From IMG/VR virus record IMGVR_UViG_3300028581_002271, positions 1-25,701 of that record: a stretch of 25,701 bases of DNA; one strand, written 5' to 3'. The notes below the pieces were generated by a model. The model had not been told where the DNA came from, made no database searches, and worked only from the letters and a program-made list of their open reading frames with translations. Positions 1 through 25,701 of this stretch are shown in pieces. Numbering within the stretch: the first letter of the stretch is position 1; each line of letters opens with the position of its first letter. The stretch comes from a virus. The position numbers were made by a program, and so were the translations under genes.

Positions 1-1
1 A

Positions 2-232
2 AAAACTGCCATATATTATGCTCTCAACAATCTGGATCATGATGTGGTCACCAGTTGGTACAACAACAAAACCGAAGCTCAAGGTCACGTAAAAATAGTC
101 AGCAGTTATCCGCAAGGCGCAGGCTACTGTAGAGTAATTTTTAGTCAATTGATACACAAAGGCAGACAACGCAGTTTCAGCGAGACTGCTTGTGTGGATA
201 TGAGCCATTTGGGCTGGCGATTCATCAAATAA
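2..232 (+). CDS. Partial C-terminus of a surface-antigen-like protein
   Basis: The reading frame is open from the left edge of the window, so the N-terminus and any signal peptide are missing. About 76 residues remain. They resemble, from memory, the C-terminal domain of the Rickettsia 17-kDa surface antigen / RT0821-type outer-membrane family: a Trp near the start (SWYNNKTEAQGHVKI), a central Gly-x-Tyr-Cys-Arg (GYCRVIF), then a Thr-Ala-Cys followed by a final Gly-Trp-Arg-Phe before the stop. The two Cys spaced about 22 residues apart match the pair usual in that family. An internal ATG at 44 exists but has no ribosome binding site and would cut into the domain. The role in a phage is unknown; a virion or envelope-facing function is possible. 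Assignment is from motif recall only. Confidence 0.6.
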   Translation, partial: KTAIYYALNNLDHDVVTSWYNNKTEAQGHVKIVSSYPQGAGYCRVIFSQLIHKGRQRSFSETACVDMSHLGWRFIK

Positions 233-236
233 ATCT

Positions 237-244
237 GATAAATA
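237..244 (+). promoter_or_regulatory. T4-late-like promoter box GATAAATA
   Basis: GATAAATA matches the T4 late promoter consensus TATAAATA at seven of eight positions. It lies 20 bases before the ATG at 265, leaving room for a short leader that contains the AAGGA ribosome binding site. One of several such boxes that sit only in intergenic gaps of this window. Confidence 0.6.
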
Positions 245-264
245 TATCCTAACAAGGATATTAA

Positions 265-1809
265 ATGTTATTGGGCATAGTCACATTATTGACAGCATTT
301 GCATTGAGTTCAGCCGCAATTTATTTTTCGGTGATAGGACTTGTGGCCATATTTTCAGGTGCCGCAGTGCCCATCATATTCATGGGAGTCACTCTGGAGA
401 TTGCCAAACTGGTCACTGCCAGTTGGCTGTATAGAAATTGGCACCTAGCAGCTAGATATATGAAATACTACATGAGTATTGCCATATTCATACTGATGGT
501 GATCACCAGCATGGGAGTGTTTGGATTCCTATCCAAATCGCATCTACAACAGGGAGCCACATCCAGCAATAACACACAACAAATTCAAATCATCAACAGT
601 CAAATCAAAGCTGAACAGGATGTGATTGAGCGTCAGCAAGACATTATCCGACGTAATTCAGGAGCGGGTGGTGGAGCAGGTGAACGCATAGCCCAACTGC
701 GAGAAAGAATCAAACAATTAGACCGAGAAGTGGAAGCCTACACTTCACAAGGAGCCACCAGCACCATATTCAATGACAAAGTGGCCAAAGGCATAGAACT
801 TAAAAAACAACAGCAGTCTGAACGCGACGGCATTGACAGAGAGATCAAACAGTTGACCACTGCCAATCAAGGCAACAACTCTGCAGCAGAAGCACAGATT
901 GCTCGCAGTCAACAACGCATACAGCAATTGATCAATCAGCGAGCTCCGCTACAAACCACACAGATCACATTGGATGCTGAAATTGGTCCTATCAAATACA
1001 TTGGGGAATTGTTTGTGGACCTAGGCATGGTGGACAAAGTCAATACTGATATGGCAGTGCGTTGGATCATTGTGTTGATTATTATTGTGTTTGATCCATT
1101 GGCAGTGTTGTTATTGATTGCAGGACAACAAAGTATAAGACAAGCCAGAGGCAACACAGGCGGTGGCAGCAATTCTCCCACAGCACCCATAATAGATCCC
1201 ACTCCAATATTGAAAAAAATCAGCGAAAAATTTAAGGAATTTCCTTTCAAAAAAAAAGACTCTGATGTGAATAAACTGAGCACATTAGTGCCAGTCAAAA
1301 CCAACACAGATTCCATGACCACAGGATTAAGACTGAGTGCTTTGATGCCCGCCAAACCAGCACCAATGCCTATAGAAACTCCTGCTGTGCCTCTCACGCA
1401 AACTGAAGTTATAGACACTGAAGATGGTGACACATTGGAAATTGTAACTGAAGCACACAAGACTAGACTGCAATATTTTAATGCTCAAAAAGACAAAGCC
1501 AAAGAATGGAAAGGACTTCAAACCAATCCAAGAAACACCATCAAAAGATTGAGATTCAATTATGTGGCAGGTTTTATCGATAAATTGCCTTGGGAGACTG
1601 AAGAAACAGTCACACCGCCCATGCCCATAGATCAATGGAATCAAATGTTGGAACAAGCAGAAAAAGCATTGGAACAAGACACAGAAAAAAAAACCAAAAG
1701 TTATATCATCAAAGAAGATCAGCAACAAGTGAGAAAAACGGTAGAAGAAGAATACATTCAAAACGAAGAACAGTCAGATCAATCAATCTGGAATCGCATC
1801 AAAAAATAA
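265..1809 (+). CDS. Membrane-anchored coiled-coil protein, conserved in T4-like marine phages
   Basis: A 514-residue protein with a clear membrane and coil architecture. Three hydrophobic segments lie at about residues 2-20, 24-45 and 70-90, followed by a long Gln/Glu/Arg-rich heptad-like region (about 95-240), a fourth hydrophobic segment at about 266-288 (WIIVLIIIVFDPLAVLLLIA), and a charged tail of about 225 residues with Pro/Thr-rich and Glu-rich parts. The start at 265 is supported by AAGGA six bases upstream and by the late-like box at 237. I recall homologues annotated only as coil-containing proteins in marine T4-like phages. The topology suggests an inner-membrane protein with a large coiled domain on one side and a soluble tail on the other. 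Function is not known. Confidence 0.85.
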   Translation: MLLGIVTLLTAFALSSAAIYFSVIGLVAIFSGAAVPIIFMGVTLEIAKLVTASWLYRNWHLAARYMKYYMSIAIFILMVITSMGVFGFLSKSHLQQGATSSNNTQQIQIINSQIKAEQDVIERQQDIIRRNSGAGGGAGERIAQLRERIKQLDREVEAYTSQGATSTIFNDKVAKGIELKKQQQSERDGIDREIKQLTTANQGNNSAAEAQIARSQQRIQQLINQRAPLQTTQITLDAEIGPIKYIGELFVDLGMVDKVNTDMAVRWIIVLIIIVFDPLAVLLLIAGQQSIRQARGNTGGGSNSPTAPIIDPTPILKKISEKFKEFPFKKKDSDVNKLSTLVPVKTNTDSMTTGLRLSALMPAKPAPMPIETPAVPLTQTEVIDTEDGDTLEIVTEAHKTRLQYFNAQKDKAKEWKGLQTNPRNTIKRLRFNYVAGFIDKLPWETEETVTPPMPIDQWNQMLEQAEKALEQDTEKKTKSYIIKEDQQQVRKTVEEEYIQNEEQSDQSIWNRIKK

Positions 1810-1826
1810 ACCCATAACTACTATTG

Positions 1827-2204
1827 ATGAGTAAAATCAATCTAATCACAGCACCAGACAGACTGCACAACCACAATGTGAGTGTGCTGCTGATCAATCC
1901 CAGTGATGCTGTGAAATTGGATTTCAATCGTGCAGTATTAAATTTGAACAAAGACATCAATCTTTATCTGTATGAAACTTCAATCAACAACGATGAATGG
2001 TTGATCACTGTGAGCAACACCGTGGATCATATAGTGTTGGATATCAGCCACACTGGCAAAGATTTTTGGTTGTTGGGATATCTGCTGAGTCAACCTCACA
2101 CTCATTATATCAGTGTGCAAGATCCCACACCTTATCATTTGTTGTGTGCGAATAGAATATATGATTTCACTGCACTGGTGGAAAAAATCAATAAGAAGGA
2201 TTAA
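1827..2204 (+). CDS. Conserved hypothetical phage protein
   Basis: About 125 residues starting at ATG 1827; a TTG just before it (1824) is a less likely start. The gene follows the membrane protein after 17 bases and ends three bases before the 2OG oxygenase, so all three are probably co-transcribed. The sequence reads as a small alpha/beta domain: a hydrophobic strand (VSVLLINPS), a second strand (INLYLYE), then VDHIVLDIS and HYISVQDPTP. No catalytic motif or membrane segment is visible. I recall similar small proteins in cyanophages without an assigned role. Confidence 0.75.
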   Translation: MSKINLITAPDRLHNHNVSVLLINPSDAVKLDFNRAVLNLNKDINLYLYETSINNDEWLITVSNTVDHIVLDISHTGKDFWLLGYLLSQPHTHYISVQDPTPYHLLCANRIYDFTALVEKINKKD

Positions 2205-2207
2205 TAT

Positions 2208-2801
2208 ATGCCCATGCGAGCTGATCTGTGGTTTCCACAGATTGTTTGGAAAGACACACTGACCTCGGTGGACAATGCTGCCATTAGAGCACACGTGCTG
2301 GAGACCAAAGCGAATAATAAAGGCAAAACAGCCACCAATCAGCTGGGTTGGCAGAGTGAAGACTATCTGCTGGACAGTGGCAGACCCATACAGGTGGATC
2401 ATATGATACGTGTTCTAAACACTCACGTGCAAGACTGTGCCCGTCAAGGCAGTTTGCCACCTTTGCGAATCTGTAATTTTTGGTTCAATGTGAATCCCAA
2501 AGGATCCTACAACACCCTACACAATCATCAACACAGTGTGCTGAGTGGTGTGTACTACATCGACATACCAGATCAGAACATGGGCAGCATTGAATTTCAC
2601 AGATCAGATGAAGCACAGTACTACATACCAGACAATTTGGACAGATACACTCAGTTCACCAGTCACAAAGCCACCTACCATCCTGTGACAGGCATGCTGT
2701 TGATATTCCCCAGCTGGCTCAAACATTTTGTACACAGCAATCAAAGCGAACAAGCACGCATATCCATGAGTTTTAACACAGAATTGGATTTGCAAAAATA
2801 A
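2208..2801 (+). CDS. 2OG-Fe(II) oxygenase (TIGR02466-like)
   Basis: Predicted 2-oxoglutarate- and Fe(II)-dependent oxygenase of 197 residues. Visible family features are the His-rich motif at about residues 105-109 (LHNHQHS) running into SGVYYI, the GMLLIFPSWLKH segment with the distal iron-ligand His at about 173, and a 2OG-binding Arg in ARISMSFN at about 184. This pattern is typical of the TIGR02466 / PF13759-type oxygenases common in marine T4-like phages, whose substrates are not established. The start at 2208 has a strong AAGAAGGA just upstream (2193-2200). The upstream gene ends three bases before. The C-terminus is followed almost directly by the hsp20 promoter. Confidence 0.88.
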   Translation: MPMRADLWFPQIVWKDTLTSVDNAAIRAHVLETKANNKGKTATNQLGWQSEDYLLDSGRPIQVDHMIRVLNTHVQDCARQGSLPPLRICNFWFNVNPKGSYNTLHNHQHSVLSGVYYIDIPDQNMGSIEFHRSDEAQYYIPDNLDRYTQFTSHKATYHPVTGMLLIFPSWLKHFVHSNQSEQARISMSFNTELDLQK

Positions 2802-2814
2802 TTGCCAAAATCTC

Positions 2815-2843
2815 TTGACTTTTGCCACAATAATCATTATATT
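2815..2843 (+). promoter_or_regulatory. Sigma70-like promoter of hsp20
   Basis: TTGACT (2815-2820) and TATATT (2838-2843) are separated by exactly 17 bases. The predicted transcription start is near 2850, giving a leader of about 74 bases before the hsp20 ATG. The same TTGACT-N17 arrangement recurs before five other genes in the window. Confidence 0.8.
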
Positions 2844-2849
2844 AATACA

Positions 2850-2923
2850 GTCACAATAGTGTGACCCAACTGTATGAATTGCCGCATGGGATTCATACAC
2901 AACTCGCTAAAAAGGAGAAAACT
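2850..2923 (+). promoter_or_regulatory. ROSE-like RNA thermometer in the hsp20 leader (candidate)
   Basis: The leader can fold into three successive hairpins. Hairpin I pairs GTCAC 2850-2854 with GTGAC 2861-2865. Hairpin II is a 9-bp stem, TGTATGAAT 2871-2879 with ATTCATACA 2891-2899. Hairpin III pairs CUC(G)CU 2903-2908 with the Shine-Dalgarno AGGAG 2913-2917 around a four-A loop, with G2906 bulged. The anti-Shine-Dalgarno contains UCGCU, matching the U(U/C)GCU signature of ROSE thermometers. Those are known upstream of small heat-shock genes in proteobacteria, with the last hairpin covering the ribosome binding site. The spacing from AGGAG to ATG is six bases. Hairpin III is short, consistent with melting on mild warming. 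Folding was done by eye. Confidence 0.65.
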
Positions 2924-3370
2924 ATGAACAATAGAGCACTAACTATCTTTAATCAACTGAGACCCGTTACAGTGGGCTTTGATAACTTCTTTGATCATTT
3001 CGAAAGAATGTTTGAAGGAGATATAATGGCTCCTGCTGTGAACTATCCACCATACAATATTGTGAGAACTGGCAGAAATCAGTTCAATATTGAATTGGCA
3101 TTGGCAGGTTACAACAAGAAAGACATTGAAGTGACTGTGGAAGAAGGCCAATTGACTGTGAAATCCAAAAGAGCGGACAGCACACAATCAAAAGACGCCA
3201 ATGGTGAGATACTGCACAAAGGCATCGCCAGTAGATATTTTGAAAGATCGTTCACCATCGCTGATGATATCGAAATCAAAGGCGCTGAGCTGAAGGATGG
3301 TCTTTTGACCATATCACTGGAAAAGATAGTACCTGAGTCTAAAAAACTTAGAACCATCGAAATCCTATAA
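2924..3370 (+). CDS. hsp20: Small heat-shock protein Hsp20 (IbpA-like)
   Basis: A 148-residue ATP-independent holdase chaperone of the alpha-crystallin/Hsp20 family. The N-terminal part carries the FDNFFDHFERMF segment seen in IbpA-type proteins. The alpha-crystallin domain runs from about residue 40 (YNIVRTGRNQFNIELALAGY) through EGQLTVKSKR to the conserved GLLTISLEK near residue 130. A C-terminal I-x-I-like motif (TIEIL) closes the protein. The start at 2924 is preferred over the in-frame ATG at 2861 because AAAGGAG lies directly before it and 2861 falls within the structured leader. Hsp20 genes are common in marine T4-like phages and are thought to help virion assembly or protect host proteins. 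Own promoter, own leader and a 3' hairpin suggest a single-gene transcript. Confidence 0.93.
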   Translation: MNNRALTIFNQLRPVTVGFDNFFDHFERMFEGDIMAPAVNYPPYNIVRTGRNQFNIELALAGYNKKDIEVTVEEGQLTVKSKRADSTQSKDANGEILHKGIASRYFERSFTIADDIEIKGAELKDGLLTISLEKIVPESKKLRTIEIL

Positions 3371-3378
3371 TACAAATC

Positions 3379-3402
3379 TAAGGGCGTGGCAACACGCCCT
3401 TA
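3379..3402 (+). terminator. Strong hairpin after hsp20, possible terminator
   Basis: A perfect 10-bp stem (TAAGGGCGTG with CACGCCCTTA) is capped by a GCAA tetraloop. It lies nine bases after the hsp20 stop and abuts the late-like box of clpS. No run of T follows, so it may act as a transcript-stabilising 3' end or processing structure rather than an intrinsic terminator. Confidence 0.6.
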
Positions 3403-3409
3403 CTAAATA
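3402..3409 (+). promoter_or_regulatory. Late-like promoter box ACTAAATA before clpS
   Basis: ACTAAATA sits eight bases before the clpS ATG at 3418 and directly follows the hsp20 hairpin. If used like a T4 late box, the mRNA would start within a few bases of the ATG. There is no Shine-Dalgarno in the gap. Confidence 0.45.
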
Positions 3410-3417
3410 TAAAATAT

Positions 3418-3720
3418 ATGAGCAAAACCAAAACAGATGTGGTGATTGATGAGAAGGTTCAGCAGATAGTGTTGGAACCAGAACCAGTCAAGGTCATCAT
3501 GCTGAATGATGATATCACACCGGTGGATTTTGTGGTGGAATTATTAATCAAGATATTCAAACACACACAAGAGTCAGCCAAAGAAATCACACTCAAAATA
3601 CACACCGAAGGCAGCAGTGTGGTGGGAGCATACAGTTTCGAAGTGGCCGAACAGAAAACCAAAGAAGCCATAGAAGAATCCAGAAGCAGAGGATTTCCTC
3701 TACAAGTAAGAATGGAATAA
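3418..3720 (+). CDS. clpS: ClpS adaptor (N-end rule substrate selector)
   Basis: 100 residues, close to the normal ClpS length. ClpS binds proteins with destabilising N-terminal residues and delivers them to ClpAP. The core motif LNDDITPVDFVVELL matches E. coli LNDDYTPMEFVVEVL. The substrate-pocket residues are present with an offset of four: Asn30, Asp31, Asp32, Thr34 and His62 correspond to E. coli Asn34, Asp35, Asp36, Thr38 and His66. The E. coli gate residue Met40 is Val36 here, which could relax or shift residue preference. The C-terminal half (AEQKTKEA ... FPLQVRME) also matches. A phage clpP lies at 7358, but no ClpA or ClpX is in the window, so host unfoldase would be needed. The next gene starts two bases after the stop. 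Confidence 0.93.
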   Translation: MSKTKTDVVIDEKVQQIVLEPEPVKVIMLNDDITPVDFVVELLIKIFKHTQESAKEITLKIHTEGSSVVGAYSFEVAEQKTKEAIEESRSRGFPLQVRME

Positions 3721-3721
3721 T

Positions 3722-4252
3722 ATGAGCCTCAAAGATCTCACTTGGGAACATCACAAAAACGCAGAGCGTCAAAAGTTTGTGAAGGTGATGTTTTCAGGCA
3801 GCATAGATCCCAAACTCTACGCAGAATTTTTATTCAATCAACATCAAGCCTACGATCTGTTGGAGGCCATGTCTATGGCACATGGATTGTTCAATGACAT
3901 GCCTGATGTGCGAAGAGCTCCAAAAATTTATGAAGATTTTAAAGAGTTGTGGCAGAATGATGTGTCGTTAGAAATCAAAAACAGCACTAAAGAATATCTT
4001 GCACATCTTAAAACAATCAAAGACAACCCCACAGCACTGATGGCGCATATCTATGTGCGACACATGGGTGATCTGTCAGGTGGCCAAATGATTCGCAAAA
4101 AAGTGCCAGGCATGGGTAAAATGTTTGATTTTGAAGACAGAGACAAGGCCAAAGAAGTTATCAGATCCAAGATCAATGATTCAATGGCAGATGAAGCAAA
4201 AAAATGTTTTGAATTTGCCACTGCCTTGTTTAAAGAAATGATCAATGACTAA
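3722..4252 (+). CDS. ho1: Heme oxygenase
   Basis: 176 residues. Heme oxygenase opens heme to biliverdin IXalpha, CO and Fe2+ using reduced ferredoxin or a similar donor. The proximal heme ligand is His11 in the HxxAE motif (TWEHHKNAER). The distal-helix signature GDLSGGQ lies at residues 116-122 within YVRHMGDLSGGQMIRKK. The length is shorter than cyanobacterial Ho1 (about 240), as expected for compact phage forms. It overlaps the small ORF at 4245 by eight bases and is followed by a bilin reductase, so the two enzymes of bilin synthesis are in one operon. Phage heme oxygenases are known from cyanophages and from uncultured marine viruses carrying pcyX. Confidence 0.93.
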   Translation: MSLKDLTWEHHKNAERQKFVKVMFSGSIDPKLYAEFLFNQHQAYDLLEAMSMAHGLFNDMPDVRRAPKIYEDFKELWQNDVSLEIKNSTKEYLAHLKTIKDNPTALMAHIYVRHMGDLSGGQMIRKKVPGMGKMFDFEDRDKAKEVIRSKINDSMADEAKKCFEFATALFKEMIND

Positions 4253-4427
4253 AAAGAAAAAATTCAAAGACTTCCCGGGTAATCTTATCAAAATAAAAGT
4301 GTTGGAAGATGAAATTGACTATTTTAAAACACAGATTCAAGAACACGACACAGGTCATATCTACACCACCATAGACACACTGAAAGACAGAGTGAGAGAA
4401 CTCAAAGGTCTACCAGAAGAATATTAG
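4245..4427 (+). CDS. Small charged helical protein between heme oxygenase and bilin reductase
   Basis: 60 residues, rich in Lys, Glu and Asp, with a heptad-like stretch (IKVLEDEIDYFKTQIQEHD) suggesting a short coiled coil. The ATG overlaps the end of the heme oxygenase gene by eight bases, and the bilin reductase begins one base after its stop, which implies translational coupling of all three. No function is recognised. Its fixed place inside the pigment operon makes it a candidate partner or simply a hitchhiker. Confidence 0.75.
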   Translation: MTKKKKFKDFPGNLIKIKVLEDEIDYFKTQIQEHDTGHIYTTIDTLKDRVRELKGLPEEY

Positions 4428-4428
4428 C

Positions 4429-5124
4429 ATGAGCAATATCTGGAATATCCTCATAGAATGCAAGGACGATATCATCAAAGAATTTGATTTGCGAGGTCAA
4501 GAAATTCAAGAACCCGGCATGAGCAGATTCAATCAACCTGAAAATGGTTGGATCAATAGAGTGTGGCAGACCGAACACTGTCGTCGCTGTCACATAGATG
4601 TGGTGGATGCTAGACAAAGCAAAGGTCTTTGGATGATGCATGTGTGTGTATTTCCCAATCTGCACAACAACGGTCCCATATATGGATTTGATGTCATAGC
4701 AGGAGAGCACAAGATGACAGGTGCATTCCATGACTTTTCACGCAGTTCAGGAGGAGAACAGCATCCACTGATAGAATGGTATCATCAAGCAGTGTCAGAG
4801 TTTGTGCCTAGTAAGAAAAGAAAATTGCCAGAGTGGGCATTGAATATATTTTCAGGCAGCATGATTGCTGCAGGCAATGTGCAAACTGATGAAGAAGCCA
4901 CAGCCATAGTGAATCTTGCAGTGAACAATCTACGAGTGTATTTTGACAGCATAGGACAATATGCTCACACTGCTAAGGAAGCAGACACCATTGAGGCACA
5001 GAACTATTACTGTCACAATCAGCAACAGAATCCACACACACCCAGAGTGATGAAGAGTTTGGGTCTGGCCGAAGCAGATGTGGAATTGTTCTGTACTGAT
5101 GCACTATTTCCCAAAATACGATAA
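4429..5124 (+). CDS. pcyX: Ferredoxin-dependent bilin reductase, PcyA/PcyX-like
   Basis: 231 residues, of the ferredoxin-dependent bilin reductase (FDBR) family, which reduces biliverdin to phycobilins. The core block runs MMHVCVFPN ... IYGFDVIAG ... MTGAFHDFS. Aligned by eye to Synechocystis PcyA, His71 matches the catalytic His88 and Asp88 matches Asp105 (same 17-residue spacing). PcyA Glu76, needed for 18-vinyl reduction, appears as Asp57 in CHIDVV. Retaining the His/Asp pair while losing Glu76 fits PcyX, the PcyA-related viral enzyme reported to make phycoerythrobilin from biliverdin, better than PcyA itself. The symbol is therefore provisional; PebS or another FDBR remains possible. It directly follows heme oxygenase and a small ORF in one operon. 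Confidence 0.85.
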   Translation: MSNIWNILIECKDDIIKEFDLRGQEIQEPGMSRFNQPENGWINRVWQTEHCRRCHIDVVDARQSKGLWMMHVCVFPNLHNNGPIYGFDVIAGEHKMTGAFHDFSRSSGGEQHPLIEWYHQAVSEFVPSKKRKLPEWALNIFSGSMIAAGNVQTDEEATAIVNLAVNNLRVYFDSIGQYAHTAKEADTIEAQNYYCHNQQQNPHTPRVMKSLGLAEADVELFCTDALFPKIR

Positions 5125-5175
5125 ACCTGATTTAAAAAACCGCACAGTGCTTGATTTTTTTTGGCGTTGCTGTGT

Positions 5176-5204
5176 TTGACAGACTGTGCCAATGTTGTTA
5201 TAAT
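5176..5204 (+). promoter_or_regulatory. Consensus sigma70 promoter
   Basis: TTGACA (5176-5181), a 17-base spacer and TATAAT (5199-5204): a perfect sigma70 consensus. Only six bases separate the -10 box from the ATG at 5211, so the transcript should begin at or next to the start codon. A T8 tract at about 5156-5163 precedes it. Confidence 0.85.
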
Positions 5205-5210
5205 GATAGT

Positions 5211-5399
5211 ATGATTACCAACACCTATCAAGAGGTCATCCGCAAAGTCAAAGTGATTTACGAAAAGTCTTTGGAATTACAACAGATTATCAATCAAGTG
5301 CCCTGCACAGTGACCGAAAATGAATTGCATTATCTTATCAACGACATACAGGCTTTGTCAAGAGAAGTGGCCAATACCTACAACCTTATACAAAAATGA
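5211..5399 (+). CDS. Small hypothetical protein, predicted leaderless
   Basis: 62 residues from ATG 5211 (MITNTYQEVIRKV). The upstream in-frame start at 5151 is rejected because the consensus promoter lies inside that extension. The protein is mostly helical with heptad-like hydrophobics (VIRKVKVIYEKSLELQQII) and no Cys, signal or membrane segment. Its stop overlaps the start of the metalloprotease at 5396 (ATGA), so it leads that operon. No family recognised. Confidence 0.7.
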   Translation: MITNTYQEVIRKVKVIYEKSLELQQIINQVPCTVTENELHYLINDIQALSREVANTYNLIQK

Positions 5400-5878
5400 T
5401 TATATCCATCACAGGCGGCAAGCCTAAACTCAAAGATCTAGCAGAAAGCATGATTAGATATGCTGCTGATCTACTGATGGATAAAAAACTCATTAAAAAA
5501 TTAACAGTGGATTTGGAATTCAGCAGGACTTTGTACAAAGATGATGCCATGCTGGCTGAGATCGACTTTGATGACAGACTAAAAAAACCTAGAGAATTCA
5601 CCATCACTGTGGACAGCACAGTGCCCATGAGACGCATTATGGAATCCATTGCCCACGAGATGATACATCTCAAACAATATGCCACTGGCGAAATGCAAGA
5701 CACAGACAGGTCTGAAGTGGTCAAATGGAAAGGACTGGACATTAATCTACAACAATGGGAGTATTGGGATCGACCATGGGAGATAGAAGCTCATGGCAAA
5801 GAGTTGGGCATTTTCATTAGATGGGCTGAACATCACAATCACAGCAAAGAATCTTGGACACAGGAGCAATATGTCTAA
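5396..5878 (+). CDS. SprT/WLM-like zinc metalloprotease
   Basis: 160 residues with an HExxH zinc-binding motif at 87-91 (AHEMIHLKQY) on a predicted helix. The His-x-x-x-His-Leu-x-Gln context resembles SprT/Spartan-type domains. A second acidic/His helix (WEIEAHGKELG, about 125-136) is a likely source of the third ligand. The N-terminal half has a beta-hairpin-like region (FTITVDSTV). The start overlaps the previous stop by four bases. It is followed by a one-helix microprotein and by a second HExxH protein at 6003. Substrate unknown; SprT-like proteins elsewhere cut DNA-protein crosslinks, but there is no direct evidence for that here. Confidence 0.75.
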   Translation: MIISITGGKPKLKDLAESMIRYAADLLMDKKLIKKLTVDLEFSRTLYKDDAMLAEIDFDDRLKKPREFTITVDSTVPMRRIMESIAHEMIHLKQYATGEMQDTDRSEVVKWKGLDINLQQWEYWDRPWEIEAHGKELGIFIRWAEHHNHSKESWTQEQYV

Positions 5879-5978
5879 AACACAGAATAAAACTCCCAGT
5901 TTACACAAGTTTTTTTATTCAGTTTTAACAATAATGCTGATATTGATGTTGCTTTGCCTGTGGGGAATACTTAAATAG
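5871..5978 (+). CDS. 35-residue single-pass membrane microprotein
   Basis: Starts at ATG 5871, eight bases inside the metalloprotease gene, with an AGGAG four bases before it. After a polar Lys-rich N-terminus (MSKTQNKTPSLHK) comes one strong hydrophobic helix (FFYSVLTIMLILMLLCLWGIL), so the likely topology is a cytoplasmic N-terminus with one membrane span. It lies between two HExxH proteins. Small membrane peptides in phages can be pore or regulatory peptides, but nothing here distinguishes those options. Confidence 0.6.
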   Translation: MSKTQNKTPSLHKFFYSVLTIMLILMLLCLWGILK

Positions 5979-6002
5979 TGATGAAACATTTGGTGTGCTA
6001 CT

Positions 6003-6464
6003 ATGAAAAAATCCAGTGCATTTGCTCATGTCAATAGGATCAAACGTGCCTGTGAACGTCACAGTCATATAAAGAATTTTTATCCCACACTGAATCAAAC
6101 CAAATATTGGTTTGGAATCCTCAACAAAGAAATTTTTGATTCCAAATTGAAAAGACCACGCATCACTGTGAGTCAAAAGAAACAAGTGATGGGACAATGT
6201 GTGGCCCACTGGGACAGCAGGATTGCAGGACGCAGAGGCGAATGGGATCAAAAAAAAATACCCTATCACAATCCCACCATGCATTATCTAATAGAAATGC
6301 ATCACAAGTTTAACACTTGGAGAGATTATATCGAAACACTGGCTCACGAAATGGTACACTTGTATCAAATGACCGTGACCAAAGATCCCACAGCCAATCA
6401 CAATGACAGCTTCTATGCTTGGAAGAATCGTTTCAAAAAGTTTGGATTAAATCTAAGTAGATAA
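6003..6464 (+). CDS. SprT-like zinc metalloprotease
   Basis: 153 residues. The zinc motif HEMVH is at 115-119 (LAHEMVHLYQM), and a downstream His133 in NHNDSFYAW fits the third ligand position of the SprT-like/Spartan family (HExxH ... H-x(2-3)-F). The N-terminal half contains YWFGILNKEIFDSKL, resembling the start of SprT-like domains, and ITVSQ before the active site. It is a more canonical SprT-like protein than its neighbour at 5396, and the two together look like a divergent pair. No zinc ribbon is present. A role in DNA-protein crosslink or host protein cleavage is inference only. Confidence 0.8.
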   Translation: MKKSSAFAHVNRIKRACERHSHIKNFYPTLNQTKYWFGILNKEIFDSKLKRPRITVSQKKQVMGQCVAHWDSRIAGRRGEWDQKKIPYHNPTMHYLIEMHHKFNTWRDYIETLAHEMVHLYQMTVTKDPTANHNDSFYAWKNRFKKFGLNLSR

Positions 6465-6467
6465 CTC

Positions 6468-6647
6468 TTATTTATCAAAATTTGGATTTGTCAGGTGTTC
6501 TAGGGTGATTATTTCGTCTTTTGGTAAAACTTGTGTGTCTGATGCGTTCTTCACAACAGATTTACTTTTTGCCCACGATTTATAAGACATTTCCTTGTCC
6601 GCTTTGGCTTCTATTCTTCTGATCTGTCTTAAACTCTTTTTGGACAT
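6468..6647 (-). CDS. Small minus-strand hypothetical protein
   Basis: 59 residues from an ATG whose first base is 6647. An upstream in-frame ATG at 6710 would run through the bS21 promoter and is less likely. The peptide is soluble and charged, with a basic N-terminal half (KKSLRQIRRIEAKADKE) and a protein-like C-terminal half (LPKDEIITLEHLTNP). It occupies the only sizeable plus-strand gap in this area, is convergent with the metalloprotease at 6003, and is divergent from bS21. The ribosome binding site is weak (GAGATAAG). No family recognised. The case rests on composition and position. Confidence 0.5.
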   Translation of the reverse strand: MSKKSLRQIRRIEAKADKEMSYKSWAKSKSVVKNASDTQVLPKDEIITLEHLTNPNFDK

Positions 6648-6665
6648 ACAATACTTATCTCTAGG

Positions 6666-6694
6666 TTGACTTAGGCACCAAATAGTGCTATATT
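6666..6694 (+). promoter_or_regulatory. Sigma70-like promoter of the bS21 gene
   Basis: TTGACT (6666-6671), 17-base spacer, TATATT (6689-6694). The spacer contains a short inverted repeat GCAC/GTGC (6675-6678 and 6685-6688) that could be an operator. The expected leader is about 27 bases with no Shine-Dalgarno before the ATG at 6728. Confidence 0.75.
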
Positions 6695-6727
6695 TTAGTA
6701 TATTTAACACAAACTAGAAAACATCGA

Positions 6728-6925
6728 ATGAAAGTTGAAGTAAGAAACAATAACGTGGAAAAGGCAATGCGTATTCTTAAGAAGAAACAGAAACGTGATG
6801 GTTTTTTCCAACTGCTCAAGGAAAAAGAATTTTATTCCAAGCCCAGTGAGCGAAAACGTGAAGAGCGCAAGAAGAACATTGCCAACTGGAGACGAGCTAA
6901 GAAACTCAGAGATCAGCTGAGATAA
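6728..6925 (+). CDS. rpsU: Ribosomal protein bS21
   Basis: 65 residues, a full-length bS21 of the small ribosomal subunit. The N-terminus MKVEVRNNNVEKAMRILKKK is the family signature, followed by RDGFFQLLKEKEFY, KPSERKREERKK and a basic tail. bS21 sits near the anti-Shine-Dalgarno end of 16S rRNA and helps initiation. Phage-encoded bS21 is documented in many marine and other viruses, including pelagiphages, and is thought to replace host bS21 on ribosomes. It has its own sigma70-like promoter, no Shine-Dalgarno of its own, and is followed by a small membrane protein three bases later. Confidence 0.95.
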   Translation: MKVEVRNNNVEKAMRILKKKQKRDGFFQLLKEKEFYSKPSERKREERKKNIANWRRAKKLRDQLR

Positions 6926-6928
6926 AAG

Positions 6929-7126
6929 ATGAAATGGTTAACTTACAAGTTGCCAGAACATCTTGTGATACATTATGGCATCATGCTGATGTTAATCACT
7001 GTGATAATGCCTGTGTTTTTTTTAGATAGAGATTTGGATTCTTGGGGGTATTTTAGTAATTTTATAATTTTTGATATAATTTATTACATTTGTTTTGAAA
7101 AATTTAACTTTACAATTGACGACTAA
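6929..7126 (+). CDS. Small two-helix membrane protein
   Basis: 65 residues with two hydrophobic segments: about 14-32 (VIHYGIMLMLITVIMPVFFL) and about 41-57 (YFSNFIIFDIIYYICF), joined by an acidic loop. Starts three bases after the bS21 stop, preceded by AGATAAAAG. The 3' end overlaps the promoter for the next gene. The last third is markedly AT-rich. Function unknown. Confidence 0.65.
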   Translation: MKWLTYKLPEHLVIHYGIMLMLITVIMPVFFLDRDLDSWGYFSNFIIFDIIYYICFEKFNFTIDD

Positions 7127-7137
7127 GATAGTATAAT
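7109..7137 (+). promoter_or_regulatory. Sigma70-like promoter before the gene at 7144
   Basis: TTTACA (7109-7114), 17-base spacer, TATAAT (7132-7137). It overlaps the end of the preceding gene. Six bases separate TATAAT from the ATG at 7144, so the transcript is predicted to be leaderless. A TTGACG at 7116 is too close to the -10 box (10 bases) to serve as the -35. Confidence 0.7.
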
Positions 7138-7143
7138 ACAAGT

Positions 7144-7356
7144 ATGAATCAAACAAATTCTTTGGACAAAGTTTCTGTGTATTGTTCTGACACTGATAAA
7201 ACAGTACTAGCAGAAGTGTTGGAATTTAAACCTAGACAATTTTTAAATGTGGCCGTGGAGCGATCCATTAGACTCACTATGCGGTATGATGCCAAGCACA
7301 ATCAATATGTGGGCAACATGGCCAATCTAGAATTTACTTCGAAAGGACCCAAATAA
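7144..7356 (+). CDS. Small hypothetical protein upstream of clpP
   Basis: 70 residues, beginning [10 protein letters not shown]. It looks like a small beta-rich domain ([38 protein letters not shown]) with one Cys and no membrane segment. It ends one base before clpP and shares its promoter, so it probably forms a two-gene unit with clpP. The C-terminal coding end carries the clpP ribosome binding site AAAGGA. No family recognised; an adaptor or regulator role for ClpP would be a guess. Confidence 0.75.
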
Positions 7357-7357
7357 T

Positions 7358-7948
7358 ATGCCATCATTGGTGCCCATAGTTATAGAACAAGAAGCCAGAG
7401 GCGAACGATCCTACGACATATACAGTCGACTGCTCAAAGATAGGTTAGTGATGTTGGACACAGATGTGAATCCAATCAGTGCCAGTCTTATAGTGAGTCA
7501 ACTTTTATTTTTAGAAAGCGAAACAGTCAAACCCATACACTTCTACATCAATTCTCCAGGAGGATTGGTCACAGCAGGTTTGGGCATCTATGACACCATG
7601 CAATATATCAAATCACCTGTGTACACCTATGTGATTGGTCAGGCTTGCTCTATGGGCAGTCTATTAGCACAATCAGGTGCACCAGGACACAGATACATGC
7701 TGAAACATGCTAGACACATGATACACCAACCATCAGGTGGCACTCAAGGTCAAGCCACAGACATACAGATTCATGCTCAAGAGATCCTTAAACTGAAAAA
7801 GGAACTCACTCAGATCTACGTCACACACAATTCCAAAGGCAAAACCTTTGATCAATTGAGTGCTGACATGGAGCGAGACAAATTTATGAATGCGCAAGAG
7901 TCGCTTGAGTATGGATTGATAGATAAAATTCTATCCAAAAAAGACTAA
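7358..7948 (+). CDS. clpP: ClpP serine protease subunit
   Basis: 196 residues, normal for mature ClpP. The catalytic Ser98 is in GQACSMGS, His123 in HMIHQPSG, and Asp170 in [10 protein letters not shown]; the oxyanion-strand motif INSPGG is at 64-69. ClpP forms a 14-mer that degrades proteins fed by ClpX or ClpA, neither of which is encoded here. The start at 7358 is set by AAAGGA ten bases upstream and by the conserved N-terminal PIVIEQ ... [11 protein letters not shown]. With ClpS (3418) and Hsp20 (2924) it forms a scattered proteostasis set. A protease for capsid maturation is an alternative role, but the canonical catalytic triad and family match favour true ClpP. Confidence 0.95.
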
Positions 7949-7963
7949 AAACGGAGAACAAAG

Positions 7964-8338
7964 ATGAAAAAACGATTGACTAGAATCAAAAATTCTAGTA
8001 ATATATTAACAAGATTATTTAGAAGCTTTGCTTCTGATAATACAACAACTAGAAAACAAGAAGGAGTCATCTCAATGAGAAGATCAACTAGTATACAAGA
8101 CAGAGTAGAAGCCGCTTTAGAAGCTGGCGAAGCTCTTACAGCAGCAGCCATCAAAAATAGATTTGGTGCCGCTAACCCAGGTGCAGTAATTCAAAGCCTA
8201 AGATTCAAAGGCTTCCCAGTATTCTTAAACACAAATAAGAGAACTGGCGCAAAAGTTTACAGAACTGGCAAAGCCCCAAGAAAAGTTATTGGTGCTGGCT
8301 ATCAAGCAATCGCAAAAGGCTTGATCAACGTAGAATAA
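7964..8338 (+). CDS. Winged-helix-like conserved phage protein with a possible internal start
   Basis: 124 residues from ATG 7964 (GGAG ten bases upstream) or 87 residues from ATG 8075, which has a better AAGGAG at 8061-8066. The first 37 residues are basic and low-complexity (MKKRLTRIKNSS ... RLFRSFASDN). The conserved part begins after Met38: RVEAALEAGEALTAAAIKNRFG (helix-turn-helix-like), then VIQSLRFKGFPVFLN and AGYQAIA. I recall similar short proteins throughout T4-like cyanophages. The shorter form matches those in length, so the longer form may be an alternative product. Codon choice differs from neighbours (Val mostly GTA/GTT rather than GTG), as in highly expressed or acquired genes. 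Followed by a terminator. Possibly DNA-binding. Confidence 0.8.
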   Translation: MKKRLTRIKNSSNILTRLFRSFASDNTTTRKQEGVISMRRSTSIQDRVEAALEAGEALTAAAIKNRFGAANPGAVIQSLRFKGFPVFLNTNKRTGAKVYRTGKAPRKVIGAGYQAIAKGLINVE

Positions 8339-8359
8339 TTTCTACTTCTGTTAGTTAGG

Positions 8360-8389
8360 AAAAGGGTGGTTCTAGTAGCCGCCCTTTTT
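8360..8389 (+). terminator. Rho-independent terminator
   Basis: AAAAGGGTGG (8360-8369) pairs with CCGCCCTTTT (8379-8388), including one G-T wobble, around a nine-base loop, and the stem runs into TTTTT. It lies 21 bases after the stop at 8338 and before the AAA+ promoter. Confidence 0.85.
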
Positions 8390-8458
8390 CATTTGTGCAA
8401 ATCCTTTGTAAGTCATTGATTTTATTGACTTTTAAAGGTTAAACACAAGAAATATAAT

Positions 8459-8487
8459 TTGACTTTTGAATTCAAAGAAGTTATTAT
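8459..8487 (+). promoter_or_regulatory. Sigma70-like promoter of the AAA+ gene
   Basis: TTGACT (8459-8464), 17-base spacer, TATTAT (8482-8487). A second TTGACTTTT lies 34 bases upstream (8425) without a well-spaced -10 box. The transcript should start near 8494, just before three TAGGCAAA repeats. Confidence 0.7.
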
Positions 8488-8497
8488 ATATATACAT

Positions 8498-8535
8498 TAG
8501 GCAAAATACAACTTAGGCAAACAACCATAGGCAAA
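8498..8535 (+). repeat. Three direct repeats TAGGCAAA in the AAA+ gene leader
   Basis: TAGGCAAA occurs at 8498-8505, 8514-8521 and 8528-8535, spaced 16 and 14 bases, and fills most of the predicted leader between transcription start and the ATG at 8539. The last copy lies three bases before the ATG. No Shine-Dalgarno stronger than the AGG in this copy is present. The layout suggests binding sites for a regulator of RNA or DNA. Confidence 0.8.
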
Positions 8536-8538
8536 CAT

Positions 8539-9543
8539 ATGAAAAAACAAATATACGTGCTAGAAGGCAGTTATAGAAGTAAGAAGATAGAAAATCAAGT
8601 ATTCGAAATGGTCAAACCATATCATCCATATCCGCACAAACCAGGTGGCTTCGTCACAGTCAAAGTGGAAGATATCAAAGAATTTCCAGGTGCCACAGAC
8701 AAAGAGATCAGAGTATCTGTGGAATCTGAATCGCAATTGAGAGACAAAGCACCAGAAGCTCCCAAAGAAGAGAGCGATACAGAAGTGGTAGAAAGATTAA
8801 GAAAAAGATTCGACATATTAACAGACATGACCAAAGCCTGCAAAAGAGGCGATGTGAGAGCAATGATTGTGTCAGGACCTCCAGGCGTGGGTAAATCCTT
8901 TGGAGTAGAAGCAGTGCTACAAAAACATGACATCCTAGCCACACTGGGCAACAGCAAACCCAAGTATGAAGTGGTCAAAGGTGCTATGAGTGCATTGGGC
9001 TTGTATTGCAAACTGTATCATTTCAAAGAGAAGGACAATGTGTTGGTGTTTGATGACTGCGACAGTATATTATTAGAGGACTTATCTTTGAACATATTGA
9101 AGGCAGCATTGGATTCCAAAAGAACTAGAAGAATTTGTTGGAACACAGAAGCATACAGATTGAGAGAAGAAGGTGTGCCCAGCAGTTTTGAATTCAAAGG
9201 TTCGGCCATATTCATCACCAACATCAAATTTGACAATGTGAAGAGTAAAAAACTAAGAGACCATTTGGAAGCATTGGAGTCCAGAAGTCACTATATTGAT
9301 CTCACAATTGATACCATTAGAGAAAAGATATTGAGAATTAGACAGATTGTCACAGATGGTATGTTGAAAGAATATGAATTGACTCCTGAAACTGAAAATC
9401 AGATAGTGGAGTTTGTGGTGGAGCATCAACGCAGACTGAGAGAGATCAGTCTTAGAACTGTGCTGAAGGTAGCAGATTTGGCCAAAGCATTTCCCAACAC
9501 TTGGGCAGAAACTGCCGCTCATACCATATTAAAACCTAGATAG
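8539..9543 (+). CDS. AAA+ family ATPase
   Basis: 334 residues. Walker A is GPPGVGKS at 113-120; Walker B is VLVFDD at 168-173; the sensor-1 segment is AIFITN near residue 230. An N-terminal domain of about 85 residues (YVLEGSYRSKKIENQVFEM, then a Pro/His-rich stretch) precedes the ATPase core, and a helical C-terminal lid follows (REKILRIRQIV ... VVEHQRRLREISLRTVLKVADLAK). It lies six bases upstream of DNA ligase, pointing to DNA metabolism, but I cannot assign a specific role. It is not a recognisable gp44 clamp loader or gp41 helicase. Similar ATPases occur in marine T4-like phages. The start is placed at 8539, after the repeats. Confidence 0.88.
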   Translation: MKKQIYVLEGSYRSKKIENQVFEMVKPYHPYPHKPGGFVTVKVEDIKEFPGATDKEIRVSVESESQLRDKAPEAPKEESDTEVVERLRKRFDILTDMTKACKRGDVRAMIVSGPPGVGKSFGVEAVLQKHDILATLGNSKPKYEVVKGAMSALGLYCKLYHFKEKDNVLVFDDCDSILLEDLSLNILKAALDSKRTRRICWNTEAYRLREEGVPSSFEFKGSAIFITNIKFDNVKSKKLRDHLEALESRSHYIDLTIDTIREKILRIRQIVTDGMLKEYELTPETENQIVEFVVEHQRRLREISLRTVLKVADLAKAFPNTWAETAAHTILKPR

Positions 9544-9548
9544 TATCC

Positions 9549-10883
9549 ATGAGAACACAACCACAAGAAGTAATTGCTAAACTGGAAGCAGACAACAGCA
9601 GATTGGCCAAAGAAGCCATTCTGTTGTCCGCTATGAAAGAAGGCCTAGATGAATTCTTTGAAGGTGTGCGTATGTGTTTGGACAAACTGTACACTTTTGG
9701 AGTGAAGCAAGTGCCTGAAAAAGACACAGTTATCCAAGGTCAAGGCTGTGAATGGAAGATATTCAAACAGTTGGCAGAGCAACTGCATCGTAGAGAACTC
9801 ACAGGACATGCCGCACGTGATGCCATCAACCTTGTGATGAGTTCAGCCACAGCAGAACAATGGAATGGTTTTTACAGAAGAATACTGATCAAAGACTTAA
9901 GATGTGGAGTCAGCGAAAAAACTGTGAACAGTGTGGCCACCAAGAACAAATTTAAACAATATGAAGTGCCAGTGTTCACTTGTCAATTGGCACATGACAG
10001 CGCCAATCATGAAAAGAAGCTGGTAGGCAAAAAGATGTTGGAAGTCAAACTGGATGGAGTAAGGGTGATCACTATTGTGTATCCAGATGGCAAAGTGGAC
10101 ATGTTCAGCCGCAATGGCAAAGAGTTTACCAACTTTGGACACATCGCAGAACAGATATCGCAAGTGGTCAAGAAAAGCCCACCACCTTATGCTGTGGTGT
10201 TGGATGGTGAAGTGATGAGTGAAAACTTCCAAGACTTAATGAAGCAGGTACATCGCAAAGAATCCGCAGGTGCTTTGGATGCTGTGTTGCACTTGTTTGA
10301 TTTTTTACCATTGTCTAATTTTATGGAAGGCTATTGGGATAAGAAGCAGTCGGACAGAACTGCTATGGTCAAGGCTTGGTACGATGAGCATAAAACCAAT
10401 TTAAACGCCGTCACAGTGCTGGCACATGAGATTGTGGACTTAGACACTGTGGAAGGACAAAAGACCTACACAGACGTTAATAAGAGGGCAGTAGCAGGTG
10501 GATATGAAGGCATCATGATCAAAGACATGGATGCTCCATATGAATGCAAAAGAAGCCATGCTTGGTTGAAGTTGAAACCATTTATTGAAGTGAGCTTGAC
10601 TGTGAAATCTGTGGAAGAAGGCACAGGCAGGAATGTGGGCAAACTGGGAGCATTCATTGTGGAAGGCACTGACGATGGCAAATTTATTAAGACCAATGTG
10701 GGCTCAGGATTGACTGATGAAGAAAGAGATGAGTTTTGGAAGGATAGTAAATCTTTAATAGGACAAGTGATTGAAGTGAGAGCAGATGCTATCACACAGA
10801 ATCAAGATGCTGTGAATGAATATTCATTGCGTTTTCCAAGATTTATGAAGTTTAGAGGCTTTGCCAAAGGAGAAAAACTGTGA
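9549..10883 (+). CDS. ATP-dependent DNA ligase (T4 gp30-like)
   Basis: 444 residues, slightly shorter than T4 gp30 (487). It seals nicks in duplex DNA through a lysyl-AMP intermediate. Motif I is EVKLDGVR with the adenylated Lys at about 167; further nucleotidyltransferase motifs are FSRNG (III), VVLDGEVM (IIIa region), GGYEGIMIKD (IV) and AWLKLKP (V). The OB-fold C-terminal domain includes GKLGAFIVEG and the final RFPRFMKFRG motif. The N-terminal third (about 1-150) is the helical DNA-binding region. It follows the AAA+ ATPase after six bases and overlaps the next start (GTGA). Confidence 0.94.
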   Translation: MRTQPQEVIAKLEADNSRLAKEAILLSAMKEGLDEFFEGVRMCLDKLYTFGVKQVPEKDTVIQGQGCEWKIFKQLAEQLHRRELTGHAARDAINLVMSSATAEQWNGFYRRILIKDLRCGVSEKTVNSVATKNKFKQYEVPVFTCQLAHDSANHEKKLVGKKMLEVKLDGVRVITIVYPDGKVDMFSRNGKEFTNFGHIAEQISQVVKKSPPPYAVVLDGEVMSENFQDLMKQVHRKESAGALDAVLHLFDFLPLSNFMEGYWDKKQSDRTAMVKAWYDEHKTNLNAVTVLAHEIVDLDTVEGQKTYTDVNKRAVAGGYEGIMIKDMDAPYECKRSHAWLKLKPFIEVSLTVKSVEEGTGRNVGKLGAFIVEGTDDGKFIKTNVGSGLTDEERDEFWKDSKSLIGQVIEVRADAITQNQDAVNEYSLRFPRFMKFRGFAKGEKL

Positions 10884-11068
10884 GCGAGCTGGAAATAATC
10901 AAAAAAGCAATGATGGAAAACAAAAAACTATTTTTGAGTGAGATGAAACAGTTGAATGACAAGGTAGATGCTTTGAACACCAAATTAAGCAAACACATAT
11001 CATTCATTGAACAGGTGTATGCTCCGTTGAGCAACAGCATAGATAAATTTAAAAAATTATTCAAATGA
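10880..11068 (+). CDS. Small coiled-coil protein
   Basis: 62 residues, starting with GTG that overlaps the ligase stop (GTGA); a strong AAAGGAGA lies 7-14 bases before it. The whole chain looks helical, with heptad spacing (ELEIIKKAMMENKKLFLSEM, then LNDKVDALNTKLSKHI). First of four overlapping small genes (10880-11776) sharing ATGA junctions. Function unknown. Confidence 0.75.
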   Translation: MSELEIIKKAMMENKKLFLSEMKQLNDKVDALNTKLSKHISFIEQVYAPLSNSIDKFKKLFK

Positions 11069-11352
11069 AAAACATATTCAAACACATATTGCCTGAACTG
11101 TTTGATGTAGACACTGCTTTTAATAGTTCATTGCCTAAGGTCACTAGATTTCAAATACTGATGGTTCTTGCCACCATGTGGGCTTTTATATTTGCACTTA
11201 TTACTGCAGAATTCATACATTTCGGCATTAATGTGACCACCAGTGTGATTGCCCATGCTTTGGTGATAGGTGGTATTATCTTCACAAGAAAAAAACTAAA
11301 TCAGAGGATTGACGGCTACAATGGTCGAGGATTGGGTGGAGAACACGAATGA
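11065..11352 (+). CDS. Small two-helix membrane protein
   Basis: 95 residues with two hydrophobic segments, at about 30-50 (ILMVLATMWAFIFALITAEF) and 54-74 (INVTTSVIAHALVIGGIIF), a short loop between them, and a basic then acidic tail (TRKKLNQRIDGY ... GGEHE). The start overlaps the previous stop (ATGA). Length and topology would fit a class II holin, but no lysis gene was recognised nearby, so this stays open. Confidence 0.7.
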   Translation: MKNIFKHILPELFDVDTAFNSSLPKVTRFQILMVLATMWAFIFALITAEFIHFGINVTTSVIAHALVIGGIIFTRKKLNQRIDGYNGRGLGGEHE

Positions 11353-11564
11353 AAAAATACACTGTGGATATTGCCGTGGGTGACTATGTGGCAGTGGGTC
11401 GTTTTAGAAACGTGACCACGCAGATCAAAGATATCACAGTGGATGATCACGGTCAGCCCATCATACACACCAACAAAGGCCCTAAAAAATTATTCAGTTG
11501 CAGACTGACCAAACTGGAACCTGGCAGCAAAACACCACGCCAAATATTACAGGAGAAAAAATGA
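11349..11564 (+). CDS. Small beta-rich protein
   Basis: 71 residues, overlapping the previous gene by four bases. Strand-like segments (KYTVDIAVGDYVAVGRF, TTQIKDITVD, QPIIHTN, LFSCRLTKLE) suggest a small SH3-like or OB-like barrel. The C-terminus is basic. The 3' end carries the AGGAG for the following gene. Function unknown. Confidence 0.7.
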   Translation: MKKYTVDIAVGDYVAVGRFRNVTTQIKDITVDDHGQPIIHTNKGPKKLFSCRLTKLEPGSKTPRQILQEKK

Positions 11565-11776
11565 ATCAAGACATCACACTGTTGATGGGCATCATACTGT
11601 TGATGATGTTGGGTGCAGTGTTGGGGTGGTATCTGTGTGAAAGATGGTATTCCAAACGAATTCTTGTCATACTGGAAGAGTGTAAAAAATTAAATGCTGC
11701 CACCATCACACTGTGGCAAGACATACTGAAACACAAAGAAAAAAGTCTTCAAGATCAAGACCACACATCGAAATAG
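11561..11776 (+). CDS. Small single-pass membrane protein
   Basis: 71 residues from ATG 11561, chosen because AGGAG lies just before it and the ATG overlaps the previous stop (ATGA); the in-frame ATG at 11498 lies well inside the upstream gene. A membrane segment at about 5-25 (ITLLMGIILLMMLGAVLGWYL) is followed by a helical charged domain with two Cys. The layout (N-terminal span, then a coil) resembles i-spanin-like proteins but is too generic for assignment. Confidence 0.65.
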   Translation: MNQDITLLMGIILLMMLGAVLGWYLCERWYSKRILVILEECKKLNAATITLWQDILKHKEKSLQDQDHTSK

Positions 11777-11815
11777 GTTGATTTTATGCTCAAATGGCTA
11801 TATAGCTGTTATAGC

Positions 11816-12655
11816 ATGAGTGATACCATAGAAAAATATAGACCCAGCATCCAAGACAGAATCGCAGAAAGAGTGCGTGAAATAGTTGTGCCAATAGAAG
11901 ACTGGTTGGAACGATTGATCACCATGCCTGATAGATTCAATCCTGAAACATTTGAATTGATAGAACATTTCAAAAAAGAAAAAGTGGGTGGAGTACATGC
12001 TCGTAAAATAATGGAGATGTATGAAACACAATACAAAGAGTACAAAGATCTGTTGGAACTGAGAAAGAAAAATTTAAAATTTGCTGACATAGACGAAGAA
12101 GGACAAGGTGATTCTGAAGAACGACAACTGCTGGAATCATACGAAGACGTCAGCAATGAAGTGATAGAAAAAGGTATCAAAGCTCACGACAACATATTCA
12201 AAGCCTGCGATTATATGATAGACATGGCCAATGCCAATCGCAAACCACGCAAAAAGAAGCCCATCAGCAAAGACAAGTTGGTGGCCAAACTGCAATACTG
12301 CAAACAAGACACCAAGTATAATTTAACAAGCATTGATCCCAAAGACATCATCACTGCTGAACAACTGTGGGTGTTCAACACAAAAACTAGAAAATTGGGC
12401 ATGTATGTGGCCAGTGTGTTGGATCCTAGGGGTCTTAACAGGGAGGGCACAGGATTGATGGTCAAAGGCACTTCCGTACAGGGATTTGATCCAGCCAAAA
12501 GCAAGCAAAAGACCCTGAGAAAGCCTGCAGAACAACTGACTGAATTTATGAAGTGTGGACCTGTGAAATCCAAGACTTTTTTCAGTGAAATTAAGAGCAT
12601 GGAAATCACACTCACAGGACGCATCAATCCTGACACCATATTATTAAAAGTTTAG
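11816..12655 (+). CDS. Conserved T4-like marine phage protein of unknown function
   Basis: 279 residues from ATG 11816 (MSDTIEKYRPSIQDRIAERV). An in-frame ATG at 11786 would add ten residues (MLKWLYSCYS) that do not fit the conserved start as I remember it. I recognise this sequence type from cyanophages: RIAERVREIVVPIEDWL, MPDRFNPETFELIEHF, KNLKFADIDEE, a Lys-rich linker near 155-165 and the closing GRINPDTILLKV. The protein is highly charged and mostly helical in the first half. It lies between the small-gene cluster and a fibre-like gene. Despite wide conservation no function is known to me. Confidence 0.8.
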   Translation: MSDTIEKYRPSIQDRIAERVREIVVPIEDWLERLITMPDRFNPETFELIEHFKKEKVGGVHARKIMEMYETQYKEYKDLLELRKKNLKFADIDEEGQGDSEERQLLESYEDVSNEVIEKGIKAHDNIFKACDYMIDMANANRKPRKKKPISKDKLVAKLQYCKQDTKYNLTSIDPKDIITAEQLWVFNTKTRKLGMYVASVLDPRGLNREGTGLMVKGTSVQGFDPAKSKQKTLRKPAEQLTEFMKCGPVKSKTFFSEIKSMEITLTGRINPDTILLKV

Positions 12656-12656
12656 A

Positions 12657-12664
12657 TATAAATA
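12657..12664 (+). promoter_or_regulatory. Perfect T4-late promoter box TATAAATA
   Basis: An exact match to the T4 late consensus, five bases before the ATG at 12670. T4 late transcripts start about five to six bases after the box, so this mRNA should begin at the A of the ATG or next to it. Confidence 0.75.
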
Positions 12665-12669
12665 GTAGT

Positions 12670-13560
12670 ATGTCAAAATCCATTGAACGCAATATAGCAT
12701 CAGTTAATAAAGGAGCAGATGAATTCACCACTGGTTTAAAACAGTTGGCACAATCTGCAGCGGATGCCATCAACAACAAACATATTCAAGAAAAACCCAT
12801 TGAATTCTTCGGCACAGCAGACAACAGCATTTACAACAAAGGATTACAGTGGACTGGAGTGGGTCAAACCAAGTATTTTAATTTGCAAGGTAATCCAGAC
12901 AGAATATGGAGCAATGTAAACATAGATCTTAAATTAGAAAATTCATACATGATAGACAACACACCAGTGTTGACCGTGAATGAATTGGGTCGCACAGTGA
13001 CCAAATCTAATCTGCGTCAAGTGGGCACCCTGAACAACTTGGTGGTGTCTGGCAACTTGAATGTGAGTCAATTCATAATATTTGATTCAGGCATGAATAG
13101 ATTAGGTGTGGGCACAGAAACTCCCAACGCCACATTATCAGTGGCCAGCAACACTGTGGAGTTCATTGTGCAACCAGGAGTATCCTCAGCAGACATAGGC
13201 ACTCATACCAACAGCGGATTAAACATCAAGACTGACAGCACAGACAGAATCACCATCACTGCCAATGGCAATATCACATTGGGATTGCAAGGCAACACTG
13301 AAACCAAGATCAATATGTATGGCAGAGTGGGCATAGGCGTTACCAGTGTGGAATCAGATGTGAGTTTGAGTACTTCAGGCGCAGTGAAATTTCAAAACAA
13401 AAAATTCGAAGTGGGCAGTGCAGCACCAGTGACAGGTTCATACACTGTGGGTGATATCATTTGGAACAGTGCACCATCTTCAGGACAATCTGTAGGCTGG
13501 GTGTGTGTGGCCACAGGCAATCCAGGACAGTGGAAATCATTCGGCACCATTTCAAACTAA
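12670..13560 (+). CDS. Fibre-like structural protein
   Basis: 296 residues, rich in Asn, Thr, Ser and Gly with a beta-repeat character. Around residues 140-155, NRLGVGTETPNATLSV is typical of tail-fibre or neck-whisker-like stems; GRVGIGVTS near 216 is a second copy of the same idea. The C-terminus (VGDIIWNSAPSSGQSVGWVCVATGNPGQWKSFG) resembles receptor-facing fibre tips in marine phages. Directly preceded by a perfect late promoter box, which fits a virion protein. No Shine-Dalgarno is visible. Which structure it belongs to is not clear. Confidence 0.75.
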   Translation: MSKSIERNIASVNKGADEFTTGLKQLAQSAADAINNKHIQEKPIEFFGTADNSIYNKGLQWTGVGQTKYFNLQGNPDRIWSNVNIDLKLENSYMIDNTPVLTVNELGRTVTKSNLRQVGTLNNLVVSGNLNVSQFIIFDSGMNRLGVGTETPNATLSVASNTVEFIVQPGVSSADIGTHTNSGLNIKTDSTDRITITANGNITLGLQGNTETKINMYGRVGIGVTSVESDVSLSTSGAVKFQNKKFEVGSAAPVTGSYTVGDIIWNSAPSSGQSVGWVCVATGNPGQWKSFGTISN

Positions 13561-13561
13561 T

Positions 13562-14008
13562 CTAAGTGCTCATCACATCTTTGAGATACTTCTTACTCCA
13601 ATAGCTGTAATAATTCTTAGATCGCAAAAAATTTCTAGCATTTTCCAATTTGGATCTCTTCTGACACAGTATTAAATTGTACAGTCCGTTGTTGGTGCGC
13701 ACATCTTTGATGTTGGTTTCTGTGTCCCAATGATCTGCAAGAAAAACATATTCTTTGTGAGTGTCATTCAATTGATCGCACAACTCATACATGTCTTTCT
13801 TTTTCATGCGAAATTCTTTAAGATACAACAGCACATCCACAGTGTCCAACAGATGTTGATCTCGTTCAAACTTTATGGATTTCTTTACCCGATTCAATAT
13901 CTTATATCTAGCACGGGCAGCATAAGGACACACTGACAAGCCACCCAAATTATCCTGTGTTTTGCTGAGATGCTGTATCCAGAGTTTGATGTGTGATTGT
14001 GCAGACAT
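13562..14008 (-). CDS. Minus-strand conserved hypothetical, CPYA motif
   Basis: 148 residues from an ATG whose first base is 14008; the longer frame (to 14074) would run into the divergent neighbour. Residues 8-32 (IKLWIQHLSKTQ ... GGLSVCPYAARARYK) recall the W-x(n)-CPFA pattern of DUF1415-like proteins, a weak link made from memory. The rest is rich in Lys, Asp and Tyr with alternating helices and strands. Convergent with the fibre-like gene (one base between the stops), divergent from the GNGESR gene with 25 bases between starts, and preceded on its own strand by ATTAAATA. Confidence 0.75.
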   Translation of the reverse strand: MSAQSHIKLWIQHLSKTQDNLGGLSVCPYAARARYKILNRVKKSIKFERDQHLLDTVDVLLYLKEFRMKKKDMYELCDQLNDTHKEYVFLADHWDTETNIKDVRTNNGLYNLILCQKRSKLENARNFLRSKNYYSYWSKKYLKDVMST

Positions 14009-14015
14009 ATATGTG

Positions 14016-14028
14016 TATTTAATAAATA
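14016..14028. promoter_or_regulatory. Overlapping divergent late-like promoter boxes
   Basis: TATTTAATAAATA is a near-palindrome that reads AATAAATA to the right (14021-14028, five bases before ATG 14034) and ATTAAATA to the left (14023-14016, seven bases before the minus-strand ATG at 14008). Both genes would have leaderless or nearly leaderless mRNAs, and the two boxes share bases, so they may compete. Confidence 0.55.
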
Positions 14029-14033
14029 TGCAC

Positions 14034-14618
14034 ATGTTTGTAATAGGCAACGGTGAAAGCAGAAAAAATATCAATCTTGACAGGATCGATCAAATAAAAA
14101 TAGGCTGCAATGCCATATTCCGTGACTGGCAGATGAATCATCTGATCTGTTGTGATCGCAAAATGGTTTTGGAATCCATTGCTGAAACAGATCTGCAAAA
14201 GACTACAGTGTACACCAGACCAGAATATATTCACATGCATCCATTATTGAAATCTCTGCCCACACTGCCTTATGACAGTGAGTTGAGACAGGATCAACCC
14301 ATGCACTGGGGCAGTGGTCCTTATGCTGTGCTGCTGGCCACTCAATTGAACAGTGAAAATCACACAATCAATCTGCTGGGATTTGATTTGTATGGCCAGG
14401 GAGAACACATCAACAATGTGTACAAAGACTCCTATGGTTACAATCGCAGCAGTGAACGTGCAGTGGATCCTCGATATTGGATACATCAGTTGGGCAAAAT
14501 ATTTGAAATTCATACCAAAATGTCTTTTGAAATCTATGTGCCAGATAATTTTATCAAACCCAAAGATTGGAATCATACCAATTTGGAATATAAGAACTTG
14601 ACAATGCTGCGGCAATAA
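14034..14618 (+). CDS. GNGESR-motif protein (DUF115/GT42-like, uncertain)
   Basis: 194 residues from ATG 14034. An ATG at 14028 overlaps the promoter box and would add MH only. The N-terminus MFVIGNGESRKN resembles the GNGPS motif at the start of GT42-type sialyltransferases and DUF115/MptE-like proteins, where it binds a nucleotide. Later segments are KIGCNAIFRDW, LICCDRKMV, MHWGSGPYAVLLA and INLLGFDLYG, an order typical of these folds (strand, small-residue helix, then LLGFD). I infer a nucleotide-sugar-type or related enzyme. A glycosyltransferase lies nearby at 15261, so the two could modify the same target. Homologues in cyanophages are, as I recall, hypothetical. Confidence 0.7.
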   Translation: MFVIGNGESRKNINLDRIDQIKIGCNAIFRDWQMNHLICCDRKMVLESIAETDLQKTTVYTRPEYIHMHPLLKSLPTLPYDSELRQDQPMHWGSGPYAVLLATQLNSENHTINLLGFDLYGQGEHINNVYKDSYGYNRSSERAVDPRYWIHQLGKIFEIHTKMSFEIYVPDNFIKPKDWNHTNLEYKNLTMLRQ

Positions 14619-14627
14619 TGTAATAAT
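14598..14627 (+). promoter_or_regulatory. Probable sigma70-like promoter of queD
   Basis: TTGACA (14598-14603), 18-base spacer, AATAAT (14622-14627, five of six to consensus). It overlaps the end of the GNGESR gene. Transcription from here (start about 14634) would include the structured leader at 14663-14725. A second possible promoter is the extended -10 TGGTATAAT at 14671-14679, which would exclude most of that structure. Confidence 0.5.
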
Positions 14628-14662
14628 GTATGATGTTTGCGATATATGTGGATTGCACACAC

Positions 14663-14725
14663 AGAGGACTTGGTATAATCCCTCTTTAAAAATTCTTCTA
14701 CCATATTGAAAGGTAAAATATGGTA
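14663..14725 (+). promoter_or_regulatory. Structured leader before queD with two mutually exclusive folds (candidate)
   Basis: Fold A: AGAGG (14663-14667) pairs with CCTCT (14681-14685). Inside its 13-base loop, TGGTA (14671-14675) can pair with TACCA (14699-14703), giving an H-type pseudoknot with an A-rich linker (TTTAAAAATT). Fold B: TACCATATT (14699-14707) pairs with AATATGGTA (14717-14725), a 9-bp stem that buries the queD ATG and holds the Shine-Dalgarno GAAAGG in its loop. TACCA is used in both folds, so they exclude each other. The AGAGG ... CCCTCT-plus-A-tail layout recalls preQ1-I riboswitches, but the U after AGAGG is A here and the usual ACAC is absent. Folding was by eye. Confidence 0.45.
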
Positions 14726-15244
14726 AAATATTACAGCACAAAAACATACGGCAACGACAGAGGTTTGAGTTGTGCTTTTAGACAATGGCGCAGTACTCAT
14801 TCGCATTGTTCATTATTGCATGGATATTCCATTGGCATCAAACTGATCTTTGAATCAGAAACATTGGATGATCGCAACTGGGTCATGGACTTTGGTGGAC
14901 TCAAAGCATTCAAAGAATGGAGTGAATACATGTTTGATCACACATTATTGATTGCACAGGATGATCCACACTTAGATAAGTTTAAAAAATTAGCAGAGTT
15001 GGGCACCCACAGTGAAGGAGGAGTTTGTGACATAAGAATTGTGGAAGCAGTGGGCTGTGAAAAGTTCAGTGAACTGGTGTACAATGAGATGAACAAAATT
15101 TTAAATACTTTCAAAGCAGGCAAAACATACAAACTGCCCAACGGCAAAGGATTTGATTGCAGATATCCTGTGGGGCAGGGAGTGCGATTGAAATCTGTGG
15201 AAGTATTTGAACACGCTGGAAATTCTGCTGTCTACGAAGCCTAA
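14720..15244 (+). CDS. queD: QueD-like 6-pyruvoyl/6-carboxytetrahydropterin synthase
   Basis: 174 residues, T-fold family. QueD makes 6-carboxytetrahydropterin from dihydroneopterin triphosphate in the queuosine/preQ0 pathway; PTPS enzymes use the same substrate. The sequence starts YYSTKTYGNDRGLSCAFRQW. The zinc region has THSHC followed by HGY at 34-36, where most family members have HGH, so one zinc ligand is changed or supplied by His27/His29. DFGGLKAF, FDHTLL (catalytic Asp-His) and VEVFEHAGNSAVYE are further family motifs. FolE, QueE and QueC are not in this window. The ATG at 14720 has GAAAGG before it and lies in the predicted leader stem. Similar proteins are common in cyanophages. 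Confidence 0.9.
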   Translation: MVKYYSTKTYGNDRGLSCAFRQWRSTHSHCSLLHGYSIGIKLIFESETLDDRNWVMDFGGLKAFKEWSEYMFDHTLLIAQDDPHLDKFKKLAELGTHSEGGVCDIRIVEAVGCEKFSELVYNEMNKILNTFKAGKTYKLPNGKGFDCRYPVGQGVRLKSVEVFEHAGNSAVYEA

Positions 15245-15251
15245 ATAAATA
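15241..15251 (+). promoter_or_regulatory. Late-like promoter box CTAAATAAATA
   Basis: AATAAATA (15244-15251) overlaps the queD stop region and lies nine bases before the ATG at 15261. No Shine-Dalgarno is in the gap. Confidence 0.55.
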
Positions 15252-15260
15252 TCCTGGTAT

Positions 15261-15965
15261 ATGTCCCAACGATATGTGGTGTGCCTCAAACACGGCACCA
15301 AATATGATGCTGAATATGTGAATGTGTTGAAAAAAATGACTCAACGCAATCTTACCACGCCGCACGAATTTGTGTGTTTCACTGAAGATCCCAGAGGCAT
15401 CGACGCAGGCATCACCATACTGCCTTTGCCCACCATACCACTCAAAGGCTGGTGGTTCAAAACCTTGTTGTTCAACCCCAATCTACAGATTCAAGGCACC
15501 ATACTGTTCATTGATCTGGATGTGATTATTTTCAAAAACATAGACAAACTGTTTGAATACAAACCAGGAGAGTTCTGTGTGTGCCGTGATTTCAACAGAT
15601 GTTTCCAACCTGAATGGAAAAAAATAAACAGCAGTGTGGTGCGTTGGGTCACAGGACAACATCCGCAACTGTACAACAATTTCGTCAAGGATCCACACAC
15701 CACCAGCAAGAGATTTCACGGAGATCAGGACTGGTTGTTTGATCAAGTGAAGAAACACTATCAGTTTTGGCCTGATGAATGGATACAGAGTTACAAGTGG
15801 GAGATGCGTGGTAATCCCAAACTGGTGAGACAAAAATCAGGACAGAAAAATTTCACTGCTCCAGGTGAGCCCAAGATAAAACAAGACACTGCTGTGGCTG
15901 TGTTTCACGGTGATCCCAATCCTAGAGAATGTGTGGATCCTTGGTGTCAAACCCATTGGAAATAG
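15261..15965 (+). CDS. Glycosyltransferase-like protein (GT-A fold, DxD)
   Basis: 234 residues. After an N-terminal Rossmann-like strand (RYVVCLKHGTKYD) and the FVCFTEDP segment comes KGWWFKTLLF, then TILFIDLDVIIFKNIDKLF near residues 79-97, whose DLD is the metal-binding DxD of GT-A transferases. GDQDWLF near 153-159 and VAVFHGDPNP near 212-221 match the downstream metal- and sugar-site motifs of GT8-like phage proteins. Acceptor unknown: virion protein, DNA or lipid are all possible. A second possible sugar-related enzyme lies at 14034. Confidence 0.8.
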   Translation: MSQRYVVCLKHGTKYDAEYVNVLKKMTQRNLTTPHEFVCFTEDPRGIDAGITILPLPTIPLKGWWFKTLLFNPNLQIQGTILFIDLDVIIFKNIDKLFEYKPGEFCVCRDFNRCFQPEWKKINSSVVRWVTGQHPQLYNNFVKDPHTTSKRFHGDQDWLFDQVKKHYQFWPDEWIQSYKWEMRGNPKLVRQKSGQKNFTAPGEPKIKQDTAVAVFHGDPNPRECVDPWCQTHWK

Positions 15966-15979
15966 TGATTGAATTCACA

Positions 15980-15993
15980 TTGACTGCAGTCAA
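15980..15993. promoter_or_regulatory. Palindromic operator candidate over the uvsE -35 box
   Basis: TTGACTGCAGTCAA is a perfect 14-bp palindrome. Its left half is the -35 hexamer of the uvsE promoter. A dimeric regulator bound here would block RNA polymerase. It does not match the alphaproteobacterial LexA box GTTC-N7-GTTC. Confidence 0.5.
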
Positions 15994-16008
15994 AATATCG
16001 CATATACT
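15980..16008 (+). promoter_or_regulatory. Sigma70-like promoter of uvsE
   Basis: TTGACT (15980-15985), 17-base spacer, TATACT (16003-16008). The ATG at 16015 is six bases after the -10 box, so a leaderless transcript is predicted. Confidence 0.8.
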
Positions 16009-16014
16009 AATAGC

Positions 16015-17067
16015 ATGATCAAAAGAATAGGTTTCTGCTGTCAATGGTTTCATCATGATAGAACTCTTAAAAAGAAACAACTGGAAGAATTAGAACGTCC
16101 TTACAATACCAGAGCTACCACAGTGCGTTGGTTAAATGAACACAAGGAACAAGCTGAAGAAAAACTGGCATTTGTGTTCAAACACAACATTGATGGCATC
16201 AAAAATTTAATATTAAAAGTATCTGAACTGCCCGTGAGCAGAAGAATGTGTAGAATATCATCACCCATACTGCCAGTGGCCACTGAAAACACTTGGAGAT
16301 ACTATTGGGACAAGCCAGACATAATCAAGTATTGCGAACAACACTTTGCTGAAGCAGGCGATTTGGCTCGCAAACACAATGTTAAAGTATCTTTCCATCC
16401 AGGACAATTCACGGTGTTGGCATCGGATAATCCAGACATAGTGGAAAGAAGCATAGACGAATTTGAATATCATGTGCGTATGGCGAAGATGATGGGGTTC
16501 GGTAAAAAATTTCAAGACGGTTGCAAAATCAATGTACACATATCCGGTCGTCAAGGACCAGAAGGCATTGTTAAAGCTCTACCTAGATTATCACCCGAAG
16601 CACGCAATCTTATCACCATAGAGAACGATGAAATGGGTTGGGGATTGGATGCCACACTTAAATTGGAGAAACATTGTGCTCTTGTATTAGATATACATCA
16701 TCATTTGATTCGAGACGAAGAATACATACTTTCCAGTGACGACAGGGTAAAGAGAGTGATAGACAGTTGGAGAGGAGTGCGACCCACTATGCATTATTCT
16801 TATTTTAGAGATGAAGCCTTAATGCCAGCATTTGATGAATCCACAGTTCATATGATGCACAAAAACATGTTGCCCATCAAAGACATGATCACATTGGGCT
16901 GTCAAAAGGTAAAATTAAGATCTCACAGTGATCTGTTTCCCAACAAGGCACAGAATGAATGGGCTTTGAGTTTTTTAGAAAACTTTGATATTCAATGCGA
17001 ATGCAAGAGTAAAAACCTAGGAGCAGAGCAACTTTGGAATCAAGCACAAACACTGGGTCTGCTGTAA
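16015..17067 (+). CDS. uvsE: UV-damage endonuclease UvsE/UVDE
   Basis: 350 residues. UVDE nicks DNA 5' of UV photoproducts in an alternative excision-repair path. The TIM-barrel family motifs are all present: RIGFCCQW at the start, RISSPILPV near 80-88, VSFHPGQF near 124-131, INVHISGRQG near 174-183, ENDEMGW near 203-209, LDIHHHLI near 225-232, MHYSYFR and the Lys/Arg-rich VKLRSHSD. These His, Glu and Asp residues supply the metal cluster of the family. UvsE genes are known from marine T4-like phages exposed to sunlight. Own promoter with a palindrome at the -35 box; the stop codon TAA is part of the late box of the next gene. Confidence 0.92.
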   Translation: MIKRIGFCCQWFHHDRTLKKKQLEELERPYNTRATTVRWLNEHKEQAEEKLAFVFKHNIDGIKNLILKVSELPVSRRMCRISSPILPVATENTWRYYWDKPDIIKYCEQHFAEAGDLARKHNVKVSFHPGQFTVLASDNPDIVERSIDEFEYHVRMAKMMGFGKKFQDGCKINVHISGRQGPEGIVKALPRLSPEARNLITIENDEMGWGLDATLKLEKHCALVLDIHHHLIRDEEYILSSDDRVKRVIDSWRGVRPTMHYSYFRDEALMPAFDESTVHMMHKNMLPIKDMITLGCQKVKLRSHSDLFPNKAQNEWALSFLENFDIQCECKSKNLGAEQLWNQAQTLGLL

Positions 17068-17073
17068 TAAATA
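17066..17073 (+). promoter_or_regulatory. Late-like promoter box AATAAATA before sod
   Basis: AATAAATA overlaps the uvsE stop codon and ends five bases before the ATG at 17079, the same spacing as at 12657 and 14021. The predicted transcript starts at the ATG. Confidence 0.6.
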
Positions 17074-17078
17074 CAGTC

Positions 17079-17648
17079 ATGCAAGACATCAAACAGTGGA
17101 TTCAACTATTTGAAGCCAAACAATCACGTGAAAAAACTTTGGTTTTGGAACCATTGCCTTATGGCATGGGTGATTTGGATCCTGTGTTGAGCCGAGCCAA
17201 TGTGGAATATCACTATGGTGTGCTGAGCCGAGGATATGTGAACAGATACAATGCAGGTGAAGGTGATGCAGATTTCAATTATGGTGGTGCTAAATTGCAC
17301 AATTTATTTTGGGCTCAATTGCAAGCACCCCGAGGCAGCAATCTGCCACAGGGCACAATAAAAGAATTCATCAACGAACATCACAAAGATTTAGACAGTT
17401 TCAAAGAAACATTACTTTTGACCACTATGAAACTGCAAGGATCTGGCTGGGTGTTCTTGTCTCGCTCAGGAGAGATCAAAACCACTCCCAATCAAACCTA
17501 TCGCACAGACATATTGTTGCCCATAGATCTTTGGGAGCATTCATTCATGGACTATGTGCCGGCAAAGGATGCCAAGAAACGCTATATTACAAATATTTTT
17601 AAAATAATCAATTGGTCAGTGATCAACGATCGTTTGAACACAAAATAA
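17079..17648 (+). CDS. sod: Fe/Mn superoxide dismutase
   Basis: 189 residues from ATG 17079. The in-frame ATG at 17034 is rejected because it lies in uvsE and before the promoter box. Converts superoxide to O2 and H2O2. The metal ligands are all present: His45 (VEYHYG), His74 (KLHNLFW), Asp150 and His154 (IDLWEHSF); the gateway Tyr is Tyr53. Family blocks LEPLPYGMGDLDP, GSGWVFL and NIFKIINWSVINDRL are clear. At the metal-selectivity positions it has Gly70 (where FeSOD has Gln69) and Gln139 in PNQTYR (as MnSOD Gln146), pointing to the Mn type. No signal peptide, so cytoplasmic. Convergent with, and directly abutting, the zinc-finger gene at 17649. Confidence 0.92.
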   Translation: MQDIKQWIQLFEAKQSREKTLVLEPLPYGMGDLDPVLSRANVEYHYGVLSRGYVNRYNAGEGDADFNYGGAKLHNLFWAQLQAPRGSNLPQGTIKEFINEHHKDLDSFKETLLLTTMKLQGSGWVFLSRSGEIKTTPNQTYRTDILLPIDLWEHSFMDYVPAKDAKKRYITNIFKIINWSVINDRLNTK

Positions 17649-17936
17649 TCACAGTTTATCTATGGGAGTGTCACTGCTGACATTCATGTCCAGTATTTTG
17701 CGTTGGCGCACACCTTGTTTCTGTGCAAAACGTTTGGGGTCACATGCACCACACACATGTTTGTAATCATTGCTGATGCGTTTGATGGCTATGCTGCCTT
17801 TCTCCCTTTCAAACAGTGCATTGCAACTGTCACACTGGAACCTATAGTAGGTTTTGTGACGCACACAGGTGTGTTTTGTGCCCAGTTTACTGATGCGTTC
17901 AGTGAGACTTTTTTTAACAATTTTTTCTAAAAACAT
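17649..17936 (-). CDS. Small zinc-finger protein
   Basis: 95 residues on the minus strand, starting at 17936. Two CxxC knuckles, CDSC at about 35-38 and CGAC at about 62-65, plus C24 in KHTCVRH, indicate a zinc-binding domain; the rest is basic (FLEKIVKKSLTERISKL, DPKRFAQKQGVRQRK). I recall similar small zinc proteins in T4-like marine phages. Nucleic-acid binding or a partial HNH-like fold are both plausible, but no HNH residues are evident. The stop abuts the SOD stop, and a minus-strand TGTAAATA box lies seven bases before the ATG. Confidence 0.75.
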   Translation of the reverse strand: MFLEKIVKKSLTERISKLGTKHTCVRHKTYYRFQCDSCNALFEREKGSIAIKRISNDYKHVCGACDPKRFAQKQGVRQRKILDMNVSSDTPIDKL

Positions 17937-17943
17937 GCACGTG

Positions 17944-17951
17944 TATTTACA
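17944..17951 (-). promoter_or_regulatory. Minus-strand late-like promoter box TGTAAATA
   Basis: Read on the minus strand, TGTAAATA ends seven bases before the ATG at 17936. A leaderless or nearly leaderless transcript is predicted. Confidence 0.4.
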
Positions 17952-17970
17952 TTAGGATTTGTGTTTTTTT

Positions 17971-17978
17971 AATAAATA
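17971..17978 (+). promoter_or_regulatory. Late-like promoter box AATAAATA before iscA-like gene
   Basis: AATAAATA lies 21 bases before the ATG at 18000, and here the leader contains a Shine-Dalgarno (ACGGAGA, 17990-17996). It probably serves the iscA-like gene and the long fibre gene together. Confidence 0.6.
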
Positions 17979-17999
17979 ATTGAAATAGAACGGAGACAC

Positions 18000-18347
18000 A
18001 TGGCTGTAATCACTGTCACTGAAAGAGCAATTGAAAAGATTCGAGAGTTGTGTGATCACAACCACAAGTATGCTGTGCGACTCAGCATCAAGGGTGGTGG
18101 CTGTGCAGGCTATTCATATGATTGGGGATTTGCTGATCAGTCAGAAATTGCACCCTCAGACGAGCTGTTAAACTTTGGTGATGGAGCCAAGTTCACCATA
18201 GATGCTGCCAGTGTGATGTATATCCTAGGCACTGAGCTGGACTATGTGCATGAAGTGTTTGGTTCACAATTTCAAATTAAAAATCCCAATGCCAAGAGCG
18301 CATGTGGCTGCGGTGAGAGCATCAGTTTTGAAAAGGAGATAGCATAA
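18000..18347 (+). CDS. A-type Fe-S cluster carrier (IscA/HesB-like)
   Basis: 115 residues, normal for IscA/ErpA/HesB. The three conserved cluster-binding Cys are Cys35 (KGGGCAGYSY), Cys102 and Cys104 (ACGCGESI). TVTERAIEKIREL is the usual N-terminus. These proteins pass iron-sulfur clusters to target apoproteins. Marine phages are known to carry such genes. The fibre gene starts three bases after its stop, so it is probably co-transcribed with a virion gene from the late-like box at 17971, which is odd for a metabolic gene and hints at a late or assembly-linked role. Start chosen by GGAG four to seven bases upstream. Confidence 0.92.
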   Translation: MAVITVTERAIEKIRELCDHNHKYAVRLSIKGGGCAGYSYDWGFADQSEIAPSDELLNFGDGAKFTIDAASVMYILGTELDYVHEVFGSQFQIKNPNAKSACGCGESISFEKEIA

Positions 18348-18350
18348 CAC

Positions 18351-21300
18351 ATGGCATATCAAAATATCAATATTGGAGTGGAAGGCAATGACGGCACAGG
18401 TGATAGCATACGTGATGCGTTTAGGAAAGCCAATGAAAACTTCACAGAACTGTATGCAGTATTTGGAGCCGGCGGTCAGATAGCATTCACATCGCTCAGT
18501 GACACACCTGATGTGTTAGGCATAAGAAACATTCCCATTAGCAACACCACAGGCACAGCATTTGAAATGCGTGAGATCACTGGCGGCACAGGAATCTCAG
18601 TCAGTTATGCCACACCAGGTGACATTATTATTTCCAACACAGGCAGTGAATTGGTGGATGATCTTTCACCCACACTGGGAGGACCGTTGAATGCTAATGG
18701 ATTGCCCATTGGTAATGCAGCAGTCAGCACCCAAGCTGCAATAGATTTCAACAACACTCACGGCACTGCCATAACCATAGACAATTTGGTAATCACCAAA
18801 GGATACGCAGATCAAAGATATATCAAACTGGGTGGAGGAGCGTCAGGCGCAGCAGGTCAGATCAGAGTGAGAAGTGAGCCTGTGGATGCCACAGCCTACA
18901 CCAAGACCATAGCCAGTTACACAGCAGGCAATGCAGTGGTCACCGCTCACGGTTATGACAGCAGTGTGAATGGTTTAGAAGTGATCTACAACACCACTGG
19001 CTCAGCAGCTTCAGGATTGGTGAATGGCAGCACATATTACATCAGATATGTGAATGATAACCAATTGAGTTTTCACAGCAGTTTTGCTCAAGCCACCAAC
19101 AACGATGACATCACCAGAATAAAAATCACTGTGGCAGGCGGCACAGGTGTTCAGTCATTCACAGATGCTGCTTATGATGACACATTGGCAGGATTCTTCC
19201 TCAGCGATGAGGCCATGCCAAGAGAATCCATTGTGAGACGTCAAGGAGACACCATGACAGGTGCTCTTTATCTCAATGATCATCCAGGAGATTTGTCAGG
19301 ATTAGGTGCACCCAATGGTGCAGATGATTTGCAAGCTGCCACCAAATTCTATGTGGACAACACCAGCTACGCTTCCGACACCAATCTATTCGTCAGCACC
19401 AAAGGTGATGATAGAATGGATGGAGTACCACCAGACAAGGTAGGCAGATCATTCAGTTACGCATACAAAACAATCAATGCTGCTTGTGTGAAAGCAGAAG
19501 AGATCATGCTGGCCACTCCGGTGGAGCTGGGACCTTACACTCAAACCATCACTTATGATGATGGAGCCAGTAATTCCATAGTGGTCACAGAAGGTGTCAC
19601 CAGCGGCAGCGGTTACAACAATGTGAAATTGTTGATAGACGCCAACAGAACATTCATTATCAAACAGATGATAGGTTTTGTGAATGCTACCTATCCCAAC
19701 TTTACCTATGATGAATTGATTTGTGAAAGAGATTTAGGATATATTTTAGATGGTATTGTGATCGATGTGTTGGCAAATCTCAACTCCAATGTGAGAAGTA
19801 TTCAAGCAGGTATCAGATACTACAGCAATGTGAGTGGTGCCAAGGCCATCAATCAGCAACTGACTGAAACATTGGCAGGCATCAACTATGCCAAATCAAT
19901 CACCAACACTGTGCTGCAAAACTTGGCTGTGTCACCCATCTACAACGCTGGCTTCACTCAAACATTTGATATGCCCAGCACTGTGAACAACACAGGTAGA
20001 TCATCAGTGGGAGCAAAATTTGACATCATCACCAACATCATTCAAAACGGTATCAGCAGTGCTCCGCCAGAAGTGGAAGGCAGCACATACACCATGACCA
20101 TCAGCAACGGTGGATTTGGCAATGTGGATCAGAACGATCCCAACAATCAAGATTTGATTCCAGGCAAATTGATCCGAGGCAAGACCACTGGTGCCATAGG
20201 TAGAATTGTTTCTGTCGCAGCAGGCGGCGCAGCAGACACAGTGCAAGTGATATTGATTGAACCATTGGAGTTTTTGGTGGGTGAAGGTTTGGAATTTTCT
20301 TCGCAATTCAAACGCAACAACATCACCATACGAGTGGAGAGCGGTACCTATCTGGAAGATTTCCCCATCAGAGTGCCAGATGGAATCAGCATCAAAGGTG
20401 ATGAATTTAGACGAGTGATCATACGACCCAAGAATAGAATTTCACAGTCTCAGTTTGCCAACACATATTTCTACAGAGATCTAGTGATAGATGGTCTCAC
20501 AGTGACCACCACCAACTTTGGCAGACATTATCTAGTGAATCCCACTGCATTGGTCAACACTGGTGCCAGTTATGTGAACGTGGGTGGTTATGACACTCAG
20601 GCCTTGACCATATTAAATGCCAAACCCGCCATACAAAATGCTGTGGTGAATTATGTGAATTCATTGTTGAGTCCCAGCTCGTTGAATGCTGCCAATGAAG
20701 CAAGGAATCGCAGAGAGACTGGTACAATTGTGGACGCCATATTTTCAGATTTAAAAACTGGTGGCAATGAAAAAATATTGGAAGTTCAAGGCAATTTTTA
20801 TAACTCAGGACTGATTGCTCAAGAACAAGCAGGCATCAGCTACATTGCTACCTATATCAATGCCTCCGTGATTGCATCTGCTTCTGCAACCATTAAAAAT
20901 ATTGTCACTGCACAGATGGCTCGTGTGGTGTATGCATTCAACGGCTCATACAATCCTCCCAAACACAACAGAAACATGGATGTGTTCCTCATGGGCGAGG
21001 CCACCATCATAAGAAATGTATCTGTGCAAGGTCATGGTGGATTCATGTGTGTGTTGGATCCTGCTTCACAAGTACTTAACAAGTCACCCTACATTCAAAC
21101 AGCTTCCAGTTTTTCTGCCAGCATCAACACTCAGGCATTCCGAGGTGGTATGTTTGTGGATGGATCTTCAGGCAACATACCCATCAACATCACTTCAGTG
21201 GTGAACCCATTTGAATTGGAAGTGGACAGCAATGCTGGTCAAGGATTATTCATAAGAAAACCACTCACTCCCACTGCGTTCTACATTGATGGTACGAGAT

Positions 21301-24300
21301 ACCAAGTGGATGCAGTCAAAGATTATGACGGACCAGCAGGCACAGCCACTTTGTTATTGAATGCCAGCAGCAATGCAGGTCTGGGTTTTGTGATCACTTC
21401 ACCCATACCTTACAGCACCACACTGCAGACAGCAGGCAATAGATCCATGTTGGCCAATGACTTCACACAGGTGAATGATTTGGGTTATGGTCTATTGGTC
21501 ACCAATGGTGCATTGTCTGAACAGGTCAGCACATTCACTTACTACTGTCACGCTGCCTACATGTCATTGAATGGTGGACAGATCAGAGCATTGAACGGCA
21601 GCAATGCCAATGGTGTGTATGGTTTGGTGGCTCAAGGTTCAGATCCTTTGGAAGTGCCAGATGATGTGGATCTAGTACGCAACATGGCACAAGTGGCCAA
21701 AGTGTATGATGATGGTGGTGTATATGATCACCCATTGCTGGCATTGAGCATTTATGTGTACGATTTGGAATACATACCTCACAACAGATCTGAAATTGAA
21801 ATTGATCATGATCCTCTGGATTCTTCTCTCACTCTGGGAGTGCAAAGATATGAAGTGGCCAGCGTGGAACTGATATCACCACCCATCACAGTGACAGGTC
21901 CTTCTGTCACACGAGATGGCACAGTTTACAAATTAAATCTCAGCACTGCCGGCACTGACAATGCTTCCACCACAGGACTCAAAGCAGTGTTGGCCAATCA
22001 ACAGAATGTGACCATCAGAGCCAGTCAATCGCATCAATTCAGCAATGTGGGCAATGTGTCTCCCACACGTCCCAGCACAGCATTGGTATTCTATGATGAC
22101 ACCACTGATATAGTTTATAGAACCATAGCATTCAATATCACCAATGCAGTGGGCACAGCACTGCCAGCCAACAACGTGATTGCTTCTTTTGACACCACAT
22201 TTGACTTTGTGAGATTGCAAATCAGACCTGCATCAGCTGTGTTGAGCACTTATGCTGGTGCTGGAACAACCATGGGAGCCACAGCAGGTGACGTGGTGTT
22301 GGCCATTGAACCGATCACTGAAGCTTTGGACATCACTAGATTGAACACAGGCAACATGAGCTTTGGTTGGGCAGGCAAAACACACAGAGTCACCAGTTAT
22401 GTGGACCGAGGCACTTATGCCACTGTGAGCATTGTTCAACTCAGCAATATTAATATTTCAGGACCAGCAGCAGGTATTCAAGAACCTTTGGTGCGTGGAC
22501 CCGGCACAGAAAACATTGTGTTGCGTTGCGGACTGTTGGCCAATGCCAATGCTGACATCACCATTAAAATTTCCACTTGTAGAGCCACAGGTCACGATTT
22601 CTTAGACATCGGCACTGGTGGATTCAACACCAGCAATTACCCCAATAATATTTTTGGTGATCCCACAGCATTGCCTGTGCAAGACAATGAAGTGGATGAA
22701 CGAGGCAAAGGACGTGTGTTCTTTGTGAGCACAGATCAAGACGGTGTATTCAGAGTGGGTAGATTCTTCACAGTGGATCAAGGCACTGGCACTGTGACAT
22801 TCTCAGCCAGCATTGCACTCAGCAACTTGGATGGATTAGGATTCAAACGAGGTGTGGTGGCAGCAGAATTTTCAACAGACTCGGCCATGACAGACAATGC
22901 TTCCGACACCATACCCACAGAATCAGCTGTGCGCGGTTATGTGGATAGAAGATTACATTACACACAAGGCAGTTCATTGGTGGGCAATCCTATTGGACCT
23001 GGTGCCATAGCCAGAGATGGAACCACCAGTTTCACTGCCAACATCAGCGCAGGTGGATTCAAATTGATCACACTGGGTGCTCCTAGCACCGCATTGGATG
23101 CTGCCAACAAAGCCTATGTGGACAATACTTTGTATGCCAGCGATCAAGTGGAGAATTTAAGAAACGTGGACATCGCAGGATTTGCAGCCAATCAGATATT
23201 GGTGTTCAACGGCAGACAAAGAATATTCACCACACCAGAAACAGGCGGATTGTTTGTGGTGGGCAACACCATCACAGGCAGCAGCACTGGCACAGTGGCC
23301 ACCATAGTGGATTATGAATCAGTGGTATTGCCAGGTTCATTGAATGCAAGACGCATAACTTTTGCAGCAGTGTCAGGTCCTGGCTTCAGCACATTGGATT
23401 CAGTCAGCACAGGAGGCGGAGTGGCTGCACAAGTGATAGATGGACCCATGAACGAATTGGCCAATGGAGTTATGTCAGGCAGCACAGACATCTCAATCAC
23501 TGCCACAAGAAGCACTGCACAAACAGATTTAAACTTGCAAATAGTGGCCGGCAGCATCATCAACGCAGATGTGAACGCAGCCGCTGCCATACAGCAGAGC
23601 AAGTTGGCCATGCAGGCTGCCACCACCAGAGCCAATGCCACAGGCATCAGTCAGGCAGATCTTGGATTGGCCAGCTTTGACTCGGGAGATTTCACAATTA
23701 CCAACGGTTGGGTCTCATTGGCCACAGCTGGAGTGGATCTGGCAGATTTGCCCAATCTCACACAGTATCAGACTTTTGGTAAGAACACAGTAGGTTCAGG
23801 TGCTCCCACCATCGTCAGCTATGCAGATGTGGTCAGCAATGGACTGGGATTGGAAGACGGAGATTTTGTAACAATTTTATCAGCTGCATCAGATCCAGGT
23901 GAAGCTTTGATCAAAACTGGCACAGGCACCTACGGTATCACCAATGTGAGCACCACAGGAGAAGTCAACAGCATTGTGAAGTCAGATGCCACAGGTATCG
24001 TGGATGTGGCACAGTTGAAAGTGGATGGATTCAAATTGATCGACAGCAACACTGGTACCAATACCTCCATATTCACTACCAGAGGCAATGTGGACTTCCT
24101 CACAGCACAAGGCAGCACTGTGGCAAGCACCACATTGGTATTCACAGGAAGAAAATTTGAATTTGGTGGCAGCACAGTGAGCAATTCACCCACTGCAGAC
24201 ACACTGCAATCAGTGCTGGCCAGTGAAGGCCGAGGCATTGCCACTCCTCACTTGTTTACAAAATTTATTGAAAGCGATGTGGTTGAATCAGGCGGCACAG

Positions 24301-24908
24301 GTATTGCATTCGGTACTGGTGGAGGCACATTTGCAGGCGCAGGCAAGATCAGCATTGTGTTGGCAGGAGATGTGCCATTCATATTCGCTGGGGACGCAGA
24401 TGATTCCACCAGCGTGACTCCAGGTATGTATCCCGATACCGACAATGCTTACACCATTGGTAATGCTTCAGCCAGATATGCCACCATATTTGCCACCACA
24501 TTCCACGGCACAGCCACCAATGCATTGTACGCTGACTTGGCAGAGAAATATTTGGCAGACCAGGAATATGATTCAGGCACTGTGTTGCAGTTTGGTGGTT
24601 CGAAAGAAGTGACCATTACAACTGAAGCCAACACCAACAAGATAGCAGGTGTGGTGACCACAGCACCAGCATTTTTGATGAATGATGCATTGAATGAATT
24701 CAACACAGTGGCAGTGGCACTGCAGGGTCGTGTGCCATGCAAAGTGATAGGAAAAATTTCCAAAGGTGACATGCTGGTGGCCAGTGCCACAGCAGGTGTG
24801 GCTTGTGCAGCTCAAGGTGAAATTAGAATGGGCACAGTGATTGGTAAATCGCTGGAGCATTATGATTCAGATCAAGTGGGCGTGATTGAAATCGCGATAG
24901 GTAGATAA
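18351..24908 (+). CDS. Giant tail-fibre or baseplate-attached structural protein
   Basis: 2185 residues. Residues 1-45 (NINIGVEGNDGTGDSIRDAF ... NENFTELYAVFG) form a module shared with the next gene. Near 301, DTMTGALYL is followed at about 325-345 by ADDLQAATKFYVDN and SYASDTNLF; a second such module is at about 1567-1600 (GGFKLITLGAPS, DAANKAYVDN, LYASDQ). About 346-900 contains a pectate-lyase-like beta-helix region (FVSTKGDDRMDG, YAYKTINAACVKAEEIM, then RVESGTYLEDFPIRVPDGIS). The C-terminal 160 residues (TDNAYTIGNASARYATIF, ADLAEKYLADQEYDSG, KIAGVVTT) resemble fibre-end domains I remember from cyanophages, sometimes compared with autoprocessing or chaperone domains. Ser/Thr/Asn/Gly-rich throughout. 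Likely host recognition. Confidence 0.88.
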   Translation: MAYQNINIGVEGNDGTGDSIRDAFRKANENFTELYAVFGAGGQIAFTSLSDTPDVLGIRNIPISNTTGTAFEMREITGGTGISVSYATPGDIIISNTGSELVDDLSPTLGGPLNANGLPIGNAAVSTQAAIDFNNTHGTAITIDNLVITKGYADQRYIKLGGGASGAAGQIRVRSEPVDATAYTKTIASYTAGNAVVTAHGYDSSVNGLEVIYNTTGSAASGLVNGSTYYIRYVNDNQLSFHSSFAQATNNDDITRIKITVAGGTGVQSFTDAAYDDTLAGFFLSDEAMPRESIVRRQGDTMTGALYLNDHPGDLSGLGAPNGADDLQAATKFYVDNTSYASDTNLFVSTKGDDRMDGVPPDKVGRSFSYAYKTINAACVKAEEIMLATPVELGPYTQTITYDDGASNSIVVTEGVTSGSGYNNVKLLIDANRTFIIKQMIGFVNATYPNFTYDELICERDLGYILDGIVIDVLANLNSNVRSIQAGIRYYSNVSGAKAINQQLTETLAGINYAKSITNTVLQNLAVSPIYNAGFTQTFDMPSTVNNTGRSSVGAKFDIITNIIQNGISSAPPEVEGSTYTMTISNGGFGNVDQNDPNNQDLIPGKLIRGKTTGAIGRIVSVAAGGAADTVQVILIEPLEFLVGEGLEFSSQFKRNNITIRVESGTYLEDFPIRVPDGISIKGDEFRRVIIRPKNRISQSQFANTYFYRDLVIDGLTVTTTNFGRHYLVNPTALVNTGASYVNVGGYDTQALTILNAKPAIQNAVVNYVNSLLSPSSLNAANEARNRRETGTIVDAIFSDLKTGGNEKILEVQGNFYNSGLIAQEQAGISYIATYINASVIASASATIKNIVTAQMARVVYAFNGSYNPPKHNRNMDVFLMGEATIIRNVSVQGHGGFMCVLDPASQVLNKSPYIQTASSFSASINTQAFRGGMFVDGSSGNIPINITSVVNPFELEVDSNAGQGLFIRKPLTPTAFYIDGTRYQVDAVKDYDGPAGTATLLLNASSNAGLGFVITSPIPYSTTLQTAGNRSMLANDFTQVNDLGYGLLVTNGALSEQVSTFTYYCHAAYMSLNGGQIRALNGSNANGVYGLVAQGSDPLEVPDDVDLVRNMAQVAKVYDDGGVYDHPLLALSIYVYDLEYIPHNRSEIEIDHDPLDSSLTLGVQRYEVASVELISPPITVTGPSVTRDGTVYKLNLSTAGTDNASTTGLKAVLANQQNVTIRASQSHQFSNVGNVSPTRPSTALVFYDDTTDIVYRTIAFNITNAVGTALPANNVIASFDTTFDFVRLQIRPASAVLSTYAGAGTTMGATAGDVVLAIEPITEALDITRLNTGNMSFGWAGKTHRVTSYVDRGTYATVSIVQLSNINISGPAAGIQEPLVRGPGTENIVLRCGLLANANADITIKISTCRATGHDFLDIGTGGFNTSNYPNNIFGDPTALPVQDNEVDERGKGRVFFVSTDQDGVFRVGRFFTVDQGTGTVTFSASIALSNLDGLGFKRGVVAAEFSTDSAMTDNASDTIPTESAVRGYVDRRLHYTQGSSLVGNPIGPGAIARDGTTSFTANISAGGFKLITLGAPSTALDAANKAYVDNTLYASDQVENLRNVDIAGFAANQILVFNGRQRIFTTPETGGLFVVGNTITGSSTGTVATIVDYESVVLPGSLNARRITFAAVSGPGFSTLDSVSTGGGVAAQVIDGPMNELANGVMSGSTDISITATRSTAQTDLNLQIVAGSIINADVNAAAAIQQSKLAMQAATTRANATGISQADLGLASFDSGDFTITNGWVSLATAGVDLADLPNLTQYQTFGKNTVGSGAPTIVSYADVVSNGLGLEDGDFVTILSAASDPGEALIKTGTGTYGITNVSTTGEVNSIVKSDATGIVDVAQLKVDGFKLIDSNTGTNTSIFTTRGNVDFLTAQGSTVASTTLVFTGRKFEFGGSTVSNSPTADTLQSVLASEGRGIATPHLFTKFIESDVVESGGTGIAFGTGGGTFAGAGKISIVLAGDVPFIFAGDADDSTSVTPGMYPDTDNAYTIGNASARYATIFATTFHGTATNALYADLAEKYLADQEYDSGTVLQFGGSKEVTITTEANTNKIAGVVTTAPAFLMNDALNEFNTVAVALQGRVPCKVIGKISKGDMLVASATAGVACAAQGEIRMGTVIGKSLEHYDSDQVGVIEIAIGR

Positions 24909-24910
24909 AC

Positions 24911-25701
24911 ATGGCCAAACAAACAGTGAACATAGGCACATCTGCCAACAAGGGCAATGGTGATCCATTGCGCACAGCATTCACCAAGATCAACAACAAC
25001 TTCGACGAACTCTATTCAGCACTGGGCAGTGATGGTGATCTGTTTGATCCCAACAGTGTGGATCAGAGTCTTGTGCCCACCACCACCAACACAGTGGATT
25101 TGGGTTCGGCCAGCAAACAGTGGCGCAGTCTTTATGTGAGCAACAACACCATTTACATAGGTGGCACAGCAGTAGGAGTAGATGCCAATGGCAATTTAAC
25201 CACAGGTGGCACAGTGGTTGGCAGCACTCCAGACTGGAACAGCATCACAGGCAAGCCCACATTTGCCTCAGTGGCAACAAGCGGCGCCTACGGTGATCTA
25301 TCAGGTCGTCCGACTATTCCAACTCTGACCAGCCAGCTGACAAACGATTCAAATTTTATTACTACCGCAGTATTAGCTAACGGCTTAGATGCTGATCTAA
25401 AAGGTTCAGTGTTTGCTGATGACAGCACATTGATGGTAGATGCAGTAGATAACAAGATTTATGCCACAGAACTCACAGTAGCGGTAGGAAATTTTGTCAA
25501 TGTCAACAGCAACAATGTGGATGTAGAAAACATAAATGGTCTTGCTTCGCAGATCAATTTCACTGTTGGGGGTAACAACAATCTGGTTATTGAAAATAAT
25601 CTTGTGACTATACAAAATGTATCCTTGTCAGTAGCAGGTGATATAACCTTAGGTGGTAACATCCGCAGTGAAGGCAACATCAACATCGAAATCAATCTGT
25701 C
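24911..25701 (+). CDS. Second tail-fibre protein, 5' part
   Basis: Open from ATG 24911 to the right edge, about 263 residues. It begins VNIGTSANKGNGDPLRTAFTKINNNFDELYSALG, clearly related to the start of the giant fibre. The stem contains DLGSASKQWRSLYVSNN, a common fibre repeat, then WNSITGKPTFASVATSGAYG and DLSGRPTIP, the usual phage fibre SITGKP linker. Codon choice changes at about 25330 from GTG/TTG-rich to GTA/TTA/GCT-rich, suggesting a different origin for the distal part. Only two bases separate it from the upstream stop, so the two fibres are probably co-expressed. The C-terminus is outside the window. Confidence 0.85.
   Translation, partial: MAKQTVNIGTSANKGNGDPLRTAFTKINNNFDELYSALGSDGDLFDPNSVDQSLVPTTTNTVDLGSASKQWRSLYVSNNTIYIGGTAVGVDANGNLTTGGTVVGSTPDWNSITGKPTFASVATSGAYGDLSGRPTIPTLTSQLTNDSNFITTAVLANGLDADLKGSVFADDSTLMVDAVDNKIYATELTVAVGNFVNVNSNNVDVENINGLASQINFTVGGNNNLVIENNLVTIQNVSLSVAGDITLGGNIRSEGNINIEINL

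Follow-up and report, generated by a model that had tools for sequence, protein, structure and literature searches.

A ROSE-type element, likely an RNA thermometer, in front of hsp20 in marine T4-like phages

Can a marine phage tune the output of a small heat-shock gene to temperature through the leader of that gene's own mRNA? The question is raised by a 25.7-kb virus record (25,701 nt, IMGVR_UViG_3300028581_002271; this whole stretch of DNA is hereafter the window), in which a plus-strand gene at 2924–3370 encodes a 148-aa Hsp20/IbpA-like small heat-shock protein (Pfam HSP20, E 1.5e-17). The genes around its leader are typical for marine T4-like phages: 2OG-Fe(II) oxygenase, hsp20, clpS, and heme oxygenase, with clpP, DNA ligase, and UvdE further along the window. 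A megablast search of phage records with the window returned no match; among isolates, Pelagibacter phage Mosig has the closest Hsp20 (63%), followed by HTVC008M (53%). hsp20 is a core gene in T4-like cyanophages (PMC3037559). The reason that phages need a small heat-shock protein is unsettled, and a possible role in capsid maturation has only been proposed (PMC3037559).

A first-pass annotation, made from the sequence alone, had read the leader as a ROSE-type RNA thermometer: three hairpins behind a TTGACT-N17-TATATT promoter, the last pairing the Shine-Dalgarno (SD) AGGAG with CUC(G)CU around a bulged G, in front of a small heat-shock gene. The Pfam match confirms the gene, and RNAfold of 2850–2926 confirms the three hairpins (I, 2850–2865; II, 2871–2899; III, 2903–2917; all on the plus strand), with a fold energy of −20.2 kcal/mol (z −3.5; 1/200 shuffles equally stable). 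In hairpin III, the presumed thermosensor, the anti-SD CUC(G)CU (2903–2908) is paired with the SD (2913–2917, 6 nt upstream of the ATG at 2924) through C2903-G2917, U2904-A2916, C2905-G2915, C2907-G2914, and U2908-A2913, leaving G2906 bulged and an AAAA loop, just as had been claimed for the pairing and the bulge. Folded alone, this hairpin is weak (−2.1 kcal/mol at 37°C, z −2.6). Its UCGCU (2904–2908) is an instance of the ROSE signature U(U/C)GCU, as defined in PMC3669281. Hairpin II, the 5′ hairpin of the short-ROSE architecture, is built from a 9-bp stem, a UG/G internal loop, CC/GG, and a 4-nt loop (−11.6 kcal/mol, z −3.6). Both hairpins of the element share a C-G-closed 2×1 internal loop, 5′-YG/G-3′, set in YGCC/GGG in the first and YGCU/AGG in the second, and the Pseudomonas-type leader is built likewise; to our knowledge, this repetition has not been commented on before.

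Hairpin I (GUCACA-AUAG-UGUGAC; −6.7 kcal/mol for 2848–2868, z −4.9) is restricted to the window's close relatives (L002–L012) and was seen in L002, L005, L007, and L008. The ROSE-type reading is supported with one correction: the conserved unit is hairpins II and III, and hairpin I is an extra 5′ hairpin of the window clade. The same bases form a palindrome, GTCACAATAGTGTGAC (2850–2865), which lies immediately 3′ of the −10 box and is kept in the window clade only; it may equally be a DNA operator or an RNA hairpin. The sigma70-like promoter is present on the plus strand as had been described (2815–2843: TTGACT at 2815–2820, a 17-nt spacer, TATATT at 2838–2843; 10/12 consensus matches), and similar −35/−10 sequences occur in the sister loci L005, L007, and L008. 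However, because 900 bp held eight such sites against 2.6 expected, the match by itself carries little weight; the transcription start is unmapped.

The leader has the anatomical features of the ROSE class as described in PMC3669281: a U(U/C)GCU is imperfectly paired with the SD in the 3′-proximal hairpin, stable hairpins (I and II) lie upstream of the sensor, and the element forms part of the 5′ leader of hsp20, a small heat-shock gene. The four consecutive U opposite the SD that mark a fourU element are not found in this leader, where the anti-SD is CUCGCU. By anatomy, the window leader is a ROSE-type element; a thermal response is only inferred, from the bacterial ROSE elements that have been tested. 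Rfam gives weaker guidance. At gathering threshold nothing was returned for the window leader, and the ROSE and ROSE_2 models, which the first-pass annotation had pointed to, do not match the window. In a relaxed scan (171 bases), the top match was ROSE_3 (RF02523) at 2873–2929 (19.9 bits, E 0.034), the alignment spanning model positions 1–69 of 69, that is, both hairpins and the start codon; this falls short of the 43-bit gathering threshold, so the leader is not filed under ROSE_3. Other phage leaders score higher with ROSE_3 (Melnitz 34.1, S-N03 31.5, MED4-213 29.2 bits), a Pseudomonas-type ibpA leader in the same scan reached 69.2 bits, and S-N03 also has a weak ROSE_2 match (26.2 bits). 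Sub-threshold matches to preQ1-II, freshwater-2, SAM_alpha, and mir-454 were dismissed because they cover mainly the SD/AUG or single arms.

Two outcomes that would have refuted the reading, an unconserved UCGCU and absent covariation, did not occur. We gathered 80 viral loci by their hsp20 protein, 78 of which had leaders long enough for judging. The leaders have in common a stem-[YG]-CC-loop-GG-[G]-stem hairpin and, directly upstream of the ATG, AACUU(U)GCUU...AAGGAGG or near variants. U(U/C)GCU followed by AGGAG is kept in 74/78 viral hsp20 leaders, the remaining four, all from one small group, carrying UGUCU; by comparison, the motif occurs in none of 70 other ORFs with an AGGAG SD in those loci. 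These counts include close relatives. The element occurs in pelagiphages, an OM43 phage, cyanophages, and two jumbo phages; the anatomy could be read in Mosig, HTVC008M, HTVC115P, and HTVC104P, in OM43 phage Melnitz-3, in P-SSM3, P-SSM4, P-RSM4, P-TIM40, metaG-MbCM1, S-PM2, S-CAM4, S-CAM7, S-CAM8, S-CREM1, S-N03, S-RIM2, Syn33, and MED4-213, as well as in marine virus AG-345-E15 and in two jumbo phages, Phosso and Deifobo (the latter with UUGCG). The usual cyanophage form is a YGCC-UUCG-GGG hairpin plus CUCGCUU...AAGGAG. Departures include the SD variants AGGAC (S-CAM4) and AGGAU (HTVC104P) and a first hairpin that deviates from the common form in HTVC115P and S-PM2; Vibrio phage PWH3a-P1 is without the element.

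Several side observations arose from these loci. Many relatives (e.g., L036, L040, and L062) carry TATATAAATA shortly 5′ of hairpin II, about 60–90 nt before the hsp20 ATG. It resembles a T4 late promoter, with TTGACA/TTGAAA further upstream, and early and late promoters may possibly overlap here. One viral contig related to the window contains a glutamine riboswitch (L013:5990–6040, 66.7 bits). Two UNVERIFIED records, “Pseudomonas phage Y7” and “Campylobacter phage A18a,” were excluded as phage cases because their DNA looks bacterial. The UNVERIFIED phage records OQ572409.1 (L097) and MG065686.1 (L106) hold bacterial-type ibpA genes, probably through contamination with host DNA, and the Y7 record has a full ROSE_3 (69.2 bits).

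Covariation is strong. In a plain MAFFT alignment of 46 leaders (A1), we counted 85 two-sided changes versus 33.8 in shuffled alignments and at most 45 with partners slid. For A3, which holds the gap-free arms of 75 phage and bacterial sequences, the count was 271 versus 104 shuffled and at most 113 slid, with a covariation score of 0.492 versus 0.160. Because the sequences underlying these counts are related, the cells are not independent events. The gap-free arms replaced a MAFFT alignment of phages and bacteria with loops included (A4), in which hairpin II was misaligned. Anchors in A3 were picked by longest stem, which brings a small pairing bias; the unfitted A1 count is the cleaner control. 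Hairpin II, 5′ of the sensor, covaries strongly in the relatives: two of its pairs are intact in 75/75 A3 sequences, with five pair types each. The SD side of hairpin III is nearly invariant, as expected, and its outer pairs vary two-sidedly (columns 25/37: UA 26, CG 21, AU 5).

In whole phage genomes, too, covariance models single out the hsp20 leader. We searched whole isolate genomes with a covariance model built from A1 (R1), and the hsp20 leader was the top match in Mosig, HTVC008M, Melnitz, S-PM2, Syn33, and HTVC115P (E 2e-10 to 0.012), with every other match in those six genomes at E ≥ 0.14; S-PM2 and Syn33 were outside the training set. R1 found no match in the P-SSM4, MED4-213, and S-N03 genomes, although their leaders show the anatomy, and those of MED4-213 and S-N03 are supported also by ROSE_3. 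A second model, built without the window's clade (R2), has the leader as its sole window match (2870–2926, 18.4 bits, E 0.03) and detects sister contigs at E ~2e-4. Elsewhere in the window, R1 has a weak match at 192–267 (20.6 bits). A 7-bp hairpin at 244–261 (AUAUCCU-AACA-AGGAUAU, −6.2 kcal/mol) masks the SD of a 514-aa ORF at 265 and is only partly kept in relatives.

The element is not confined to viruses. Within the order to which a marine alphaproteobacterial MAG (L088, G001) belongs, 23/32 genomes have an R1 match, and hsp20 lies directly 3′ of the match in 20/20 fetched bacterial loci. In a second order, with genomes of 1.0–1.5 Mb, the element occurs in 18/40, all with a phage-like Hsp20 (51–67% identity). 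Because a SAR11 16S probe site is present exactly in 4/7 element-bearing genomes tested, we take this second order to be Pelagibacterales. Thus, the element precedes hsp20/ibpA in SAR11 and other marine alphaproteobacteria. Its homology with these host-bacteria elements and its tight link to hsp20 are shown, as are the anatomy, conservation, and covariation described above. In the protein tree, pelagiphage Hsp20 is joined with SAR11 IbpA (support 96/95), cyanophage Hsp20 forms a separate clade (94/86), and the hsp20 of two SAR11-like genomes falls inside the pelagiphage clade (98/96). One of the two, G129, has bacterial genes on both sides of hsp20 in a 1.2-Mb contig. From these placements and neighbors, the element appears to travel with the gene. 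The G129 gene (L162, G129:C1:31500–40500; hsp20 at 4463–4909), which is 67% identical to the window's and lies among bacterial neighbors in a SAR11-like chromosome, is a possible phage-to-host transfer of gene plus thermometer. A contig in the first MAG (L163, G001:C5:38500–46675) was rejected as a host case: the bin is bacterial, but the contig is phage-like, with clpX, hsp20, and clpS in a layout similar to the window's.

Would such a leader respond to temperature? Predictions address this only weakly. For the SD of the window leader, the predicted mean unpaired fraction rises from 0.10 at 15°C to 0.17 at 37°C and 0.33 at 50°C. On this weak evidence, the outcome that would have spoken against the first-pass reading, an SD no less accessible at low temperature than at high, is not predicted. 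For a Pseudomonas-type control, the corresponding values are 0.02, 0.09, and 0.20. Across 52 leaders, SD exposure at 15°C is 0.14 versus 0.43 in shuffles, with 51/52 under their own shuffle mean. Yet 22–34% of shuffled window leaders mask the SD equally completely by a joint-accessibility measure, and single-sequence thermodynamics would therefore not make the case. Such folds are also context-dependent, as the Mosig SD is predicted open once 30 coding bases are included. A comparison of SD accessibility with other window genes added nothing, because few of those genes have a real SD. At 20°C, the same calculation gives the window SD hairpin −4.0 versus −12.4 kcal/mol for Pseudomonas, with group medians of −6.4 (pelagiphage-type), −5.5 (cyanophages), and −5.4 (SAR11); the nearest-neighbor parameters take no account of non-canonical pairing within the ROSE loop. 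The model thus predicts a modest opening between 15 and 37°C and a weak hairpin III, without any experiment.

In the tested short two-hairpin ROSE of Pseudomonas, translation is repressed at 25°C; upon heat shock, only the second hairpin melts, and the first does not open (PMC3669281). By analogy, hairpin III of the phage leader would, at low temperature, pair the SD with U(U/C)GCU across the bulged G and allow little Hsp20 per mRNA; on warming, the weak hairpin would open, the ribosome would bind, and the chaperone would be made, with hairpin II remaining closed and aiding the folding of the sensor. Heat-driven melting and a rise in translation rest on this analogy for the window element, with accessibility predicted by model only. 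The weaker phage SD hairpin suggests opening at lower temperature than in Pseudomonas, a model inference that leaves out the non-canonical pairs; a lower working range is probable and would fit a marine host. We consider it likely that hairpins II and III form a short ROSE-type RNA thermometer in this leader, hairpin I being an addition of the window clade and the thermal response being assigned by analogy.

Could the conserved structure serve something other than temperature? The most serious rival is a translational attenuator that lowers Hsp20 and answers ribosome load, ions, or chaperone feedback. In its favor, the predicted opening is modest over the marine temperature range, there are no temperature data, and infection by a phage may in itself cause proteotoxic stress. 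We nevertheless find it unlikely, as the anatomy matches proven thermosensors (PMC3669281) and the element also precedes host hsp20/ibpA. Less plausible still is that the leader is bound by a phage repressor of the RNA-binding kind, such as RegA. RegA is known to act at ribosome-binding sites of T4-like early mRNAs, and by annotation T4-like relatives encode RegA-type repressors, directly 5′ of hsp20 in several cyanophages. However, bacterial chromosomes, SAR11-like ones among them, also carry the element before hsp20, and the sequence of stem II varies while its pairing is kept, which means that structure rather than sequence is conserved. It is just as improbable that the leader is a passenger, which came from a host together with its gene and has lost its relevance in the phage: pelagiphage Hsp20 does group with SAR11 IbpA, but within phages stem II has changed two-sidedly many times and is still paired, and the cyanophages, a separate clade, have retained the element.

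A DNA operator, with the AACTCGCTTAAATA stretch as a transcription-factor site, can be all but ruled out. ATTCAAACTCGCTTAAATA has been listed as a putative Pho box for S-PM2d130, but S-PM2d130 showed no PhoB binding in gel shift and no phosphate response (PMC10976474), and the AACTCGCTTAAATA stretch is the anti-SD arm of a hairpin whose partner arm is the SD. In S-PM2 (L087), this ROSE hairpin arm, upstream of hsp20 at 3007, coincides with the putative Pho box that had been published (PMC10976474), and the ROSE reading is a likely explanation of that sequence.

With the ROSE-type thermometer as our preferred reading, phages probably tune chaperone output to temperature, again by analogy with bacterial ROSE elements. 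A conserved thermometer before hsp20 would mean that the Hsp20 dose is meant to follow temperature, which is testable in culturable phage-host pairs. If true, the best-studied thermometer class would extend to viruses, a proteobacterial-type thermometer would be placed in phages of cyanobacteria, and sea temperature would have a concrete route to affect infection by abundant viruses. A bolder, joint claim is that ROSE is standard for hsp20 in marine T4-like phages (those of SAR11, OM43, Prochlorococcus, and Synechococcus), that it works at a lower temperature range than in Pseudomonas, and that gene and switch moved together between phage and host, this last part drawn from the two SAR11-like chromosomes whose Hsp20 groups inside the pelagiphage clade. 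Taken as a whole, we lean toward this claim, if only slightly.

The thermometer class itself is known; what seems new is a ROSE-type element in viruses, a setting that is apparently unreported and widespread. In the open-access literature searched, we found no viral ROSE element described. A thermometer is not mentioned in papers on phage small heat-shock proteins (PMC3827213, PMC5028025), Melnitz (PMC9004378), or T4-like cyanophages (PMC3037559), and hsp20 is not treated in a paper on pelagiphage transcriptomes (PMC12753301). A survey including SAR11 strain HIMB5 mentions one possible RNA thermometer without main-text detail (PMC6429828), and the host element may possibly be listed there already.

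How, then, does the phage element compare with known systems? The first-pass suggestion that RNA-based temperature sensing would be unusual for a virus has to be toned down, as phage RNA thermometers have been described: lambda cIII, SP-beta blyA, and one further candidate (PMC10586365, PMC11182007). The first two are, like the hsp20 leader, phage mRNAs with temperature-dependent translation in the lambda and SP-beta cases and presumed here; they differ in belonging to temperate phages and other genes, not chaperones, and neither is ROSE (cIII uses alternative mRNA structures, blyA a fourU). The closest relative is the Pseudomonas ibpA short ROSE (ROSE_3; PMC3669281), which likewise has two hairpins, a small heat-shock gene 3′, and an unpaired AUG, with AUGCC...GGG in the first hairpin and U(U/C)GCU paired with the SD in the second; the window element differs in being phage-encoded, AT-rich, and sub-gathering, with a far weaker SD hairpin and the extra hairpin I of its clade. 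The longer ROSE/ROSE_2 elements (Bradyrhizobium hspA, E. coli ibpA) share several hairpins, the imperfect pairing of U(U/C)GCU with the SD, and hsp genes (PMC3669281), but they are more complex, with three to four hairpins. In the Synechocystis hsp17 thermometer (PMC4477652), a leader hairpin also controls a small heat-shock gene; that single hairpin, however, has a 1×3 internal bulge and holds the start codon in its stem, and the cyanophages examined carry the ROSE type, not the Synechocystis hsp17 type.

Follow-up and report, generated by a model that had tools for sequence, protein, structure and literature searches.

Why should a phage whose host is probably not photosynthetic encode enzymes that turn heme into a bilin? 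The question is raised by a 25,701-nt stretch of viral DNA (IMG/VR record IMGVR_UViG_3300028581_002271; herein the window), which carries genes for a heme oxygenase (HO), a 60-residue protein (ORF60), and a ferredoxin-dependent bilin reductase (FDBR). Phycobilin synthesis by phages of non-photosynthetic bacteria was called enigmatic in 2024 (PMC11480375).

Organization of the cassette

The three genes lie exactly where the initial annotation had placed them, downstream of genes for a small heat-shock protein and the protease adaptor ClpS (Table 1). HO and ORF60 overlap by 8 nt at the HO stop, and a single nucleotide lies between ORF60 and the start of the reductase, so that coupling of HO through ORF60 to the reductase, as proposed in that annotation, is likely. 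Because the ClpS stop codon (3718-3720) is 1 nt ahead of the HO start, the transcription unit very probably begins one gene further upstream and reads ClpS-HO-ORF60-PcyX. A perfect sigma-70-like promoter match lies 3' of the cassette and 5' of the next gene; a search of the window for late-promoter motifs gave no excess over chance.

Table 1. Features of the window (positions refer to the window; empty cells, no entry)
Feature	Position	Strand	Evidence or remark
HSP20-type small heat-shock protein	2861-3370	+	Pfam HSP20 1.8e-17; likely true start ATG 2924
10-bp hairpin TAAGGGCGTGGCAACACGCCCTTA in HSP20/ClpS gap	3379-3402		Possible terminator or boundary; consensus match only
ClpS, ClpAP protease adaptor	3418-3720	+	Pfam ClpS 4.3e-27
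HO; heme to biliverdin, presumed IXalpha isomer	3722-4252	+	Pfam Heme_oxygenase E 7.5e-21
ORF60 (60 aa), predicted two-helix hairpin, phage small-protein family	4245-4427	+	AF2
PcyX-type FDBR; biliverdin to phycoerythrobilin (predicted)	4429-5124	+	Pfam Fe_bilin_red (PF05996) E 1.2e-16
Sigma-70-like promoter match, TTGACA-17-TATAAT with TG, perfect consensus	5176-5204	+	Consensus match only
PTPS/QueD-like protein	14720-15244
UvdE UV endonuclease	16015-17067
Fe-S cluster carrier (IscA/ErpA type)	18000-18347
2185-aa ORF, may be virion structural protein	18351-24908

Comparison with five relatives gives dN/dS values of 0.03 to 0.07 for PcyX, 0.07 to 0.16 for HO, and 0.01 to 0.15 for ORF60, the last range covering only those comparisons in which the ratio is defined. 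With ratios of 0.01 to 0.16 wherever they could be computed, all three are, by this measure, maintained proteins.

The AlphaFold2 (AF2) model of ORF60 is a two-helix hairpin (pLDDT 75, pTM 0.50). Scanning viral contigs with an alignment of its family (A3) returned 471 matching stretches; among the 80 that were kept, 58 loci had full flanks, and 30 of these have neither HO nor FDBR within 3 kb. A role for ORF60 as a specific component of the bilin pathway was thus rejected, and we regard ORF60 as a probable passenger with a phage role of its own. Elsewhere among the relatives, HO and PcyX have nothing between them or are separated by a tryptophan (Trp)-halogenase-type flavoenzyme gene (11 loci), a nitrilase-like gene, or another gene. 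Since its contents vary in this way, the gap looks like a cargo slot rather than the site of a halogenation step, and bilin halogenation was rejected. The halogenase-family gene (L077:6502-7992; also L053-L056, L073, and L078-L082) encodes a flavin-dependent enzyme (PF04820, E 4e-92).

Identity of the reductase and heme oxygenase

Among solved structures, the closest relative of the reductase is PcyX_EBK42635 (Protein Data Bank [PDB]: 5owg; E 1e-83, 55% identity), whereas PcyA is matched only at E 8e-15 and 20 to 27% identity. The putative active site comprises His55, Asp57, His71, Asp88, and Asn201, which align with His74, Glu76, His88, Asp105, and Asn219 of PcyA; the columns agree with the residue assignments of the initial annotation. 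Asp57, His71, and Asp88 are invariant across 28 aligned phage PcyX sequences, and all five residues are kept in 72 of 74 FDBRs of the lineage in a separate scan whose contigs partly overlap with those of the alignment. The two exceptions (L306, from 5867 onward, and L313, from 5827 onward) have Asn57 and Ile201; they possibly form a different product and may correspond to a PcyA like that of phage CB_2.

In a tree of the family, the window reductase falls inside a large group of phage PcyX sequences; 5owg and the Pelagibacter phage Mosig form a clade of their own (support 99/96), and every PcyX lies on one side of a branch supported at 97/98. Alphaproteobacterial PcyA, green-algal PCYA, and CB_2 were left out of this tree, and its long outgroup branches are flagged. 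The AF2 model of the reductase (pLDDT 81) has 5owg as its best fold match, with a TM score of 0.90 by target length. The protein therefore combines the FDBR fold and family with Asp at the Glu76 column, the His88/Asp105 pair, grouping with PcyX, and a phage location adjoining HO. It has Asp57 in place of the catalytic Glu76 of PcyA, and it is set apart from PebS by low identity, by His71 where PebS has Asn, and by its position in the tree. The assignment to PcyX, rather than to cyanophage PcyA or PebS, is thus firm in sequence, residues, tree, and predicted fold, as the initial annotation had suspected. That the enzyme is really a PcyA making phycocyanobilin is very improbable: PcyA is the nearest cellular family, and the CB_2 phage enzyme did turn out to be a PcyA (PMC11480375), but the Asp57 column, the difference in identity, and the grouping with PcyX all point away from it.

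Published PcyX carries out a four-electron reduction and yields the pink pigment phycoerythrobilin (PEB; PMC11480375). By analogy, PEB is the likely product here, although the characterized enzyme (5owg) belongs with Mosig to a sister clade outside the sub-clade of the window reductase. The earlier description of an enzyme that stops short of 18-vinyl reduction is apt as regards the vinyl group, but the reaction is not a truncated one, PcyX being a four-electron PEB enzyme.

Among 84,980 genomes of bacteria and archaea, PcyX was matched four times, each time on a phage contig that lies within a MAG and shares the phage gene order. This is consistent with PcyX being a phage gene, and PcyX as a cellular gene was rejected. 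One genome (G321), of the same class as MAG G025, has two very divergent FDBR-family proteins at separate sites (L109:1474-2160 and L112:1474-2193).

The HO also matches solved heme oxygenases. It has the proximal histidine (His11) and the distal-helix GDxxGG motif (GDLSGGQ) of biliverdin-forming, HO-1-type enzymes, both noted in the initial annotation; of 80 aligned HOs, 79 keep His11 and nearly all have GDxxGG(Q). One HO copy (L074:7416-7985, on a contig shared with L287) lacks the proximal His and has a broken GDLSGGQ motif, while the adjoining PcyX is intact.

Phage lineage, host, and conserved gene order

A 43-kb contig (G007) covers bases 1-25358 of the window at 99.996% identity. Cassette-bearing relatives are found on contigs of 148, 357, 364, and 383 kb and on a 335-kb contig binned in a MAG, and the long syntenic contigs span 335 to 383 kb. 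The DNA polymerase of one relative (G002) is nearest to those of jumbo phages, namely Sinorhizobium phage Phosso (469 kb, 50%), Vibrio phage 2.275.O, and Escherichia phage 121Q. None of the Mosig TerL, portal, capsid (MCP), and sheath queries matched the incomplete contigs G002, G006, or G007 by tblastn; judged from these comparisons, the window belongs to a huge T4-like phage lineage and not to the Mosig/HTVC008M pelagimyophage type of the published marine cassettes. It is a marine huge phage, and its host is probably a non-photosynthetic bacterium.

Other features of the lineage were noted in passing. Four phage contigs are binned into bacterial MAGs (L083, L084, L085, and L086), the largest being the 335-kb PBPT01000016.1 (L085) in a Neomarinimicrobiota MAG. 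Curli-type csgF and csgG genes and a FecR-domain gene occur downstream of PcyX (L061:10566-11546, L064:9105-9572, L064:11292-12449, and L084:4750-6188); curli-type genes were reported earlier from pelagimyophages and an OM43 phage. G002 also encodes a protein with CHASE2 and adenylate/guanylate cyclase domains (L093:1624-3552), a possible cyclic-nucleotide-making sensor in a phage contig.

Permuted alpha-type tmRNA genes are present on three close contigs (65 to 117 bits; L099:13742-14086, L095:9640-9992, and L092:3211-3562); that of L099, on the contig 99.996% identical to the window, precedes the window start by 4 kb. Most Alphaproteobacteria, as well as some Gammaproteobacteria and Cyanobacteria, have tmRNAs in two pieces, and such tmRNAs are commoner in marine phages (PMC9004378). 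Mosig, the one cultured PcyX phage identified in this analysis, infects Pelagibacter, and the predicted host of CB_2 is the alphaproteobacterium Methylocystis. Taken together, the tmRNA type, the host of Mosig, and the CB_2 prediction suggest that the host is probably alphaproteobacterial.

To define the surroundings of the cassette, the viral collection was scanned with ClpS alone (alignment A5). Across the best 80 loci (ClpS identity 50 to 100%), HO follows ClpS in all 80, an FDBR is present in 75, the remaining five ending soon after HO, and HSP20 is present in 75; clustering at 95% identity sorts the 74 full-length FDBRs into 55 groups. The order HSP20-ClpS-HO-FDBR thus recurs across a lineage of huge phages. 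Since the nearest ClpS copies come from one lineage, an unrelated neighbor, a 514-aa membrane protein (alignment A6), was used as a second bait, giving 45 loci whose downstream flank is 5.5 kb or longer. HO and FDBR occur in 21 of these, always both and always with ClpS, and neither was seen alone; eight loci have HSP20-ClpS without the pair, and 16 have none of HO, FDBR, and ClpS nearby. The joint presence in 21 of 21 loci and the absence from eight HSP20-ClpS loci indicate that HO-FDBR is a two-gene unit inserted behind ClpS or lost from there.

Near the tmRNA genes, close relatives encode ClpS, ClpP, and HSP20, and G002 has a ClpA-like ATPase (L089:1061-3307, minus strand) and GroEL-like and DnaK genes (L094). 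Together with the tmRNA, these make up a phage complement of trans-translation and proteolysis genes.

Purpose of the cassette

ALA synthase (TIGR01821) is encoded on six of 24 cassette-bearing contigs (545 to 573 bits; cut-off 338.6). In G005 the gene is about 1 to 2 kb away from the HO-PcyX pair, and in G021, whose PcyX is 97% identical to that of the window, it is approximately 27 kb upstream; the latter distance is beyond the end of G007. Neither the window nor the 43-kb G007 has an ALA synthase gene, and for the window phage the enzyme is suggested by its relatives. Escherichia coli hemB, hemC, hemD, hemF, and hemH queries gave no credible match in eight phage contigs, and for these steps a phage-encoded middle of the heme pathway was rejected in those contigs. 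From its gene content, the lineage tends to own the first step of the pathway and the steps from heme to bilin.

We consider it probable that the cassette makes PEB in the infected cell and that, in a non-cyanobacterial host, its purpose is the bilin itself. Host heme would be opened by the phage HO, yielding biliverdin, to which the PcyX-type reductase would add four ferredoxin electrons to give PEB, both steps being predicted from family and intact active sites; a ferredoxin gene was searched for in the cassette contigs and found only in Mosig. Both genes stand behind phage HSP20 and ClpS and are probably co-transcribed with ClpS. The lineage tends to open the tetrapyrrole pathway at both ends, at the entrance by ALA synthase (in relatives) and at the exit by HO and PcyX, with the host supplying the middle. 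The bilin may serve as a soluble pigment or antioxidant or as the ligand of an as-yet-unrecognized protein, and iron release would be a likely by-product.

The iron itself could instead be the point, with HO freeing it for phage iron enzymes in iron-poor water and PcyX merely disposing of biliverdin. The window does encode 2OG-Fe(II) oxygenase and an Fe-S carrier, and several 2OG oxygenases adjoin HO-PcyX in Mosig; a ferrochelatase annotation next to the Mosig cassette gave no Pfam match and was given no weight. Yet ALA synthase in six relatives spends material on more tetrapyrrole, HO never occurs without FDBR in the membrane-protein scan, and the PcyX active site is complete and under strong selection, so this explanation is rather unlikely. 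Iron recovery, one of the uses floated in the initial annotation, accordingly survives as a by-product and is weakened as sole purpose, since ALA synthase in the relatives favors bilin production over salvage alone. A phytochrome-like photoreceptor of host or phage, another use proposed there, is a decidedly doubtful destination for the bilin. PEB lacks the 15,16 double bond that phytochrome switching needs. Searches of 24 related contigs found no GAF domain, phycobiliprotein, bilin lyase, CpeT, or CpeS (one sub-threshold phycobilisome match, E 0.011, was taken as chance), and three MAGs that carry cassette contigs, and that are not established hosts, have no PHY domain; on the other side, CB_2, a huge freshwater phage, has a PcyA able to supply Cph1 in E. 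coli (PMC11480375).

These searches bear equally on a cyanobacterial host, in which the cassette would support phycobilisomes. Cyanophages do carry HO with PcyA or PebS genes, but the FDBR tree, the lack of phycobilisome, CpeT, and CpeS genes in those contigs, the alpha-type tmRNA, and a G002 polymerase nearest to that of a Sinorhizobium jumbo phage make this scarcely credible; together with the host of Mosig, they uphold the earlier view of a non-cyanobacterial phage. A further, quite unlikely, possibility is that HSP20-ClpS-HO-PcyX is one working unit in which ClpS/ClpA/ClpP and tmRNA tie bilin or heme chemistry to proteolysis directed by the phage. The protease might, for example, remove host heme proteins while HO and PcyX clear the freed heme; alternatively, a bilin might act on the proteolysis machinery.

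Returning to production of the bilin for its own sake, the recurrence and maintenance of PcyX in a widespread huge-phage lineage, together with ALA synthase elsewhere in the genomes of relatives, narrow the question toward product formation over iron salvage alone. From its fixed place behind ClpS, the cassette is probably expressed along with this proteolysis adaptor, and there are more than 200 related sequences on which to test ideas.

The HO-PcyX cassette is of a known kind, PcyX being a published phage PEB synthase. New relative to the literature are its occurrence in a lineage of marine huge phages, its constant position behind HSP20-ClpS, and the ALA synthase of this lineage, although an earlier report of a huge-phage context in the original PcyX papers (Ledermann and colleagues, 2016 and 2018) is possible. 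PcyX_EBK42635 and Mosig belong to the same family as the window PcyX, have its active-site residues, Asp55 of 5owg corresponding to Asp57 here, and form its sister clade. In Mosig (Pelagibacter phage EXVC030M), a 141-kb pelagimyophage whose structural genes had no tblastn match in the window relatives, HO is directly upstream of PcyX with no ORF60 and no adjoining HSP20-ClpS annotated, whereas the window has ORF60 between them. The vAlaS-vHemO-vPcyA/X cassettes of Wegner et al. 2024 combine ALA synthase, HO, and FDBR in one phage, as in the window lineage, and the “broken cassette” described there matches the pattern found here; unlike the window lineage, those contigs grouped with pelagimyophages by gp13, and the main text makes no mention of ClpS (PMC11480375). 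CB_2 (527 kb; Wegner et al. 2024) is a huge phage like those of the window lineage, but its FDBR is a PcyA and lacks the aspartate typical of PcyX. Cyanophage PcyA (P-SSM4, S-SSM4, and P-SSM7) is likewise a phage FDBR, 20 to 25% identical to the window PcyX, and keeps Glu76; Synechocystis PcyA also has Glu at the column of Asp57. PebS of P-SSM2, at 20% identity and with Asn at the His88 column, is a phage FDBR that also makes PEB.
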